Source: Nitrospirota bacterium
GTDB lineage: Bacteria > Nitrospirota > Nitrospiria > Nitrospirales > Nitrospiraceae
Reading direction: 5' to 3'
Assembly (NCBI GenBank): GCA_004296885.1
Contig: SCVN01000023.1
Span: 310,001 to 374,000, forward strand
DNA: 64,000 bases
Position 1 is the first letter of the stretch; every line of letters starts with the position of its first letter. This document shows, piece by piece, positions 1 through 64,000 of this stretch. Made by a program: the position numbers and the translations under genes. The notes below the pieces were generated by a model. That model was not told the DNA's origin, did not search any database, and worked only from the letters and a program-made list of their open reading frames with translations.

Positions 1-2
1 TG

Positions 3-1133
3 CTGGCTGATATCCTGAAGGACCCCCAGGCCACTATCGCCACGGTGACCGGTCTGCTGAAGCAAGGGAAGGCCTATGGAGTGGCGCCGGTCGGGCTCCA
101 GCCTGGGTTGCCGGTCACGGTGCACGCACGGACCTATCGCTATGGGCTCTACGTGCCGCCGACCTATGACCCGACGAAGGAATATGCGTTGGTGTTGTGT
201 CTCCACGGGGCCGGCTTCACCGGCGATGCCTATTTGGAACGATGGCAGACCCGCCTCGGGGAGAACTATATCCTGGCTTGCCCCACCTACATGCAGGGCA
301 CCTGGTGGACCAGACACGGAGAAGAGCTCGTCCTGGCCACGCTCCGGACCGTGCAAGCGCGCTATCATATCGATCCGGACCGGGTCTTCCTGACCGGCAT
401 GTCGAACGGCGGCATCGGGACCTATCTTGTCGGCACCCACAATGCGCCCCTCTTCGCCGGGCTCGCGCCGATGGCCAGCGGCCTGGATACCGTGCTCATG
501 CCGTTTTTGGAGAATCTAAAGAACACGCCGGTCTATATGATCCATGGCCGTCAGGACGACGTCATGCCGGTCGAACTCAGCCGGGCGATCGCGCAAGAGT
601 TGACCCGCCTCGGCTATGTCTTCCAGTATCAGGAACATGACCGGGTGCATCCCATGGCCGGCGGACACTTTTTCCCGCGCGAAGAGTTGCCCGCCTTGGT
701 CCGCTGGTTCGACGGCCAGCGCCGTACCGCCTTGCCCAAGCGCCTGATCGTCGCCCGCGACGCCACGCACCTGACGCCCTTCGGATGGGCCAGGATCGAC
801 GCCACGGACCGGATTGCGGCCTTCACGGACCTCTTGACCGACAGCCGGGACGAAGCTATCGTGAGCCGCCGCTACGCGCGACTGGATGCAGAGATCGTCG
901 GCCCCAATCGCATTGAAGTACGAACCGAACGGGTGAAGCGGTACAGTCTCTACCTGAACGAGACTTTGGTGGACTTCTCCCAACCGGTGACGATTACGAC
1001 GAACGGACGGATCGGTTTTCAAGGGCTGGTCGTCCCCGGCATGGAGACCTTGCTGCGGGACGCGCGGCAGCGCCAGGACAGACGAATGTTGTTCCCGGTC
1101 CTGCTCCACCTCGCCATGGAGGATGTGCCGTGA
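3..1133 (+). CDS. Alpha/beta-hydrolase, PHB-depolymerase/esterase-like (5' end beyond window)
   Basis: Probable serine esterase of the alpha/beta-hydrolase fold. Counting from a GTG at 45, an oxyanion-type LHGAG lies at residues 53-57, the nucleophile elbow GMSNGG places Ser120, an acidic residue follows in HGRQDD (171-172), and His202 or His208 closes the triad. This layout is typical of PHB depolymerase-like and phospholipase/carboxylesterase families. The frame is open upstream to the window edge, so the true start probably lies outside; GTG 45 is only the first internal candidate. The roughly 130 residues after the hydrolase domain are unassigned. The stop overlaps the next start by 4 nt (GTGA), so the first three genes look translationally coupled. 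The substrate cannot be told from sequence. Confidence 0.75.
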   Translation: MADILKDPQATIATVTGLLKQGKAYGVAPVGLQPGLPVTVHARTYRYGLYVPPTYDPTKEYALVLCLHGAGFTGDAYLERWQTRLGENYILACPTYMQGTWWTRHGEELVLATLRTVQARYHIDPDRVFLTGMSNGGIGTYLVGTHNAPLFAGLAPMASGLDTVLMPFLENLKNTPVYMIHGRQDDVMPVELSRAIAQELTRLGYVFQYQEHDRVHPMAGGHFFPREELPALVRWFDGQRRTALPKRLIVARDATHLTPFGWARIDATDRIAAFTDLLTDSRDEAIVSRRYARLDAEIVGPNRIEVRTERVKRYSLYLNETLVDFSQPVTITTNGRIGFQGLVVPGMETLLRDARQRQDRRMLFPVLLHLAMEDVP

Positions 1134-1948
1134 CCGTGCCGCACACCCACGATGTCCGAACCGGTTCGAGCCGGGCTCGGCGGATGCTGGCCGGCCTGAT
1201 GCTCGGATTGATCCTGTCCGTTTCAACGGCTTCGGCGGACAACTGCCCCGTCGCCGCGGAACAAGGCCACATGACGTTTCCCGTCGACCGCCTGGATTCC
1301 GCCTCCCGCTGCCTGGTCTCCTCCGTGGCGGACAGCCCGACCACCGCCGGCCTGGTCGGCCCGATCCGAATCCCGATCCCGCAATACCTGTATGAATATC
1401 TCCTGGACCATCCGACGATCATTGCGGCGCTGCTGCAGAAAATGGGCATGGGCAATTATCAGTTCATGCACAGGGGACCGAATCAATTCTGGGGCAACGA
1501 TGGAGACGGCACGCAAGGCCTGTTCTCGTTGCTTCAGCGCGAAGGAACCACCCGCATCTATCATATCGATGGGTACCATGAAGGGCATGTCTTTCCCATG
1601 GTTCGCGCCAAGGCGGTCGTGTTTCTCAAGATGGCCCAGACCGCATCGCCCGATGGACATCCGGCCGTGGACACCTCGCTGATCGCCTATACGAAACTCA
1701 ACGATCCGGTTCTCTCCGGCCTCGTCTGGGTCCTGCGCCCCCTGGTCGGGGACGCGGTCACGCGCAAGCTGACGCGGGGATTTGACGTCACTAACCAATT
1801 GGGTGCCGCCATCGCCCAAAACCCGGACCGCATCATCCAGGAACTGCCGACGCTCCCGGCCATTGCACCGCAGGAACAGCGGGCCTTGACCGCCTTGCTG
1901 CAGACTCTCCCCCCGACCGGCATGACCTTGCCCCGTCTGACCCCATGA
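1130..1948 (+). CDS. Secreted hypothetical protein
   Basis: A 272-residue protein of unknown function. It begins with a basic stretch and a hydrophobic segment (about residues 17-36) ending in ASA, a plausible Sec signal peptide cleaved before DNCPVA. The mature part has one Cys near the start and another at CLVSS, and no enzymatic motif that I recognise. Its GTG start overlaps the esterase stop by 4 nt, and its own stop overlaps the MFS gene start by 4 nt (ATGA). It is therefore probably co-expressed with an esterase and a transporter, suggesting a periplasmic role in handling an exported or imported compound. That role is inferred from context only. Confidence 0.65.
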   Translation: MTVPHTHDVRTGSSRARRMLAGLMLGLILSVSTASADNCPVAAEQGHMTFPVDRLDSASRCLVSSVADSPTTAGLVGPIRIPIPQYLYEYLLDHPTIIAALLQKMGMGNYQFMHRGPNQFWGNDGDGTQGLFSLLQREGTTRIYHIDGYHEGHVFPMVRAKAVVFLKMAQTASPDGHPAVDTSLIAYTKLNDPVLSGLVWVLRPLVGDAVTRKLTRGFDVTNQLGAAIAQNPDRIIQELPTLPAIAPQEQRALTALLQTLPPTGMTLPRLTP

Positions 1949-3126
1949 CGCCGGCGCGCTCATTCCTCCTGCTGTGCTGGGTGGGCACCTGTTGCTTCCT
2001 CAGCTACAACCTCGTGCGCATGCCGGTGCTGGCCCTGTTCGCCCAATCGCTGGGAGCCGGCCCGGAACGGATCGGCCTCGTCGTCTCGGCCTCCACCCTC
2101 ACCGGCGTGCTCCTCAAACTGCCCGCCGGCGCCCTGTCCGACATGTACGGCCGGCGGCTGCTGATGCGGATCGGGGTCTTGGCCTTCGCGCTTCCGCCGT
2201 TCGCCTATCTGTTCGTCAGCGATTTAGGAGCCCTCACCGGATTGCGCTTTGCGCATGGCCTGGCCACCGCCATCTTCGCGCCCGCCGCGCTGGCCACCGT
2301 GGCGGACCTCTATCGTGAGAAACGGGGCGCCGCCATGGGCTGGTATACGGCCTCCACGCAAGCCGGCGCCCTGTTCGGTCCCGTGCTGGGCGGATGGCTG
2401 GTCTATGCCGCCGGCTTCCCGACGACCTTCCTGACCGCCGGGCTGTTCGGTTGTCTCGGCTTCCTGATTTTCTCCTGCTTGCGGTTGGCCCCGCCGACAC
2501 CTCGTCCGGGAGCGCAAGGACTCCAGCCGGTGCTGGCCGAGATGTGGGAGGGCTTCCAGACCGTCTGGTCCAACAAGCCGGTGCTCATCACCAGCGTTAC
2601 CGACGGCGCCAAGATGATTGCGAACGGGGCCCTCATGGCCTTCCTCCCGATCTACGGCCTCTCGGTCGGGCTGAATCCCGGCGAAGTCGGCCTCCTGTTC
2701 GGCGTCCAAGGGGTCACCTCATTCCTGTCCAAGCCGGTGATGGGCCGAACGTCCGATATGGTCGGACGCCGGCCGCTCATCCTGATCGGGCTGCTGATTT
2801 GCGCCGGCACCTTTATATTGATCCCGCACAGCGCTTCGCTGCCGGTCCTCCTGGTCCTCGCCGCTGGGTTCGGCTTCGGGGAGGCGGTCGTCTCCTCCTC
2901 GACGATCGCCTTGGTGGCCGACCTCTCCCCCATCAAGACGATGGGAGCCGGGATCGGCATGCAGGGCACGATCAACGATATCGGCCATGCGGCGGGACCG
3001 CTACTGGCCGGTTTTCTGATCGCCGGCTTCAGCTACCCGTCAGCCTTCGCCGTGATCGCCGGCCTGCAGCTCGTCGCCGCCGGCTTATTCTGGGTGGTCG
3101 TCAAACAGACCAAGTCACACGGGTAG
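1945..3126 (+). CDS. MFS transporter
   Basis: A 393-residue inner-membrane protein with about twelve hydrophobic segments. The major facilitator loop motif appears after TM2 (GALSDMYGRRLLM) and a related copy follows TM8 (GRTSDMVGRRPLI), the expected duplication between the two six-helix halves. Length is typical of drug/metabolite exporters of the MFS-1 family. The start overlaps the preceding secreted-protein stop by 4 nt, making it the last gene of a three-gene coupled unit. Substrate and direction are unknown; exporter is the commoner role for this subtype. Confidence 0.85.
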   Translation: MTPARSFLLLCWVGTCCFLSYNLVRMPVLALFAQSLGAGPERIGLVVSASTLTGVLLKLPAGALSDMYGRRLLMRIGVLAFALPPFAYLFVSDLGALTGLRFAHGLATAIFAPAALATVADLYREKRGAAMGWYTASTQAGALFGPVLGGWLVYAAGFPTTFLTAGLFGCLGFLIFSCLRLAPPTPRPGAQGLQPVLAEMWEGFQTVWSNKPVLITSVTDGAKMIANGALMAFLPIYGLSVGLNPGEVGLLFGVQGVTSFLSKPVMGRTSDMVGRRPLILIGLLICAGTFILIPHSASLPVLLVLAAGFGFGEAVVSSSTIALVADLSPIKTMGAGIGMQGTINDIGHAAGPLLAGFLIAGFSYPSAFAVIAGLQLVAAGLFWVVVKQTKSHG

Positions 3127-3152
3127 AGGGCCACAAGACCGGCAGCCGATGG

Positions 3153-3158
3153 TATAAT
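3153..3158 (+). promoter_or_regulatory. Possible -10 box before the small membrane gene and ribE
   Basis: A perfect TATAAT lies about 55 nt before the small membrane gene. No convincing -35 hexamer is present 16-18 nt upstream, so this is a weak candidate promoter for the two-gene unit ending in ribE. Confidence 0.3.
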
Positions 3159-3213
3159 GGCTCCTCCTCAGTGGGCGTTGGTTGCCGCAAGAGGGATCGA
3201 AAGGGACTGCATC

Positions 3214-3336
3214 GTGCAAGCAGAGATGGGCACTGCGGACATTGTCGTCGGGATGTTGGCCGGCCTCGGCATCCTCGTGTTGCTCGTCGTCTTCGCCTAC
3301 GTGGTCAAAACCGTCTTGCTCAAAAAAGAAGAATAG
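3214..3336 (+). CDS. Small single-pass membrane protein (40 aa)
   Basis: A short reading frame starting GTG at 3214 (alternative ATG at 3226) and ending TAG at 3334-3336, 16 nt before riboflavin synthase. It encodes an acidic/polar N-terminus, one hydrophobic helix (about residues 10-34, IVVGMLAGLGILVLLVVFAY) and a basic-acidic tail ending KKEE. Such an organised N-out helix with a charged tail is unlikely by chance. The sequence between it and ribE contains GGGGAGCACGAG, which could serve as the ribE ribosome site. Function is unknown; it resembles small accessory membrane proteins. The call rests on composition and position only. Confidence 0.5.
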   Translation: MQAEMGTADIVVGMLAGLGILVLLVVFAYVVKTVLLKKEE

Positions 3337-3352
3337 GGGAGCACGAGTCAAC

Positions 3353-4009
3353 ATGTTTACCGGCATCGTCGAAGAAATGGGTGTCGTGAAGATGTTCGAG
3401 CCGACGCTGGCCGGGACCAGACTGAGCATTCTCGCTGAAACCATCATGGACGACTTGCCGATAGGGGCGAGCGTGAGCGTGAACGGCGCCTGCTTGACCG
3501 TGGTCGCGAAAGGGGACCGCGAGTTCACCGTGGACGTCTCGCCGGAAACCCTGGCGGTCACATCCCTGGGTAAACTGGCGGTCGGGGTCCCGGTGAATCT
3601 CGAGCGGGCGATGAAGCTGAACGAACGGATCGGCGGCCATCTGGTGGCGGGTCATGTGGACGGGGTCGGCTGGATCAGGGAGAAACGTCAGGACGGCAAC
3701 GCCCTCGTCGTGACGATCGAGGCCCCGCCGGAGATCCTGCGTTACTGCGTGCCGAAGGGCTCGGTCACCATCGACGGCATCAGCATGACGCTCAACTCCG
3801 TCGCCGTCCACACCTTCAGCATTGCCGTCATCCCGCACACGGCGAAAGTCACGACGCTGGGCCTCAAAAAAGTCGGAGATCCGGTCAATCTCGAATCCGA
3901 CCTGATCGGCAAATTCGTCGAGCGGCTGCTGCAAGAGCGGGGACTCGCGCCCCAGAAACCGGCCCCGACCATCGACCGGGACTATCTCCAGAAACGCGGG
4001 CTGATTTAA
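3353..4009 (+). CDS. ribE: Riboflavin synthase, alpha chain
   Basis: Converts two molecules of 6,7-dimethyl-8-ribityllumazine to riboflavin plus the pyrimidine precursor. The 218-residue product starts with the family signature MFTGIVEEMG and contains the duplicated lumazine-binding barrels; the second begins near residue 98 at NERIGGHLVAGHVDGVG. Length matches the family. The frame is open further upstream, but ATG 3353 is the only start giving the conserved N-terminus. No FMN riboswitch or other rib gene is visible here. A strong hairpin follows the stop (4020-4071). Confidence 0.95.
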   Translation: MFTGIVEEMGVVKMFEPTLAGTRLSILAETIMDDLPIGASVSVNGACLTVVAKGDREFTVDVSPETLAVTSLGKLAVGVPVNLERAMKLNERIGGHLVAGHVDGVGWIREKRQDGNALVVTIEAPPEILRYCVPKGSVTIDGISMTLNSVAVHTFSIAVIPHTAKVTTLGLKKVGDPVNLESDLIGKFVERLLQERGLAPQKPAPTIDRDYLQKRGLI

Positions 4010-4019
4010 ACATCGCCGG

Positions 4020-4071
4020 CACTCAGCCGTCAGCGTTCGGTTCTTTTCAGCACGAGGCTGACGGCTGAGTG
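4020..4071. terminator. Strong hairpin between convergent ribE and the TIG gene
   Basis: A perfect 15-bp inverted repeat (arms 4020-4034 and 4057-4071, word CACTCAGCCGTCAGC) with a 22-nt loop, extended by GCCGGC on both outer sides. It sits between convergent stops and probably ends transcription both ways, although no clear T-tract follows. Its arms contain the GCTGACGGCTGA word, so it may belong to the short-word hairpin family noted elsewhere in this window. Confidence 0.6.
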
Positions 4072-4085
4072 CGGAACGCTGCCGG

Positions 4086-4580
4086 CTACTTCACGACGAA
4101 CGCTTTCGTATCCTCCCCCGAAGCCGTTGTCACCGTCAGCAGCCGAATGCCCTTGTGTCCCTCCGGCACGGTCGCCGTCACCCTGGTGTCGCTCACATAG
4201 GAGAACTTGGCTTCGCCACCCGGGCCAAACGACACGGCCGTCAGGCAGCCGGCCGCCCCGAAGCTCTCGCCTGTGATGGTGACGGTGTCTCCGGCCTTGC
4301 CCTCGTCCGGCGTGACCTTCTCGATCTTGGGCGTATTGCCGAAGCAGGCTTGCGCCTTGGCGGCGATCCCGGCCCCGGAGGCCTTGGTGCTGGGGACATG
4401 GGCGGTGCCGCTCCGGTCGGCTGTTGGCGTGGCGGCTTTCTTGACGATTTTTTCTTTGTTCTTCTCGGCCTTCTTTTCCTCCGCCCCATAGACATCAAAG
4501 GGCATAGCACTGGCAAAGAGCAACGTCACGATCCCGGCCGCGGCGACCGCCCTGTACAAACTTTTCACATGGGCTGGCAT
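4086..4580 (-). CDS. Secreted IPT/TIG-domain protein
   Basis: A 164-residue exported protein. ATG 4580 is chosen because a perfect AAGGAGG lies 7 nt upstream and gives a normal signal peptide (about residues 1-32, ending in VYGA); a longer frame upstream adds an Arg-rich tail and is unlikely. After a Lys/Ala-rich linker, residues from about 85 to the end (KIEKVTPDEGKAGDTVTITG onward) form one IPT/TIG immunoglobulin-like domain, as in bacterial surface and binding proteins. It lies 73 nt downstream of acs on the same strand and could be transcribed with it. The ligand is unknown. Confidence 0.75.
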   Translation of the reverse strand: MPAHVKSLYRAVAAAGIVTLLFASAMPFDVYGAEEKKAEKNKEKIVKKAATPTADRSGTAHVPSTKASGAGIAAKAQACFGNTPKIEKVTPDEGKAGDTVTITGESFGAAGCLTAVSFGPGGEAKFSYVSDTRVTATVPEGHKGIRLLTVTTASGEDTKAFVVK

Positions 4581-4653
4581 ATCCGGCCTCCTTATAGTAT
4601 TGATCCGCACGGTTTGAGCACCGACTCGATTGAGTCCTCTCCGACTACTGCGC

Positions 4654-6552
4654 CTACTCTTCGATCGTCGAGATGTCGCCCGGGTCCTGGCCAAGCTCCT
4701 TGGCCTTGAGCACGCGGCGCATGATCTTCCCGGATCTGGTCTTGGGCAACGAGGAGACGATATCGATTTCCTGCGGCACGGCGATCTTGCCCAGTTCCTT
4801 CAGCACATGATCTTTCAAGCCCTGGACCAACTCCGGGCTCTCCCGCTCGCCCTGCTTGAGGATGACAAACGCCTTGATGGACTCGCCGACGGTCTTATGC
4901 GGCTTCCCGATGACCGCCGCCTCCGCGACGGACGGGTGGCTCACGATCGCGCTCTCCACCTCGGCCGTACCGATGCGGTTGCCCGCCACTTTGATCACGT
5001 CGTCGGCCCGCCCCATGAACCAGAAGTACCCGTCTTCGTCCTTGCGGCAAACATCGCCGGCCGTATAGCAGTTGGGAATCGTATTCCAATAGACCAGGTA
5101 CCGGTCCGGATCTTTGTAGATGGTCCGCATCATGGCCGGCCAGGGTTTCTTGATCACCGCAAAGCCGCCGCTGTTGGCGGGGAGGCTGTGGCCCTCACGA
5201 TCCACGACGTCCGCCTCGATGCCCAGAAACGGCCTCGTGGCGGAACCGGGCTTCAGCGGCACCGAGGGGAGGGGCGTGACCAGGATCATGCCCGTCTCCG
5301 TCTGCCACCAGGTGTCCATGATCGGCTTGGTCCCGCCCGTTACCCGGTGATACCACTCCCAGGCCTCGGGATTGATCGGTTCCCCGACGCTCCCCAGCAC
5401 GCGCAACGAAGAGAGGTCGTACTTCTTGGGCCACTCTTCGCCATACTTCATCAACAACCGGACGGCGGTCGGCGTCGTATAGAAGATCGACACCCCATAG
5501 CGTTCGATCAGATGCCACCAGCGTCCCGGATTGGGATAATCCGGCTTGCCTTCCGCGGTCAGGATCGTGGCGCCGTTCAGCAGCGGGCCGTAGACGATGT
5601 AGCTGTGCCCCGTGACCCAGCCGGGATCGGCCACGCAAAAATAGACATCCTCTTCCTTCAGATCGAACACGTACTTGGTCGTGATGTAGGTGCCGACCAT
5701 GTACCCGCCGTGCACGTGCACCACGCCCTTCGGCTTGCCGGTCGTCCCGGAGGTGTACAGAATATACAAGGGCGCTTCGGCATCCAGCGGCACCGCCTCA
5801 CAGACCGGCTTCTCGCCGGCCAGCCAGTCGTCCCAATCCACCTCCTTGGGGGCGGCCAACGACACAACGGGCTTCTCCCGGCGCACCACCACCACGGTCT
5901 CAACCGACCCGCAATTGGCCACGGCCTGATCCACCACCGGCTTGAGCCTGATCACCTTGCCCCGGTCGTAGCCGACGTCGGCGGTAATGACCACGCGAGA
6001 CTCGGCGTCTTTGATCCGGCTCTCCAGGGCCGGCGCGCTGAATCCGGAGTACACCACGCTGTGGATGACCCCGATCCTGGCGCAGGCCAGCATCGCCACG
6101 ATCTGCTCGGGGATCTTGGGCAGGTAGATGGTGACCCGGTCGCCCTGCTGCAAGCCCAAGGCCTTCAGGGCGTTGGCGCAACGGTTTACCTGGCGCGCGA
6201 GTTCGCCGTAGGTGAAGATCCGCTCTTCCCCTTGCTCGCCGACCCAGATGACCGCGACCTTGTTCTTGCGCCAGCTGTTGACGTGCCGGTCCAGGCAATT
6301 GTAGGAAATGTTGCACGTCGCCCCCACGAACCATTTGGCCCAGGGGTAGTTCCAGTCCAGGACCTTGCGCCAAGGGGCAAACCAGTCCAACTCCTTCGCG
6401 ATGCGGTCCCAGAACTGCTCCGGATCGGCGATGGATCGACGGTAGTCGGCCTCGTAGTCTTTGATATAGGCCGCCGCCTTGGTGGCCGGGGTCGGGTGGA
6501 CGACGCGGTCCGCCCGCATCAGACTTTCCAGATGCTGCTCACCATTGCCCAT
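4654..6552 (-). CDS. acs: Acetyl-CoA synthetase (AMP-forming)
   Basis: Activates acetate to acetyl-CoA through acetyl-AMP in the cytoplasm. The 632-residue length is standard. The ATP/AMP motif TSGTTGKPKG is present near residue 265, and the C-terminal SGKIMRR places Lys609, the residue acetylated to control Acs in enterobacteria. A GGGAG ribosome site precedes ATG 6552. A promoter candidate (TTGCGC, 17 nt, CATAAT) lies upstream at 6628-6656. The gene is divergent from the caspase-fold gene and followed by the TIG protein. Confidence 0.96.
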   Translation of the reverse strand: MGNGEQHLESLMRADRVVHPTPATKAAAYIKDYEADYRRSIADPEQFWDRIAKELDWFAPWRKVLDWNYPWAKWFVGATCNISYNCLDRHVNSWRKNKVAVIWVGEQGEERIFTYGELARQVNRCANALKALGLQQGDRVTIYLPKIPEQIVAMLACARIGVIHSVVYSGFSAPALESRIKDAESRVVITADVGYDRGKVIRLKPVVDQAVANCGSVETVVVVRREKPVVSLAAPKEVDWDDWLAGEKPVCEAVPLDAEAPLYILYTSGTTGKPKGVVHVHGGYMVGTYITTKYVFDLKEEDVYFCVADPGWVTGHSYIVYGPLLNGATILTAEGKPDYPNPGRWWHLIERYGVSIFYTTPTAVRLLMKYGEEWPKKYDLSSLRVLGSVGEPINPEAWEWYHRVTGGTKPIMDTWWQTETGMILVTPLPSVPLKPGSATRPFLGIEADVVDREGHSLPANSGGFAVIKKPWPAMMRTIYKDPDRYLVYWNTIPNCYTAGDVCRKDEDGYFWFMGRADDVIKVAGNRIGTAEVESAIVSHPSVAEAAVIGKPHKTVGESIKAFVILKQGERESPELVQGLKDHVLKELGKIAVPQEIDIVSSLPKTRSGKIMRRVLKAKELGQDPGDISTIEE

Positions 6553-6627
6553 AGACTCGCTCCCTGTCTCTCAAGTCGGCTCGCAGGCTTTTCTATTCAA
6601 CGCAACCGTCAAACCGCGCAGACCTGC

Positions 6628-6656
6628 ATTATGGGCAAGCGGCGGGCGCGGCGCAA
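6628..6656 (-). promoter_or_regulatory. Candidate sigma70 promoter of acs
   Basis: Reading the minus strand: -35 TTGCGC (complement of 6651-6656), a 17-nt spacer, and -10 CATAAT (complement of 6628-6633). This would give a leader of about 68 nt to the acs start. The -10 matches consensus at five of six positions; the -35 is partial. Confidence 0.45.
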
Positions 6657-6668
6657 GCCCGCACATCC

Positions 6669-6698
6669 TTGACAGCCAAAAGAGCCGAAGAGTAGCAT
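6669..6698 (+). promoter_or_regulatory. Sigma70 promoter of the caspase-fold/TPR gene
   Basis: A perfect -35 TTGACA (6669-6674), an 18-nt spacer and -10 TAGCAT (6693-6698). The expected transcription start is about 6705, two bases from ATG 6707, so the message would be leaderless or nearly so. No Shine-Dalgarno sequence is present. Confidence 0.55.
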
Positions 6699-6706
6699 CG
6701 GCCACC

Positions 6707-8092
6707 ATGGTTCGCTCGCGTCAACAGGGCCTGCACCTCTGCCGCACCGGCCTCCTCGCCTGGGCCTTCGTCTTGTCGCTCATTCCGACCGCAAGCGCTC
6801 AACTGGGCCGCCCCGAAGGGCTCTACTACAAATCCTGGGCCGTCGTGATCGGCATCAACGATTACCTGGTCGCGCCCAAGCTGGACGGAGCCGTCGAGGA
6901 CGGGAAGGCGGTGGCCGAGGCGTTCCGCAAGCTCGGGTTTCAAGAGGTGCTCGAAGTCTATAACAAGGACGCCAGTTCCAAGCGCATGCACCTCATCCTG
7001 AACGAGTACCTGCCCCGCAAAGTCGGGCGCCACGACCGGGTCGTGATCTTCTTTGCCGGCCACGCCGGCGCCAGCCAGGACATGCACAACAAGGACATCG
7101 GCTACCTGGTTCCCTGGGATGCCCAGGTCTCCAACGTGTCCAAGGCCGTGACCATGGACCATTTGAAGGAATTCTCCCGCCGCGTCATGGCCAAACACGT
7201 GTTGTTCGTGTTGGACAGCGCCGTGTCCGGCTGGGACATCACGCCGCCCCAGCCACTGTCGCTGGAAGGCCGCCTCTCGCCGGAAGAAGACACGGACAAA
7301 CGGGCCGTGCAAGTCCTGAGCGCCGCCCGCCAGGGCGGGACGCTGTCCAGGAAGAACGGGCAGGGGACGTTCGTCACGGCCTTCCTCGCCGGGGTGCAGG
7401 GCGCCGCGGACGAGAACAAGAACGGCTGGATCATGGCCAGCGAAATCGGGGCCTACGTCATCACGCAGGTGAACCGGCTCAGCGGCGGCTCCCAACAGCC
7501 TCAATTCGCCCGCCTCGACGGAGAGGGAGACACGGTCCTGGTCGAAGGGAAAATGAGCGCCTACCGGGCCGGGCCCGAGCCCAGGACGGAAGCGGAACGG
7601 ACCGCGGCAGCCAAAGAAGAATACGACAAGGCCTTCAGCCTCCTCCAGCAGCAGAAAGAAAAATCGCTGGAGGAAGCGCTTGAGCGGCTGGAGAAAGCCA
7701 TCCGGTACAGTCCCGCGTTCGGCGACGCCTACGTCCTGAAGAGTTACCTGTACCTGGATCGCCTGAACAAGTTGGACGAAGCCTTGTCGGCCGGGGAACT
7801 GGCGGTCAAGCATGCGCCGACCAACCCGGACGCCCACTACACGCTCGGGCTCGTGCTACAGAAAAAAGGCCGGTACAAGGACGCGGAAAAGGCGTTTCTC
7901 CAAGCCCTTGCCGTCAACCCCGGCTACTCGGACGTCCATCTGTCGCTCGGCGATCTCTATGCCGACGACTTAAAGGACCGACCGAAAGCCGTGGCCTCCT
8001 ACCAGCGGTACCTGGAAACCGGAGGGAACGAAAACCGCGTGCGGGACTACCTCGGCAAGGCCAACGCAACGGACCAGCCCACAAAACAGTGA
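6707..8092 (+). CDS. Exported caspase-fold (C14-like) protein with TPRs, catalytic Cys replaced
   Basis: A 461-residue exported protein. A signal peptide covers about residues 1-31 (ending ASA). A caspase-like p20 domain follows from SWAVVIGINDY: the His motif FFAGHAG places His119, but the motif normally reading D-A-C-x-S-G is DSAVSG, with Ala172 (GCC, 7220-7222) where the nucleophilic Cys should be. After a charged coiled stretch (about 290-320), tetratricopeptide repeats fill the C-terminus (AFGDAYVLKSYLYLDR, ...DAHYTLGLVLQKKGRYKDAEKAF). It is therefore probably a non-proteolytic scaffold or binding protein in the periplasm. ATG 6707 is chosen because it opens the signal peptide; the open frame upstream is read-through. 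Confidence 0.8.
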   Translation: MVRSRQQGLHLCRTGLLAWAFVLSLIPTASAQLGRPEGLYYKSWAVVIGINDYLVAPKLDGAVEDGKAVAEAFRKLGFQEVLEVYNKDASSKRMHLILNEYLPRKVGRHDRVVIFFAGHAGASQDMHNKDIGYLVPWDAQVSNVSKAVTMDHLKEFSRRVMAKHVLFVLDSAVSGWDITPPQPLSLEGRLSPEEDTDKRAVQVLSAARQGGTLSRKNGQGTFVTAFLAGVQGAADENKNGWIMASEIGAYVITQVNRLSGGSQQPQFARLDGEGDTVLVEGKMSAYRAGPEPRTEAERTAAAKEEYDKAFSLLQQQKEKSLEEALERLEKAIRYSPAFGDAYVLKSYLYLDRLNKLDEALSAGELAVKHAPTNPDAHYTLGLVLQKKGRYKDAEKAFLQALAVNPGYSDVHLSLGDLYADDLKDRPKAVASYQRYLETGGNENRVRDYLGKANATDQPTKQ

Positions 8093-8102
8093 GGAACGTT
8101 TT

Positions 8103-8179
8103 GAATTGTGAGTGTTGAGTTTTTAGTTGAGGGTCGAATCCGACTCAACTAAAAATTTACAATTCACAACTCACAATTC
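8103..8179. repeat. Short-word intergenic hairpin (GAATTGTGAGT / TTTTTAGTTGAG words)
   Basis: Imperfect inverted repeat with arms 8103-8131 and 8144-8179 and a 12-nt loop. The inner part pairs without error (TTTTTAGTTGAG with CTCAACTAAAAA) and the outer part pairs over GAATTGTGAGT with ACTCACAATTC. It lies between convergent genes and could act as a bidirectional terminator. It is a member of the short-word hairpin set. Confidence 0.7.
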
Positions 8180-8183
8180 TCGC

Positions 8184-8354
8184 TCAATCCTGCGCTCCGC
8201 CCTTCATATATCCGAGGCCGATCTTGAGCGCCCGCCTGGTGATTTCCGCCCAGCGTACTTCCGGATATTCGGCCAGCACCGCCGCCGCCTTGGAATCCAT
8301 CACGTCCAGATCCTTGACCTTAATGATCCCATCTTCAATTTTGACATCAGCCAC
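8184..8354 (-). CDS. Small hypothetical protein (56 aa)
   Basis: A 56-residue acidic/basic protein. GTG 8354 is chosen because GGAGGA lies 6 nt upstream; a longer frame to 8426 lacks a ribosome site. The N-terminal half is beta-like (VADVKIEDGIIKVKDLDV) and the rest could form two helices (SKAAAVLAEYPEVRWAEITRRALKIG). The layout resembles small ribbon-helix-helix DNA-binding proteins or antitoxins, but no toxin partner is adjacent, so I leave the function open. It is convergent with the caspase-fold gene across the 8103-8179 hairpin. Confidence 0.55.
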   Translation of the reverse strand: MADVKIEDGIIKVKDLDVMDSKAAAVLAEYPEVRWAEITRRALKIGLGYMKGGAQD

Positions 8355-8481
8355 AGAATATCCTCCGCAGAGTTTGAGGTGAAGCCAGGGTCGATCGAGT
8401 GTAGTCGCCTGGCCCTCCAAAGACAAGGCGCCATACGCAGTAAGGCCATCCGACCAGGGCCATTTTCACCCGGCCCTTTCG

Positions 8482-8510
8482 TTGACAGGGTGGGGGGTGC
8501 ATGCTAGCAT
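8482..8510 (+). promoter_or_regulatory. Sigma70 promoter of the lipoprotein cluster
   Basis: A perfect -35 TTGACA (8482-8487), a 17-nt spacer and -10 TAGCAT (8505-8510). This predicts a start near 8517 and a leader of about 97 nt to the first lipoprotein gene. The same TAGCAT box is used upstream of the caspase-fold gene. Confidence 0.6.
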
Positions 8511-8613
8511 CGAATCATCAAGTTTTTCGACGAGGCAGCCGATCACGATCTACCGGCCCATGATCTCCAGTTGACTCCAATCAACCAATGACAGGTCAGG
8601 AAGGAGGCGCTCC

Positions 8614-9180
8614 ATGAGGTTGAACACGAATGTGCCGACACAGTGGCTCCGCAGCGGTCTGGCGCTGGCCTTGCTGCTCACGCTCTCGGCTTGCGGCGGC
8701 CCGCCCGCCTGGGTGAAGAAGGGCTCCGCGGCCTACAACGAGAAGGATTCCAAGCAGATCTATGGGGTCGGCTCGGTCGTAGGCGTCCGCAACGAGCCCC
8801 TGGCCTGGGACGCGGCCGAAAACATGGCCCGCGCGGAGATCACCAAGCGGTTCCAGACCTACACCGCCTATCTGATGAGAAACTACGCCGCCTCCACCAC
8901 CGCGGCGGATTTCAGCAAGTCCACGGAAGAACAGAACGTCGAGCGGGCCGTGAAGACCTTCTCCTCCGGCACTCTGTCCGGCGTCATGCCGGTGGACCGG
9001 TACAAGGACGAGGACAGCCTGACCTACTATGTGCTCGTCAAGATGGACTTGAAGTCCATGCAGGAGGCGCTGGCCCAGAGCAAGGAACTCTCCCCCCAAG
9101 TCCGCGACTATGTCCGCCAGAACGGGGAGAAGCTCTTCGAGAAGCTGGAAAAAGAAGAAACCAAGCGGGACAGCAAGTAA
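8614..9180 (+). CDS. LPP20-family lipoprotein
   Basis: A 188-residue lipoprotein: an N-terminal basic/hydrophobic signal ends in a lipobox, LTLSAC (Cys about residue 27), then PPAWVKKGSAAYNEKDSKQI, an opening seen in LPP20-like proteins. The domain continues to about residue 150 and ends in a charged helix. AAGGAGG precedes ATG 8614. It is the first gene of a four-lipoprotein cluster with LpoB-like and COG3014-like proteins. LPP20/LpoB/COG3014 genes are known to cluster, and LpoB activates the peptidoglycan synthase PBP1b in enterobacteria. A role at the envelope, perhaps in peptidoglycan control, is therefore inferred. Confidence 0.8.
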   Translation: MRLNTNVPTQWLRSGLALALLLTLSACGGPPAWVKKGSAAYNEKDSKQIYGVGSVVGVRNEPLAWDAAENMARAEITKRFQTYTAYLMRNYAASTTAADFSKSTEEQNVERAVKTFSSGTLSGVMPVDRYKDEDSLTYYVLVKMDLKSMQEALAQSKELSPQVRDYVRQNGEKLFEKLEKEETKRDSK

Positions 9181-9190
9181 GAACCGCCGA

Positions 9191-9254
9191 ATGAGGAATG
9201 ATGAAGACATGTCTTCGCATCGATTCACCATTCACCATTCACCATTGAACATTT
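9191..9254. repeat. Short-word hairpin (ATTCACC words) at the start of the LpoB-like gene
   Basis: GAATGAGGAATGATGAAGACA on one side faces three tandem ATTCACC units on the other, around a perfect 14-nt palindrome GAAGACATGTCTTC (9203-9216). The right arm is read as coding sequence of the next gene, giving RFTIHHSPLNIS. It is a member of the short-word hairpin set. Confidence 0.6.
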
Positions 9255-9850
9255 CTGCGGTGGCGATGTTCGTATTGGCCGTCGCCACCGCAACGACCGG
9301 CTGCGGCGAATCCACGAGGGTCACCCGCGTGGATTCGGGCGTCGTCACCGACTTCAGCGGTCGCTGGAACGACACCGACTCGCGCCTCGTGGCCGAGTCC
9401 ATGGTCAAGGAAGCCCTGGACAACCCCTGGCTCGCCAAGTACAGGAGCGCGAAGGGGCGGCAGCCCGTGGTCGTCGTCGGCACCATCCTCAACCGGAGCA
9501 GCGAACACATCAACGTCCAGACCTTCGTCTCCGACCTGGCGCGCGAGCTGACGAATTCGCAAAAAGTCACGTTCGTGGCCGGCAAGGCAGAACGGGAGGA
9601 ACTCCGCGAAGAACGCCGCGCGCAAGCCGAGCAGGCCCGCGAGGACACGCAAAAATCGCCGGGCAAGGAGATCGGCGCCGACTTCATGCTGAAAGGCAAT
9701 ATCTCCACGATCGTGGACGAATCCGAGGGCGTGCGCGCCATCTTCTATCAGGTGGATTTGGAGATGATCGATCTGGAAAACAACGTGAAGTCCTGGTTCG
9801 GACAGAAGAAGATCAAAAAAGTCGTCGAACGGAAACGCACGGTTTTTTAG
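9209..9850 (+). CDS. LpoB-like penicillin-binding-protein activator lipoprotein
   Basis: About 213 residues. A hydrophobic segment ends in a lipobox (ATATTGC), followed by a domain with VTDFSGRWNDTDSRLVAESM, VVVVGTILNRSSEHIN and GADFMLKGNISTI. These are typical of the LpoB/COG3417 family, outer-membrane lipoproteins that stimulate PBP1b. The start is uncertain: ATGs at 9191, 9209 and 9266 are in frame, none has a good ribosome site, and the first two lie inside a repeat element that encodes SHRFTIHHSPLNIS. I chose 9209 because it gives a basic N-region without the acidic NDED. The gene lies between LPP20-like and COG3014-like genes. Confidence 0.8.
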   Translation: MSSHRFTIHHSPLNISAVAMFVLAVATATTGCGESTRVTRVDSGVVTDFSGRWNDTDSRLVAESMVKEALDNPWLAKYRSAKGRQPVVVVGTILNRSSEHINVQTFVSDLARELTNSQKVTFVAGKAEREELREERRAQAEQAREDTQKSPGKEIGADFMLKGNISTIVDESEGVRAIFYQVDLEMIDLENNVKSWFGQKKIKKVVERKRTVF

Positions 9851-9874
9851 GCCCGCCTGTTCGTGAGTCCGGCC

Positions 9875-11368
9875 ATGTCATCCTCGGCCTCTCCGGCTCG
9901 GACAGTGTCCGGCCCGCCCTCGCGGTTTCGGCTCTCCGCCATAGCCGGCCTCCTCGGGCTCCTGCTCGTGACCGGCTGCACCTCCCCCAGCACCCGCTAT
10001 GCGCGGGTCGATCACAGTCTCCTGGCCGGCAATCCCCAGCAAGCCGACCAGATCATCGAACAGGCCGAGGAGGAGTACGGCACCGTCAGCCGGGTGTTGT
10101 ACCGGATGGATCGGGGCATGACCCTCCATCTGGCCGGACGTTATCAGGACAGCACCGCGTTGCTGGAACAAGCGGAATCCGAAGTCGAGGAACTCTACAC
10201 CAGACGGGTGCGCACCGAAGCCAAAGCCTTTCTGGTCAACGATACGCTGCTGCCCTACGAAGGCGAGCCTTACGAGCAAGTCATGCTCAACGTCCTCAAG
10301 GCGCTGAATTATGCCGCCACCGGTCAGTGGAACGATGCCCTGGTCGAGGCACGACGGATCGACCAGCGGCTCAACCTGTTGGCCGATCAAGCCGGCGACA
10401 AAGACGCGTACCGCGACGACGCCTTCGCCCGCTACCTGACCGGCATCCTCTACGAATCCACCGGCGACCAGAACAACGCCTTTATCGCCTACCGCAAAGC
10501 CTACGACCGGTATCAAGCGGCCCAGCCCTGGGCGCGCGTTCCGCCGCCGCCTACGCTGCGCGCGGACTTGTTGCGCACCAGCGAAGCCCTCGGCCTGACG
10601 CAGGAGCATGAAGAGTACAAGCAAGCCTTCCAGGGCCTGTCCTGGGAGCCGGCCCAGAAGCTCCGGGAATTCGCCCAGATCGTGGTGATCAGCTATAATG
10701 GCCGGGCGCCGCACAAAGAGGACCAGTTCATCGACCTCCCGGTCAGCCTCGACGCCTTGCGCCTGGTGCTGATGACCAAGGGAGCCCTGGGGCGCAGCAA
10801 TCAGGATACGCGGGGAGCGGAAACATTGCTCTATGGGTTGAGCGGGCAAGTGGTGCGCGTGGCGCTGCCCAAACTGGTCCCGCACAAGACGGGGATCGCG
10901 CACGAAGAAGTGACGGCGACCGGGGCGGGAGGAGATTACTTCGCCAAGACCGAGTTGACGCAGGACATCAGCGCCCTGGCGGCCAAGAGCTTGAACGACC
11001 GGTACGCGCAGATTGTGCGCAAGGCCGTCGCCCGCGGCGCGATCAAATATGCCTTGGCCGAAGGAGTCGGGCGGGGAGCGCGCATGGCGGCGTCCAGCCA
11101 AGGCAATCAAAGCTTCGGCCCCCTGATCGGCCTGCTGGTGGGAGGACTGGCCCATGCCCTGGCGATCGGCACGGAAGAATCGGACAAACGAAGCTGGCGC
11201 ACGATGCCGGATGAAATTCAGATCGCCCGGCTCTGGGTGCCGCCCGGCTCCTACCAGGTGCGGGTCCGACCGGTCAATCGCAACGGAACGCCGGGCCACG
11301 GCCTGGTTCAATCCGTTATCCTGCAAGCGGGAGAAACCCGGTTGTTGACCGAGCAGGCACTGCCATAA
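9875..11368 (+). CDS. COG3014-like lipoprotein with TPR-type repeats
   Basis: About 497 residues. The signal segment ends in the lipobox LLVTGC, then helical repeats follow (TRYARVDHSLLAGNPQQADQ, ...MTLHLAGRYQDSTALLEQAE, ...YLTGILYESTGDQNNAFIAY) over roughly residues 35-240, as in COG3014 proteins. The C-terminal half is beta-rich and contains a glycine-rich hydrophobic stretch (SFGPLIGLLVGGLAHALAIG). ATG 9875 is preferred over GTG 9863; neither has a clear ribosome site. It lies 24 nt after the LpoB-like gene. An outer-membrane scaffold role is inferred from its neighbours. Confidence 0.75.
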   Translation: MSSSASPARTVSGPPSRFRLSAIAGLLGLLLVTGCTSPSTRYARVDHSLLAGNPQQADQIIEQAEEEYGTVSRVLYRMDRGMTLHLAGRYQDSTALLEQAESEVEELYTRRVRTEAKAFLVNDTLLPYEGEPYEQVMLNVLKALNYAATGQWNDALVEARRIDQRLNLLADQAGDKDAYRDDAFARYLTGILYESTGDQNNAFIAYRKAYDRYQAAQPWARVPPPPTLRADLLRTSEALGLTQEHEEYKQAFQGLSWEPAQKLREFAQIVVISYNGRAPHKEDQFIDLPVSLDALRLVLMTKGALGRSNQDTRGAETLLYGLSGQVVRVALPKLVPHKTGIAHEEVTATGAGGDYFAKTELTQDISALAAKSLNDRYAQIVRKAVARGAIKYALAEGVGRGARMAASSQGNQSFGPLIGLLVGGLAHALAIGTEESDKRSWRTMPDEIQIARLWVPPGSYQVRVRPVNRNGTPGHGLVQSVILQAGETRLLTEQALP

Positions 11369-11372
11369 GGAG

Positions 11373-11498
11373 TGTCTCAATAATCACTGTACAATCCGTT
11401 CGTGGTGAGCCTGTCGCACCAGGAACGGAACCCTTCGCTGGAGTGCCTCCTTCGACGGGCTCAGGGCGAACGGGATATGACAAGGCCATTGAGAGACA
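11373..11498. repeat. Nested inverted-repeat element between lipoprotein genes
   Basis: Outer arms TGTCTCAAT (11373-11381) and ATTGAGAGACA (11488-11498) enclose inner 21-nt arms 11396-11416 and 11453-11473 (opening CCGTTCGTGGTGAGCC, closing GGGCTCAGGGCGAACGG) that match at about 16 of 21 positions. Sequences like the inner arm recur widely in bacterial genomes as intergenic palindromes. It separates the third and fourth lipoprotein genes and may partly terminate or stabilise the transcript. Confidence 0.6.
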
Positions 11499-11517
11499 TA
11501 ACCCTCGTAGAACGACG

Positions 11518-12675
11518 ATGGATCACCACCGAGCGCACCGCATGAGACGCCGGATCGTCATCTCATGCTCGTTGTTCGCCCTGCTGACCCTGAGCGGATG
11601 CGCCTGGCTCGGCCAGAGCAAGCCCCCGTCCTGGATTCTCGGCCCCAGCAAGGAGTATCCGCCGGACCAATACCTCACCGGCGTCGGCCAGGCCGATGCG
11701 CAAGACGCAGCGAACGACCGGGCCTACGGGGCCGTAGCCAAGATATTCAAAGCCGAGGTCGATGCGCAGGCCAGAGATTGGGAGTCCTTCCTCCAATTCG
11801 AGAATCGCGGCACCACCAGCGTCGAACGACGCCTCACCCTGGACCACGTCACCCGAGTTTCCACCGACAAGATCTTGGAGAACGTACGGATCATGGCCGG
11901 CTGGTCCGACGAAAAGACGGGCCAGCATTATGCCCTCGCCGTCATGAGCCGGGCGCAGGCCGGGACCGCCATGCTGGGGCGCATCGGAGAGCTGGACGAC
12001 CAAGTGGAGACCGAGTTGAAGGAGTTTCGCCAGACCCAAGACAAGCTAGCCAAGCTGCGGCACCTCCGGCGGGCCATCAAGAGCTTGGTCTTGCGGGAGG
12101 CCCACAATGCGGACCTCCGCATCATCCGCCAAAGCGGGCAGGGCACCGCCTCCAATTACAAGGTGGCCGAACTGACGGCGGAGCTCGAACAGTTTCTCTC
12201 CTCCAATCTGGCCGTCAGTGTGGAGGTGACCGGCGCCCAGGCCGAGCCGGTCCGCAGGGCCGTCATGGAAGGATTGATCCGCGAGGGGTTGCCCGTCACC
12301 GCCAAACCGACCGTCCAGACCGGCACGAACGGGCAGGTCGGCGGAGAGCCGGGCAGCCGGCCGCTGGAATTGCTGGCCAAGGGCACCGTCCGGCTCTGGA
12401 ATGCCAACGTGCCCGACCCCCGGTTTCGCTACGTCCGCTGGTGCAGCGACTTTGTCGTCGTGGAGAGCGGCTCCCAGCGGGTGGTCGGAGCCGTGTCTCG
12501 ATCAGGCAAGGAAGGGCATCTGACCGAGGGAGAGGCCAACGCCAAAGCCGTACGCGTGATGCAACAGGAATTGACGTCCGAACTGGCCAAGACACTGGCC
12601 GGGTATGTCTATGGAGAAGTGGACCCGCCGACGGCCATTCCTCCGGCGGCCTGCCCGCAAGAAGAGGGACGGTAG
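11518..12675 (+). CDS. LPP20-family lipoprotein, long form
   Basis: A 385-residue lipoprotein. The basic N-region (MRRRIVISC at ATG 11542 is an alternative start) and lipobox TLSGCAW are followed by KPPSWILGPSKEYPPDQYLTG, the LPP20-like opening, then a helical region with a coiled segment (DDQVETELKEFRQTQDKLAK, about 160-180). The C-terminal 150 residues form a separate domain (LSSNLAVSVEVTGAQAEPVR) reminiscent of envelope proteins that bind partners, but I cannot name it. It closes the lipoprotein cluster after an inverted-repeat element and precedes a toxin-antitoxin-like pair. Confidence 0.7.
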   Translation: MDHHRAHRMRRRIVISCSLFALLTLSGCAWLGQSKPPSWILGPSKEYPPDQYLTGVGQADAQDAANDRAYGAVAKIFKAEVDAQARDWESFLQFENRGTTSVERRLTLDHVTRVSTDKILENVRIMAGWSDEKTGQHYALAVMSRAQAGTAMLGRIGELDDQVETELKEFRQTQDKLAKLRHLRRAIKSLVLREAHNADLRIIRQSGQGTASNYKVAELTAELEQFLSSNLAVSVEVTGAQAEPVRRAVMEGLIREGLPVTAKPTVQTGTNGQVGGEPGSRPLELLAKGTVRLWNANVPDPRFRYVRWCSDFVVVESGSQRVVGAVSRSGKEGHLTEGEANAKAVRVMQQELTSELAKTLAGYVYGEVDPPTAIPPAACPQEEGR

Positions 12676-12717
12676 GGAATGGCCGTCCGGCACCGGATCA
12701 CCCATGAGGGAGAGTCT

Positions 12718-13011
12718 ATGTCTAAATCGGTGAAGCTCAGCGCCGGCAAAGCCAAGCCGGCAAAAACGCGCAAACCGGCGGCGCCCGACCGTCAAGCCGC
12801 CTCAAGCGACAGCCGGCAAGGCTCCAGCCGCCAGGGCAAGAAACGTGTGTTGGAACGGATCAAGCAGGACACCGGCCAGATTCAAGCCGGCAGTCTCATG
12901 GCTTCGTTGCGGAAGCAGGGCTATGAGGAGTTGCCGCTGGAAGAAATCCAGGATCGGCTGTCCAAGCTCCGCACGTCGCTCGCGGAATTCATCGTGTCCA
13001 GGAGGGGATGA
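12718..13011 (+). CDS. Putative antitoxin partner of the PIN protein
   Basis: A 97-residue basic protein. ATG 12718 is chosen because GAGGGAGAG precedes it; an ATG at 12679 would only add an unlikely stretch. The N-terminal 50 residues are Lys/Ala/Ser-rich and likely disordered; the C-terminal half (KKRVLERIKQDTGQIQAG ... EEIQDRLSKLRTSLAEFIVS) should be helical. Its stop is 3 nt before the PIN-domain gene, the usual antitoxin-toxin order. I do not recognise the DNA-binding fold, so antitoxin is inferred from position. Confidence 0.5.
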   Translation: MSKSVKLSAGKAKPAKTRKPAAPDRQAASSDSRQGSSRQGKKRVLERIKQDTGQIQAGSLMASLRKQGYEELPLEEIQDRLSKLRTSLAEFIVSRRG

Positions 13012-13014
13012 ACG

Positions 13015-13458
13015 ATGCCCGTCTACTATTTCGATACGTCAGCGCTCGTCAAACGCTACAGCCGTGAACGGGGCACGAAGACCGTGAACGCCCTGCTGGC
13101 CAAGCGCGGCCGCCTCGCCATCCTCGGATCGGTGGCCATCCCGGAATTCTATGCGGCCCTGGCGTTGAAAGCCAGGCTCGGAGAGTTAACGAGGGACGAC
13201 TGGTATTCGGTCCTGTTCAAATTCGAGGCGGAATCGGATCGCGGGCTCTTTCAGTTCGTCACCCCGTCCAGCCGGACATACCTGGCGACCAAGCAGTTCA
13301 TCCTCGACTATCCGTTTCTCCGCAGCGCCCAGGCCATTCATCTGGTGTTGGCGCAGGAACTGCGCCCTTTGCGGCTCTCATTCGTGAGTTCGGACCGACA
13401 GGCGCTGGAGCTCTGCCGCCCCTTCGGCATCACACCGATCAATCCGGAGGACGACTGA
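13015..13458 (+). CDS. PIN-domain protein (VapC-like) with one altered acidic residue
   Basis: A 147-residue PIN-domain protein, the size of VapC ribonuclease toxins. The acidic residues expected to bind metal are Asp7 (YFDTSALVK), Glu44 (IPEFYAA) and Asp127 (FVSSDRQALEL). The third conserved acid, normally Asp in L-R-x-x-D-A-x-H, is Gln106 here (LRSAQAIHL, codon CAG), which may weaken or abolish nuclease activity. It lies 3 nt downstream of a small basic protein, probably its antitoxin. Translation coupling is likely. Confidence 0.75.
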   Translation: MPVYYFDTSALVKRYSRERGTKTVNALLAKRGRLAILGSVAIPEFYAALALKARLGELTRDDWYSVLFKFEAESDRGLFQFVTPSSRTYLATKQFILDYPFLRSAQAIHLVLAQELRPLRLSFVSSDRQALELCRPFGITPINPEDD

Positions 13459-13634
13459 AGAGAAGAGCTGATGGCTGATAGCGTATAGCCGGAGGAGTTG
13501 GAGAAAGCGCTTCTACTTCTGACTATCAGCTATATACCATCTGCAATATGCTCTTGCTTGCTTCTGGCCACCTGCCATCAGCCATAGGCTCTTGCTTTCT
13601 CTGGCCATAAGCCATCTGCCATAAGCTCCAATCT
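13459..13634. repeat. Short-word intergenic hairpin (GCTGATGGCTGA / GCCATCAGCC words)
   Basis: The 176 bases between convergent genes are almost entirely variants of two words: GCTGATGGCTGATAGC on the left and several complementary copies on the right (GACTATCAGCTATA, TGCCATCAGCCATAGGC, GGCCATAAGCCATCTGCC). Arms can pair in several registers. No coding potential is seen. It is a member of the short-word hairpin set. Confidence 0.65.
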
Positions 13635-14147
13635 TCATTGGCACTGGAAATCGTCTTCCATTTCTTCGATCGTCTTCACCCAGCCTTGCGCTTGAGACAA
13701 GAGATTCTTGGATTCGGCTGCATGGCGTTGGTCGAGCGCGGAAGAACCGGGCCGCTCCAACTCCAACAGATCCATCGCCTGGTTGATGGATTGGCCGGCC
13801 AGCTGCATCGTGCTGCACACCCCCGATGACGCGGGAGGCTGCCCGCCGGCCCGCTGATAGAGTGCCAGCGCGCGATACCCATGCTCCTGCGACCGGAACA
13901 GGGCTTCGGCGCCGCGATAGAATCGGCCGAACGCCGAGTCCGCCTGGTTCCGTTTCGCCAATTGCCCGGCCATCAGCGCCGCCTTCCCGCTATGCAGAGC
14001 CGCGCCATCCGCATCGCCGTTTGCAATGGCTTCTTCGGCGCGATTCTGCAACCGCTGCATCTCGGCCTCGTCGCCGACGACCTGGGCAAAGAGGGTCGGG
14101 GCTTCACTTCCCAGAAAGAGCACGATCAGGATGTTCAAAAAGGCCAT
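13635..14147 (-). CDS. Secreted hypothetical protein
   Basis: A 170-residue protein. ATG 14147 is chosen because it opens a signal peptide (about residues 1-21, MAFLNILIVLFLGS) and follows a purine-rich GGTGAGAAG; a longer upstream frame is Arg-rich and unlikely. The mature part is helical and rich in Ala, Gln and Glu (EMQRLQNRAEEAIANGDADG), similar in feel to TPR-like or coiled periplasmic proteins, with Cys at GVCSTMQLAG and near the C-terminus. It lies 113 nt downstream of the HEAT-repeat gene on the same strand. Function is unknown. Confidence 0.6.
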   Translation of the reverse strand: MAFLNILIVLFLGSEAPTLFAQVVGDEAEMQRLQNRAEEAIANGDADGAALHSGKAALMAGQLAKRNQADSAFGRFYRGAEALFRSQEHGYRALALYQRAGGQPPASSGVCSTMQLAGQSINQAMDLLELERPGSSALDQRHAAESKNLLSQAQGWVKTIEEMEDDFQCQ

Positions 14148-14260
14148 CTTCTCACCCGCCCGCCCCAGGCGCGCCAAGACGCGCCTTTCCCCGTGGCGAG
14201 GCCGCAGCGAGTCCTCCCTCAGCTCCTTGCGTCTCACGCTTCACGTTTCACGGAATCCGA

Positions 14261-15346
14261 CTATTGGATGTATTCCCATGTATCGATCTGCTTGAGCGAA
14301 TAGTTCACCGCGTCTTTCAGCTTTTTCTGCTTGGGGTCCGGGTCGGTGCTGTGCATCTTCTGGAGAGATTTGGAGAGGGCGAAGAGCGGCTCATACGAAC
14401 GCTTGTCGGGCAACTTCCCGAGGGCCAGGACGACCTCGGTCTTCACGCCGAGGTCGTCGTTCTTCAAGGCCTCGAGGAGGGGCGTGATCACCGAGAAATC
14501 GCTGTGCAGGGAGCCCAGCACCCCCAACCCCTTGGCCGCCGCCGCCGGCAACTCCGGCTTGCCGGACTGCATGGCCCCAACGAGGGCCGGAATACTGTCC
14601 TTGTTCCCGATATTGCCCAGCGCCACGGCCGCGGCTTTCGCCACCTCGAGGTCGGAGCCCTTCAGCTCTTTGAGCAACTGCGGGACCGCCTTCGCTGAAA
14701 ACAGATCGCCGAGCGCGACGACGATCTGCACCTTGCGCCCCGACGTGGCCGCCGGATCGTTCAGCATCTTGAGCAGCCGGTCTTCCTGCCCCCAGTCCGC
14801 CGTCACCAGGACCGGGAAGTCATACTGCGCCAGCCGCTCCGTCAGCTTCGCCAACGCATACTGGCCGGGATCGGCCGCCTTGGCCACGGCCGCCGCCTGG
14901 AGCGAATCCAAGAACTCCGTGCGGACCTCCTTCTGCCAGCCCAGTTTCTTGCCGCCCAGCAAATAGAGCAACTGGCAGGCCGGCCCCTTCCAGACACGGG
15001 ACGGGGAGTCGGGCAAGTCGGCATCGCTGCCCATCGTGGTCGTGCCTTCCCACACTTTCCGCTGCTCGCACTTCACCTTGAAGACCACATCGGACGGCTG
15101 CGCCGGGTCCGTCACCACTTGATAGCCGGCTTCCTTGAGCCGTTTGACCACGACCTCCTGAAGCGGGCCCGGTTCCACCGGCCCCTGATCCGTGATCGCC
15201 ACGACCTCGACCAGAATACGATCAACTTTGGCCAGCTGGGCTTTTTGCTCCGGCTCCAAGATGTCCCGGCGGGCCGACACGTCGGTGCCGAACAATGCGA
15301 TCATGCCGATCAGGATCAAGACGGATAAAGAAAGGGCTGGCTTCAT
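14261..15346 (-). CDS. Exported HEAT-repeat protein
   Basis: A 361-residue protein. ATG 15346 follows GGGAGGG and opens a signal peptide (residues 1-32, ending VSARR). Residues about 33-180 form an alpha/beta region of unknown type (KVDRILVEVVAITDQGPVEP). From about residue 190, HEAT-like helical pairs repeat (KVQIVVALGDLFSAKAVPQL, LEVAKAAAVALGNIGNKDSI, VKTEVVLALGKLPDKRSYEP), a fold for protein binding. It probably acts in the periplasm as an adaptor. It is divergent from proC and followed by another secreted protein. Confidence 0.7.
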   Translation of the reverse strand: MKPALSLSVLILIGMIALFGTDVSARRDILEPEQKAQLAKVDRILVEVVAITDQGPVEPGPLQEVVVKRLKEAGYQVVTDPAQPSDVVFKVKCEQRKVWEGTTTMGSDADLPDSPSRVWKGPACQLLYLLGGKKLGWQKEVRTEFLDSLQAAAVAKAADPGQYALAKLTERLAQYDFPVLVTADWGQEDRLLKMLNDPAATSGRKVQIVVALGDLFSAKAVPQLLKELKGSDLEVAKAAAVALGNIGNKDSIPALVGAMQSGKPELPAAAAKGLGVLGSLHSDFSVITPLLEALKNDDLGVKTEVVLALGKLPDKRSYEPLFALSKSLQKMHSTDPDPKQKKLKDAVNYSLKQIDTWEYIQ

Positions 15347-15441
15347 TGGACCCTCCCGCACAAGCAATAGAATGACTCCGCGTATGAGATGTAATCAGCT
15401 GCATGTCCGCAACTGTACCCAAGCCCTCCGGGGGTTGCAAG

Positions 15442-15470
15442 TTGAAGGGGGAGAAGGCCGCCGGTATGAT
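15442..15470 (+). promoter_or_regulatory. Sigma70 promoter of proC
   Basis: -35 TTGAAG (15442-15447), a 17-nt spacer and -10 TATGAT (15465-15470). The ATG of proC begins 6 nt after the -10 box, so the predicted transcript starts at or next to the initiation codon. Confidence 0.55.
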
Positions 15471-15476
15471 CGCGCC

Positions 15477-16301
15477 ATGACCGTCAAGAAACAGATTGCC
15501 ATCATCGGGGCGGGGAACATGGCGGAGGCTTTGGTGGCCGGCATGCTCAAGGCCGGCGTTGCCAAGCCGAAGCAGCTCTACGCCACAGACATCCTGCCGG
15601 AACGCCGTACCCAGCTTCAGAGCCGATACCAGGTCAAAACCGGGATAGACAATAGAGAAGCAGCCGCCTGGGGCGACGTGCTGATCCTGGCCGTCGAACC
15701 TCAAATTATTGATGAGGTCATACAGCTAACAGCTCAATCTATAAAGAAAGATTCCCTGGTGATTTCCGTTGCCGCAGGCTATCCGATCGGCAACCTGGCT
15801 CAACACCTTCCTCCCGGCGCAAGGATCATCAGGGCCATGCCGAACACCCCATCGAGCGTGGGTGCAGGGGTGACCGCACTCGCGCTGGGGCCAGGCGTGA
15901 CCAAGGAGGATAGGGAAATGGCCGAGGCCATTTCCGGATCGGTCGGCACGGTCGTCACCATAGAAGAGCGGCTCATGGATGCCGTCACCGGCCTGAGCGG
16001 CAGCGGACCTGCCTATGCCTATCTGATCATCGAAGCCCTGGCGGACGGAGGGGTCAAGGCGGGACTGCCTCGCCAGACTGCGCAACTCCTGGCAGCCCAG
16101 ACTGTGTTGGGGGCAGCGCGAATGGTCATCGAGAGTGGGGAGCATCCGGCCGTCTTGAAGGATCGAGTGGCCTCGCCGGGCGGCACGACCATCGCCGGCC
16201 TACACCAATTGGAAGAAGGCCGGTTACGCGCCACACTCATCAATGCGGTGGAGGCAGCGTGCAAGCGCTCGAAAGAGTTGGGAGCCGATCCCCGAGACTA
16301 G
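15477..16301 (+). CDS. proC: Pyrroline-5-carboxylate reductase
   Basis: Last step of proline synthesis, reducing pyrroline-5-carboxylate with NAD(P)H in the cytoplasm. The 274-residue product has the N-terminal Rossmann motif IAIIGAGNMAEAL (about 7-19), the RAMPNTP motif (near 120) and the C-terminal signature with SPGGTTIAGLHQLEEG. The start ATG 15477 has no ribosome site; a -10 box ends 6 nt before it, pointing to leaderless translation. Another proline gene, proA, lies 12 kb downstream, so the pathway is not in one operon. Confidence 0.95.
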   Translation: MTVKKQIAIIGAGNMAEALVAGMLKAGVAKPKQLYATDILPERRTQLQSRYQVKTGIDNREAAAWGDVLILAVEPQIIDEVIQLTAQSIKKDSLVISVAAGYPIGNLAQHLPPGARIIRAMPNTPSSVGAGVTALALGPGVTKEDREMAEAISGSVGTVVTIEERLMDAVTGLSGSGPAYAYLIIEALADGGVKAGLPRQTAQLLAAQTVLGAARMVIESGEHPAVLKDRVASPGGTTIAGLHQLEEGRLRATLINAVEAACKRSKELGADPRD

Positions 16302-16390
16302 GGGGCAAAGAAGGCTTGCCCGCTCCGCCGCAATCCAGTAGACTGCCGCCCCATCAGCTTCTTCCCCTATTATTTGAGGAGTGTCTTCCT

Positions 16391-16585
16391 ATGGTCTACT
16401 GGGTCAAAGTCGTGTTCACCGACAATCAGGAACTACTGGTCAAGGACGCGATCCGGCACACGATCAGCGAGGACATGGAAGTGCTGGAAGTGGATTCGGC
16501 CAAAGAAGTCATCATCATCCCCATGAAGCAGATCAAGTACATCGCCTGCGACGCCACGGTGTTCTCGACAAAACCGAAGACCTAG
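16391..16585 (+). CDS. Small conserved-looking hypothetical protein (64 aa)
   Basis: A 64-residue protein starting ATG 16391, with GAGGAGTGTCTTCCT just upstream giving a possible ribosome site. It reads as a compact beta/alpha protein (VYWVKVVFTDNQELLVKD, ...DMEVLEVDSAKEVIIIPMKQ) with one Cys (YIACDATV). I do not recognise the family. A degraded copy of its last 15 codons lies at 19228-19272, just after the beta-helix gene, showing that this locus was duplicated or split. Function is unknown. Confidence 0.6.
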   Translation: MVYWVKVVFTDNQELLVKDAIRHTISEDMEVLEVDSAKEVIIIPMKQIKYIACDATVFSTKPKT

Positions 16586-16692
16586 CTTCGACATGGAGCG
16601 GAATGTCACGGTTCGGCCATGCCACAACGTGCAATGCCGGCACAAGAGAATCCACGAAACCCGCTGAGAGTTCTCCTGCAAGGCCTTCCCTG

Positions 16693-19164
16693 ATGACCCC
16701 TGACCATCCCGTTGCCGTCAGTCATGGCTCCATAGCCAAGAGAGGCACCCTGCTCCTCTGGGCCTGCATTCTCGTCGGCTGCGCCTCGTCCGGCGATGTG
16801 GAACGGCTTCGGATGGAACGGGAACAGGCCAAGGCCGCGATGAGCGCCGAATTGGGTCAGGAGCGCAAGCTGCTGACCGACATCGAACGGGACAGCGAAG
16901 CCCAACGCGCCTCCGCCGAAAAGTTGGCGAGTGCCCTGGGAGGATCACCGCAAAACCGGCCAGCCGCCGCGGACGCAAGCGCCTGCCTATCTTCCGGTAC
17001 GGCCACCACATCGGTCGAATTCTGGATTGCTCCCCATGGCAATGACGCCAATCCGGGAACCCGGTCGGCGCCGTTTCTGACGTTGGAGCGGGCACGCGAG
17101 GCGGTCGCCCACGTTGAGAAGAAACGGTGGGAGGAAGGGGACGTCGTCGTCTTGCTTCAAGACGGCATCTATCGGATCGAGCGCCCCTTGCGACTCCGCA
17201 GCGATGATTCCGGCCGCAACGGGCATGATGTCGTATATCGTGCCGCGCCCGGCGCCCATCCGATTATTTCCGGCTCGGTCCAGGTCAAGGATTGGACCCT
17301 GCACGATCAAACGTTGAATGTCCATAAAGCCTTCGTGGGGCAGCGTCGGTCGCGTCAGTTATATGTGAACGGCCGGCGCGCGACCCGCGCTCGCACCGAA
17401 CCCTTTCCGGCAGGATTCCGGCCCCTGCCGCTCCCTCCATCGGATGCCGACCAGAACAAGCCCTACCTCGTCGGCGGCGGGATATTGTTTGCCACGACCA
17501 ACTTGAACCCAGAACGATGGCGGAATCCCATGACCTGGACGAATCCGCGCGAGGTCGAGGCGGTGGGCAAAGACCAATGGAGAATGGCGATCGTGCCGCT
17601 GGCATCCATCACAGGGGCCCAGGGAATCGGGACGATGACACTCCGCCAGCCGGCCTGGACGAATGCCAACATCACCACCACGCCCATCTGGAATTTCTGG
17701 CAAGTCGAGCGATTCGAGAATGCCTATGAGTTTCTGGATGAACCGGGAGAATGGTATCTGAATGCCGCCTCGGGCTGGCTGTACTACATCCCCCGTCCCG
17801 GCGAAGATCTGGCCAAAGCCGATGTGGAGCTGCCTGTGCAGGAAGTGCTCATCGAAGGGCAAGGGACGCCCGAGAATCCCATCTCCCATCTTCGCTTCGA
17901 GGGGCTGACCTTTGCCTATGCCACATGGATGGGACCGAGCGGCGACAACGGCTACGTTCCCGATCAGAGCGGGTTCATCCTCGAGGGCTCAGGCCACCGA
18001 CCCAACAAGATCGGCCACAGCAAGAACGTCACGCGTACGCCGGGCAACCTGTCCTTTCTCTATGCCTCCCAGGTGACGTTTCGTCAGAACCGCTTCGAAC
18101 ACTTGGGGGCGGTGGCGCTTGACTTCAATACCGGGAGCAAGTGCAACAGGGTCCGGGACAACCTGTTCCAGGACATTTCGTCGGCCGCCATCCAGTTGGG
18201 CGGGGTGTCCGACATAGACCATGCCCCGCCGCCGCCGGAAGAGCCGCATCTCACGAGCGACAATGAGATCGTGAACAACGTCATTAAAGAAACCGGGCGG
18301 GACTTTGTGGATACGGCGGGTATTTTCGTCGGGTTTACCCGAAACACCCTCATTGAACACAACACTATCTCCGATGTGCCTTGGTCCGGCATTGCCATCG
18401 GGTGGGGCTGGGGTCTGCTCGACCAAAGCGGGTTCCCCGGAGTGCCTGGCGCAACCTGGCACCAGTGGGGCGACTATCCGCTGACGCCCAACAGCGGGAA
18501 CAAGATCCGCTACAATTTTTTCGAACGCTTCCTCGGCGACCGCTGGGACGGCGGCGCGATTTACACGACCGGCCAGCAGGGCCATTCCCCGGAAGATCCG
18601 CTGCTGATCGAAGGCAATGTGGCGATCGGAAAACGTGCGGCAGGCGGAGGCAACACCTTCTATACGGACGGGGGCAGTCGCTACATTACACTCAAGAGCA
18701 ACGTGTCGTTGAACAATCCCATCGGCCACATGGATTTCGGCCTCCCCCCAAGGCCCGGCGATCCCCTTCCTTATACGACGACATTTCCGGTGGCCAAGAT
18801 CAACACCATCCCCTACGGAAGCGATAGCGGTGGCTGTGTCACCTATGGGGAGATTGTCTTCGAAGATAACTATTGGCTGGAAGGAACTATCCCGGCCAAG
18901 GAGCTGTTCATCGGATTGTCGGACTTGCTCCTCACTGGTTTCTTGTCGGACCTGCTGCACAAGGATGTGCTGTTCGACCCCTATTCCGCGCAGGGCTATT
19001 TCGACATTTGCCCCTATACGGATAAGGCCACCAAGATTTCCTATCCCACGCAGCTCACCTACATCAACAATCACATGATCAAGGGGCGGGGAGACGTGCC
19101 AAAGCAGATACTGGACCAGGCTGGGGCGCAGACCAAGCTGCTCGAACAGATCATGGAGAAGTGA
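16693..19164 (+). CDS. Right-handed parallel beta-helix lipoprotein
   Basis: About 823 residues. ATG 16693 is chosen since it leaves a normal signal segment and lipobox (ILVGCAS, Cys about 34); ATG 16603 is a weaker alternative. A short coiled segment (ERLRMEREQAKAAMSAELGQ) precedes the catalytic-type domain, which opens with WIAPHGNDANPGTRSAPFLT, the usual start of DUF1565-like beta-helix proteins. Repeated N-x-I/V coils (NEIVNNVIKETGR, NTLIEHNTISDVPWSGIAIG, NKIRYNFFERFLGDR) follow. Such folds belong to pectate-lyase-like or glycan-degrading proteins. The product is likely surface or periplasmic and polysaccharide-binding. It is flanked by a gene and a decayed fragment of that gene. Confidence 0.75.
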   Translation: MTPDHPVAVSHGSIAKRGTLLLWACILVGCASSGDVERLRMEREQAKAAMSAELGQERKLLTDIERDSEAQRASAEKLASALGGSPQNRPAAADASACLSSGTATTSVEFWIAPHGNDANPGTRSAPFLTLERAREAVAHVEKKRWEEGDVVVLLQDGIYRIERPLRLRSDDSGRNGHDVVYRAAPGAHPIISGSVQVKDWTLHDQTLNVHKAFVGQRRSRQLYVNGRRATRARTEPFPAGFRPLPLPPSDADQNKPYLVGGGILFATTNLNPERWRNPMTWTNPREVEAVGKDQWRMAIVPLASITGAQGIGTMTLRQPAWTNANITTTPIWNFWQVERFENAYEFLDEPGEWYLNAASGWLYYIPRPGEDLAKADVELPVQEVLIEGQGTPENPISHLRFEGLTFAYATWMGPSGDNGYVPDQSGFILEGSGHRPNKIGHSKNVTRTPGNLSFLYASQVTFRQNRFEHLGAVALDFNTGSKCNRVRDNLFQDISSAAIQLGGVSDIDHAPPPPEEPHLTSDNEIVNNVIKETGRDFVDTAGIFVGFTRNTLIEHNTISDVPWSGIAIGWGWGLLDQSGFPGVPGATWHQWGDYPLTPNSGNKIRYNFFERFLGDRWDGGAIYTTGQQGHSPEDPLLIEGNVAIGKRAAGGGNTFYTDGGSRYITLKSNVSLNNPIGHMDFGLPPRPGDPLPYTTTFPVAKINTIPYGSDSGGCVTYGEIVFEDNYWLEGTIPAKELFIGLSDLLLTGFLSDLLHKDVLFDPYSAQGYFDICPYTDKATKISYPTQLTYINNHMIKGRGDVPKQILDQAGAQTKLLEQIMEK

Positions 19165-19227
19165 GCGAGCCCGGATTTGACGGACATATATCGGAACGTG
19201 GCGTGGCATTACTTTCGGTCTTGCCCC

Positions 19228-19272
19228 AAGTATATCGCCTGCGACGCGACGGTGTTGTCCACCAAGAAATAG
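19228..19272 (+). pseudogene. Remnant of the 64-aa gene (C-terminal 15 codons)
   Basis: Reads KYIACDATVLSTKK and stop, against KYIACDATVFSTKPKT in the gene at 16391. Nucleotide identity over the shared part is high but not perfect. No start or upstream part of the gene is preserved. It is either the remains of a second copy or the far end of a gene split by insertion of the beta-helix gene. Confidence 0.65.
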
Positions 19273-19301
19273 CCCGCGGATTGATCGCTTGAAGGTACGG
19301 G

Positions 19302-20954
19302 CTACTTCCCCGGCGAGAGCCGCTTGGCGAGGCGCTTGGCCAACCGCACCATGGCGGGAGACCGGTCGGCCTGATCCAGCACCACGTTCAGCACGTGCAT
19401 CTGCTTCTTGTCGCGCAGGGCCGCCAGCAGCGCCTGGATCAGCTCGCCGTGCGTGGCCACCCGGTAGCCGACACCTCCACCCACCAGGTCGCAGACCTTT
19501 TCGTAGCGCCACTCGTTCACATCGTTGAAGGGCCCGTCCAATATCTCCCGTTCCGTTCCGTAGCCCCGGTTGTTGAGCACGATCACGATCGGCGCCTGGC
19601 CGTAACGGAAACAGGTGCTCAGCTCCGTGCCGGTCATCTGGAAGGCTCCGTCGCCCACGAGCACGATGGGGCGGAGCGACGGATCGGCAAACCCGACGCC
19701 CACCGAGGCGGGCACCGCAAACCCCATGGACGTATAGTAGGCGGGGGAGAGGAACTCCGCGCTCTTGTGGACGCGCAGATCCGCCCCGGCGAAGAGCGCC
19801 TCGCCGATATCGGCCACCACCAGCATCTTCTCATCTAGCACGCTCTCGAGTTGGTGAAACAATCCGCTGAGCATGACCTGGCTCCCGGCGGCCGGCGCCT
19901 CCTGCTTGCCGGGATCGCGGGAGGGCAAGCGGCGCGCATGGAAGGTCGGCATGGGCGCGGCGATCAAGGCCCGCACGAAGTCCTCGAAGTAGACCCCCTC
20001 GTACCGATGGTGCTTGATCGTGATCGCGTCGGCGGTCGCGTGGATCGCGCGGCCTTCGGCTAAAAACGGGGACTGGGCGCTCAGGTCCTCGATATCCGTC
20101 AGGATGGAGCCGAGCATCAGGAGACAGTCGGACCGGTCTACAAACTCCTGCACTTCGTCGCGTCCGATGAGCCCTCCGTAGACACCCACGAAAAGCGGAT
20201 GGTCTTCCCGGATCACGGACTTGCCCAACAGGGTGGAGACGACCGGAATGTTCATCCGTTCGACCAGGCGCGACAGATCATCCTGGAGCCGGAAGCGATG
20301 TACCTCCGCGCCGACCAGCAGCACCGGCTTTTCCACCGCCGCGAGCATTTCGCGCACCTCGGCGACCGCCTCCGCCAGAGCCGCCTTGTCGCTCAACTGG
20401 CCGGCCTTCGCCGGCTGGCGCGACGGCCCCTCGATGGGGGCATGGACCAGGTCGCGCGGGATTTCGATGTAAACGGGGCGCTTGTAGCGGACCAACGCTG
20501 TCAGAGCCCGGTCGATCTCTCGTTCGGCCGTGAGCGGATCGTCCAGCACGACCGACGCGACGGTCACTTTTTCAAACACTTCCTTTTGCGTGGAGAAGTC
20601 GCGGACCATGTGGTGCAAGTAGGGATTGCGCACCCGCTCCGCTAGGCCGGGCGAGCCGGTGAGCAGGATCACGGGCGACCGTTCGGCATAGGCGCAGGCG
20701 ATGGCATTGACGACGTTCAATCCGCCGACGCAGTAGGTGACGCAAACCGCGCCGATGCCCCTGATCCGTGCGTAGGCGTCCGCGGCAAATCCGGCGCAGT
20801 CCTCCCGCGTCATTCCCACCTGTGTGATGGGCGATTCTTCGATCAGTTTGTACAGGGTGAGCACATAGTCGCCGGGGACGCCGAAGATATGCTTCAGCCC
20901 CAGGTCATGCAACCGCTCCAGCAACACCGACCCGATGGTCCTCGTCTTCGCCAT
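19302..20954 (-). CDS. ThDP-dependent pyruvate/indolepyruvate decarboxylase-type enzyme
   Basis: A 550-residue thiamine-diphosphate enzyme that should decarboxylate a 2-keto acid to an aldehyde. Glu51 (MTREDCAGF) is the cofactor-activating Glu, and the His-His pair His114-His115 (PYLHHMVRDF) is diagnostic of pyruvate and indolepyruvate decarboxylases rather than acetolactate synthases. The C-terminal ThDP motif GDGAFQMTGTE followed by NNRGYGTER matches IPDC/PDC. ATG 20954 follows GAGGAGAGGAC. A large upstream extension of the frame runs antisense to the OPT gene and is not real. Substrate (pyruvate, phenylpyruvate, indolepyruvate or branched keto acid) cannot be fixed from sequence. Confidence 0.88.
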   Translation of the reverse strand: MAKTRTIGSVLLERLHDLGLKHIFGVPGDYVLTLYKLIEESPITQVGMTREDCAGFAADAYARIRGIGAVCVTYCVGGLNVVNAIACAYAERSPVILLTGSPGLAERVRNPYLHHMVRDFSTQKEVFEKVTVASVVLDDPLTAEREIDRALTALVRYKRPVYIEIPRDLVHAPIEGPSRQPAKAGQLSDKAALAEAVAEVREMLAAVEKPVLLVGAEVHRFRLQDDLSRLVERMNIPVVSTLLGKSVIREDHPLFVGVYGGLIGRDEVQEFVDRSDCLLMLGSILTDIEDLSAQSPFLAEGRAIHATADAITIKHHRYEGVYFEDFVRALIAAPMPTFHARRLPSRDPGKQEAPAAGSQVMLSGLFHQLESVLDEKMLVVADIGEALFAGADLRVHKSAEFLSPAYYTSMGFAVPASVGVGFADPSLRPIVLVGDGAFQMTGTELSTCFRYGQAPIVIVLNNRGYGTEREILDGPFNDVNEWRYEKVCDLVGGGVGYRVATHGELIQALLAALRDKKQMHVLNVVLDQADRSPAMVRLAKRLAKRLSPGK

Positions 20955-20962
20955 GTCCTCTC

Positions 20963-20996
20963 CTCGTTCTCTTGTGCCCCTCGTTCTCTTGTACCC
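20963..20996. repeat. Two tandem 17-nt units in the decarboxylase leader
   Basis: Units 20963-20979 and 20980-20996 (CTCGTTCTCTTGTGCCC) differ at one position. On the minus strand they fall just before the ribosome site of the decarboxylase gene, so they would be part of its leader RNA or an operator. Confidence 0.6.
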
Positions 20997-21028
20997 CGTC
21001 TTCACCGCCAATGTCGAACCGATTGTAC

Positions 21029-21034
21029 TATAAT
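21029..21034 (+). promoter_or_regulatory. -10 box of the OPT transporter gene
   Basis: A perfect TATAAT ends 7 nt before ATG 21042; the -35 region is poor. On the minus strand the same AT-rich spot also reads TATAGT and TACAAT, usable as -10 boxes for the divergent decarboxylase gene. It could be a shared initiation region. Confidence 0.45.
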
Positions 21035-21041
21035 CGCCCGG

Positions 21042-23036
21042 ATGAAGCCGATCGCGACCGGCCCACCTATCCAAACAAGCCCTCCGGATACGCCCGTGAT
21101 TCCCCCAGGGACGGAACTGCCCGAGATCACGCTCAAAGGCATGGTCCTTTCGATCGTTCTGGCTGCGGTACTGGCCGGCGCCAACGCCTATCTGGGCCTC
21201 TTCGCAGGGATGACCGTGTCGGCTTCCATCCCGGCCGCCGTCCTGTCCATGGCCGTACTGCGGCTCTTCCGCCATTCCAACATTCTTGAAAACAACATCG
21301 TCCAGACAGCCGCCTCGTCCGGCGAAGCGCTGGCAGCCGGCGTCATCTTTACCATTCCCGCCCTCATCCTGATCGGCTACTGGACCAGCTTCGACTATTG
21401 GCAGACCGCCTCCATCGCGTTGGTCGGTGGCCTCCTGGGCGTCCTCTTCACGATCCCGCTCCGCCACGCCCTCATCGTCCAGGCGCGGCTGCGCTTCCCC
21501 GAAGGAGTGGCGACAGCCGAAGTGCTGAAAGTCGGGGCAGACGCCGAAGCCGGCTCGTCGGATGCAGGGGCGAGGCAGGGGGTGAAAACCCTGCTGACCG
21601 CCGCCTTGCTGGGCGGGGCCGTCAAGCTGGGGGAGAGCGGCCTGGGCCTCTGGGCCGAAGCCCTGGAAGGAGCCGCTAGGATCGGACGCTCCGTCGTCTA
21701 TGCCGGCGTCAACCTCTCGCCCGCACTGCTGGCCGTGGGCTACATCATCGGCCTCAGGACCGCCGTCGTCGTCTGTTTCGGCGGAGTACTGGGCTGGCTG
21801 GTCTTGATGCCCCTGTACGGGCTGATGAACGGGCTGCCGAACGGGACCGACGCGCTGGCCCAGGCCAAGTCCGTGTGGAGCGGCCACATCCGCTACGTGG
21901 GAATCGGTGCCATGCTCGTCGGAGGGCTCTGGACCCTGGTGCAATTGCGCCGGCCGATCTACGACAGTCTGTTGACCGTGAGGCAGGCGTACCGAACGGC
22001 CGGTTCCGGCTCCGCCGTCCCGCGGACCGAACGCGATGCTTCGTTGCCTTGGATCGTCGGGCCCTTCCTCCTCGCGCTCATCCCCATGACCGTCATCTAT
22101 GCACAGGTGGTCGGGCACATCGGCGTGGCGATCGGCATGACGCTCGTGATGGTCGTCGCCGCCTTTCTCTTTTCCTCCGTCGCCGCCTACATGGCCGGCC
22201 TCGTCGGCAGCTCCAGCAACCCCGTGTCCGGAGTCACCATCGCCACGATCATGCTGGCGGCCTTGCTGCTCGTGCTGGTCATGGGGCAGGGGAATCCGGC
22301 CGGTCCGGCCGCCACGCTCCTGATCGGCGCCGTCGTCTGTTGCGCCGCGGCCATGGGCGGAGACAATCTGCAAGACCTCAAGACCGGCCATCTGGTCGGC
22401 GCCACGCCCTGGAAGCAGCAGATCATGCAAGTGGTCGGCGTGGCCGTGGCCGCCTGCGTGATCGTGCCGGTCCTGGCGCTCCTGCAGGCCAAGTATGGGA
22501 TCGGCGAAGTCACGGCAGTCCATCCGCATCCGCTCAGCGCCCCGCAGGCGACGCTTATGGCCAGTTTAGCGCGCGGGGTCTTTGGCGAGGGGCTGCCCTG
22601 GCCCATGGTGGGGCTGGGAGCCGGCATCGGAGTCGGCGTTATTGTGTTTGACCGGTGGCTGGATCGGCAGGGCTCGTCTTTTCGTGCGCCGGTGCTCGCC
22701 GTGGCGCTCGGGATTTACCTCCCGTTGAAACTGTCCGCCGCCATACTCATCGGAGGGCTGATTGCGGAGCTGGCCCATCGGATAGCGCCGCAAGGGAAGG
22801 GATCGGGCAACGGCGGGCTCCTGTTCGCCGCCGGGCTGGTGACCGGCGAAGCCTTGATGGGCATCCTGCTGGCCCTGCCCATCGCCCTCAGCAGCCTCTG
22901 GCCTTCGCTCGGCGCAGACCCGTTCAAGCTGTTCGCAACGCCGCCGCTCGGCGCCTGGCCTGGGCTGCTCGCGGTCGCAGGAGTGGGGTGGATGCTGTAT
23001 CGAACGACGACGGGAAGCAGAAGCAAGCGGGCCTAG
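21042..23036 (+). CDS. OPT-family oligopeptide/metal-complex transporter
   Basis: A 664-residue inner-membrane protein with about 15 hydrophobic segments. LTLKGM-type openings (PEITLKGMVLSIVLAAVLAG), GLFAGMTVSASIPAAVLSMA and the later SSSNPVSGVTIATI and GGDNLQDLKTGHLVGATPWK are hallmarks of the bacterial OPT family, which imports oligopeptides or metal-peptide complexes. ATG 21042 is the first start giving the conserved N-terminus; there is no ribosome site and a TATAAT ends 7 nt upstream, suggesting leaderless mRNA. Its stop codon overlaps that of the convergent XRE gene inside a shared CTAG. Confidence 0.9.
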   Translation: MKPIATGPPIQTSPPDTPVIPPGTELPEITLKGMVLSIVLAAVLAGANAYLGLFAGMTVSASIPAAVLSMAVLRLFRHSNILENNIVQTAASSGEALAAGVIFTIPALILIGYWTSFDYWQTASIALVGGLLGVLFTIPLRHALIVQARLRFPEGVATAEVLKVGADAEAGSSDAGARQGVKTLLTAALLGGAVKLGESGLGLWAEALEGAARIGRSVVYAGVNLSPALLAVGYIIGLRTAVVVCFGGVLGWLVLMPLYGLMNGLPNGTDALAQAKSVWSGHIRYVGIGAMLVGGLWTLVQLRRPIYDSLLTVRQAYRTAGSGSAVPRTERDASLPWIVGPFLLALIPMTVIYAQVVGHIGVAIGMTLVMVVAAFLFSSVAAYMAGLVGSSSNPVSGVTIATIMLAALLLVLVMGQGNPAGPAATLLIGAVVCCAAAMGGDNLQDLKTGHLVGATPWKQQIMQVVGVAVAACVIVPVLALLQAKYGIGEVTAVHPHPLSAPQATLMASLARGVFGEGLPWPMVGLGAGIGVGVIVFDRWLDRQGSSFRAPVLAVALGIYLPLKLSAAILIGGLIAELAHRIAPQGKGSGNGGLLFAAGLVTGEALMGILLALPIALSSLWPSLGADPFKLFATPPLGAWPGLLAVAGVGWMLYRTTTGSRSKRA

Positions 23037-23500
23037 TCGCTGGGCGGTTCGAAATGACCGGACGGGCGCGACTGCCACGGGACGGTCGATTGCCGGGATT
23101 GCTTGACCAGACTGCGCAAACTGGCTTCGGCTGCGCGCACCAGCTTCGGCTCGCCACCCTGGAGCAGGGCCGTCAGCAGCACGTAGAGTTCGCGCTCCTC
23201 TTTACTGCCTTGCAGCACCCGCTCGGTGACCGGGTCCACCGATGTTTCGGAGGGAACGAACAACGGTTCCCCATCCGGGTCGGTGGTGAGTAGCGCCAAC
23301 TGTTTGGGATCGCCATAGAGCCAGGGAACGGGAATACCTAGAGCCAGAGCCAGGGCTTCTAAGGTCGAGACAGGGGGGTCCAACTCGCCGCTTTCAATCG
23401 CCTCCAGCGACGAGGAGGGGAGGCCGGCCTTGTCGGCCAGCCCCGAGACGGACTGCCGTTTCGAGAGGCGCCAGGCTTGGATGGTCGGGCCGATCGGCAT
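23033..23500 (-). CDS. XRE-family HTH transcriptional regulator
   Basis: A 155-residue cytoplasmic regulator. The N-terminal 60 residues form a lambda-Cro type helix-turn-helix (IQAWRLSKRQSVSGLADKAG, SSSLEAIESGELDPPVSTLE, ALALALGIPVPWLYG). The C-terminal half is helical with no sensor domain that I recognise. ATG 23500 is used; GTG 23521 is an alternative, and neither has a strong ribosome site. It is convergent with the OPT gene, whose stop it overlaps, so it might regulate it, but no operator is visible. Confidence 0.8.
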   Translation of the reverse strand: MPIGPTIQAWRLSKRQSVSGLADKAGLPSSSLEAIESGELDPPVSTLEALALALGIPVPWLYGDPKQLALLTTDPDGEPLFVPSETSVDPVTERVLQGSKEERELYVLLTALLQGGEPKLVRAAEASLRSLVKQSRQSTVPWQSRPSGHFEPPSD

Positions 23501-23588
23501 GAGCGGATGATAGCGAATCACCAGGCGGCACGCAACCGCTTGACAGGGTCATTCCATCCCGGTACTGCTGGTCCACAAAGGAGAGACC

Positions 23589-24416
23589 GTGCCTGCTTAT
23601 TCCCCCAAACCGCTCTCAGCCGCCAAAGCCCAACTCATCCGCTCACTCGTGAAACAGAAGAAGGAGCGCGATCAGGAACGAGCCTTCGTGCTGGAAGGGG
23701 AGAAACCGATTCTTGAGTTGCTCGCATCCGACGCGATGGCCTTGCTGGCCCTGGTGATCGGAGAAACCAGGCTCGCACAAGCGGATGCAGGCGTGCAACA
23801 GATCCTGCGTCGCAAGTCTGTTCCGATTCACACCTGCCGCGACTCGGTCTTCGACAGCCTGTCGGACGTCACCAGTCCGTCCGGCATCCTGGCGGTGGTG
23901 CGGCAACCGGCCTGGGATCAGCAGGAGATTCTCAGTCGATCGTCGCTGCTGGGACTCTACGGCGAGACCTTGCAGGACCCGGCCAACGTCGGGACGATCG
24001 TCAGGACGGCGCTGGGGTTCGGCCTCGATGCCCTGTGGCTCTCGGCCGACTCGGCCGATGTCTTCAATCCCAAGGTCGTGAGGGCGACGGCCGGAGGCGT
24101 CCTGAAACTGCCGGTGCTGTATATAAAGGATGTGGCCAACTTGACGGGCCAGGGCTGCGCCCTCCTGGCCTCCGTGCCGGCCGGCAAGACCAGCCGCCCT
24201 ATCACAGACCTTACGAACCTGCCGGAGCGATCGGTGCTCGCCTTCGGAAACGAAAGCCGTGGCCTGTCGGACGCCACGTTGCGACAGGCCACGGTCCGTT
24301 TCCATATTCCCGTCAGTCAAGCGATCGAATCCTTGAACGTCGCCGCCTCAGCAGCCATCGCTTCTTTCTACTTTCGCGCCCTATCCAAACAGAAGCAGCC
24401 AGCAGAACATCGGTAG
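23589..24416 (+). CDS. TrmH/SpoU-family RNA 2'-O-methyltransferase
   Basis: A 275-residue methyltransferase of the SPOUT (knotted) superfamily acting on rRNA or tRNA ribose. An N-terminal substrate-binding part (residues 1-95) precedes the catalytic domain with QDPANVGTIVRTALGFGLD, FGNESRGLSDATL and the C-terminal knot IPVSQAIESLNVAASAAIAS. These are motifs I to III of TrmH-type enzymes. GTG 23589 follows AAGGAGAG. A TTGACA at 23540-23545 with a poor -10 may start transcription. The exact target nucleotide is unknown. Confidence 0.88.
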   Translation: MPAYSPKPLSAAKAQLIRSLVKQKKERDQERAFVLEGEKPILELLASDAMALLALVIGETRLAQADAGVQQILRRKSVPIHTCRDSVFDSLSDVTSPSGILAVVRQPAWDQQEILSRSSLLGLYGETLQDPANVGTIVRTALGFGLDALWLSADSADVFNPKVVRATAGGVLKLPVLYIKDVANLTGQGCALLASVPAGKTSRPITDLTNLPERSVLAFGNESRGLSDATLRQATVRFHIPVSQAIESLNVAASAAIASFYFRALSKQKQPAEHR

Positions 24417-24483
24417 TCGTTGGGGGGGTAATCGGGGACTGTCTGCTCTGGTTAAGAATCGTCTCGGAATGGGGCCAACGTCA

Positions 24484-24768
24484 TCAGGCATCCAACACTT
24501 TCGCTCGGCAATCCTCTATCACTTCTTGGGGAATCATCTTCAACGCCACAATGACTAATGCCGGAAGAATGACCAGATCATCCAGGTAGCCGACAACCGG
24601 GATAAAGTCGGGAATGAGGTCGATGGGTGAGACGGCATAGGCGACAGCCAGGCCTAGCAGCCATTTTGCGAGCTTCGGCGTACGAGGATCTGCGAGAACC
24701 AGCCGATACACAACCAGCTCGGCCTTGATGGTCTTTCCTGCTGATCGCAGGCGGTCAACGATCGCCAT
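24484..24768 (-). CDS. DUF1232 (YkvA-like) small membrane protein
   Basis: A 94-residue protein. Residues about 28-75 carry the DUF1232 core, including AYAVSPIDLIPDFIPVVGYL, two hydrophobic hairpins that insert in the membrane. Function of the family is not established. It is convergent with the methyltransferase gene and divergent from the 25085 gene across a 316-nt spacer. Confidence 0.85.
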   Translation of the reverse strand: MAIVDRLRSAGKTIKAELVVYRLVLADPRTPKLAKWLLGLAVAYAVSPIDLIPDFIPVVGYLDDLVILPALVIVALKMIPQEVIEDCRAKVLDA

Positions 24769-25084
24769 GATGATTAAGGATACACGCCATGATTGCAGAA
24801 TCCAAATGCGAGGGGAACGCGGGCGAGCACCGCAGGGCCGGGCACGGATTCGACAGAACCGGACCGGCCCGCGGGGGTTCGGGGGCGCAGCCCCCGCTTC
24901 ACTTGTTACTAATGGTCAAAGTAGCACCAGCATATTGAAGAAGTTGTCACTCTGCCTCTGCATAACCCATGTATTTTGAACCTCTTACTACCCCTACTAT
25001 TTTCTTGATAATCATGCCGTTCGAGCCCATCATCTTCGAAGTGGCATTGAACCAACGTTTACAGCAATCAAACTGAGGTGAGTT
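24769..25084. other. 316-nt spacer with GC-rich hairpin
   Basis: No convincing gene. It holds a hairpin at 24871-24897 (GCGGGGG with CCCCCGC, or the nested GGGGGC-GCA-GCCCCC), which looks like a GC-rich stem without T-tract. From about 24900 onward the bases become visibly AT-richer, marking the edge of the less GC-rich patch. No clear promoter was found for either flanking gene. Confidence 0.5.
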
Positions 25085-25828
25085 GTGTCGCATCCAAATC
25101 GAGTCGTGGCATGGGTAATAGCTATTGCCGGGTCGGTAACGATGGGGCTCTGGACTTCAGCCACGGCAGAAGAAACCCAGTTCGGAACTCCAAAGGGCAC
25201 CGAAGGGACCAGAATTTTTAATGCCACCGAACATCCGTTTTACAGCGGCGAATTTCATCTCAAAGGTGAACGCACCACTTTGGTAGGCAGTCTGCATGAT
25301 ACGTCGCCATGGGATCATCTCGATTATGTGGGCAAACACTTGACCTCCGTGAAAGGGGCCATCGAGATTGACGTGAATGAAGTAACTAATACCGGGACAG
25401 TTGTGGCCGAGTTTGTGGAGGGCGCTGATCATTATCGGATTGTCTTCGACCGGTTTGCCGCCGCGCAGCCGTTCCAGGATGGCGGAATTGCAACGCGGAT
25501 ATACGAGCATGGTGACTCAGGTCATGGCGACCCTCTGTACCCCAAGACGTGGCTATACCTCGCTGGATGGGGTACCGCAACCATGTTCCAGAACGATCAG
25601 GTTCTCTATAAAGATTATCCGGCTCACTTCATGGTGATGGAGCGATCACGTGACCCGAAGACGCACGAAGTCCGCTATCCAGTCAAACGGACTCTTCCAG
25701 GTGGAGAAACTGACCCCGCCGGTATGGAGATTGATCTATGGGTTCGCTCAAAAGAGCAGAACCCCCAGAATTTCCCTCCCTACGAAACGTTTATTCATCT
25801 CTGCTGGGAAGAAGTCACCTGGCGGTAA
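25085..25828 (+). CDS. Secreted hypothetical protein, first gene of a foreign-looking operon
   Basis: A 247-residue exported protein with a signal peptide (about residues 1-29, ending ATAEE). GTG 25085 follows GAGGTGA. The mature part is rich in aromatic and acidic residues (HYRIVFDRFAAAQPFQDGGI, YPKTWLYLAGWGTATMFQND) and looks beta-sandwich-like. I do not recognise the family. Base composition is lower in GC than in neighbouring genes. It lies 34 nt before a cupin gene and likely forms an operon with it and the third secreted protein. Confidence 0.6.
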   Translation: MSHPNRVVAWVIAIAGSVTMGLWTSATAEETQFGTPKGTEGTRIFNATEHPFYSGEFHLKGERTTLVGSLHDTSPWDHLDYVGKHLTSVKGAIEIDVNEVTNTGTVVAEFVEGADHYRIVFDRFAAAQPFQDGGIATRIYEHGDSGHGDPLYPKTWLYLAGWGTATMFQNDQVLYKDYPAHFMVMERSRDPKTHEVRYPVKRTLPGGETDPAGMEIDLWVRSKEQNPQNFPPYETFIHLCWEEVTWR

Positions 25829-25862
25829 TCAGAGGGACACAGCCGCACCAAGGAGCCCACCG

Positions 25863-26252
25863 ATGGAAAAAAAGAGTCTAGAGGTGATCAAAGAATTTTC
25901 ACCGCGCGGTTTTGTGAGACGGCGGGTGTGGCAGTCGGCTCAGCTCCACTGCAACATTTACTGCTTTGAACCTGGCCAGCAAAACAGCCTCCATCGTCAT
26001 CCTGGGGCCAATGAGGTTGTCTTCTGTTGGGAAGGTGAAGGAGTGATTGTGGTCGGAGGCGAGCGCTCTTCGATAAAGGCCGGCGAAACGGTACTCGTGC
26101 CCACGGATGTTCCGCATGGTTACCTGAACACCAGTCGAGACCGCCGCATGATCATTACGGTCGTCCAGTGCCCGCTTCCCGTGGAGCATGTACCAGTTGA
26201 GTCTGGAGATCTGATGGCCCCGCTCAATTCATTGAGCAGGGCACGTCCATGA
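25863..26252 (+). CDS. Cupin-domain protein
   Basis: A 129-residue single-domain cupin. The two metal-binding motifs are seen: GQQNSLHRHPGANEVVFCWEG (the usual G(X)5HXH(X)3-4E(X)6G layout, with Glu following the His pair) and a second motif around PTDVPHGYLNTS. ATG 25863 follows AAGGAGC. The longer open frame upstream runs through the previous gene. It probably binds a small molecule or metal, perhaps as an isomerase or sensor. The stop overlaps the next gene start by 4 nt. Confidence 0.8.
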   Translation: MEKKSLEVIKEFSPRGFVRRRVWQSAQLHCNIYCFEPGQQNSLHRHPGANEVVFCWEGEGVIVVGGERSSIKAGETVLVPTDVPHGYLNTSRDRRMIITVVQCPLPVEHVPVESGDLMAPLNSLSRARP

Positions 26253-26941
26253 GAAGCATACATTCTTGCCGGACATGGAGCATTCGACTGTTCGCAGTCT
26301 TGGCCCTGACGTGTGGAGGAACATCGGGGGCGGCCACCTCAGCGGCTGCTCCGGATGAGCAGCCTCGCCTCTGGACGTTCGACGCCGATGCCGCGGGCAC
26401 GTTACCTGACGACTTTTTTGTCGGGACGTTATTTGATGGGCGACCAGCTGGTGAGTGGAAGGTTATTTCGACAAGCAATGCGCCAAGCCCGCCACATGTG
26501 CTTGGGCAACTTACGGGCAAGGGGTCAGAGCATGCGTATAAAGTGGTTCTGATCAATGGAACCACGTCTTCCGATGCGGATATAGAGGTCTCCTTGCTGC
26601 CGGTGGATGGAAAAGCTGACATGGGGGGCGGCCTCATCTGGCGTGCGGCAGACGATCGCAACTACTACCTGGTCCGAGCGAATCCCTTAGAGCAGAATAT
26701 TCGAATTTATCGGGTTGCGAAAGGCGTCAGGCAGATGATCAAGAATTTCGACCAGATTATCGATGTCCGAAGGTGGCACGCGCTTCGCGTTAAAATGAGA
26801 GGCTGTGCGGTGCAAATCTTCTTTGACCAGGAGCAGGTCTTTGACCTTTGTGATGAGACTTTCAAACAAGGGCGTATTGGTCTGTGGACAAAATCTGACG
26901 CGGTGACGCACTTCGATAACCTCCGCCTACAGCGGCTATAG
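26249..26941 (+). CDS. Secreted concanavalin/DUF1080-like protein
   Basis: A 230-residue exported protein. The signal peptide spans about residues 1-27 (LFAVLALTCGGTSGAATS). The mature domain (LWTFDADAAGTLPDDFFVGT, GGGLIWRAADDRNYYLVRAN, FKQGRIGLWTKSDAVTHFDN) has the pattern of LamG/DUF1080-type jelly-roll domains that bind glycans. ATG 26249 overlaps the cupin stop by 4 nt, so it is co-translated with it. The ligand is unknown. A hairpin follows at 27003-27024. Confidence 0.7.
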   Translation: MRSIHSCRTWSIRLFAVLALTCGGTSGAATSAAAPDEQPRLWTFDADAAGTLPDDFFVGTLFDGRPAGEWKVISTSNAPSPPHVLGQLTGKGSEHAYKVVLINGTTSSDADIEVSLLPVDGKADMGGGLIWRAADDRNYYLVRANPLEQNIRIYRVAKGVRQMIKNFDQIIDVRRWHALRVKMRGCAVQIFFDQEQVFDLCDETFKQGRIGLWTKSDAVTHFDNLRLQRL

Positions 26942-27002
26942 GGTCTTGGGCTTATTGTGTCCTCGCCGGTGGTAACGCGAGCGGGCCTTATCGGGATGTA
27001 GC

Positions 27003-27024
27003 AGGGGGCGCGAGACTCCCCCCT
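27003..27024 (+). terminator. Possible terminator after the secreted/cupin operon
   Basis: AGGGGG (27003-27008) can pair with CCCCCT (27019-27024) around a 10-nt loop, followed by TTTGCGTTTC. It is placed suitably between the end of the operon and the convergent DUF4926 gene. Confidence 0.4.
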
Positions 27025-27088
27025 TTGCGTTTCTGAACCAGGGGGTATGAGCTTTGAGTTGGGAAGGATGCCAGGAAGAAACTACGTG

Positions 27089-27325
27089 CTACAGTGCACG
27101 AGCGGAGAGTACTTCGTCTTGGCGGAGTGCTTCGAGGGCAGAAGCAGGCACGGCAATCACGGCCAGTGTGCCACCGACGGCATTGAGCACCTCCACGGAA
27201 TACCCCTCTGTCCCATCGGGAGCCACGTGGTAGTCGACTAACTTGACGATGTCTCCGCGCTTGAGCCGGTGTTCCGGCACATCCCGTGCCAACGCAACAT
27301 CAGTATAGAGCTCGAATTCCATCAT
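27089..27325 (-). CDS. DUF4926-family protein
   Basis: A 78-residue protein starting at the ATG-ATG pair 27325/27322 after GTGAGGAGC. It reads as a small beta-barrel (VALARDVPEHRLKRGDIVKL, GTEGYSVEVLNAVGGTLAVI), typical of DUF4926. It is the second gene of a pair; its start is 5 nt after the stop of the DUF6883 gene. I recall these two families occurring together, possibly as a toxin-antitoxin-like or immunity pair, but no activity is established from this sequence. Confidence 0.7.
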   Translation of the reverse strand: MMEFELYTDVALARDVPEHRLKRGDIVKLVDYHVAPDGTEGYSVEVLNAVGGTLAVIAVPASALEALRQDEVLSARAL

Positions 27326-27330
27326 GCTCC

Positions 27331-27624
27331 TCACTTGCCTGGGATGAGTGTAACGAACTTCGTGATCCCGAGCAAGTGTTCGGTCATCCAGATGGTGCGA
27401 ACCGAGAGCGTCACCCCGTTTGGGCCGGTCAGCTTACCGCGAATTTCGTAGTATTGCCCGAACTTGTTAGATCCCAGCGCTGTCGCATCCAACGGCAGGA
27501 TCTGGCTCCGCAGATCCCGGAGCAATTGTTCGGCGTTATCCCTGGCATATCCAGCTCCCGCGAGAAATGCTGATTTGTCGCCGCGCGCCTGGGGCACAAG
27601 CAAATAGCGGGTAAGCTTGTCCAT
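27331..27624 (-). CDS. DUF6883-family protein
   Basis: A 97-residue protein (TTG 27633 is an alternative start). The N-terminus KLTRYLLVPQARGDKSAFLA and the middle (ARDNAEQLLRDLRSQIL, NKFGQYYEIRGKLTGPNGVT, VRTIWMTEHLLGITKFVTLI) fit the DUF6883 pattern. It is upstream of and nearly touching the DUF4926 gene. A role as the active member of a two-gene system is a guess based on pairing. No promoter is clear. Confidence 0.7.
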   Translation of the reverse strand: MDKLTRYLLVPQARGDKSAFLAGAGYARDNAEQLLRDLRSQILPLDATALGSNKFGQYYEIRGKLTGPNGVTLSVRTIWMTEHLLGITKFVTLIPGK

Positions 27625-27686
27625 GGCAATCAAGGCATCCGCTGGAAGCTTCAGGGGAATCTAAGTTACTGGAGGAAAGGTACCAC

Positions 27687-27715
27687 TCCGCCGCGAGTTG
27701 ATCGAACGCGGCGGA
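27687..27715. repeat. GC-rich perfect hairpin
   Basis: TCCGCCGCG (27687-27695) pairs perfectly with CGCGGCGGA (27707-27715) across an 11-nt loop. It lies between tRNA-Phe and the DUF6883 gene. A partial second copy of the word occurs around 27771-27780. Confidence 0.55.
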
Positions 27716-27809
27716 TCACACGAAGTGCGGATTTGAGGAGAAACGCTACTGACTGGAGGTGTTCTCCGCCGCGCACATCACGAGCGCGTCGGTACACGCA
27801 AGCGAGGGA

Positions 27810-27885
27810 TGGTGCCGAGGGACAGAATCGAACTGTCGACACCAGCCTTTTCAGGGCTGTGCTCTACCAACTGAGCTACCTCGGC
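27810..27885 (-). tRNA. tRNA-Phe (GAA)
   Basis: On the minus strand a full cloverleaf is visible: acceptor GCCGAGG/CCTCGGC, D arm GCTC...GAGC, anticodon stem CAGCC/GGCTG with loop CTGAAAA (anticodon GAA), T arm GACAG-TTCGATT-CTGTC, discriminator A and an encoded CCA. Total 76 nt. A promoter lies immediately upstream. Confidence 0.96.
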
Positions 27886-27894
27886 ACGGGCGCC

Positions 27895-27924
27895 ACCATA
27901 ACAAGCGGCCTTTCTCACTGTCAA
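27895..27924 (-). promoter_or_regulatory. tRNA-Phe promoter
   Basis: Minus strand: -35 TTGACA (complement of 27919-27924), an 18-nt spacer, and -10 TATGGT (complement of 27895-27900). The -10 box ends 9 nt before the mature tRNA 5' end, so almost no 5' leader is expected. Confidence 0.65.
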
Positions 27925-28018
27925 GCCGACATCGCGCTCATTTTCGCTAAAATTTTCACGTCTTGTTCCCTTTCCTCTCTCTGCGGGTGGCGCCGATGAC
28001 GGGACCACCTCCATCACC

Positions 28019-28048
28019 TTGACGCCCTCAACAACGACAGAGTATTCT
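28019..28048 (+). promoter_or_regulatory. Candidate promoter of proA
   Basis: -35 TTGACG (28019-28024), an 18-nt spacer, -10 TATTCT (28043-28048). It predicts a start near 28055 and supports ATG 28106 as the proA start, because the earlier in-frame codon at 28019 lies inside the promoter. Confidence 0.45.
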
Positions 28049-28105
28049 CATTCCACGTCAGCCAGCACACAGGTCATCACCGACTCCGTAAGGACAGCCC
28101 CGTTT

Positions 28106-29455
28106 ATGGATACACAGGCTCCGCTCACTGATGCGTCGGACGCTTCGCTTGAACCGGTCTCGCCCGAGGCCCTCGTTCCCGAAGCTCCTCCCAAGACGAA
28201 CCAGGAATACATCGAAGACTTGGTGAAGCAGGCCCGGTCCGCCGCCGGGAAGCTGGCCTCGCTCTCGACCACCGTGAAGAACCAGGCGCTGCTGGCCATG
28301 GCGGACGGCCTCGAAGCCAAGACAGAAGAGATCCTGGCCGCGAACGAGAACGACCTGAAGGCCTTCGAGGAGGGCGAGAAGGGCAAGGACAAGGCCTTCG
28401 CGGACCGCCTCCGGCTCACGTCCCAACGGATCGCCGAGATGGCCAAGGGCCTGCGGGAGGTCGCCAAGCTGCCCGATCCGGTCGGCGAGTCGCTCAAGAT
28501 GTGGCAGCGGCCCAACGGGATGCTGGTCGGCCGCGTGCGCGTGCCGATCGGCGTGATCGGCATCATCTACGAATCGCGTCCCAACGTCACCGCCGACTCG
28601 GCCGCGCTCTGCCTCAAGTCCGGCAACGTCTGCATCCTGCGGGGCGGGTCGGAAGCAATTCACTCCAACCGCGCCATCGCTGCCGTGCTGGTGGAGGCGG
28701 CGGAACAGGCCGGGGTGCCGGCCGGCGCCATCTCGCTCGTGGACCGGACGGACCGGGAGGTGGCGCTGGAGTTGCTCAAGCAGGATCAATTCGTGGATCT
28801 GATCATCCCGCGGGGCGGGGAGTCCCTGATGAAAACCGTGACGGAGGAGTCCCGCATCCCGGTGATCAAGCACGATAAGGGCATCTGCCATACTTATGTG
28901 GATTTGGACGCGGACCTGACCATGGCCAAGTCCGTCTGCGTCAACGCCAAGGTCCAACGCCCCTCCACCTGCAACGCGATGGAAGCGCTGCTGGTCCATG
29001 AGAAAGTCGCCAAAGCATTCTTGCCCGACTTCATCAAGGAGCTGTGCGCGGCAGGGGTCGAAGTCCGCGGCTGCGCCAAGACCTGCCAGATCAGCCCGGA
29101 CGCCAAGCCGGCTTCGGACGAGGATTATGGCCAGGAATTCCTGGCCCTCATTCTGGCCGTCAAGGTAGTCAAGAACATGGACGAAGCGATGGAGCATATC
29201 ACCCGCTACGGCTCCCGCCACACAGAGGCCATCATCACCAACGACTATGGACGGGGGCTGCGCTTCCTTCGCGAGGTGGATGCCAGCGCCGTGATGATCA
29301 ACGCCTCGACCAGGCTCAACGACGGCTATCAATTCGGGCTCGGCGCGGAGATCGGCATCAGCACCACCCGCATCCATGCCCGAGGCCCGATGGGGCTGGA
29401 AGAGCTGACCTGCTCCAAATTCGTCGTGTATGGAAGCGGACAAGTTCGAGAATAG
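28106..29455 (+). CDS. proA: Gamma-glutamyl phosphate reductase
   Basis: Second step of proline synthesis: reduces gamma-glutamyl phosphate to glutamate semialdehyde with NADPH. The 449-residue product has the family motifs GVIGIIYESRPNVT, PRGGESLMKTV and the catalytic Cys in RPSTCNAMEALLV. Compared with typical ProA (about 420 residues) the first 30 residues are an extra acidic, Pro-rich tail of unknown use. ATG 28106 follows AAGGACAG at a suitable distance. The stop codon is immediately followed by the next gene's ATG. Confidence 0.95.
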   Translation: MDTQAPLTDASDASLEPVSPEALVPEAPPKTNQEYIEDLVKQARSAAGKLASLSTTVKNQALLAMADGLEAKTEEILAANENDLKAFEEGEKGKDKAFADRLRLTSQRIAEMAKGLREVAKLPDPVGESLKMWQRPNGMLVGRVRVPIGVIGIIYESRPNVTADSAALCLKSGNVCILRGGSEAIHSNRAIAAVLVEAAEQAGVPAGAISLVDRTDREVALELLKQDQFVDLIIPRGGESLMKTVTEESRIPVIKHDKGICHTYVDLDADLTMAKSVCVNAKVQRPSTCNAMEALLVHEKVAKAFLPDFIKELCAAGVEVRGCAKTCQISPDAKPASDEDYGQEFLALILAVKVVKNMDEAMEHITRYGSRHTEAIITNDYGRGLRFLREVDASAVMINASTRLNDGYQFGLGAEIGISTTRIHARGPMGLEELTCSKFVVYGSGQVRE

Positions 29456-31249
29456 ATGTCCGACGACCCTCAGATCCTCTCTATCCTGACCCAACCAGGC
29501 AGTCTGACCTTTCCCTCCAATCTCCCCTTTGCGAAGGACTTCGCGGCAGCCGGCGGTCGAGTCGTCCGCCACTCGAGCGGCCACCTGGTCTTTTACGGAC
29601 CGGATCACCGGCGCTTTCTCGCCACCGATCCTGAGGGCAATCCCTTACATGAATGTGAATGGAGCGCGACTTCGGACGGGCCCGCCACACTCTTGAGAGC
29701 CCGTCTGAAGTTGGATTGGGGCCAATGGGTGGGGCTCAAGCCTGGAGGCCTCGTCAACTCGACCCAACTGGATCTGTCCAAGAAACCGGGGTGGCGGCGG
29801 TTATGCGCCGACGACCTCCGCCAGATGGCGGCCCAGGCGATGCAGGTCCCCTTCGAGGAAGTGAAATTCTTCTACGGCGACGAGGACTTGGTCATCGACA
29901 AGCTCGGCCACGCCACCATCCGGCATAAGAAGGACGCCTTCTACCTTCTTGAAGACGAAACCTTCGCCCGGGCCAAGTTCATGGCCTGCATGGGCGCAAT
30001 GCATTGGAGCCGGATCGACTTTCTGCCGGTCGTGGAGCTGTTCCAGTCGCTCCTGCCGGGAACCGGCTCCGCCGCCTTCGAACTCATCCGGGGACTCTAC
30101 GACGACCAGAACCAAGGCCAGTCCCAACCGCTGCCGCTCCGGTATCGCGGCATTCCCACCTATCCGTCCGACGCGGCCTACCGGCTGTTCAGCGGGTTTT
30201 TCACTCCGCACCTGCCCCGCGGCGGCGACCCGCTGCCGATCTTCATGGATCAGTCCCGTTCGCATGAAGTGCTCTGGCTGCCTTCATCCGATCCACCGAG
30301 ACGCTATTTCAATCAGGCCCGACGGCTCTGCATCACCATTAAAGGGGAGACCGTTCAGAAGGTCACGAAGGCCGACGATCCGGCAGGGTTGCCCTTCGTC
30401 AAACCGGCCCCGAACGGGTTCGCCCCCTGCGATCGGCGCGTCACGGTCACCGGCGGAACGCTGCTGCTCCATCATCCTAAGGAAATCGTACGCGTGCCGC
30501 TCAGCCCCACCTGGGGCCCGATCAAAGACACCGTACCTCCGTCTCAAGGAGTCACAAGGATAGGGGAGGGGTGGCAGTCGGTCTTCGCGGGACAGCTCCC
30601 ACCGGTCGAGCCGGCCCAGGCCTTTTCGGCGGTCCTCATCTATCCGGATGATGACCGGGAAATCGGCGAACTCGAAAGCCAGCCGTTCGTCGCCGATTAC
30701 CTGCAGGACCTGATCGAGCAAGTGCCGGAATTGTCGGCGCGCGTCGGCCGCAGCGCGACTGTGTTGATTGACGGATTCGATGCAGCCCTCACCGCCTGCC
30801 TCAGGCTGGATGCCCCCCGCACCCATACCGTCCTGTACCGCCGGCCGGCCTTTGCCCAGAAGCAGGCCCAGTTCCTCTGGAACCAGCTGGCCCAGACCAA
30901 CCATCTGGACCGACTCCCGCACTTTATCTTTCTTCCGGCCGTTGGAGCGGGCGAGGAAGCCTACCGGCAGGCTCATGACATCCTCTTCACTTGGACTCCC
31001 TTTGCAGACTTCGCCAGACCGGAGCGGCTCCAGGAAGGCTCTCGCCGGATTGCAACAGCCCTTCGTCCGGGCGGGCTGGCCTTTTTCGTCGGGCCGGCGG
31101 CCGCGCAGCGGCACTTAGCCACAGCCGGCCTCACGATTCTTCAGCAGACCCCCGTCGAACAACTGCCGACCTTCGCCATGCACCGCACAATCCTGCCGAC
31201 AGCCCGCCTCAAACCAGGCCTGCTGCTCTACCTCACCACCAAGCGCTAA
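29456..31249 (+). CDS. Unknown 597-aa protein coupled to proA
   Basis: A large cytoplasmic-looking protein whose ATG follows the proA stop with no spacer. I do not recognise a domain over residues 1-400. The segment RRLCADDLRQMAAQAMQVPF and the aromatic FLPVVELFQSLLPG suggest an alpha/beta fold. Residues about 400-597 include LIDGFDAALTACLRLDAP and ATALRPGGLAFFVGPA, the latter reminiscent of the LxPGG motif in SAM-methyltransferases, though no SAM-binding GxGxG motif is clear. It may be a degenerate methyltransferase or a lineage-specific protein. Coupling to proA suggests co-expression, not necessarily a role in proline synthesis. Confidence 0.6.
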   Translation: MSDDPQILSILTQPGSLTFPSNLPFAKDFAAAGGRVVRHSSGHLVFYGPDHRRFLATDPEGNPLHECEWSATSDGPATLLRARLKLDWGQWVGLKPGGLVNSTQLDLSKKPGWRRLCADDLRQMAAQAMQVPFEEVKFFYGDEDLVIDKLGHATIRHKKDAFYLLEDETFARAKFMACMGAMHWSRIDFLPVVELFQSLLPGTGSAAFELIRGLYDDQNQGQSQPLPLRYRGIPTYPSDAAYRLFSGFFTPHLPRGGDPLPIFMDQSRSHEVLWLPSSDPPRRYFNQARRLCITIKGETVQKVTKADDPAGLPFVKPAPNGFAPCDRRVTVTGGTLLLHHPKEIVRVPLSPTWGPIKDTVPPSQGVTRIGEGWQSVFAGQLPPVEPAQAFSAVLIYPDDDREIGELESQPFVADYLQDLIEQVPELSARVGRSATVLIDGFDAALTACLRLDAPRTHTVLYRRPAFAQKQAQFLWNQLAQTNHLDRLPHFIFLPAVGAGEEAYRQAHDILFTWTPFADFARPERLQEGSRRIATALRPGGLAFFVGPAAAQRHLATAGLTILQQTPVEQLPTFAMHRTILPTARLKPGLLLYLTTKR

Positions 31250-31366
31250 CCCCCGGCGCACCCACTTCGGCCCCCTTCAAGTTCTGTCACGGTTCGACCG
31301 ATGAAGCACCCAGAGCCGCACTCATTCCCGCAGCCCCGGCACGACCGGACAAAGAGGGGACCCCCA

Positions 31367-32230
31367 ATGAACCAGACGTCCGATCTCCTGACCAACACGT
31401 CGTTACGCAAACTGATTGGCGACATGCAGACGCTCCCCAGTCTGCCGTCCCTCTATCGCGAGTTGATGAACATCCTGCAGGCAGACGACGCGTCCGTTGA
31501 GAAAGCCGCCCGGATCATCGCTAAAGATGTCGGGATGGTGACAAAAATCCTGCAGGTCGTAAACTCGCCCTTCTACGGACTGCGGGGGAAAGTCTCCAAT
31601 CCCAGCCAGGCCGTCACCCTGCTGGGCTTGAACACGATCAAATCCTTGGTGCTCTCCCGCAAGGTCTTCAGCCAGTTCGACCAGAGCAAGATTCCATTCT
31701 TCTCATTGGAAGTGCTCTGGCAGCATGGCATGACCACCGGAGTCCACGCGCGCGCCATCGCGAAAGAGGAAGCCGTCGAACAGGCGATGACGGAAGATGC
31801 CTTCACGGCAGGGATGCTTCACGATGTCGGCACGCTGGTCCTGGCCAGCAACCTGCCCGACCAATACACCGAGATGCTCGCGCTGATGCAGGAACAAGGG
31901 CTCTCCGAATGGGACGCGGAACGCCGACTCTTCGGCGCCACGCATGCGGAGGTGGGGGGCTTCCTGCTCGGCCAGTGGAGCCTCAGCCAGACAATCGTCG
32001 ACACCGTGGCCTACCATCATGAGCCCTCGCATTGTCCGACTCCGAGCTCAATCGTCCTGGCCTCCGTGCACGTCGCCAACGCCACGGAAGAAGAAACGCA
32101 AGCATCGGCCATCGGGGAGCCCGTCCATCCGATGGACCTCACCTATCTCACCGATTGCGGCTTCGCCGACCGGCTTCCCCTCTGGCAGGCCCTCTGCCGC
32201 GACGAGAGTTTGAGCAAGGCAGGGGGGTGA
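31367..32230 (+). CDS. HDOD-domain signalling protein
   Basis: A 287-residue cytoplasmic protein made mostly of one HDOD domain. The family opening LPSLPSLYRELMNILQADDA, then VGMVTKILQVVNSPFYGL and GLNTIKSLVLSR are typical. The HD-like motif MLHDVGTLVLA and a later VAYHHEP resemble the metal-binding HD superfamily, but HDOD proteins usually lack phosphodiesterase activity and act in signalling or regulation. ATG 31367 gives the conserved N-terminus. A GC-rich stem (32219-32241) follows the stop and may end the transcript before the pyr promoter. Confidence 0.85.
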   Translation: MNQTSDLLTNTSLRKLIGDMQTLPSLPSLYRELMNILQADDASVEKAARIIAKDVGMVTKILQVVNSPFYGLRGKVSNPSQAVTLLGLNTIKSLVLSRKVFSQFDQSKIPFFSLEVLWQHGMTTGVHARAIAKEEAVEQAMTEDAFTAGMLHDVGTLVLASNLPDQYTEMLALMQEQGLSEWDAERRLFGATHAEVGGFLLGQWSLSQTIVDTVAYHHEPSHCPTPSSIVLASVHVANATEEETQASAIGEPVHPMDLTYLTDCGFADRLPLWQALCRDESLSKAGG

Positions 32231-32241
32231 CGCCCCCCCTG
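32219..32241 (+). terminator. GC-rich stem after the HDOD gene
   Basis: AGGGGGG and CCCCCCCT pair around TGACG, overlapping the HDOD stop codon. There is no T-tract, so termination strength is uncertain. It separates the HDOD gene from the pyr promoter at 32278. Confidence 0.4.
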
Positions 32242-32277
32242 TCCGCTCCCTGATCTCCGTCGAACTCACGTCGGTTC

Positions 32278-32306
32278 TTGACACTCCGCATCCAACCCCG
32301 TAAGAT
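32278..32306 (+). promoter_or_regulatory. Sigma70 promoter of the pyr operon
   Basis: A perfect -35 TTGACA (32278-32283), a 17-nt spacer and -10 TAAGAT (32301-32306). The predicted start near 32313 is just upstream of the PyrR-binding hairpin, giving a leader of about 210 nt before pyrR. Confidence 0.75.
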
Positions 32307-32313
32307 GCAGCTG

Positions 32314-32428
32314 CCTTTAACGCTCATCCAGTGAGGTGAGCAAGGAGCGTGACTATGCGAAACGGCCTGCACTGCGCCGTCACCGACAACCGAACCTTCT
32401 TGCCATGGCCTGGCGGGAAGGTTTTTTT
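32314..32428 (+). promoter_or_regulatory. PyrR-binding attenuator of the pyr operon
   Basis: The segment 32314-32350 contains CATCCAGTGAGGTGAGCAAGG, closely matching the PyrR-recognised loop of Bacillus leaders (UCCAGNGAGGYU...GCAAGG), closed by ACGCTC (32320-32325) with GAGCGT (32345-32350). Downstream, AACCTTCTTGCC (32393-32404) pairs with GGCGGGAAGGTT (32412-32423) followed by seven T (32422-32428), a rho-independent terminator. GCAAGGAG (32340-32347) can alternatively pair with CTTCTTGC (32396-32403), destroying the terminator. PyrR bound with UMP/UTP would hold the first hairpin and favour termination. The sequence layout is direct; the mechanism is transferred from Firmicutes. Confidence 0.85.
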
Positions 32429-32442
32429 GTGCCCACATCAGT

Positions 32443-33999
<1,557 letters not shown>

Positions 34000-34004
34000 G
34001 CGAT

Positions 34005-34121
34005 GAGTCGAAAAGTCAAAAAGTTGAAAAGTCCTTCAAGCCGAACGCGTAACTTTTGGCATCCTGACTGTACGATCTTCAGACTTTCGAGACTTTTCAA
34101 CTTGATAGACTTTCGGACGGA
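34005..34121. repeat. Short-word hairpin (AAAGTC words) between pyrB and pyrC
   Basis: AAGTTGAAAAGTC (34021-34033) pairs perfectly with GACTTTTCAACTT (34091-34103); outer GTCGAAAAGTC (34007-34017) roughly pairs with GACTTTCGGAC near 34109-34119. It is 117 nt inside an operon and shares its vocabulary with the pyrR leader copy and the greA copy. Confidence 0.7.
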
Positions 34122-34130
34122 GCACAACCG

Positions 34131-35420
34131 ATGACTATTCTGATCAAAGGCGGACGGGTCATCGATCCGGGCCGGCTCAACGGCCCCGCCGAGGTCCTGA
34201 TCGAAAACGGCAAGGTCGCCGCCGTCGGCCAGAACCTCCTGGCCTCCGCCGGCCGGGACAAGGGCTCCGTCACCACGGTGGACGCATCCGGCAAGCTGGT
34301 CCTGCCCGGCTTCGTGGACCTCCACGTCCATTTCCGTGAACCCGGCTTCGAGTACAAGGAAACGATCGCCACCGGCGGCGCCTCGGCCGTGGCCGGGGGC
34401 TTCACGGCGGTCTGCTGCATGCCCAATACTAATCCCGTCAACGACAGCCAGTCCGTCACGGAATTCATCCTGGAAAAGGCCCGCGCCGCAGGCAACTGTT
34501 CCGTCTTCCCCGTCGGCGCCATTACCAAGGGTTCGGAAGGGAAGGAACTGGCGGAGATCGGGGACTTGCGGCGCGCCGGCTGCGTGGCGATTTCGGACGA
34601 CGGGCGGCCGGTGATGAACAGCATGGTGATGCGCCGGGCCATGGAGTATGCGCTGGCCTTCGACCTGCCCGTGATCGACCATTGCGAAGACCTGCACCTC
34701 TCCGAAGGCGGCTGCATGAACGAAGGGCTGGTGTCCACTGAACTGGGCCTCGCCGGCATCCCCGCCGCGGCGGAAGACGTCATGGTCGCGCGCAACATTG
34801 CGCTGGCCGAACTGACCGGCGCCCGGCTGCACCTGGCCCACGTCAGCACGGCCGGGTCGGTACGGATGGTGCGCGAGGCCAAGGCCCGGGGCATCCGTGT
34901 CACGGCCGAAGCCTGCCCCCATCACTTTTCCCTGACCGAGGAGGCCGTCCGGGGGTTCAACACGTTGGCCAAGATGAACCCGCCGCTCCGCGCCTGGCAG
35001 GACGTGCAGGCCATCAAGGAGGGGCTGGCGGACGGCACCATCGACGTGATCGCCACGGACCATGCGCCCCATGCGGTCCAGGACAAGCAGCGCGAGTTCT
35101 CGGATGCGCCCTTCGGCATCGTCGGCCTGGAGACCGCGCTCCCGCTCACCCTCGCCCTGGTGGAAGAAGGCATCTTGTCGTTGGAACAGGCGGTGGCCAA
35201 ACTGACCACCGAGCCGGCCAAGGCCTTCAGCCTCGCCAAAGGCGGCCTGGCGCCCGGCGCGGATGCGGACCTGGTGATCGTGGACCAACAACAGAGCTGG
35301 GAAGTAGACCCGGCCCGGTTCCGTTCCAGGAGCAAGAACACGCCCTTTGCCGGCTGGAAGGTCAAGGGGCGCGTGCTCCGGACCTTCGTGGCCGGACGGA
35401 TGGTGTACGAGTTTGCCTAA
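34131..35420 (+). CDS. pyrC: Dihydroorotase
   Basis: Cyclises carbamoyl-aspartate to dihydroorotate, third step of pyrimidine synthesis. The 429-residue product is the long amidohydrolase-type dihydroorotase; metal ligands appear in VDLHVHFREPGFEYKET and in the late ATDHAPHAVQDK. Two conserved His sit in ACPHHFSLTEE. ATG 34131 follows the short-word hairpin, with GGACGGAG close upstream. Its TAA is 12 nt before the next gene. Confidence 0.96.
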   Translation: MTILIKGGRVIDPGRLNGPAEVLIENGKVAAVGQNLLASAGRDKGSVTTVDASGKLVLPGFVDLHVHFREPGFEYKETIATGGASAVAGGFTAVCCMPNTNPVNDSQSVTEFILEKARAAGNCSVFPVGAITKGSEGKELAEIGDLRRAGCVAISDDGRPVMNSMVMRRAMEYALAFDLPVIDHCEDLHLSEGGCMNEGLVSTELGLAGIPAAAEDVMVARNIALAELTGARLHLAHVSTAGSVRMVREAKARGIRVTAEACPHHFSLTEEAVRGFNTLAKMNPPLRAWQDVQAIKEGLADGTIDVIATDHAPHAVQDKQREFSDAPFGIVGLETALPLTLALVEEGILSLEQAVAKLTTEPAKAFSLAKGGLAPGADADLVIVDQQQSWEVDPARFRSRSKNTPFAGWKVKGRVLRTFVAGRMVYEFA

Positions 35421-35432
35421 CGGCTCTGCATC

Positions 35433-35975
35433 GTGACGGCAAGAGAGCCAGGACGAGGGCTGGTCGTCTGTCGCACGCTGGAGCTGGTGGCGCTGGCGGT
35501 CTGGGTGGGGGGCTTGGTCGCGATCGTCGGCGCGGTCATTCCGGCCGTCTTCAACTCCTTCGGGATGGAGCCGGGCGGGCGCTTCCTCACCAGGGTCTTC
35601 GACGGGTATAATCGGCTGACCACCGCAGCCATCGTGGTCTTGGCCGGCACGACCGGCTGGCGGGTCCGGCAGAGCCAGCACGCATCGGTGGACGAACCGT
35701 CGGCCGGTCAGGTGCAGCGAACGGAAGGACTGCTTTTGACCGTGATGATCCTGATCGCGGGGCTGATCATCCTGGTGCTGGGCCCCTCGTCCGTCATGCT
35801 CCAGGAGCAGGCCTTTGCGGCACAAGGGGAGGCGGCCAAGAAAGCGGCCTACGACGCTTTCTTTCGGACCCACATGATCGTGCGCGCATTATATGTGGTA
35901 AATCTGGGGCTCGGCATTGCGTTACTGGCGGTGAAAGCCGCCCGTTGGACCAACGCACAGCAGGCAGCGACATGA
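35433..35975 (+). CDS. DUF4149-like membrane protein
   Basis: A 180-residue membrane protein with four hydrophobic segments ([62 protein letters not shown]) in the TMEM205/DUF4149 pattern. GTG 35433. Its stop overlaps the carA start by 4 nt, so it is translated in the pyr operon although it has no known link to pyrimidines. Function is not established for the family. Confidence 0.7.
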
Positions 35976-37159
35976 AGAAAGCAATCCTGGCTCTGGCAGA
36001 TGGGACGGTCTTCGAGGGCCGCGCGCTCGGCTTTCCCGGTGAAACCGTCGGCGAGCTGGTGTTCAATACGTCCATGACCGGGTATCAGGAAATCCTGACC
36101 GACCCTTCCTACAAGGGCCAGATCGTCACGATGACCTGCCCCCATATCGGCAACTACGGCGTGAACACATCGGACGTCGAGTCCCGCCGCACCTGGGCCG
36201 ATGGGTTCGTGGTCAAAGAGTCCAGCCGCAGGCCGAGCAACTGGCGCGCAGAACTGGGGTTGAGCGAGTATCTGACGGAATCGCGCATCGTCGGCATCGA
36301 GGGACTGGACACCCGGGCTCTCACCCGGCACTTGCGGGACCGGGGCTGCCAGCAGGCCGTGATCTCGCACCTGGATCTCGACCCCAAGCGGGCAACCGAA
36401 AAGGCGCGGACCGCCCCCACGATCATCGGCCGAGACCTGGCCGCTACCGTCACCTGCGCCGCGCCCTACGAATGGACGGAAGGCTCCGGCGCCTGGCCGC
36501 CGGACATCGCGGCGCACGACGCGCCTGGCCGGCCAGGCAGGGCGGGGCAGCGGCCCTTCCGGGTGGTCGTCTACGACTTCGGCGTCAAGCAGAACATTCT
36601 CCGCCGGCTCGTGGATGTCGGCTGTGCCGTCACCGTCGTGCCGGCCTCGACCAAGGCCGAGGCCGTGAAGGCGATGCGTCCGGACGGGATCATGTTCTCC
36701 AACGGACCCGGCGACCCGGAGGCCCTGCCTTATGCGGTGGAAACGCTCCGGCAGTTGATCGGTTGGCGGCCGCTCTTGTGCATCTGCCTGGGCCATCAGA
36801 TTCTGGGGCTGGCGCTGGGGCTCAAGACCTACAAGCTGACCTTCGGCCACCACGCCGGCAACCACCCGGTGATGGACCTGCGCACCAAGAAAGTCGAGAT
36901 CACCGCCCAGAACCATAACTTCGCGGTGCAGCTGCCCAAACCGTTCGATCCGACCGCACCCCAGGCGACCGTGGACACAAAGTTCGGGCGGGTGGCCGTC
37001 AGCCACCTGAGCTTGAACGACGGCTCGGTCGAGGGACTGGCCTGTCTGGACCATCCGGTCCTGTCCTTGCAGTACCATCCGGAAGCCTCGCCAGGACCGC
37101 ACGACTCGGCCTATTTATTTCGTCAATTCGCCCAGATGATGGAGACACACCATGCCTGA
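35972..37159 (+). CDS. carA: Carbamoyl-phosphate synthase small subunit
   Basis: Glutaminase subunit feeding ammonia to CarB. The 395-residue product has the N-terminal CPSase domain ([20 protein letters not shown]) and a class I amidotransferase domain with nucleophile Cys in [12 protein letters not shown] and the triad His/Glu in [15 protein letters not shown] 35972 gives the conserved start and overlaps the DUF4149 stop by 4 nt. The C-terminus overlaps the sppA start. Unusually, carA and carB are separated by sppA and an M48 peptidase. Confidence 0.96.
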
Positions 37160-38141
37160 GGGAATCACGACCAGTCGCGTAAGAGCGGCGCATAGCCTGG
37201 CCATCGCCGCGGCCCTGCTGTTGCTGTCTGGCTGCATCACGATCAACCTGCTCCCCGGAGCCGGACCGCTGAAGGAAGAAGAGTTGAGCGGGAGCGGCAA
37301 GGCCAAGGTGCTCCTCATCGAACTCTCCGGCCTGATCAGCTCCCAGGAGAGCGGCGGGCTCGTGGAGCAGCCCAACCTGGTCGCCCGCCTGAAAGAAGAA
37401 CTGACTCGCGCGAGCGAGGACCAGGCGGTCAGCGCGATCGTGTTGCGCATCAACAGCCCGGGCGGCACTGTCACGGCGTCGGACATCATGTACCATGAGC
37501 TGAAAGTCTTCCGCGAGAAGCGCAAGGTCCCGATCATCGCCTCGATCATGGACGTCGGCGCCTCGGGGGGCTATTACGTGGCGGCGGCGGCGGACAAGAT
37601 CATGGTCCATCCCTCGACCGTCACCGGAAGCATCGGCGTGATCATGCTGACCATGGACGCGCACGGGCTGCTGGACAAAATCGGCCTGGAAGCCAGGGCC
37701 GTGACGTCCGGTCCGAAAAAAGACATGGGCTCTCCCTTCAGGACCATGACGGCCGAGGAGCGGGCGATCTTCCAATCGGTGATCGATTCCTTCTACGAAC
37801 GGTTCCTGACCGTCGTGAAGGAGGGCCGGCCGAATCTGTCCGCCGAACAGATCCGCAAGCTGGCCGACGGGCGCATCTACTCGGGGGACCAGGCCAAAGC
37901 GGCCGGGCTGGTCGACGGCATCGGCTATCTGGATGACGCCGTGGATCTGGCCAAGCAACAAGCCGGCGTGACCGAGGCCAAAGTGGTGGTCTACCGCCGG
38001 GCCGGCGAATACCGCCCCAACATTTATGCGAAATTCATGGGCACAAGCGGGAGCGCCGGCTGGAGCCCCTTGTCGAGCTTCGACCTGATGGGACTGGTGC
38101 GCGGCGGCACGCCCCAGTTCATGTATCTCTGGATGCCGTGA
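37152..38141 (+). CDS. sppA: Signal peptide peptidase SppA
   Basis: A 329-residue membrane-anchored serine protease degrading cleaved signal peptides. A hydrophobic segment ends in a lipobox-like LLSGC (Cys about 28). The S49 catalytic region is present: [15 protein letters not shown], the nucleophile Ser in [15 protein letters not shown], and the Lys partner in TSGPKKDMG. Length fits the short, single-domain SppA. ATG 37152 overlaps the carA stop. Co-transcription with pyr genes is likely physical rather than functional. Confidence 0.92.
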
Positions 38142-38158
38142 CGGCCCAACAACGCTGA

Positions 38159-39154
38159 ATGATGAACGCGGAACGACAGACAGGGGCCTCGCCTCACACC
38201 GACACCTGGGATCGGCTGGCGGCTACGCCGATCGGACGGCGCGCGGCCTTGTGCCTGGGCGCGCGCGGCGCGCTCGGCCTCTGGACGGCCCTGGGCGCCG
38301 GCGCCGCATTCGGCCTGTTCGAATCCCTGACCGGCTGCGTCCGCGCGCCGGGCACCGCCCGCGATCAGCTCATCTTCATCTCCGAGGAGCGCGAGATGGA
38401 AATGGGCGTCCAGGCATTCCGCGGGGTCTTGCGGGGAACTCGGCTCAATGAAAACCCCGAGATCAACGAGATGGTCCACCGGGTGGGGCAGCGGATCGCC
38501 GAAGCGGCGCGGAAGCCGGAGTACCAGTGGGAGTTCGCCGTGATCCAGGACGATCGCACGATCAACGCCTTTGCCTTGCCGGGCGGCAAAGTCGCCGTCT
38601 TCACGGGCATCCTCCGGTTGACGCGCGACGACGACGGACTGGCCACCGTCATGGGACACGAGGTCGCGCATGCGCTGCAACGTCACGGCGCGGAGCGAAT
38701 GAGCCGCGGCATCCTCGAACAAATCGCGCAGGTCGGCACCATGGCGGCCTCGGCGACCGGAGCCATCAACCCCGCCGCCATGCAAGGCCTGCAGAGCGCC
38801 TACGGCGTCGGCGTGTCCTTGCCCTTCAATCGCAAGCAGGAATCGGAAGCGGATTTTATCGGGCTCCGCCTGATGGCCCAAGCTGGCTACGATCCAAGAG
38901 CCGCGGTGCCCTTCTGGGAACGGATGAGCGGCTGCCCTAGACAGATGATCGGCAAGCTCTGCTTCCGCACGCAAAACGCGATCCCGGAGTTTCTGTCGAC
39001 CCACCCGTCGGACGCCACTCGTATCGGCCAGATCGAAGCCTGGATGCCGGACGCCATGCGCTTCTACCAGCCGCCTGGCGGGTCCGAACCGGTTCAGGAT
39101 ATCCCCGCTCCGAAACCGATTTACAAACCGCAAATCGGGCCGATGCCGGGATGA
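38159..39154 (+). CDS. Periplasmic M48-family metalloprotease
   Basis: A 331-residue peptidase of the BepA/LoiP type. The metal motif is GHEVAHALQRHGAE (HEXXH, near residue 167), with the downstream Glu in ESEADFIGLRLMAQAGYDPR. The N-terminus has a twin-arginine-like GRRAALCL followed by a hydrophobic segment and lipobox SLTGC (Cys about 59), so it may be a Tat-exported lipoprotein. It lies 17 nt after sppA. Role in outer-membrane protein quality control is inferred from the family. Confidence 0.88.
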   Translation: MMNAERQTGASPHTDTWDRLAATPIGRRAALCLGARGALGLWTALGAGAAFGLFESLTGCVRAPGTARDQLIFISEEREMEMGVQAFRGVLRGTRLNENPEINEMVHRVGQRIAEAARKPEYQWEFAVIQDDRTINAFALPGGKVAVFTGILRLTRDDDGLATVMGHEVAHALQRHGAERMSRGILEQIAQVGTMAASATGAINPAAMQGLQSAYGVGVSLPFNRKQESEADFIGLRLMAQAGYDPRAAVPFWERMSGCPRQMIGKLCFRTQNAIPEFLSTHPSDATRIGQIEAWMPDAMRFYQPPGGSEPVQDIPAPKPIYKPQIGPMPG

Positions 39155-39206
39155 GATGAATAGCGCCATAAAACAATTCTCCTCAATAATCTCCGCCAAC
39201 TTCGCA

Positions 39207-39392
39207 GGCTGTTCAAAAAGGCCGTCCAGTGCGGCCGCAGTGAGCGAGAGGGGCGAGGAGGTACATACCGAGCTTCGCTTGAACCGCTCGCTTCGATCAT
39301 ATGCGAGCGGAGAGGTACTTTGCCGCTCGCTCTCCCGTACGGTGAGCCTCCGAACGAGGCGAGAACAAAGCTGGCGGACTTTTTAACGGCCT
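39207..39392. mobile_element. MITE-like element upstream of carB
   Basis: Terminal inverted repeats AGGCTGTTCAAAAAGGCC (from 39207) and CTGGCGGACTTTTTAACGGC...CT (39371-39392) enclose about 140 nt that is itself palindromic (GAGGTAC words, GCTTGAACCGCTCGC, CGAGCGGAGAGGTAC) with no gene. The right terminus ends 4 nt before the carB ATG. A partial copy of the right end occurs at 44165-44200. No transposase is present; a non-autonomous element or a REP-type repeat are both possible. Confidence 0.6.
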
Positions 39393-39396
39393 GGTA

Positions 39397-42300
39397 ATGC
39401 CTAAACGCACCGACATCAAGACCATTCTCCTGATCGGCTCCGGCCCCATCGTCATCGGGCAGGCCTGCGAATTTGACTATTCCGGCACCCAGGCCTGCAA
39501 GGCCCTCAAGGAAGAAGGCTACCGGGTGGTGCTGATCAACAGCAATCCGGCCACGATCATGACCGATCCGGAGCTGGCCGACCGGACCTACGTGGAGCCC
39601 ATCACACTGGACGTGGTGGAGCAGGTGATCGAACGGGAACGGCCGGACGCCCTGCTCCCGACAATGGGCGGCCAGACGGCCCTGAACACCGCGATCGGCC
39701 TGGCCAAGCGCGGCACGCTGGCCAAGTACGGAGTCCAGCTCATCGGCGCGTCGGCCGAGGCGATTCACAAGGCGGAGGACCGCGAAGCCTTCCGGCAGGC
39801 CATGTGGAAGATCGGGCTGAAGACCCCGGAGAGCGCCGTCGCGCGGACGCTGCTCGACGCCGAACGCGAACTCGACCGGATCGGGTTTCCCACCATCGTG
39901 CGGCCGTCCTTCACGATGGGCGGGACCGGCGGGAACATCGCCTACAACATCGAAGAGTTCCGTCACTGCGTCGAATGGGGTCTGCAGGCCAGCCCGGTCG
40001 GGGAAATTCTGATCGAACAGTCCGTGATCGGCTGGAAGGAATTCGAACTGGAGGTGATGCGGGACCTCAAAGACAATGTCGTGATCGTCTGCCCGATCGA
40101 GAATTTCGACCCGATGGGCATCCACACCGGCGACAGCATCACCGTGGCCCCGGCCATGACCTTGACCGACAAGGAATACCAAGCCCTGCGGGACGCGGCC
40201 GTCCGGATCATCCGCGAGATCGGCGTGGATACGGGCGGCTCCAACATTCAATTCGGGCTGCACCCGGACACGGGCGAGATGGTGGTCATCGAAATGAACC
40301 CGCGCGTCTCCCGCAGCTCGGCCCTGGCCTCCAAGGCCACCGGCTTTCCGATCGCCAAGATCGCGGCGAAACTGGCGGTCGGCTACACGCTCGATGAGAT
40401 CACCAACGACATCACCCGCGTGACCAAAGCCTCCTTCGAGCCGACCATCGACTACGTCGTCGTGAAGATTCCGCGCTTCACCTTCGAGAAATTTCCCGGC
40501 GCCGACCCGACCCTGACCACCCAGATGAAATCGGTCGGGGAGGCCATGGCCATCGGGCGCACCTTCAAAGAGGCCCTGCAGAAAGCCGTCCGCTCGATGG
40601 AGATCGACCGCTACGGTCTGGTCTCCCTGCTGGGCCTGGACCGGGGAGTTCCGGCCAAGGCCAATCGGGAGGAATTGGCGACCAAAGTCCGCGACCGTCT
40701 GCGCAGCCCTCACCCGGACCGGCTCTGGCATCTGGCGGACGCCATGCGGCTGGGACTGCCGACGGAGGAACTGTATCAACGCACCAAGATCGACCCCTGG
40801 TTCCTGGAGCAGATTCGCGAGATCGTCCGGTTCGAGGATCGGCTTCGCGGAGAAGCCTTGACGGCCGATCTCCTGCGGGAGGCCAAGCAACTTGGCTTCT
40901 CGGACGAACGAATCGGTCAGCTGAACGGACTGGACGGCAAGACTCTCCGCGAGCGCCGCATCAATCCGCCGGTCGAGACCGAGGCGATCCGCGCCACGTA
41001 CAAGCGGGTGGATACCTGCGCCGCGGAATTCGAAGCCAAGACGCCGTACCTCTATTCCACCTACGAACGGGAATGCGAAGCGGCTCCGACCCAGAGGAAG
41101 AAAGTGGTCATCCTAGGCGGCGGCCCGAACCGGATCGGACAGGGCATCGAGTTCGATTACTGCTGCGTCCATGCCGCGTTCGCCCTCCGCGAAGAGGGGT
41201 ACGAGACCATCATGGTCAACTGCAATCCGGAGACCGTGAGCACCGACTACGACACCTCGGACCGGCTCTACTTCGAGCCCTTGACGCAGGAGGATGTGCT
41301 GAACATCATCCGGGTCGAGCAGCCGCTGGGCGTGGTCGTCCAGTTCGGCGGGCAGACGCCGCTCAAGCTGGCTCTGCCGCTGGCGCAGGCCGGCGTCACG
41401 ATTCTCGGCACCAGCCCCGACGCCATCGACCGGGCGGAAGACCGGGAACGGTTCCGCGACTTACTGGAGAAGCTCAAGCTCCGCCAGCCGGACAGCGGGA
41501 TCGCCCGTTCCGTGGAGGAAGCGATCCAGCGAGCCGCCGCCATTACCTATCCCGTGATGGTCCGCCCCTCGTACGTGCTGGGCGGCCGCGCGATGCGCAT
41601 CGTCTACGACGAGGCCGGCTTGAGGGGCTACATGACCTCGGCGGTCACCGCGTCCCCGAATCATCCGGTCCTCATCGACAAGTATTTGGAAGATGCGATC
41701 GAAGTGGACGTGGACGCCCTGTCCGACGGGCGACGGGTCGTGGTCGCCGGCATCATGGAACACATTGAAGAGGCGGGGGTCCATTCGGGCGATTCGGCCT
41801 GCTCGCTTCCGCCCTATACGCTGGGGCATTCCGTCGTGGAGGAAATCAGACGACAGACCACCGCATTGGCCATGGAACTGGGCGTCATCGGCTTGATGAA
41901 CGCCCAGTTTGCCGTCCGGGACGGCAAAGTCTTCGTGCTCGAAGTGAACCCGCGCGGCTCGCGGACTGTGCCTTTCGTCAGCAAAACCATCGGCGTCCCT
42001 CTGGCCAAGCTGGCCATGAAAGTCATGATGGGCAAGACGCTTGACGAACTCGGCTTCACCGAAACCAAGCCCTTGGCCCATGTCGCGGTGAAAGAGGCCG
42101 TCTTCCCCTTCATGAAATTCGCCGGGGTGGACGTGCTCCTCGGCCCGGAGATGCGCTCCACCGGCGAAGTGATGGGCGTGGACGGGGATTTCGGCTGGGC
42201 CTTTGCCAAGTCTCAAGCCGGCGCCGGCGTGGCCCTGCCGCGCGGCGGCACGGTCTTCCTGAGCGTGAAGGATCAGGACAAGCCGGCGGCTCTGGATGTC

Positions 42301-42651
42301 GCGCGGCACCTGCAGCGCCTCCGGTTCAAGATCGAAGCCACCAGCGGCACCGCCGCCTACCTGCGCAACCAGGGGGTCGAGGTGCAGACGGTCAACAAGG
42401 TCAACGAAGGGCGCCCGCACATCGTGGACCACATCAAGAACGGTGAAATCAGCCTCGTCATCAACACGGTCGGGAGCGAGGCCTCGCATGCCGACTCCGC
42501 CTCGATCCGGCGCGAGGCGCTGCAAAAGGGCTTGCCTTACTATACGACCATGCGTGGCGCGCTGGCGGCCGCCTTGGGAATCGACGCGTCGCTCCGCAAG
42601 GCATTGACGATTCGGTCTCTCCAGGAATACCATGCGCGCAGGGAATGTTGA
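39397..42651 (+). CDS. carB: Carbamoyl-phosphate synthase large subunit
   Basis: Makes carbamoyl phosphate for pyrimidines and arginine. The 1084-residue product has two homologous ATP-grasp halves ([20 protein letters not shown] near 13; [20 protein letters not shown] near 575) and a C-terminal MGS-like regulatory domain (from about 940, [20 protein letters not shown]). No Shine-Dalgarno precedes ATG 39397; the sequence before it is the terminal repeat of a MITE-like element. The stop is inside the next short-word hairpin. Confidence 0.97.
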
Positions 42652-42727
42652 ACGATGAATGATGAATGATGAACGAACAGACGAACCACTTCCCGTTCAT
42701 CATTCAACATTTTGCATTCACCATTAA
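42649..42727. repeat. Short-word hairpin (ATGATGAA words) between carB and greA
   Basis: TGAATGATGAACG (42663-42675) pairs perfectly with CGTTCATCATTCA (42694-42706); flanking copies (AACGATGAATGATGAATG; TTTTGCATTCACCATTA) extend the imperfect stem. The carB stop codon lies at the left end. Confidence 0.7.
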
Positions 42728-42736
42728 GGGGTAACA

Positions 42737-43213
42737 ATGCCGACACCGATCACCAAGAAAGGCTACGACGCGCTGAAAGCGGAACTGGACCGGTTGCACA
42801 AGGTGGAGCGACCCAAGGTCATCGAAGCGATCGCCGAGGCGCGCGCGCACGGCGACTTGAGCGAAAACGCCGAGTACGACGCCGCCAAGGAACGGCAGGG
42901 ATTCATTGAAGCACGGATCGGCGAACTCAATCACAAGCTGGCGGATGCGCGGATCATCGACACCTCCAAACTCTCGAGCGAGACCGTGGTTTTCGGCGCC
43001 ACGGTCCTGATCGTCGAATGCGAGTCCCAGCAGAAAAAGCAGTACACCCTGGTCGGGCAGGACGAAGCCGACCTCAAGGACGGGAAGATTTCGGTTCAAT
43101 CGCCTGTAGGCAAGGCTCTGATCGGAAAACGAGTCGGGGACCTGGTCGAAGTCACCACCCCGGCCCGCGTGGTGGAGTACGAAGTCTGCGAAATCCGGTT
43201 CGAGACACTTTAA
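42737..43213 (+). CDS. greA: Transcription elongation factor GreA
   Basis: Rescues backtracked RNA polymerase by stimulating transcript cleavage. The 158-residue product shows the N-terminal coiled coil with TPITKKGYDALKAELDRLHK and acidic tip region ARAHGDLSENAEYDAAKERQ, and a C-terminal FKBP-like domain (SPVGKALIGKRVGDLVEVTT). Length is standard. It follows carB after a short-word hairpin; GGGGTAAC is a weak ribosome site. Confidence 0.96.
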   Translation: MPTPITKKGYDALKAELDRLHKVERPKVIEAIAEARAHGDLSENAEYDAAKERQGFIEARIGELNHKLADARIIDTSKLSSETVVFGATVLIVECESQQKKQYTLVGQDEADLKDGKISVQSPVGKALIGKRVGDLVEVTTPARVVEYEVCEIRFETL

Positions 43214-43305
43214 ATGAGTCGAAAAGTCTGTAAAGTCAAAAAGTCTGAACGTCGCATCCAGGCTTTGGACTTGCCAACTTTGAGACTTGTTGACCGTTCA
43301 ACTCA
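43214..43305. repeat. Short-word hairpin (AAAGTC words) after greA
   Basis: The left half 43216-43251 repeats AAAGTC (GAGTCGAAAAGTCTGTAAAG...), the right half 43263-43304 holds complements (CTTTGGACTT, CTTTGAGACTTG, GTTCAACTC). Pairing is imperfect over the length. This is the third AAAGTC-word copy in the pyr region. Confidence 0.6.
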
Positions 43306-43317
43306 CGCCTAGCAACC

Positions 43318-44124
43318 ATGCCGTCCGCCATTTCCGTCATCACGCTGCTGACCGACTTCGGCACCCGCGATTACTTCGTGGCCAGCATGAAGGGGGTGAT
43401 CCTCAACATCAACTCCCAGGCCCGCCTCGTGGATCTCTCCCACGAGGTCGCGCCGCAGCAGATCGAAGAGGCGGCTTATCTGCTCAAATCCTCCTACCGA
43501 TACTTCCCGGACGGGACCATCCACGTCGCCGTGGTTGACCCGGGCGTCGGCAGTGCCAGGCGCCCGCTGCTCGTGACGACCTCCCGCTATTTTTTCATCG
43601 CGCCGGACAACGGGCTGCTCAGCTACATCTTCGAGGAAGAAACCGGGGTGGAGGTCCGCGTAATCGAGAACAAGCAATACAGGCTGGATTCGGAAGGAGC
43701 CACCTTCGACGGGCGGGATCTGTTCGCGCCGGCGGCCGCCTGGCTGACCAGAGGCCAGTCCCCCGGTTCCTATGGGCGATTGATTCGGGACTATGTGAAG
43801 TTGCCCATCGAGGAACCGGCGGTGGCCCACAAGGTGCTGACCGGCCGGATCGTGTACGTGGATCGCTACGGGAACCTGATCTCGAACATCACCCCGCTGC
43901 ACCTCAAAGAACTGCAAGGAGTCGCCAGAAAATCCGCGTCCGATGTCACGATCCGCCTCGCCGGCACCGAAATCCAGGGGCTCGTGGGCTGCTACGCCGA
44001 CGGGGACAAGGCCGATCCCAAAGCCCTGATCAACAGCAACGGGCAGGTGGAAGTCTTCGTCAAGGAGGGCAGCGCCGCCGACACCCTTAAGTGTTCCCGC
44101 GGCGAGAAGATCGAGTTGTTCTAG
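43318..44124 (+). CDS. SAM hydroxide adenosyltransferase (DUF62) with altered catalytic residue
   Basis: A 268-residue member of the DUF62/fluorinase superfamily, which hydrolyses S-adenosylmethionine to adenosine and methionine. Motifs: LLTDFGTRDYFVASMKGVI (9-27), VDPGVGSARR (Asp and Arg of the proposed triad), and DRYGNLISNI in the C-terminal barrel. The triad His usually read in F-H-G-R-D is Asp131 here (TFDGRDLFAP, codon GAC 43708-43710). Whether this disables hydrolysis is unknown. It follows greA after a hairpin. Confidence 0.85.
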   Translation: MPSAISVITLLTDFGTRDYFVASMKGVILNINSQARLVDLSHEVAPQQIEEAAYLLKSSYRYFPDGTIHVAVVDPGVGSARRPLLVTTSRYFFIAPDNGLLSYIFEEETGVEVRVIENKQYRLDSEGATFDGRDLFAPAAAWLTRGQSPGSYGRLIRDYVKLPIEEPAVAHKVLTGRIVYVDRYGNLISNITPLHLKELQGVARKSASDVTIRLAGTEIQGLVGCYADGDKADPKALINSNGQVEVFVKEGSAADTLKCSRGEKIELF

Positions 44125-44164
44125 GCGAACCCTCCACGGAATCCGCAGCGAGTCCAGCCAAGCG

Positions 44165-44200
44165 ACTGAGAACGAAGCTGGAGAGCTTTTTCAGTAGCCT
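44165..44200. repeat. Partial copy of the MITE-like terminal repeat
   Basis: CTGAGAACGAAGCTGGAGAG...CTTTTTCAGTAGCCT matches the right end of the element at 39361-39392 (GAGAACAAAGCTGGCGGACT...TTTTTAACGGCCT) at most positions. No left terminus is found. It overlaps the stop codon of the convergent ROK gene. Confidence 0.55.
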
Positions 44201-44918
44201 ACTCGCGCCAGAGAAAGATGCCGCCTAAGAGCCCAGCCACGTTCGGGACAATCTTCACATTGGAGGGGAGAGGAATGGCAATGTGCTTGGTATTGCCACC
44301 ACCGATGTAGAGAACGTCATAGTTAAATAGAGCGTCCAGCGCTTGGATGGCCTTGCCCAGCCGGCTGTTCCACTTGTCCTTGCCCGCCTTCTTGAGCGCT
44401 ATATTGCCAAGCTGTTCCTCATAGGTCATGCCCTTGCGGAAGGGATGGTGCGCCAGTTCGAGATTGGGAACCAGGCGACCGTCCACAAAGAGAGCCGACC
44501 CCATGCCGGTGCCCAGCGTCATGACCACTTCGACGCCGCGGCCCGTAATGGCGCCGAACCCTTGCACATCGGCATCGTTGGCGACACGGACAGGCTTTCG
44601 AAGGAGGCGCTTCAGCGAAGCCGCCAACTTGTAGCCTTGCCACGCCTGATCCAGATTGGGCGCGGTCACTGTGACACCGTTTCGAACCACGCCGGGAAAG
44701 CCGACGGACACCCGGTCAAACGGCCCTTTTGCCTTGGCCAGGCCGGCAATCACGTCGAGCACCGCCTTCGGCGTGGCCGGCTTGGGAGTCGCCACGCGGC
44801 CCCTGGTCGTCAAAGGCTTGCCCGACCCATCCAGGATCAGCGCCTTGATTCCGCTCCCGCCGATATCGACCGCTAACGTCTTGATCTGAGCCGGCGGCTC
44901 AACCTTGCCTTTCGCCAT
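44199..44918 (-). CDS. ROK-family polyphosphate glucokinase-like protein
   Basis: A 239-residue sugar kinase. The ATP/polyphosphate motif VDIGGSGIKALILDGSGK opens the protein (about 18-35), and the sugar-binding motif follows in RVANDADVQGFGAITG, with LGTGMGSALFVDGRLVPNLE. Short length and these motifs resemble polyphosphate/ATP glucokinases (PpgK). It lies 20 nt downstream of the GH15 gene, so the pair could release glucose and phosphorylate it. The phosphate donor cannot be decided here. Confidence 0.82.
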   Translation of the reverse strand: MAKGKVEPPAQIKTLAVDIGGSGIKALILDGSGKPLTTRGRVATPKPATPKAVLDVIAGLAKAKGPFDRVSVGFPGVVRNGVTVTAPNLDQAWQGYKLAASLKRLLRKPVRVANDADVQGFGAITGRGVEVVMTLGTGMGSALFVDGRLVPNLELAHHPFRKGMTYEEQLGNIALKKAGKDKWNSRLGKAIQALDALFNYDVLYIGGGNTKHIAIPLPSNVKIVPNVAGLLGGIFLWRE

Positions 44919-44938
44919 CGCTCACTCCCGCACGCATC

Positions 44939-46945
44939 CTAATTGGAGAGGGCCCGCCACTTGGCCAGATATTCCTGCACGGTCGCCACAAAGGTGGCAT
45001 GGCTCCAGGTCAAGGGCGACACGGACAGAGGGGCATGGGTCTCGGGATGCACTTGCTCCGCTAAGACTCCGGAGGCCAGCCCATGCTCAACGCACCAAGT
45101 CAGCACGTCGGCAGCCGGCTTCAGATCCCCCCGTTTCGTGGCCGTCGCGATGGTCCACTGGGCCAGCCAGAGCGTGCAGATGAACCAGGGATTGCCGGGC
45201 ACATTGGCCACATCCTGGCTCTGCTGGTGGTAGTAGTCGTTTTCATAGCGGGCCACGCCGCCGACGCCGGTCTTGATCCACAGTCGTTCGCGGATCGCCT
45301 TCATCGTGCGGACGATGCGCGGATCATCCGGCCCAAACATGCCGAAGTACCAGAGTCCGAACATGGAGGCGTCCAGCGTCTCGTCGAACTCCCAGGTCCC
45401 ATCGGGCTTCTGGTTGGCCATCCGGATGAACCGGTCCCGTTCCGGCCGATAGAGGACCGTTTCAACACCGGCCTTGATCTCAGCCGCAGCGGCCAGGTAC
45501 TGCTCGCCTTGTTTCATCTCTCCGAAGGCTTGCGCAAAGCTCGCGGCCGCCGTCAAACCGGCCCAGACCGCCGCAGTGGTGAATGCCAGGACTCCGCGGC
45601 GCTCTTCCCAGAGATCGTAGGAGGGGAGGGGCAGCCCGGTTTTCTTGTCCCGGTATCCGACCATGAAATCGGCGGCCCGGACGATCAGCGACCGGTACAG
45701 CGGCTTGATGTATTCGACGTCCTTCCACCGTTCGAAGTGGTTCCAGAGGGCCCAGAGGACCAGCGCCGTTTCGTCCTCCTGAATCGGCAAATCCTTGTGA
45801 CCTTCACGCACCCAGGGATGCCAACTCGAGGCCAGGGTGCCATCGGGGTTGTACTTGTGCAGCAGATAGCCTTCCTTGCTCAGAATCTCCCGGCAGAAAT
45901 TGAAGAAGGCCTGTGGAATGGGCAAGTAGCCGGCCAGGTTTATCGCATGGGCGACCAACGCGCCATCGCGGGGCCACATATAGGAATAGGTATCGCGCAC
46001 GGCGGAGGCGATATCGGAATCGTTCGCCGCAATAATGGCACCGCCATTGTCGATCTGCGTCCGCAGGATCAACAGACTCGCCAAGTAGAGGCGGCTGATC
46101 TCGGCGGACAGGTCGCCGAAATCCGGTCGGTGCACATCCAACCAGAGATGCCAGTAGGACGCGGTCCGGCTCAGAAAGTGCCAGGGCCCTCGGTGGCGGA
46201 CGGAGCGGTTGAGTCGCGTCACTTCTTCGAAGTCATTGCCCACCGCCAGCCAGTAATAGGCGGTCTGCATCGTCTGGGGAGGAAGCGTCAGGTGCACCGC
46301 CACGGTGGAGTCCACCGATCCCTGCGCGATCGGATTGCCGGACAGAACCCCATCCTCGGCATCCCGCCACGTGCCTTGCAGCCCGCTGACGCCCTTATGC
46401 CCGCAGGCCCATTGCTGCAAGCCGATGTGCCAGCCGGCCACCGAATCGGCCGCATCTTCCGGCCGCTTGCCCGGCGTCGCCCCGTTGATCAGGAACCATC
46501 GGGCCCCCTTGTAGTGACAGACCGATCGGCGCTCCGGCTCGTAGTAGGCCGTGTCGCCCACTTCATGGGATGAGATATGCAGATCGTGGTGAAAGAAGAA
46601 CCGGACCTCGCGCGCCCGGTCCGTCTGGTTGTTCACGTCGATCCGGCGCACATAGAGGTTTTCGTGAAAGTCCACCGCATCATGGCACACCAGCTCGAGT
46701 TCCAGTTCAGGGTGCGACAACTGGACTTGGGTCACCAGCGTCTCCTCCTGATAACAGAGTCGCCGCGTCCAGCCGGGATCGTCCAGCCATTTGAACCGCC
46801 CCTCCACCCAGACGCCGAATCGGAAGACCTGCCCCTTGGTATGGTTTTCCAGCCCCACATGCGGCCAGTACAGATCACGGAGCTGGTAGGTACAGTCGAA
46901 GTTGACGAGGAGTGAGCCGTTCCCGATGGGCAAATCGCGCGGCAT
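44939..46945 (-). CDS. Glycoside hydrolase family 15 (glucoamylase-type)
   Basis: A 668-residue glucosidase, probably acting on alpha-glucans or trehalose-like sugars. An N-terminal beta-sandwich (RDLPIGNGSLLVNFDCTYQL onward) precedes the (alpha/alpha)6 barrel of GH15; the catalytic region includes YSYMWPRDGALVAHAINLAG and LWEERRGVLAFTTAAVWAGL. No signal peptide, so cytoplasmic. It lies between bioA and the kinase; with the kinase it suggests glycogen or maltodextrin use inside the cell. Confidence 0.88.
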   Translation of the reverse strand: MPRDLPIGNGSLLVNFDCTYQLRDLYWPHVGLENHTKGQVFRFGVWVEGRFKWLDDPGWTRRLCYQEETLVTQVQLSHPELELELVCHDAVDFHENLYVRRIDVNNQTDRAREVRFFFHHDLHISSHEVGDTAYYEPERRSVCHYKGARWFLINGATPGKRPEDAADSVAGWHIGLQQWACGHKGVSGLQGTWRDAEDGVLSGNPIAQGSVDSTVAVHLTLPPQTMQTAYYWLAVGNDFEEVTRLNRSVRHRGPWHFLSRTASYWHLWLDVHRPDFGDLSAEISRLYLASLLILRTQIDNGGAIIAANDSDIASAVRDTYSYMWPRDGALVAHAINLAGYLPIPQAFFNFCREILSKEGYLLHKYNPDGTLASSWHPWVREGHKDLPIQEDETALVLWALWNHFERWKDVEYIKPLYRSLIVRAADFMVGYRDKKTGLPLPSYDLWEERRGVLAFTTAAVWAGLTAAASFAQAFGEMKQGEQYLAAAAEIKAGVETVLYRPERDRFIRMANQKPDGTWEFDETLDASMFGLWYFGMFGPDDPRIVRTMKAIRERLWIKTGVGGVARYENDYYHQQSQDVANVPGNPWFICTLWLAQWTIATATKRGDLKPAADVLTWCVEHGLASGVLAEQVHPETHAPLSVSPLTWSHATFVATVQEYLAKWRALSN

Positions 46946-47027
46946 GCGTCTGACTCCCTTCCTTCAGATTGAGCCGCCAGTGTACCTTATCGGCGCAATC
47001 GTCCCAACACAAAAGGCTTTTCCCCGA

Positions 47028-48431
47028 CTATGGCCGCATGCGCGGGCGCCGGCCGGCGGCCGGCGGGGGCTCGGTCACCGTCCGGATCGCAGCAGAAACA
47101 ATCGCCGTCATGCGGGACAGTTCCGTCACCGTGACGGCCAGCGGCGGCATCAGGACCACGACGTTGCCCAAAGGCCGGAGCAGCAGACCGCGTCGGCGCG
47201 CCTCCATCACCACCCAATGGCCTTTTCGCTCCGTCAGCGGATAGGGCTCCTTCGTGGCTCGGTCCTTGACCAGTTCGATGCCGACCATGAACCCTCGTTG
47301 CCTGACGTCCCCCACATGCGCCAAGCGGGCAACCGGTTTGAGCAGCCGGCGCAACGTGCGAATCTTGCCTTGCATGCGGGCCAGCGTCCCTTCCGTTCGG
47401 AACACCTCCAGGTTTGCCAAGGCAACCGCGCACGCCAGGGGATTGCCCGTGTAGCTGTGGCCATGAAAGAACGTCTTCCATTCCCCGTATTGTCCCAAGA
47501 ACGCGCGATAGATTGCCTCCGTGGCCAATGTCGCCCCCAACGGGAGATAGCCGCCGGTGAGCCCCTTGCTGACGGCCATCAAATCCGGGGTGACCTGCTC
47601 ATGCTGACAGGCGAACATCTTCCCGGTCCGCCCGAATCCCGTGGCCACTTCGTCGGCGATCAAGAGGACCTTGTATTTCGTGCAGAGTTCCCTGATGCGG
47701 GCCAGATAGCCGGGCGGCGCCGTCAGCATCCCGGCGGCCGCTTGCACCACAGGCTCGATGACCAGCCCGGCAATGTCGCGATGCCGCCGTTTCAGAATCT
47801 GCTCGATCGGGGCGACACAGGCCAACCCGCAAGTCGGATAGGTTTTCTTCAAAGGGCAGCGGTAGCAATACGGCGGCTCCGCGGCGATCGCGCGTACCAG
47901 CAGGGGATTGAACCGGTCCCGGAACAGACCGATCCCGCCGATGCTCATCGCCCCGGCCGTATCGCCATGGTAGGAAAGTTGGAGATGCAGAAAGGTCCGC
48001 TTGGGGCCGGCCTTGGGATGGCGCTGCCGCCAGTACTGGATGGTCATCTTCAGCGCGACTTCCACGGCGGTGGAGCCGTCGTCCGAATAGAACACCCGCG
48101 TCAATCCGCGTGGAGCCAGCTTCACCAACGATCGGGCTAGGGCAATGGCCGGCGGGCTGGACAAGCCCAGCAGGGTGCTGTGGGCGACTTTCCCGAGCTG
48201 AGTGCGGATCGCGCGATCGAGGGTGGGATGCCGGTGGCCGTGAACATTGACCCAGATCGAGGAGACTCCGTCGAGGTACTTACGGCCCTGGGTGTCGATC
48301 AGCCAAGAGCCGCGGCCCCGCTCAATGATCAGGGGAGACTCTTGCTCCCATTCCTGCATCTGGGTGAAGGGGTGCCAGAGGTACCGGCGGTCCCAGTCGG
48401 CAAGCTGTTTTGCGTCAGAAGAGGGAGTCAT
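47028..48431 (-). CDS. bioA: Adenosylmethionine-8-amino-7-oxononanoate aminotransferase
   Basis: PLP enzyme of biotin synthesis, making 7,8-diaminopelargonate with SAM as amino donor. The 467-residue product shows the opening WDRRYLWHPFTQMQEW, the fold-I motif LLIADEVATGFGRTGKMFAC and the PLP Lys in MAVSKGLTGGYLPLGATLAT. ATG 48431 is chosen over a TTG 9 nt upstream. The C-terminal AAGRRPRMRP tail looks non-conserved. No other bio gene is in the window. A strong promoter lies upstream, interlocked with that of lepA. Confidence 0.94.
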   Translation of the reverse strand: MTPSSDAKQLADWDRRYLWHPFTQMQEWEQESPLIIERGRGSWLIDTQGRKYLDGVSSIWVNVHGHRHPTLDRAIRTQLGKVAHSTLLGLSSPPAIALARSLVKLAPRGLTRVFYSDDGSTAVEVALKMTIQYWRQRHPKAGPKRTFLHLQLSYHGDTAGAMSIGGIGLFRDRFNPLLVRAIAAEPPYCYRCPLKKTYPTCGLACVAPIEQILKRRHRDIAGLVIEPVVQAAAGMLTAPPGYLARIRELCTKYKVLLIADEVATGFGRTGKMFACQHEQVTPDLMAVSKGLTGGYLPLGATLATEAIYRAFLGQYGEWKTFFHGHSYTGNPLACAVALANLEVFRTEGTLARMQGKIRTLRRLLKPVARLAHVGDVRQRGFMVGIELVKDRATKEPYPLTERKGHWVVMEARRRGLLLRPLGNVVVLMPPLAVTVTELSRMTAIVSAAIRTVTEPPPAAGRRPRMRP

Positions 48432-48466
48432 GCAAGCCAAGCCGCATCCACGTGACGAATCGCCGG

Positions 48467-48495
48467 ATTATACGGGCCGTTCACTTCTTTGACAA
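48467..48495 (-). promoter_or_regulatory. Sigma70 promoter of bioA
   Basis: Minus strand: -35 TTGTCA (complement of 48490-48495), a 17-nt spacer and a perfect -10 TATAAT (complement of 48467-48472). The predicted leader is about 29 nt. Its -35 overlaps the divergent lepA -35 by five bases. Confidence 0.7.
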
Positions 48496-48517
48496 CCCGG
48501 CAATGACCGCCTATAAT
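48489..48517 (+). promoter_or_regulatory. Consensus sigma70 promoter of lepA
   Basis: TTGACA (48489-48494), a 17-nt spacer and TATAAT (48512-48517), a full consensus match. The start is predicted near 48524, giving a leader of about 10 nt without a ribosome site before ATG 48534. It probably drives the long series down to degP. Confidence 0.75.
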
Positions 48518-48533
48518 GGGCTGATTTACGAGC

Positions 48534-50341
<1,808 letters not shown>

Positions 50342-50345
<4 letters not shown>

Positions 50346-51130
50346 GCCTGGAGCAGGACCAGCCCAGAGTGGAGGACGTGACGGGGACTGCGGTGCACCA
50401 CGCCGACCCTGCCATGCCGGAGTCCGTCTCGGCGGCCGAGCCGGTCGCGACGGCCGGCGTCGCCTCACGCGCCGGCAAATCCCTGCTGCGCGAGTACGCG
50501 GAGGCGATCGTCGTGGCGATGCTGCTGGCCTTCGCGATCCGCGTCTTCGTCGTGCAGGCGTTCAAGATTCCCTCCGGCTCCATGATCCCCACGCTGCTGA
50601 TCGGAGACCATATCCTGGTCAGCAAGCTCTCCTACGGGTTGCAGTGGCCCGCCGACTGCAAGTTCCGCATGAGCTTCCCGCCGGTCACCTGTTACGCGTC
50701 CCGGACGGTGCTGTCCTTCGGCAAACCGGAACGCGGCGACGTGATCGTATTCCGGTACCCGGAGGATGAAGAGAAGGATTTCATCAAACGCATCGTGGGC
50801 CTGCCCGGCGACACCATCGAGATCCGCCGCAAGATCGTGCACGTGAACGGAGCCCCTTTGGATGACCGGGCCTTCACCCAGCGGGTTGATCCCGGCGTCA
50901 TCGACGGCCATATCAACCCGCGCGACAACTTCGGACCGATCACCGTCCCGGCACAGTCCTACTTCGTCATGGGCGACAACCGGGACCAAAGCCTCGACAG
51001 CCGGTTCTGGGGGTTCGTGAGCGAGGAAAAGATCAAGGGCAAGGCGTTCCGGATCTATTGGTCCTGGAGCGGGCAGGGCGCCTGGCAGGACTGGGTACGA
51101 TGGGAACGATTCGGCAAGGCCATTCGCTAA
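50342..51130 (+). CDS. lepB: Signal peptidase I
   Basis: A 262-residue type I leader peptidase. A single membrane anchor ([20 protein letters not shown]) is followed by box B with the catalytic Ser ([18 protein letters not shown]) and the Lys motif [20 protein letters not shown], then boxes D and E ([25 protein letters not shown]). ATG 50342 overlaps lepA by 4 nt; the acidic 45-residue tail before the anchor is longer than usual. A longer frame upstream runs through lepA and is rejected. Confidence 0.95.
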
Positions 51131-51145
51131 ACCACGTGACGCGAC

Positions 51146-51190
51146 ATGAGTCGTGAGTTGAACTCAAAACTAAAAACTCAAAATTCAAAG
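51146..51190. repeat. Short-word repeat (AACTCAAAA words) at the rfaE1 start
   Basis: GTGAGTTGAACTCAAAACT continues as AAAAACTCAAAATTCAAAG, with a short palindrome TGAGTT-G-AACTCA. It overlaps the first codons of rfaE1, encoding ELNSKLKTQNSKL. Only one main arm is present. Confidence 0.55.
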
Positions 51191-52156
51191 CTGATCGGGC
51201 ATATCCGACGCTTTCCCCAGGCCACCGTCCTGGTCCTCGGCGATCTGATCCAGGACCATTATATTTGGGGCAAGGTCAGCCGCATTTCCCCCGAAGCCCC
51301 GGTGCCGGTCGTCCACGTCCAGTCGGAATCCCGCCAACTCGGCGGCGCGGCCAACGTGTACCACAACATTCTCACTCTGGGGGGCAAGGCCGACCTCTGC
51401 GGCGTGGTGGGATCGGACGAGGAGGGGCGGCGCCTGTTCAAGCAGATGGGCGGAGGGCAGGCATCCAGAAGCGGCATTGTGGTCGATCCGGACCGGCCGA
51501 CTACCTGCAAGACCCGCGTCGTAGCCCACCATCAGCAAATCGTCCGGTTCGACGTCGAGCGGGCGGTCGAGATCAAAGCAGCGATCCAGCGCCGCCTTAT
51601 CCGGCACGTCGAGTCCCGGCTGCGACAGATCTCCTGCCTGGTCGTCTCCGATTATGCCAAAGGCGTGGTCACGGCGCCGCTCATGGCCGAGTTGACCCGC
51701 CTGGCTGCGCTCCGTCGCATCCCGATCATCGTGGACCCCAAGGTCGAACACTTTGCCTACTATAAAGGCGTGACGGTTCTCACCCCGAATCATCTGGAAG
51801 CGGGACAGGCCGCAGGTATCCAGGCCGAGGATGACCGGTCCGTGACCGAGGCCGGCGAAGTCATCCGCCAACGGCTGGGCTGTCGCTCGGTCCTCATCAC
51901 CAGAGGCGAGAAGGGGATGAGCCTGTTCGAGCCGGACGGAGCGGCCTGGCACATTCCGACGATGGCCCGGCAAGTCTTCGATGTGACCGGCGCGGGCGAC
52001 ACGGTGATCGGCACCCTGGCGCTGGCCCTGGCAACCGGCGCGTCCCTGAGAGACAGCGCCATCCTGGCGAATCAGGCGGCCGGCATCGTCGTCGGCATGG
52101 TCGGTACGGCAACCGTCACCGCGACGCAACTGACCGAGGCCTTGCAACATGGCTAG
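51146..52156 (+). CDS. rfaE1: RfaE1-type heptose/ribokinase-family kinase
   Basis: A 336-residue PfkB-family kinase matching the kinase half of HldE, which phosphorylates D-glycero-beta-manno-heptose 7-phosphate at C1 for LPS core. The signature HYIWGKVSRISPEAPVPVVH, the N-terminal GG motif LGGAANVYHNILTLGGKADL and the C-terminal catalytic DVTGAGDTVIGTLALALATG are clear. The nucleotidyltransferase half is absent. The first about 15 residues (MSRELNSKLKTQNSKL) come from a repeat element and are unlike homologues. It overlaps kdsB by 8 nt. Confidence 0.88.
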   Translation: MSRELNSKLKTQNSKLIGHIRRFPQATVLVLGDLIQDHYIWGKVSRISPEAPVPVVHVQSESRQLGGAANVYHNILTLGGKADLCGVVGSDEEGRRLFKQMGGGQASRSGIVVDPDRPTTCKTRVVAHHQQIVRFDVERAVEIKAAIQRRLIRHVESRLRQISCLVVSDYAKGVVTAPLMAELTRLAALRRIPIIVDPKVEHFAYYKGVTVLTPNHLEAGQAAGIQAEDDRSVTEAGEVIRQRLGCRSVLITRGEKGMSLFEPDGAAWHIPTMARQVFDVTGAGDTVIGTLALALATGASLRDSAILANQAAGIVVGMVGTATVTATQLTEALQHG

Positions 52157-52925
52157 CCCAACGACATCGGTCACCGTCGTCATTCCGGCCCGCTACGGGT
52201 CCTCGCGCTTTCCCGGCAAGCCGCTGGCCCGCCTCGCCGGGAAGCCCATGATTCAACACGTCTACGAACGGGTGCGGGATGTCCCGCACATCCGTCAGGT
52301 CCTGGTAGCCACCGACGACCAACGCATCAGCGACGCCGTCACGGGATTCGGAGGCCAGGTCATGCTCACGCAGGAGCCCTACCGGACCGGGACGGACCGG
52401 GTCGCGGGCGTGGCCCGCCAGGTTCCTGGCGAGGTCTTCGTCAACCTGCAGGGGGACGAGATCGCGCTTCACCCGGGCCTCTTCAGCGATTTGATCGAGC
52501 CGTTCCTCGACAGCCAGGCCGAGATGGGTACCCTGAAACGGCGCCTGACGACGGCGGACGAGATCGCCAACCCGGGCATCGTGAAAGTCGTCACGGACCA
52601 CGAGGGCCATGCCCTGTACTTCTCGCGCGCACCCATCCCTCATGTGCGGGACGGGGAACCGGCGCCGGGACGGTCCGGGTTGCATTATGTGCACTTGGGC
52701 ATTTACATTTACAGGCGTGAAACGCTGATGCGGATCGCCGGCCTGCCGACCGGCCAGCTCGAGGAGGCCGAGAAGCTCGAGCAATTGCGGGCGCTCGAAC
52801 AGGGCATCCGCATCCGGGTCTGGGAAACACACCATCCCTCGTTGCGGATCGACACGCCGCAAGATTTGGATGGCGCGGCCAAGACCTTGGAACGGCTGGC
52901 GCCTTGTTCCGCAACGTCCTCATGA
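52149..52925 (+). CDS. kdsB: 3-deoxy-manno-octulosonate cytidylyltransferase
   Basis: Activates Kdo as CMP-Kdo for lipid A assembly. The 258-residue product opens with the nucleotidyltransferase motif VVIPARYGSSRFPGKPLARL (9-28) and contains EVFVNLQGDEIALHPGL and YIYRRETLMRIAGLPTGQLE, typical of KdsB. The start overlaps rfaE1. It is followed by pyrG, whose CTP supplies the KdsB substrate. Confidence 0.96.
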   Translation: MASPTTSVTVVIPARYGSSRFPGKPLARLAGKPMIQHVYERVRDVPHIRQVLVATDDQRISDAVTGFGGQVMLTQEPYRTGTDRVAGVARQVPGEVFVNLQGDEIALHPGLFSDLIEPFLDSQAEMGTLKRRLTTADEIANPGIVKVVTDHEGHALYFSRAPIPHVRDGEPAPGRSGLHYVHLGIYIYRRETLMRIAGLPTGQLEEAEKLEQLRALEQGIRIRVWETHHPSLRIDTPQDLDGAAKTLERLAPCSATSS

Positions 52926-52967
52926 GGCAACCAATCCGGACCGTACGGCATTCAGGCGGAGGGTGAC

Positions 52968-54578
<1,611 letters not shown>

Positions 54579-54602
54579 AAAACAACGCTGCATGCTGAAG
54601 GC

Positions 54603-54676
54603 AAAATGATGAATGAAATCCATGGAAGAGCGGACCGTTCCGCCGTTCATCATTCATCGTTCATCATTTATCATTG
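54603..54676. repeat. Short-word hairpin (ATGATGAA words) between pyrG and kdsA
   Basis: AATGATGAATGAA (54605-54617) faces several complements (TTCATCATTCATC, GTTCATCATTTATCATT, 54656-54675) around GCGGACCGTTCCGC. It can be translated in frame with kdsA as [13 protein letters not shown], but the real kdsA start is downstream. Confidence 0.65.
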
Positions 54677-54684
54677 GATCTGCC

Positions 54685-55518
54685 ATGCATGAAGTGGATC
54701 TCGGCCCGTTCAAAATCGGGGCCTCGCACCGCCACTTTCTCATCGCCGGCCCCTGCGTGATCGAAAGCGAAGGGCTCGCGCTCGAGACCGCGCAACGCAT
54801 TGCCGAGATCACCCGTGCGCTCGGCATCCCTTACGTCTTCAAATCGTCCTACGACAAGGCCAACCGGACCTCCATCACATCCTTTCGAGGTCCCGGGTTG
54901 GAGGCAGGACTCGCCGTGCTCAAGAAAGTGCGCGAGCAGGTGGGCGTGCCAGTGTTGACCGACGTGCATGGGCCGGAGGAGGCCACGCGGGCAGGGGAGG
55001 TGGTCGACGTTCTTCAGATTCCGGCGTTCCTGTGCCGGCAGACCGACCTGCTGGTCGCCGCGGCCAAGACCGGCCGGGTGGTCAACGTCAAGAAGGGCCA
55101 GTTCCTGTCGCCGGGAGAAATGGCCAACGCCGTCAAGAAACTGGAAGAAGCAGGCAACCGGCGCATCATCCTGACCGAGCGGGGCTCCTCGTTCGGTTAC
55201 AATAATCTCGTCGTGGACATGCGTTCCCTGCCGATCATGCGGAGCTTCGGCTACCCGGTGGTCTTCGATGCCACCCATAGCGTCCAGTTGCCGGGCGGCG
55301 CCGGGACCAAATCTTCGGGGCAGCGGGAGTTCATCACCCCCCTGGCCTGCGCCGCGGCGGCCGCGGGTTGCGACGGGTTTTTCATGGAGGTCCATCCGAA
55401 TCCGGACGTCGCCTTGTCGGATGGCCCCAACATGGTTCCATTGCACGCATTGAAGCCGTTGCTGGAGCGGCTGCTCAGGATCTGCGAGGCGGCAGGGAAA
55501 GGCGCACCGATAGCATGA
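54685..55518 (+). CDS. kdsA: 3-deoxy-8-phosphooctulonate synthase
   Basis: Condenses arabinose 5-phosphate and PEP to Kdo 8-phosphate. The 277-residue product has [20 protein letters not shown] near the start, [20 protein letters not shown], and the C-terminal [23 protein letters not shown] 54685 ([12 protein letters not shown]) is chosen because it matches the usual length; an earlier in-frame ATG at 54613 runs through the repeat. The stop overlaps kdsD by 4 nt. Confidence 0.96.
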
Positions 55519-56471
55519 GCGTTCCGGAAGGCAAACGCGTGCTTGCGATCGAGGCCAAGGCCATCGCCGGCCTGGTCGAACGTCTCGACCACCGGTTCAC
55601 CGAAGCCGTGGACTTGCTGTACGGCTGCACCGGGAAGGCCGTGGTCTCTGGCATGGGCAAGTCCGGCCTCATCGGACAGAAAATCGCCGCCACCATGGCC
55701 AGCACCGGCACCCCGGCCTTCTTTCTCCATCCGGCCGAAGGCATTCACGGCGACCTGGGCATGCTGGCCCGTCGCGACGCGCTGATCGCCATCTCCAACA
55801 GCGGCGAAACGGAAGAACTGCTCAAGCTCTTGCCCTTCGTCAAGCGCCTGAACATCCCCGTCATCGCCATGACCGGCCGGACCCAGTCGACGCTGGCCAA
55901 GAACAGCGAGATCGTCCTGGACGTCTCGGTGCCGGAGGAGGCCTGTCCCATGGGCCTGGCCCCGACCGCCAGCACGACGGCGACGCTCGCCATGGGGGAC
56001 GCCCTGGCCATCGCCTTGCTGCAAAAACGCGGGTTCAAGGAAGACGATTTCGCGCAATTTCACCCGGGCGGCACGCTCGGCCGCCGCCTCCTGCTCAAAG
56101 TCCGAGACCTCATGCACCAAGGCGCCGCAATTCCGCAAGTGTCTGGCCAGGCTTCCGCCCACCACGCCATTCTCGAAATGACGGCCAAGAAGCTCGGCCT
56201 GACCACCGTCGTGGACCAGGCCGGTCAACTCCTGGGCATCATCACGGACGGAGACTTGCGCCGGGTTCTGGAAAAGGGCATGGATCTGGCCACGGCCCGC
56301 GCCGGAGATCTGGCGACGAAACGGCCCAAAACCATCGGGCCGGACGAACTGGCGGCCAAGGCCCTGCAGATCATGGAGCAATATTCCATCACCGCCCTGG
56401 TGGTGGAGGATGCGGGCCGCATCGCCGGCATCATCCACTTGCACGACTTGCTCAAGAGCGGTGTCGTCTAA
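55515..56471 (+). CDS. kdsD: Arabinose-5-phosphate isomerase
   Basis: Isomerises ribulose 5-phosphate to arabinose 5-phosphate, the Kdo precursor. The 318-residue product has an SIS domain ([35 protein letters not shown]) and two CBS domains (from about 205; [40 protein letters not shown]). ATG 55515 overlaps kdsA by 4 nt. The longer upstream frame is rejected. Confidence 0.95.
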
Positions 56472-56487
56472 CCATCGTGGAGATTCC

Positions 56488-57123
56488 TTGAGCTTACGCG
56501 CAACCGACGCAGTCAAGCCCACCGGAGCCCCAGGGTTCCTGGTCCAGGCCCGCGCCGCGCTGGCCACGAACGTCAACCTGGCCAATCTCCTGACCTTCGC
56601 GCGGATCCTGTTGATTCCGGTGTTCGTGGTCTTGTTCGCCAATCCCACACCGGACCGGTCCCTGGCTGCCGCCCTGGTGTTCGCCGTGGCCGCGGTGACA
56701 GACCTCCTGGATGGCTATGTTGCCAGGCGCACCGGCCAGATCACCACATTGGGGAAACTCCTCGACCCGATTGCCGACAAGCTGCTCGTCTTGTCCGGCC
56801 TCATTCTGCTGGTGCAATTCGATCGGGTTGCGGCCCTGGTAGCCATCGTCATCATCGCGCGCGAGCTGGCGGTGACCGGGATCCGAGCCATCGCCGCGAC
56901 GGAAGGGGTGGTGCTGGCAGCGGAAACGATCGGGAAGTGGAAGATGGCCCTGCAAGTGGTGGCCATCGTCATGCTCATTCTGGAGGACAGCCTGACCGCC
57001 ATCGCCTGGCCCTTGCACCTCCTGGGGACGGCCATCTTATACTTGGCCCTAGCCCTCGGCCTGTTCTCCGGCGGCCAGTATCTCGCAAGTTTCTGGCGAC
57101 AAATCGCATCCAAATACATCTAG
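56488..57123 (+). CDS. pgsA: CDP-diacylglycerol-glycerol-3-phosphate 3-phosphatidyltransferase
   Basis: First step of phosphatidylglycerol synthesis, inner membrane. The 211-residue product contains the CDP-alcohol phosphotransferase motif DLLDGYVARRTGQITTLGKL...LDPIAD (D-x2-D-G-x2-A-R-x8-G-x3-D-x3-D) and several transmembrane helices (LTFARILLIPVFVVLFA; ALVAIVIIARELAVTG). TTG 56488 is chosen because GGAG lies 5 nt upstream and no ATG or GTG gives the conserved N-terminus. It follows kdsD by 16 nt. Confidence 0.92.
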   Translation: MSLRATDAVKPTGAPGFLVQARAALATNVNLANLLTFARILLIPVFVVLFANPTPDRSLAAALVFAVAAVTDLLDGYVARRTGQITTLGKLLDPIADKLLVLSGLILLVQFDRVAALVAIVIIARELAVTGIRAIAATEGVVLAAETIGKWKMALQVVAIVMLILEDSLTAIAWPLHLLGTAILYLALALGLFSGGQYLASFWRQIASKYI

Positions 57124-57165
57124 CATCACTTGAACAATGACCGTGCATGCCGGTGAAGCACTGAG

Positions 57166-57771
57166 ATGGCAGAAGAATGGATCGCTGCCGGCCTGGCAGT
57201 AGCCGGATATCTGCTTGGCGCCATCCCGTTCGGAATTCTGGTGTCCAAATGCCTGGGCTTGCCGGACCCGCGCACCGTCGGCAGCAAGAACATTGGGTTT
57301 ACCAATGTGCTGCGGGTGTCCGGAAAAACAGCCGGCCTCCTGACCCTGATCGGCGATATGGGCAAAGGCTGGCTGATCGCCTGGATTGCCGCCCAGAGCT
57401 TGCACCAGGAACCGCTGATCCTAGCCGTCGCGGCGACACCGATCGTCGGGCATCTGTTTCCGGTCTTCCTCGGCTTTCGAGGCGGCAAAGGCGTGGCTAC
57501 AGCCATGGGGGCGGTCGCCGGCGTGGCGCCATGGCTGGGGCTCATGCTGCTGGCGACCTGGCTGATCACGGCCGGAATCTGGCGCTATTCATCGGGGGCG
57601 GCCTTGACTGCCTTTGCCGTGCTACCTGGGGGCGCATGGGCAGCCGGGAAGAGCACAGCCTTCGTGGCCTTTACGATTGCCATCAGCGTGGCGATCTATT
57701 GGAAGCACCAGGGCAATATCAAACGGCTCCTAAACGGGACCGAATCGAAGATCGGCCAATCTACGAGTTGA
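57166..57771 (+). CDS. plsY: Acyl-phosphate:glycerol-3-phosphate acyltransferase
   Basis: Membrane acyltransferase for the first acylation of glycerol 3-phosphate. The 201-residue product has five hydrophobic segments and the family motifs GSKNIGFTNVLRVSGK and FLGFRGGKGVATAMG. Adjacent pgsA is consistent with phospholipid synthesis. ATG 57166 is used; the ribosome site is weak. Confidence 0.95.
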   Translation: MAEEWIAAGLAVAGYLLGAIPFGILVSKCLGLPDPRTVGSKNIGFTNVLRVSGKTAGLLTLIGDMGKGWLIAWIAAQSLHQEPLILAVAATPIVGHLFPVFLGFRGGKGVATAMGAVAGVAPWLGLMLLATWLITAGIWRYSSGAALTAFAVLPGGAWAAGKSTAFVAFTIAISVAIYWKHQGNIKRLLNGTESKIGQSTS

Positions 57772-57834
57772 CATAATCGATCTTATCCGACGCTGAATAT
57801 TTGACCACGGCGAGCAAATAAGGTCCAATAGCCC

Positions 57835-58461
57835 ATGACTACCGAGTTTCTCCATCGCATCCGCAAAGAGCTCACCGTCACGCTCACCGGCCTGCACGAA
57901 GTCGTCATTGCCGTCTCCGAGCGCGTGAACCGGAAAGTACAGATCCTCAAGCTCCATTGGCAAGCCTCAGCCATGGATCAGCAGATCGAAGCCATCCACC
58001 AGAGGATCGGCGAGCAAATCGTCTCCCGCCTGACAGAGGGCGGTGCGGCAACGCACTCCGACTCCAACCGGCAAGAGATCGACCACCTCCTCGCCGAGGC
58101 CACCTCCAGGATTCGCCTTCTCAAAGGCGACCTGGGCCAAGTGGAAGCCTTGATGCGGGAACTGGAAGCCGAAACCCTCCGCGAGACATTACTCAAGGTC
58201 CAGCACGACTTGTTCACCCGTGCCGCCTCCCTGGAGCGGGTCGTGGTCAACCACGGAGCTTCGGCCAGCGGCCGCGCGCCCGCGCAACTCGGACTGGCCG
58301 CTTCCACCCACGTCGTCGCGATCCTCCGGGGAACCGCCATCTTGACCCAGCCGGACAGCATCGCATTTCGTCCCGGCGACATTGTCATCCTGATCGGACG
58401 GCGGGACGATTTGCAAACCGACACGCAACTCTTCACCCAACGTCAACGCGCCCTGGCATAA
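57835..58461 (+). CDS. Stand-alone RCK_C (TrkA-C) domain protein
   Basis: A 208-residue soluble protein. The N-terminal 130 residues are helical with heptad-like patterns (VIAVSERVNRKVQILKLHWQ; RIRLLKGDLGQVEALMRELE). The last about 70 residues (NHGASASGRAPAQLGLAAST, then FRPGDIVILIGRRDDLQTDT) resemble an RCK_C/TrkA-C regulatory domain. No channel is adjacent. Possibly a soluble regulator binding a nucleotide or ion; the function is unknown. ATG 57835 follows AAGG. Confidence 0.65.
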   Translation: MTTEFLHRIRKELTVTLTGLHEVVIAVSERVNRKVQILKLHWQASAMDQQIEAIHQRIGEQIVSRLTEGGAATHSDSNRQEIDHLLAEATSRIRLLKGDLGQVEALMRELEAETLRETLLKVQHDLFTRAASLERVVVNHGASASGRAPAQLGLAASTHVVAILRGTAILTQPDSIAFRPGDIVILIGRRDDLQTDTQLFTQRQRALA

Positions 58462-58477
58462 GAAAGAGGCCCCGCCC

Positions 58478-59845
58478 ATGACGCTCAAGCCTCTGCGAAC
58501 CCTCCTCATCCTCGGCGCCCTGGCAACCTGGCCCTTGCCGCAACCGGCTGCCGCGGAAAGCGCCGGGCTCCGCATGCTCGAAGAAATGCAGGGGGTCATC
58601 ACGGACTTGGCCGAACGGGTCAAGCCCTCGGTCGTCAATATCCTGCCCTCCCCGGGACCGGGGCGTTCCAAAGACAGCCCGAAGGACCGGCCGCCGCCCA
58701 ATTCGCCCGGCACCGGATCGGGCGTGATCATCGACGGGAACGGCTACATCCTCACCAACAACCACGTGGTCGGCGAGGCCAACGAAGTCGAAGTACGCCT
58801 ATCGGATCGCACCAAGCTCATCGCGCAGGTCATCGGAAAGGACCCGGACACGGACTTGGCCGTGCTGAAGGTGTCCACCGATCGTCCTCTGCCCAGCGCC
58901 ACGTTCGGCGACTCGGGCTCCGTGAAAGTCGGCCAGTGGGTGCTGGCCGTGGGCAATCCCTTCGGCCTGGAGCGCACCGTGACCCTGGGCGTCGTCAGCG
59001 GCATAGGCCGGGAGAACATGAACCTGTCGCGGTACGAGAATTTCATCCAGACCGATGCCTCCATTAATCCCGGCAATTCGGGCGGCCCCCTCTTCAACGT
59101 CCACGGTGAAGTCATCGGGATCAACACCGCCATCATCAATTTCGCCCAGGGGATCGGCTTTGCGATCCCCTCGAATATGGCCAAACAGGTCTTCGAGCAA
59201 CTGCGCACCCACGGTAAGGTCGTCCGGGGCTGGCTGGGGGTCGGCATTCAACCGGTCACGGGCGAATTGGCGGCCAAGTTCGGCGTCTCGGAAGCCGAAG
59301 GGGTCCTGGTCAACGAAGTGTTCGAGCACGATCCGGCGGCACGCGGCGGCATCAAGCCGGGCGATATCATCACCAAGGTGGACGGGAAAGTCGTAGATAC
59401 GCCCAACGCCCTCTCCCGCCTGATCGCCGCGCTGGAACCGGGCGCCACCACCTCCATCGAAGTGGTCCGCGACGGACGGCGGCAGACGCTGGCCGTGGCC
59501 CTGACCGAGCGGAAGGACGCCCCCATCGTCGCCTCCCTCCCCGCGTCACGCGCCGAGATGAAGCTGGGCATCGACGTGCAGGACCTGACCAGCGAGCTGG
59601 CCGAGAAGTTCAAGCTGCGGGACAGCAAGGGGGTGCTGATCGCCAAGGTGGACCAGGGAAGCATCGCCTACACGGAGGGACTGCGGGAGGGCGATCTGAT
59701 CAAGGAAGTGAACCGCAGCGAGGTCGGCACGGTCAACGAATTTGCGGCCGCCGTCAAACAGGTCCGGCGCGGCGAGACGATCCTGCTACGCGTCCTGCGC
59801 GAAACCCGGGCGTTTTATGTGGTGCTGAAACCCAGTGACAAGTGA
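58478..59845 (+). CDS. Periplasmic serine protease DegP/HtrA family
   Basis: A 455-residue chaperone-protease. A signal peptide (about 1-26, ending AAAE) is followed by the trypsin-like domain with His96 (NNHVVGEANE), Asp126 (DPDTDLAVLK) and Ser201 (INPGNSGGPLFN), then two PDZ domains (about 245-345 and 360-455; GWLGVGIQPVTG, VDQGSIAYTEGLREGDLI). It degrades or refolds envelope proteins. It ends the lepA-to-degP series; two terminator hairpins follow. Confidence 0.93.
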   Translation: MTLKPLRTLLILGALATWPLPQPAAAESAGLRMLEEMQGVITDLAERVKPSVVNILPSPGPGRSKDSPKDRPPPNSPGTGSGVIIDGNGYILTNNHVVGEANEVEVRLSDRTKLIAQVIGKDPDTDLAVLKVSTDRPLPSATFGDSGSVKVGQWVLAVGNPFGLERTVTLGVVSGIGRENMNLSRYENFIQTDASINPGNSGGPLFNVHGEVIGINTAIINFAQGIGFAIPSNMAKQVFEQLRTHGKVVRGWLGVGIQPVTGELAAKFGVSEAEGVLVNEVFEHDPAARGGIKPGDIITKVDGKVVDTPNALSRLIAALEPGATTSIEVVRDGRRQTLAVALTERKDAPIVASLPASRAEMKLGIDVQDLTSELAEKFKLRDSKGVLIAKVDQGSIAYTEGLREGDLIKEVNRSEVGTVNEFAAAVKQVRRGETILLRVLRETRAFYVVLKPSDK

Positions 59846-59930
59846 GAGGCCACGGCTGGCCCACCCCTCCCACTCCCCTGCCTGTTCAATGAACCCAAGA
59901 TAGCCACGGATGACGAAGAGAAGAGAGGGC

Positions 59931-60012
59931 GGCCTGGTTAATCCCCTGTGCTCGCAGAGCGCGCAATAAGCACGTGCTCGCTCGATGCGCGCAGTGGGGG
60001 ATCAACCAGGCC
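59931..60012. repeat. 82-nt inverted-repeat element
   Basis: Arms GGCCTGGTTAATCCCC (59931-59946) and GGGGATCAACCAGGCC (59997-60012) pair with one mismatch. The interior is itself palindromic (CTCGCAGAGCGCGCA against TGCGCGCAGTG, with CACGTG). No coding potential. It looks like a mobile or REP-type palindrome. Confidence 0.65.
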
Positions 60013-60090
60013 ACCCTTCAAAAATAGCTTTCCCGCCACGCTGCCCCCTGCCCATCCCTTCCATCCGTGGCGAAGAGAGAAAAAGAGAAC

Positions 60091-60142
60091 GGGGCCAGAC
60101 CGCTTAGAGGCCTGGCCCCGGCTGCCAGTTCTAACTGTTTTT
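60091..60142 (+). terminator. Terminators after degP
   Basis: GGGGCCAG (60091-60098) pairs with CTGGCCCC (60112-60119). Just after, CAGTT/AACTG form a small stem followed by TTTTT, a rho-independent signal. They separate degP from the minus-strand gene. Confidence 0.65.
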
Positions 60143-60211
60143 AATTCACACTCACACAATTCGACGCTTCAATTGCCAACTGGTGAGAGCATCAGATTTA
60201 GGTCCTACCAG

Positions 60212-60808
60212 TCAGCACCGGCACTGGTGGCAACGATCCTCGCCATTGCAGATACTCACGACCTTTGGGGGTGATCTGTATAAATTCTCAACCTCGCTGA
60301 CCAAGTGGTGGCTTTGGATTGCGGCGAAAATAGCACCACGTTCGTTTGCATCTGGAATGAATGGCTGGAGAAATGAATCGAAAAAATTGCGCGAAACAGG
60401 CTGCGGGAGAGTAGCGAGCCAGTCTAATACGGCCTGCGTTGATCGCACCAAAAATAAATTCAGATAACGATACTCCCAAAGTGCAGCATTGGCCCGCTCA
60501 GACTGGATAAGCTGGCGAATCTGCTGAGCCTGTTCCTGACTCACATTGATTCCCACTGGCAACAGAATCTGCGTTTGGTCCGCGAGGGCTGGCGGTTGCT
60601 GCCTCGGGGCAATGTCTTCTTGAACCCTTTCTTGCTGTGACGCGATGATTTCGCTTCCACCTGGAAATTTTATGCGAAATATCCTCCCGATAAGCCCAGC
60701 GATGTCTTTGCGAAACATCATCAGAAAGGCCAGTGCCACGACGCCGAAGATAACTGGAGCAGAGAAGAGGACTTTCATGTATTCGAGAACGAGACGGGCT
60801 AGCTCCAT
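60212..60808 (-). CDS. Membrane-anchored hypothetical protein
   Basis: A 198-residue protein with an N-terminal hydrophobic segment (VLFSAPVIFGVVALAFLMMF, about 12-32) and a soluble helical part (QEQAQQIRQLIQSERANAAL; LDWLATLPQPVSRNFFDSFL). The C-terminus has two adjacent Cys (CHQC). I do not recognise the family. ATG 60808 lies 19 nt downstream of the EF-G-like gene. Its base composition is somewhat lower in GC than the neighbours. Function is unknown. Confidence 0.6.
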   Translation of the reverse strand: MELARLVLEYMKVLFSAPVIFGVVALAFLMMFRKDIAGLIGRIFRIKFPGGSEIIASQQERVQEDIAPRQQPPALADQTQILLPVGINVSQEQAQQIRQLIQSERANAALWEYRYLNLFLVRSTQAVLDWLATLPQPVSRNFFDSFLQPFIPDANERGAIFAAIQSHHLVSEVENLYRSPPKVVSICNGEDRCHQCRC

Positions 60809-60827
60809 CTATTATCTCCAACAATGA

Positions 60828-62927
60828 TTATTGATGCACCGCTGCCTTGGTGGCCTTATGCTCGTCGATGATGCGCTGGGCCTGGTCGCGGGGGACTTCT
60901 TCGTAGGAATGGAACTCCATGGCGTAGCTGCCGCGGCCGCCGGTGATCGAGTTGAGCGTGGGCGTGTATTTCAGCAGCTCGACTAGGGGCACCAGGGCCT
61001 TGATGGTCTCGGTGGCCCCAGTGGCGTTGACGCCGAGGATGCGGCCCCGGCGTGAATTCAAATCCCCGATCACCGCCCCCACCGCGTCGTCCGGGGCGGT
61101 CACTTCGACCGTCATGATCGGCTCCAACAGGATCGGCTGCGCGGACTCCAGGGCTTTTCTGAAGCCCATCGAGGCGGCGATCTTGAAGGACATTTCCGAC
61201 GAGTCCACCGTATGGTAGGACCCGTCATAGACGGTCGCGCGCAGGTCCACCACCGGAAACCCGGCGAGAATCCCTTCGTGCGTGGCGTCGATGACTCCCT
61301 TTTCCACCGCCGGGATGAAGTTTCGGGGAATGGCCCCGCCGACCACCTTGTTGACGAACTCAACCCCCTTCCCGCGCGGCAAGGGATCGAGCTGGAGCCA
61401 GCAATCCCCGAACTGTCCGTGCCCGCCGGTTTGCTTTTTGTACTTCCCCTGGGCTTGCGCCATTTTGCGGATCGTTTCCTTGTAGGGCACCTTGGGCGTA
61501 TGAATGTTGACGTCCACCCCATACTTCCGCCGCAGCTTCTCGAAGGTCACGTCCACGTGCAACTGGCCCATGCCGCTGAGAATCATTTCCTTGGTTTCGT
61601 TATTGCGGACAAACTCCAGCGTGGGGTCCTCCTCGACCAGCTTGTGCAGCCCCAGACTGACCTTTTCGATATCCGCCTTGGACTTGGGCTCCAGGGCGAA
61701 GGACATGACCGGCCGGGACAGGTGCGGATTGGGATAGCGGATGGGATGATGATCGTCGCAGATCGTATCACCGGTCTGGGTGTCCTTGAGTTTGCCGATG
61801 GCGCCGATCTCCCCGGCCTTCAGCAGCGGCACCTGGACATATTTCTTCCCGAGAATCCAGAAGACGTGGCCGCCCTTTTCCTTCACCGTACGGGTCGAAT
61901 TGTAGAAAGCCGCATCTGCCGCCAGCGTCCCGGAGAGCAGACGCACATAGCTCAACCGTCCCATAAAGGGATCGATGATGGTCTTGAAGACGTAGGCCGA
62001 CATGGGGTCGGTCGGGTCGGCGTTGCGCGTCACCGGCTCCCCCGTCTGGGGGTGGAGCCCAGCCAGCGGCGCCTGGGCTTCCCGCTCGACCGGCGACGGC
62101 AGGCACCCGGCCAGCATGTCCAGCAGCAAGGTCGAGCCGATGTTCCGCACCGCCGAGCCGCAGAGGACCGGCAGGAAGCTCAGCCTTTGCGTCCCATTCT
62201 TCAACCCTTTGGTGAGCTCTTCCGCCGTCAGATCGCCTTCGGCCAGATACTTTTCCAGCAGCCGGTCATCCGTCTCCGCCACCCCTTCCGCCAGTTTCTT
62301 GCGCGCCTCCGCGCACTGGCCGGCCAGGGCCGCAGGAATCGTCCCCTGCTGCACCTTGGGACTGTCCTTGACCGGCCGCCAGCTCGCCCCTCCGACAAGG
62401 TCCACCACCCCTTCCAACTGTGGCCCTTCCCCGATCGGGACTGCAACCGGCAATCCCTTGAACTCGAGCGCTTTCTCGCAGCCCTCCAGCGCCGGTCCAA
62501 GGAGGGTCCGATCCTTGTCGAGGTCGTTCACGAACAATAGGCAGGGCAAGCCCAGCTCCTTGATGCTGGACCAAATCTTCTCCAGCTCAGTCTTCACGCC
62601 GGCCGCCGCACTAACCACGATCAGGACACCATCGACCGCCCGAAGCGCCATCCTGGCCTCGCCTTGAAAGCTCAATGCCCCGGGGGCGTCAATGACATTG
62701 AACCGGACCCCCTTCCAGTCGAAGTGGGCGACCGATGCGCCGATGGACACCTTGTGGTGCGTTTCTTCCGGCTCGTAATCGCAGACCGTCGTGCCGCTGG
62801 GAATCGACCCCATCGCGGGAATGGCCCCGGCCGTATAGAGGAGGGCCTCGACCAACGACGTTTTCCCCGCGCCCGTATAGGAAACGAGCGCGATGTTGCG
62901 GATGTTGCTGATAGTCACGTCTTTCAT
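60828..62927 (-). CDS. EF-G-like translational GTPase with altered G motifs
   Basis: A 699-residue EF-G paralogue. The P-loop is SYTGAGKTS (16-24), but switch II reads DAPGA (Ala84 where EF-G has the catalytic His of DTPGH) and the guanine motif is NDLD (134-137) instead of NKxD. All downstream EF-G domains follow (from about 280, PVLCGSAVRNIGSTLLLDML; then YKETIRKMAQAQGKYKKQTG; C-terminal VPLVELLKYTPTLNSITGGR). Such paralogues (FusA2/EF-G II type) often have weak GTPase activity. ATG 62927 follows GGGAGGTG. It is preceded by yqgE. The normal EF-G is presumably elsewhere. Confidence 0.85.
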   Translation of the reverse strand: MKDVTISNIRNIALVSYTGAGKTSLVEALLYTAGAIPAMGSIPSGTTVCDYEPEETHHKVSIGASVAHFDWKGVRFNVIDAPGALSFQGEARMALRAVDGVLIVVSAAAGVKTELEKIWSSIKELGLPCLLFVNDLDKDRTLLGPALEGCEKALEFKGLPVAVPIGEGPQLEGVVDLVGGASWRPVKDSPKVQQGTIPAALAGQCAEARKKLAEGVAETDDRLLEKYLAEGDLTAEELTKGLKNGTQRLSFLPVLCGSAVRNIGSTLLLDMLAGCLPSPVEREAQAPLAGLHPQTGEPVTRNADPTDPMSAYVFKTIIDPFMGRLSYVRLLSGTLAADAAFYNSTRTVKEKGGHVFWILGKKYVQVPLLKAGEIGAIGKLKDTQTGDTICDDHHPIRYPNPHLSRPVMSFALEPKSKADIEKVSLGLHKLVEEDPTLEFVRNNETKEMILSGMGQLHVDVTFEKLRRKYGVDVNIHTPKVPYKETIRKMAQAQGKYKKQTGGHGQFGDCWLQLDPLPRGKGVEFVNKVVGGAIPRNFIPAVEKGVIDATHEGILAGFPVVDLRATVYDGSYHTVDSSEMSFKIAASMGFRKALESAQPILLEPIMTVEVTAPDDAVGAVIGDLNSRRGRILGVNATGATETIKALVPLVELLKYTPTLNSITGGRGSYAMEFHSYEEVPRDQAQRIIDEHKATKAAVHQ

Positions 62928-62940
62928 GGCACCTCCCTGT

Positions 62941-63702
62941 TCAGCCCGCAACTGGGGTTTCAGGAACATGCGCATCAAATCCGACGATGGTCCGGGTTCC
63001 GGACGTCCCCCGTCGGTCGAGGGCTTGGATCTGGCCTGGGAGCTCCGGTCTGTCGTTCAACTCCTGCCAGAGATCGGCCGGATTTTTCTCGAAGATGCTT
63101 GCGGCATCCGCCGGCAGCACCCGCCAAGAGCCTTGGGCCATTTCCGATGCCAGTTGGCCCGGCCCCCATCCAGCATAGCCGGCAAAAGCCCGAAATGTCT
63201 CGGCCGGCGACGGCTTGGCAATGACCCGTTCGAGATCCTTGAGATTCCCGCCGAGGTAGATGCCCTCCAACACCCGACGCGCCTGCGCCGGCTCCTGCGT
63301 CAGCCGGAACAGCATGAGCAGGGCTTCCGGCTGCACCGGTCCGCCGGCAAATAAGAGATGGGCTGTGCCTTGCAAGGTCGGCACGTCGGACAGGGCCTCG
63401 GACAGGAGGAAATTGGTCGGACGATTGAGGACCAGCCCCAGCGTCCCCGCTGACCCATGGTCGCAAATCAGAATGACGGTGTGGCGGAAGTTCGGATCTA
63501 GAAGGCTGGGACTGGCGACGAGAAATACCCCTTTCCCCAGGGGCGTCGAGATTGCGCCGGTGAGACGTGCTCCGGCAACGACCGGCCGGGACGAGAGCGC
63601 CAGCACGGTTGCTGCGACCAGAGAGACGGCCAGGACCAGGCACACACCGAATGCCGGCCCCGTCGGGACCGTCCGCTGCGCCCTTGGCCCGTGGTTGGTC
63701 AT
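62941..63702 (-). CDS. YqgE/AlgH family protein with N-terminal membrane segment
   Basis: A 253-residue protein. The DUF179/AlgH core is seen in LTGAISTPLGKGVFLVASPS, DPNFRHTVILICDHGSAGTL, GLVLNRPTNFLLSEALSDVP and FRAFAGYAGWGPGQLASEMA. An N-terminal hydrophobic segment (about 18-42, VCLVLAVSLVAATVLALSS) is extra relative to short YqgE proteins, so it may be anchored or secreted. It lies 13 nt before the EF-G-like gene on the same strand. Molecular function of the family is not established. Confidence 0.88.
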   Translation of the reverse strand: MTNHGPRAQRTVPTGPAFGVCLVLAVSLVAATVLALSSRPVVAGARLTGAISTPLGKGVFLVASPSLLDPNFRHTVILICDHGSAGTLGLVLNRPTNFLLSEALSDVPTLQGTAHLLFAGGPVQPEALLMLFRLTQEPAQARRVLEGIYLGGNLKDLERVIAKPSPAETFRAFAGYAGWGPGQLASEMAQGSWRVLPADAASIFEKNPADLWQELNDRPELPGQIQALDRRGTSGTRTIVGFDAHVPETPVAG

Positions 63703-63796
63703 CCTCGACCACCCCCTGCCGACACTTCGTAACGAGCTTATAGTAAACCCACCGGCGCCCGCAAATGGATTCCGCGACCCCGCCCCTTCCCGTGCA

Positions 63797-64000
63797 TCAA
63801 GTATCCGACCCGTCTGGCCCGGACCGCTTCCGCAGGGCTTGAGGCCTACGTCCGCGCCGGCGCGTGGCCGGGACCGCAGTTCCGTCGGACAAGGGGCCGG
63901 CCCGCTCGCTCAACCAGCCCTGGTCGGCGAAACTGACATAGCGGCCGTCCCCGACGATCAGGTGATCCAGCACGGCAATGCCCAGGAGCTGGCCGACCGA
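63797..64000 (-). CDS. radC: RadC-family JAB domain protein (C-terminal end only)
   Basis: The minus strand from the window edge reads VGQLLGIAVLDHLIVGDGRY then VSFADQGWL, the typical C-terminus of RadC-type proteins (JAB1/MPN metalloprotease fold), and continues with an Arg-rich tail to TGA at 63797-63799. The start and most of the protein lie beyond 64000. The extra 35-residue basic tail after WL is not usual. Function as a DNA-repair protein is historical and unproved. Confidence 0.8.
   Translation of the reverse strand, partial: SVGQLLGIAVLDHLIVGDGRYVSFADQGWLSERAGPLSDGTAVPATRRRGRRPQALRKRSGPDGSDT

Follow-up and report, generated by a model that had tools for sequence, protein, structure and literature searches.

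Caspase homologues that lack catalytic residues form a recognized class in bacteria. Among 9,994 bacterial orthocaspases 858 have been described as pseudo-orthocaspases, 90% of them in Alphaproteobacteria or Cyanobacteria, and it is from these two groups that most dead bacterial caspase homologues have been catalogued (PMC6426788). The main text of that survey describes His-Ala dyads as frequent among Rhizobiales and places TPRs behind the p20 domain in the Phe-Ser type (PMC6426788). The absence of a p10 domain is given as a trait of pseudo-orthocaspases in a report on the Synechocystis representative (PMC7889975). A survey from 2012 stated 57% dyad conservation in the caspase homologues of Nitrospirae (PMC3501461), so dead members of this phylum had already been counted.

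The stretch of DNA analyzed here (64,000 nucleotides, referred to as the window) comes from a genome of the family Nitrospiraceae. Bacteria of the Nitrospira family are known for nitrite oxidation. The gene in question (Table 1) starts with ATG at 6707 and stops at 8090-8092, and residues 43-269 of its product, P0001, match Pfam Peptidase_C14 with 56 bits (cut-off 21.4). Several TPR families also exceed their Pfam cut-offs, and NCBIfam profiles gave no match above cut-off with P0001. Bases 7211-7231 read TTG GAC AGC GCC GTG TCC GGC, i.e. L169-D170-S171-A172-V173-S174-G175, which places Ala172, encoded by GCC, at the caspase nucleophile position; in the alignment it falls onto the Cys of DSCFSG and DVCFGG in C14 paralogues. 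His119 sits within FFAGHAG. The initial annotation had claimed a caspase fold with Ala at the catalytic Cys, a retained His motif and TPRs, and all of this is borne out: the Ala by these bases and the paralogue alignment, the His by its presence in 142/142 readable orthologous proteins, the TPRs by the Pfam families, and the fold by the C14 match together with the structure model described below.

An AlphaFold2 model was built from 29 sequences (mean pLDDT 81.2, pTM 0.55). Among the caspase-type PDB chains listed, its best match was MALT1 337..565 (Z 23.0, rmsd 2.8, 207 residues, 16% identity), also matched by Foldseek with E 8.9e-10, and caspase-7 was matched with Z 20.7; with the Pfam score, these two matches place P0001 in the peptidase C14/caspase fold. 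Model residues 38-281 were aligned with residues 63-303 of caspase-7, whose C-terminal end presumably holds p10, and since the model spans this region a p10-like part may be present in P0001. A sequence search of solved structures gave, among the 60 of 111 matches listed, only TPR or designed repeat-type proteins, in the TPR region; the caspase part was matched to solved structures by fold, and a common fold by itself shows no function. The hydrophobic N-terminal stretch ends in ASA/Q, and an A-x-A-like/QxG[KR]PE motif is present in 104 of 109 orthologues; among the five without it one lies on an N-terminally cut contig, one has unknown residues and three show small sequence differences. The signal peptide proposed by the initial annotation therefore stands as a signal-peptide-like start, and it is from this start that we infer a periplasmic location of the pseudo-caspase.

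Table 1. Coordinates of the features of the pseudo-caspase locus in the window.
Feature	Position	Strand	Evidence
Sigma-70-like promoter TTGACA-18-TAGCAT, upstream of the pseudo-caspase gene	6669..6698	+	consensus scan
Gene of the putatively exported pseudo-caspase-TPR protein (P0001, 461 aa)	6707..8092	+	translation; Pfam C14 + TPR; caspase-fold model
Signal-peptide-like N-terminus, residues 1-32, likely cut ASA/Q	6707..6802	+	sequence; motif in orthologues
Caspase-like domain, residues 38-283	6818..7555	+	MALT1 structural alignment; Pfam C14 43-269
His119, dyad histidine, invariant	7061..7063	+	109/109, 33/33 readable, 80/80 named loci (overlapping sets)
LDSAVSG, dead nucleophile motif; Ala172 codon 7220-7222	7211..7231	+	bases, translation, alignments
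TPR region, ~residues 295-451	7589..8059	+	model helices H295-H455; Pfam TPR matches
Small ORF, 56 aa, GTG start, between pseudo-caspase and lipoprotein genes	8184..8354	-	similarity in relatives
Sigma-70-like promoter TTGACA-17-TAGCAT, upstream of the lipoprotein operon	8482..8510	+	consensus scan
Lipoprotein operon: LPP20-like, LpoB, COG3014-like, LPP20	8614..12675	+	Pfam; intergenic gaps 23, 13, 75 bases

When 395 genomes of the phylum were searched with the protein, 114 had a match at E <= 1e-20. The window's family, represented by 110 genomes in that sample, accounts for 108; the remaining six lie outside it (29-33% identity), and the out-of-family C14 proteins examined (L235-L241) keep the Cys. 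Forty more genomes of the family, examined as a second set, added 35 with an orthologue, in two of them as a fragment, so that the gene is present in 143 of the 150 sampled genomes of the family. The seven without it are G179, G232, G395, G401, G403, G407 and G424, and in the first two the contigs begin just before the lipoprotein genes, which puts the place of the orthologue off the contig. For residue counts we used a set of 109 distinct orthologues, with the window (L009) represented once and L124 omitted as a duplicate of L010, and 33 readable sites from the second set (the L280 site is off its contig and the G396 fragment was left out). A scan of named records, which overlaps with the other orthologue sets, kept 80 loci out of 140 confirmed, all titled Nitrospira, Nitrospiraceae, Nitrospirae or Nitrospirota and including Nitrospira moscoviensis and Candidatus Nitrospira defluvii. 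Two diverged copies, both without the Cys, occur in one genome in N. moscoviensis (L145, L163) and in G310 (L026, L121). Among plasmid records 18 had matches, none of which covers 80% of the query; the five listed have 25-33% identity.

In none of the 142 readable orthologous proteins (109 + 33) is position 172 a Cys. It is occupied by P in 45, A in 33, N in 19, G in nine, S in two and E in one of the 109 orthologues, by A in 18, G in seven, N in seven and P in one of the 33 further ones, where His119 is again invariant (33/33), and by A (32), P (23), G (12), N (11) and S (2) in the overlapping 80 named loci, with His119 in 80/80. In contrast, all 34 other C14 proteins used for comparison (14 paralogues from the window's own genome plus 20 second-tier hits in the phylum) possess the catalytic Cys, as well as the equivalents of Asp65 and Asp170, which indicates that the Ala of P0001 is not a matter of chance. 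Whether Ala is fixed in the lineage was a check suggested with the initial annotation, and the alignment gives a divided answer: the absence of Cys is fixed, Ala itself is not. Neither an orthologue with Cys at 172 nor a Cys nucleophile elsewhere speaks against the earlier reading, as the mature protein is as a rule devoid of Cys (none in 178 of the 183 rows holding the start motif, one in the other five, with seven further rows without the motif left out of the count). P0001 and its orthologues thus lack the His-Cys dyad of an active C14 peptidase, with His119 present and the Cys absent in 142/142, and p20 homology with a substituted dyad residue makes P0001 a pseudo-orthocaspase.

The surroundings of the site have changed as well. 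Gly directly follows the His in 31 of the 34 other C14 proteins, in 0/109 orthologues and in 1/33 of the second set. Asp65 and Asp170 we take, from what is known of metacaspases, to be the S1 pocket (the oxyanion assignment is made likewise); Asp stands at both equivalents in 66/109 orthologues, P0001 among them, versus 34/34 other C14 proteins. Column 172 belongs to the more variable ones (entropy rank 206 of 246), and the His119 column is invariant. A seven-residue deletion after the dead motif was considered and rejected as an alignment effect, the fixed-column spacing being 28 throughout the orthologues and 24-33 (median 29) in the others. At least 98% invariance among the orthologues was found in 57 columns, of which 21 are rare in other C14 proteins: L39, Y41, A56, R74, E83, R104, K105, R108, K146, T149, K154, R159, W176, E187, G188, R189, P192, N239, W241, E280 and G281. 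Many of these are Arg or Lys, and all 21 are kept in the proteins without TPRs.

In the tree the 109 orthologues group together as a single clade (SH-aLRT 99), separate from the 34 other C14 proteins, and their nearest active kin is uncertain because long branches surround the clade. By simple pairwise estimates, dN/dS of the caspase domain has a median of 0.111 and a maximum of 0.396 (485 close pairs), and that of the TPR part a median of 0.106 (336 pairs); in proteins without TPRs the value for the caspase domain is 0.110 (51 pairs). From these sequence comparisons, the caspase domain is under strong purifying selection. The TPR part is absent from 22/109 orthologues in which the dead caspase domain is present, and its presence and absence need five changes on the tree, so by this count it is lost in several events. 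Internal stops in some genomes mostly remove the TPR part and leave the caspase domain intact, and L066 retains a recognizable TPR remnant beyond the stop. Since the TPRs were lost repeatedly while the dead domain stayed, at equal dN/dS, the dead domain is the maintained and constant part. Of the periplasmic pseudo-protease scaffold suggested by the initial annotation, the dead nucleophile and the signal-peptide-like start hold, and the scaffold itself is not supported as proposed: its most evident element, the TPR part, is absent from those 22 orthologues.

We hold with good confidence that P0001 is a putatively exported pseudo-caspase with a complete domain, in which the nucleophile was most simply lost once and which is kept by strong selection for a non-catalytic job. 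What the cell makes use of is probably the caspase shape itself rather than proteolysis, because the cutting residue is absent from every readable copy examined and the protein is nevertheless under strong selection. The loss would have occurred, most simply a single time, in the stem of the Nitrospiraceae; the protein would be secreted to the periplasm, where it would bind an envelope ligand or protein by way of the cleft that once was the active site, around His119 and Trp176, and/or of the clade-specific basic patch, and the TPRs would supply an optional second contact. Because many of the clade-specific invariant residues are basic we infer a binding surface, and with it an envelope protein that acts by binding and not by catalysis.

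The genomic neighborhood may offer a lead to its function. Upstream and divergent lies the gene of acetyl-CoA synthetase (acs), and downstream lie four lipoprotein genes, of which LpoB matches Pfam with 138 bits, the second LPP20 with 42.5 bits and the first, LPP20-like, with 25.3 bits, just below the cut-off; the third has no Pfam match and we take it to be COG3014-like. Both promoter-like sites are retained, with hexamers and spacing, in two relatives of the same genus. The 56-aa ORF would encode a conserved small protein: a similar sequence is found in 74 of the 80 orthologue loci and also in loci of sister families, and its Pfam scan gave no match. In these 80 loci, compared over flanks of ~4 kb (one longer, several ended by a contig edge), acs is adjacent in 79, LPP20a in 72 and LpoB in 71. 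In sister families of the order, acs and the lipoprotein genes occupy the same place, with another gene or nothing between them, and therefore the pseudo-caspase gene appears to have entered this site in the family's stem.

Alternatively, the protein might serve the LpoB/LPP20 outer-membrane lipoprotein operon specifically, as an accessory that tunes peptidoglycan synthesis, an explanation we consider rather unlikely. All four lipoprotein genes lie directly downstream on the same strand in 68/80 loci and the promoter hexamers are near-identical; moreover HetF, a caspase-type putative protease, is described to bind FtsI at the divisome (PMC8406250). However, a single operon with LpoB was considered and rejected due to a 522-base gap, the opposite-strand ORF and a promoter-like site of its own (a consensus match), and the pseudo-caspase gene is apparently its own transcription unit. 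Co-inheritance fails too, as G102 has the pseudo-caspase gene and no LpoB or COG3014-like match, and in G043, G036, G370 and G105 the lipoprotein genes are elsewhere or upstream of it. Sister families possess the acs-lipoprotein order without the pseudo-caspase, and on the opposite flank acs is conserved to the same degree, so synteny is general at this locus. The neighborhood is consequently a lead and not a proof of joint function, because the gene is retained in G102, and a link with the adjacent LPP20-LpoB lipoproteins is possible, if weakly supported.

Some further observations concern these neighborhoods. In another family of the class (L215 9712-11687) a caspase with Cys (DSCFSG), apparently split by a stop, adjoins LpoB and LPP20 genes. 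A protein of 640-659 aa is encoded beside the pseudo-caspase in a subclade whose lipoprotein genes have moved away (L069 1927-3903, also L072 and L073); in L069 it has a weak C14 match over residues 411-632, and a pattern search there gave no evident His-Cys motif. Tandem copies of a HEAT-repeat protein occur in sister-family genomes (L206, L207, L219-L221), and the window has one, at 14261-15367. At 12679-13458 of the window a small ORF is directly followed by a PIN-domain-like ORF, a pair which we take to be a toxin-antitoxin arrangement; a few relatives also have the PIN-like gene.

The genome of the window (3.26 Mb) has 15 C14 matches including P0001, and the other 14 all have the Cys. Three C14 proteins of this genome are encoded close together on C18, at 68-72 kb (L042). 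The two nearest paralogues, L001 and L006, also start with signal-peptide-like stretches and carry a long C-terminal part, which presumably is an FGE-sulfatase-type domain. In animals the pseudo-caspase c-FLIP regulates active caspases, and similarly the Nitrospiraceae protein might pair with, or act as a decoy of, exported Cys-bearing C14 paralogues. The paralogues just mentioned would suit such a role, and a pseudoprotease of another system, MamO, is described as activating the proteolysis that MamE carries out (PMC4794232). On the other hand, such a regulator would need an active caspase in each genome, and in a renewed search with the C14 profile (E 0.1) of 18 family genomes that had given few hits, the pseudo-caspase was the only C14 match in nine (G009, G195, G102, G105, G115, G159, G286, G222 and G234), by a profile that missed known pseudo-caspases in G163, G314 and G216. 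We see little chance that this explanation is correct. Similarly low we would put a reading in which the domain, converted once in the stem, is a His-lined module that senses a ligand or protein and controls the neighboring LPP20-LpoB lipoproteins, that is a periplasmic caspase-fold regulator of peptidoglycan synthesis without proteolysis.

It is very improbable that the protein has remained an enzyme in which His119 works together with a different nucleophile or a bound metal or cofactor. The invariance of His119, a residue that an enzyme would keep, and the invariant Ser43, Thr149 and tyrosines would fit such an activity; against it, no single nucleophile occupies position 172 (P in 45/109), mature proteins are usually without any Cys and the Gly that should follow the His is missing from 109/109. 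A decaying pseudogene or a sequencing error, as the internal stops or TPR loss in some genomes might suggest, is hardly credible and was ruled out by the 143/150 family genomes that hold the gene and by dN/dS of ~0.11, and the stops mostly cut the TPR part and spare the caspase domain.

The preferred reading, a dead caspase domain kept for a non-catalytic job, has counterparts among described systems. MamO is a bacterial degenerate protease with non-catalytic roles whose di-histidine motif binds metal, although it has a serine-protease fold unrelated to the pseudo-caspase and functions in magnetosomes (PMC4794232). HetF, with its CHAT domain, is caspase-type and acts on the cell-wall machinery via FtsI, but it is a cyanobacterial membrane protein and, unlike the pseudo-caspase, a putative active protease (PMC8406250). 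SyOC, the pseudo-orthocaspase of Synechocystis, is a dead homologue with a role, its knockout being more tolerant of oxidative stress; it is cyanobacterial, and its TPR or export context is not stated in the part of that report drawn on here (PMC7889975). Analysis of lineage, export, synteny or selection, as given here for the Nitrospiraceae protein, was not found in the corresponding part of the 2012 survey (PMC3501461). The main text of the orthocaspase survey does not contain the word Nitrospira (PMC6426788), and our literature searches found no account of a Nitrospiraceae pseudo-caspase lineage. The annotation “caspase family protein” in Nitrospira should not be taken as evidence of proteolytic cell death. 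This lineage is a clean natural experiment: a single clade spans a whole bacterial family, purifying selection has been constant, and the adjoining TPRs were lost time and again, so that the dead domain stands out as the part that does the work. The lineage shares with the pseudo-orthocaspases of Klemencic et al. (2019) p20-type homology without part of the His-Cys dyad; it differs from them, as far as their main text describes them, in an invariant His with a freely variable Cys position, in an acidic pocket that is reported as highly conserved there, as a tendency rather than a strict requirement, and only partly kept here, and in being seemingly exported, near-universal in one family and repeatedly deprived of its TPRs (PMC6426788). 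Pseudo-orthocaspases are thus known as a class, and what appears new is a family-wide, His-retaining and putatively exported lineage in which the dead domain outlives the TPRs.
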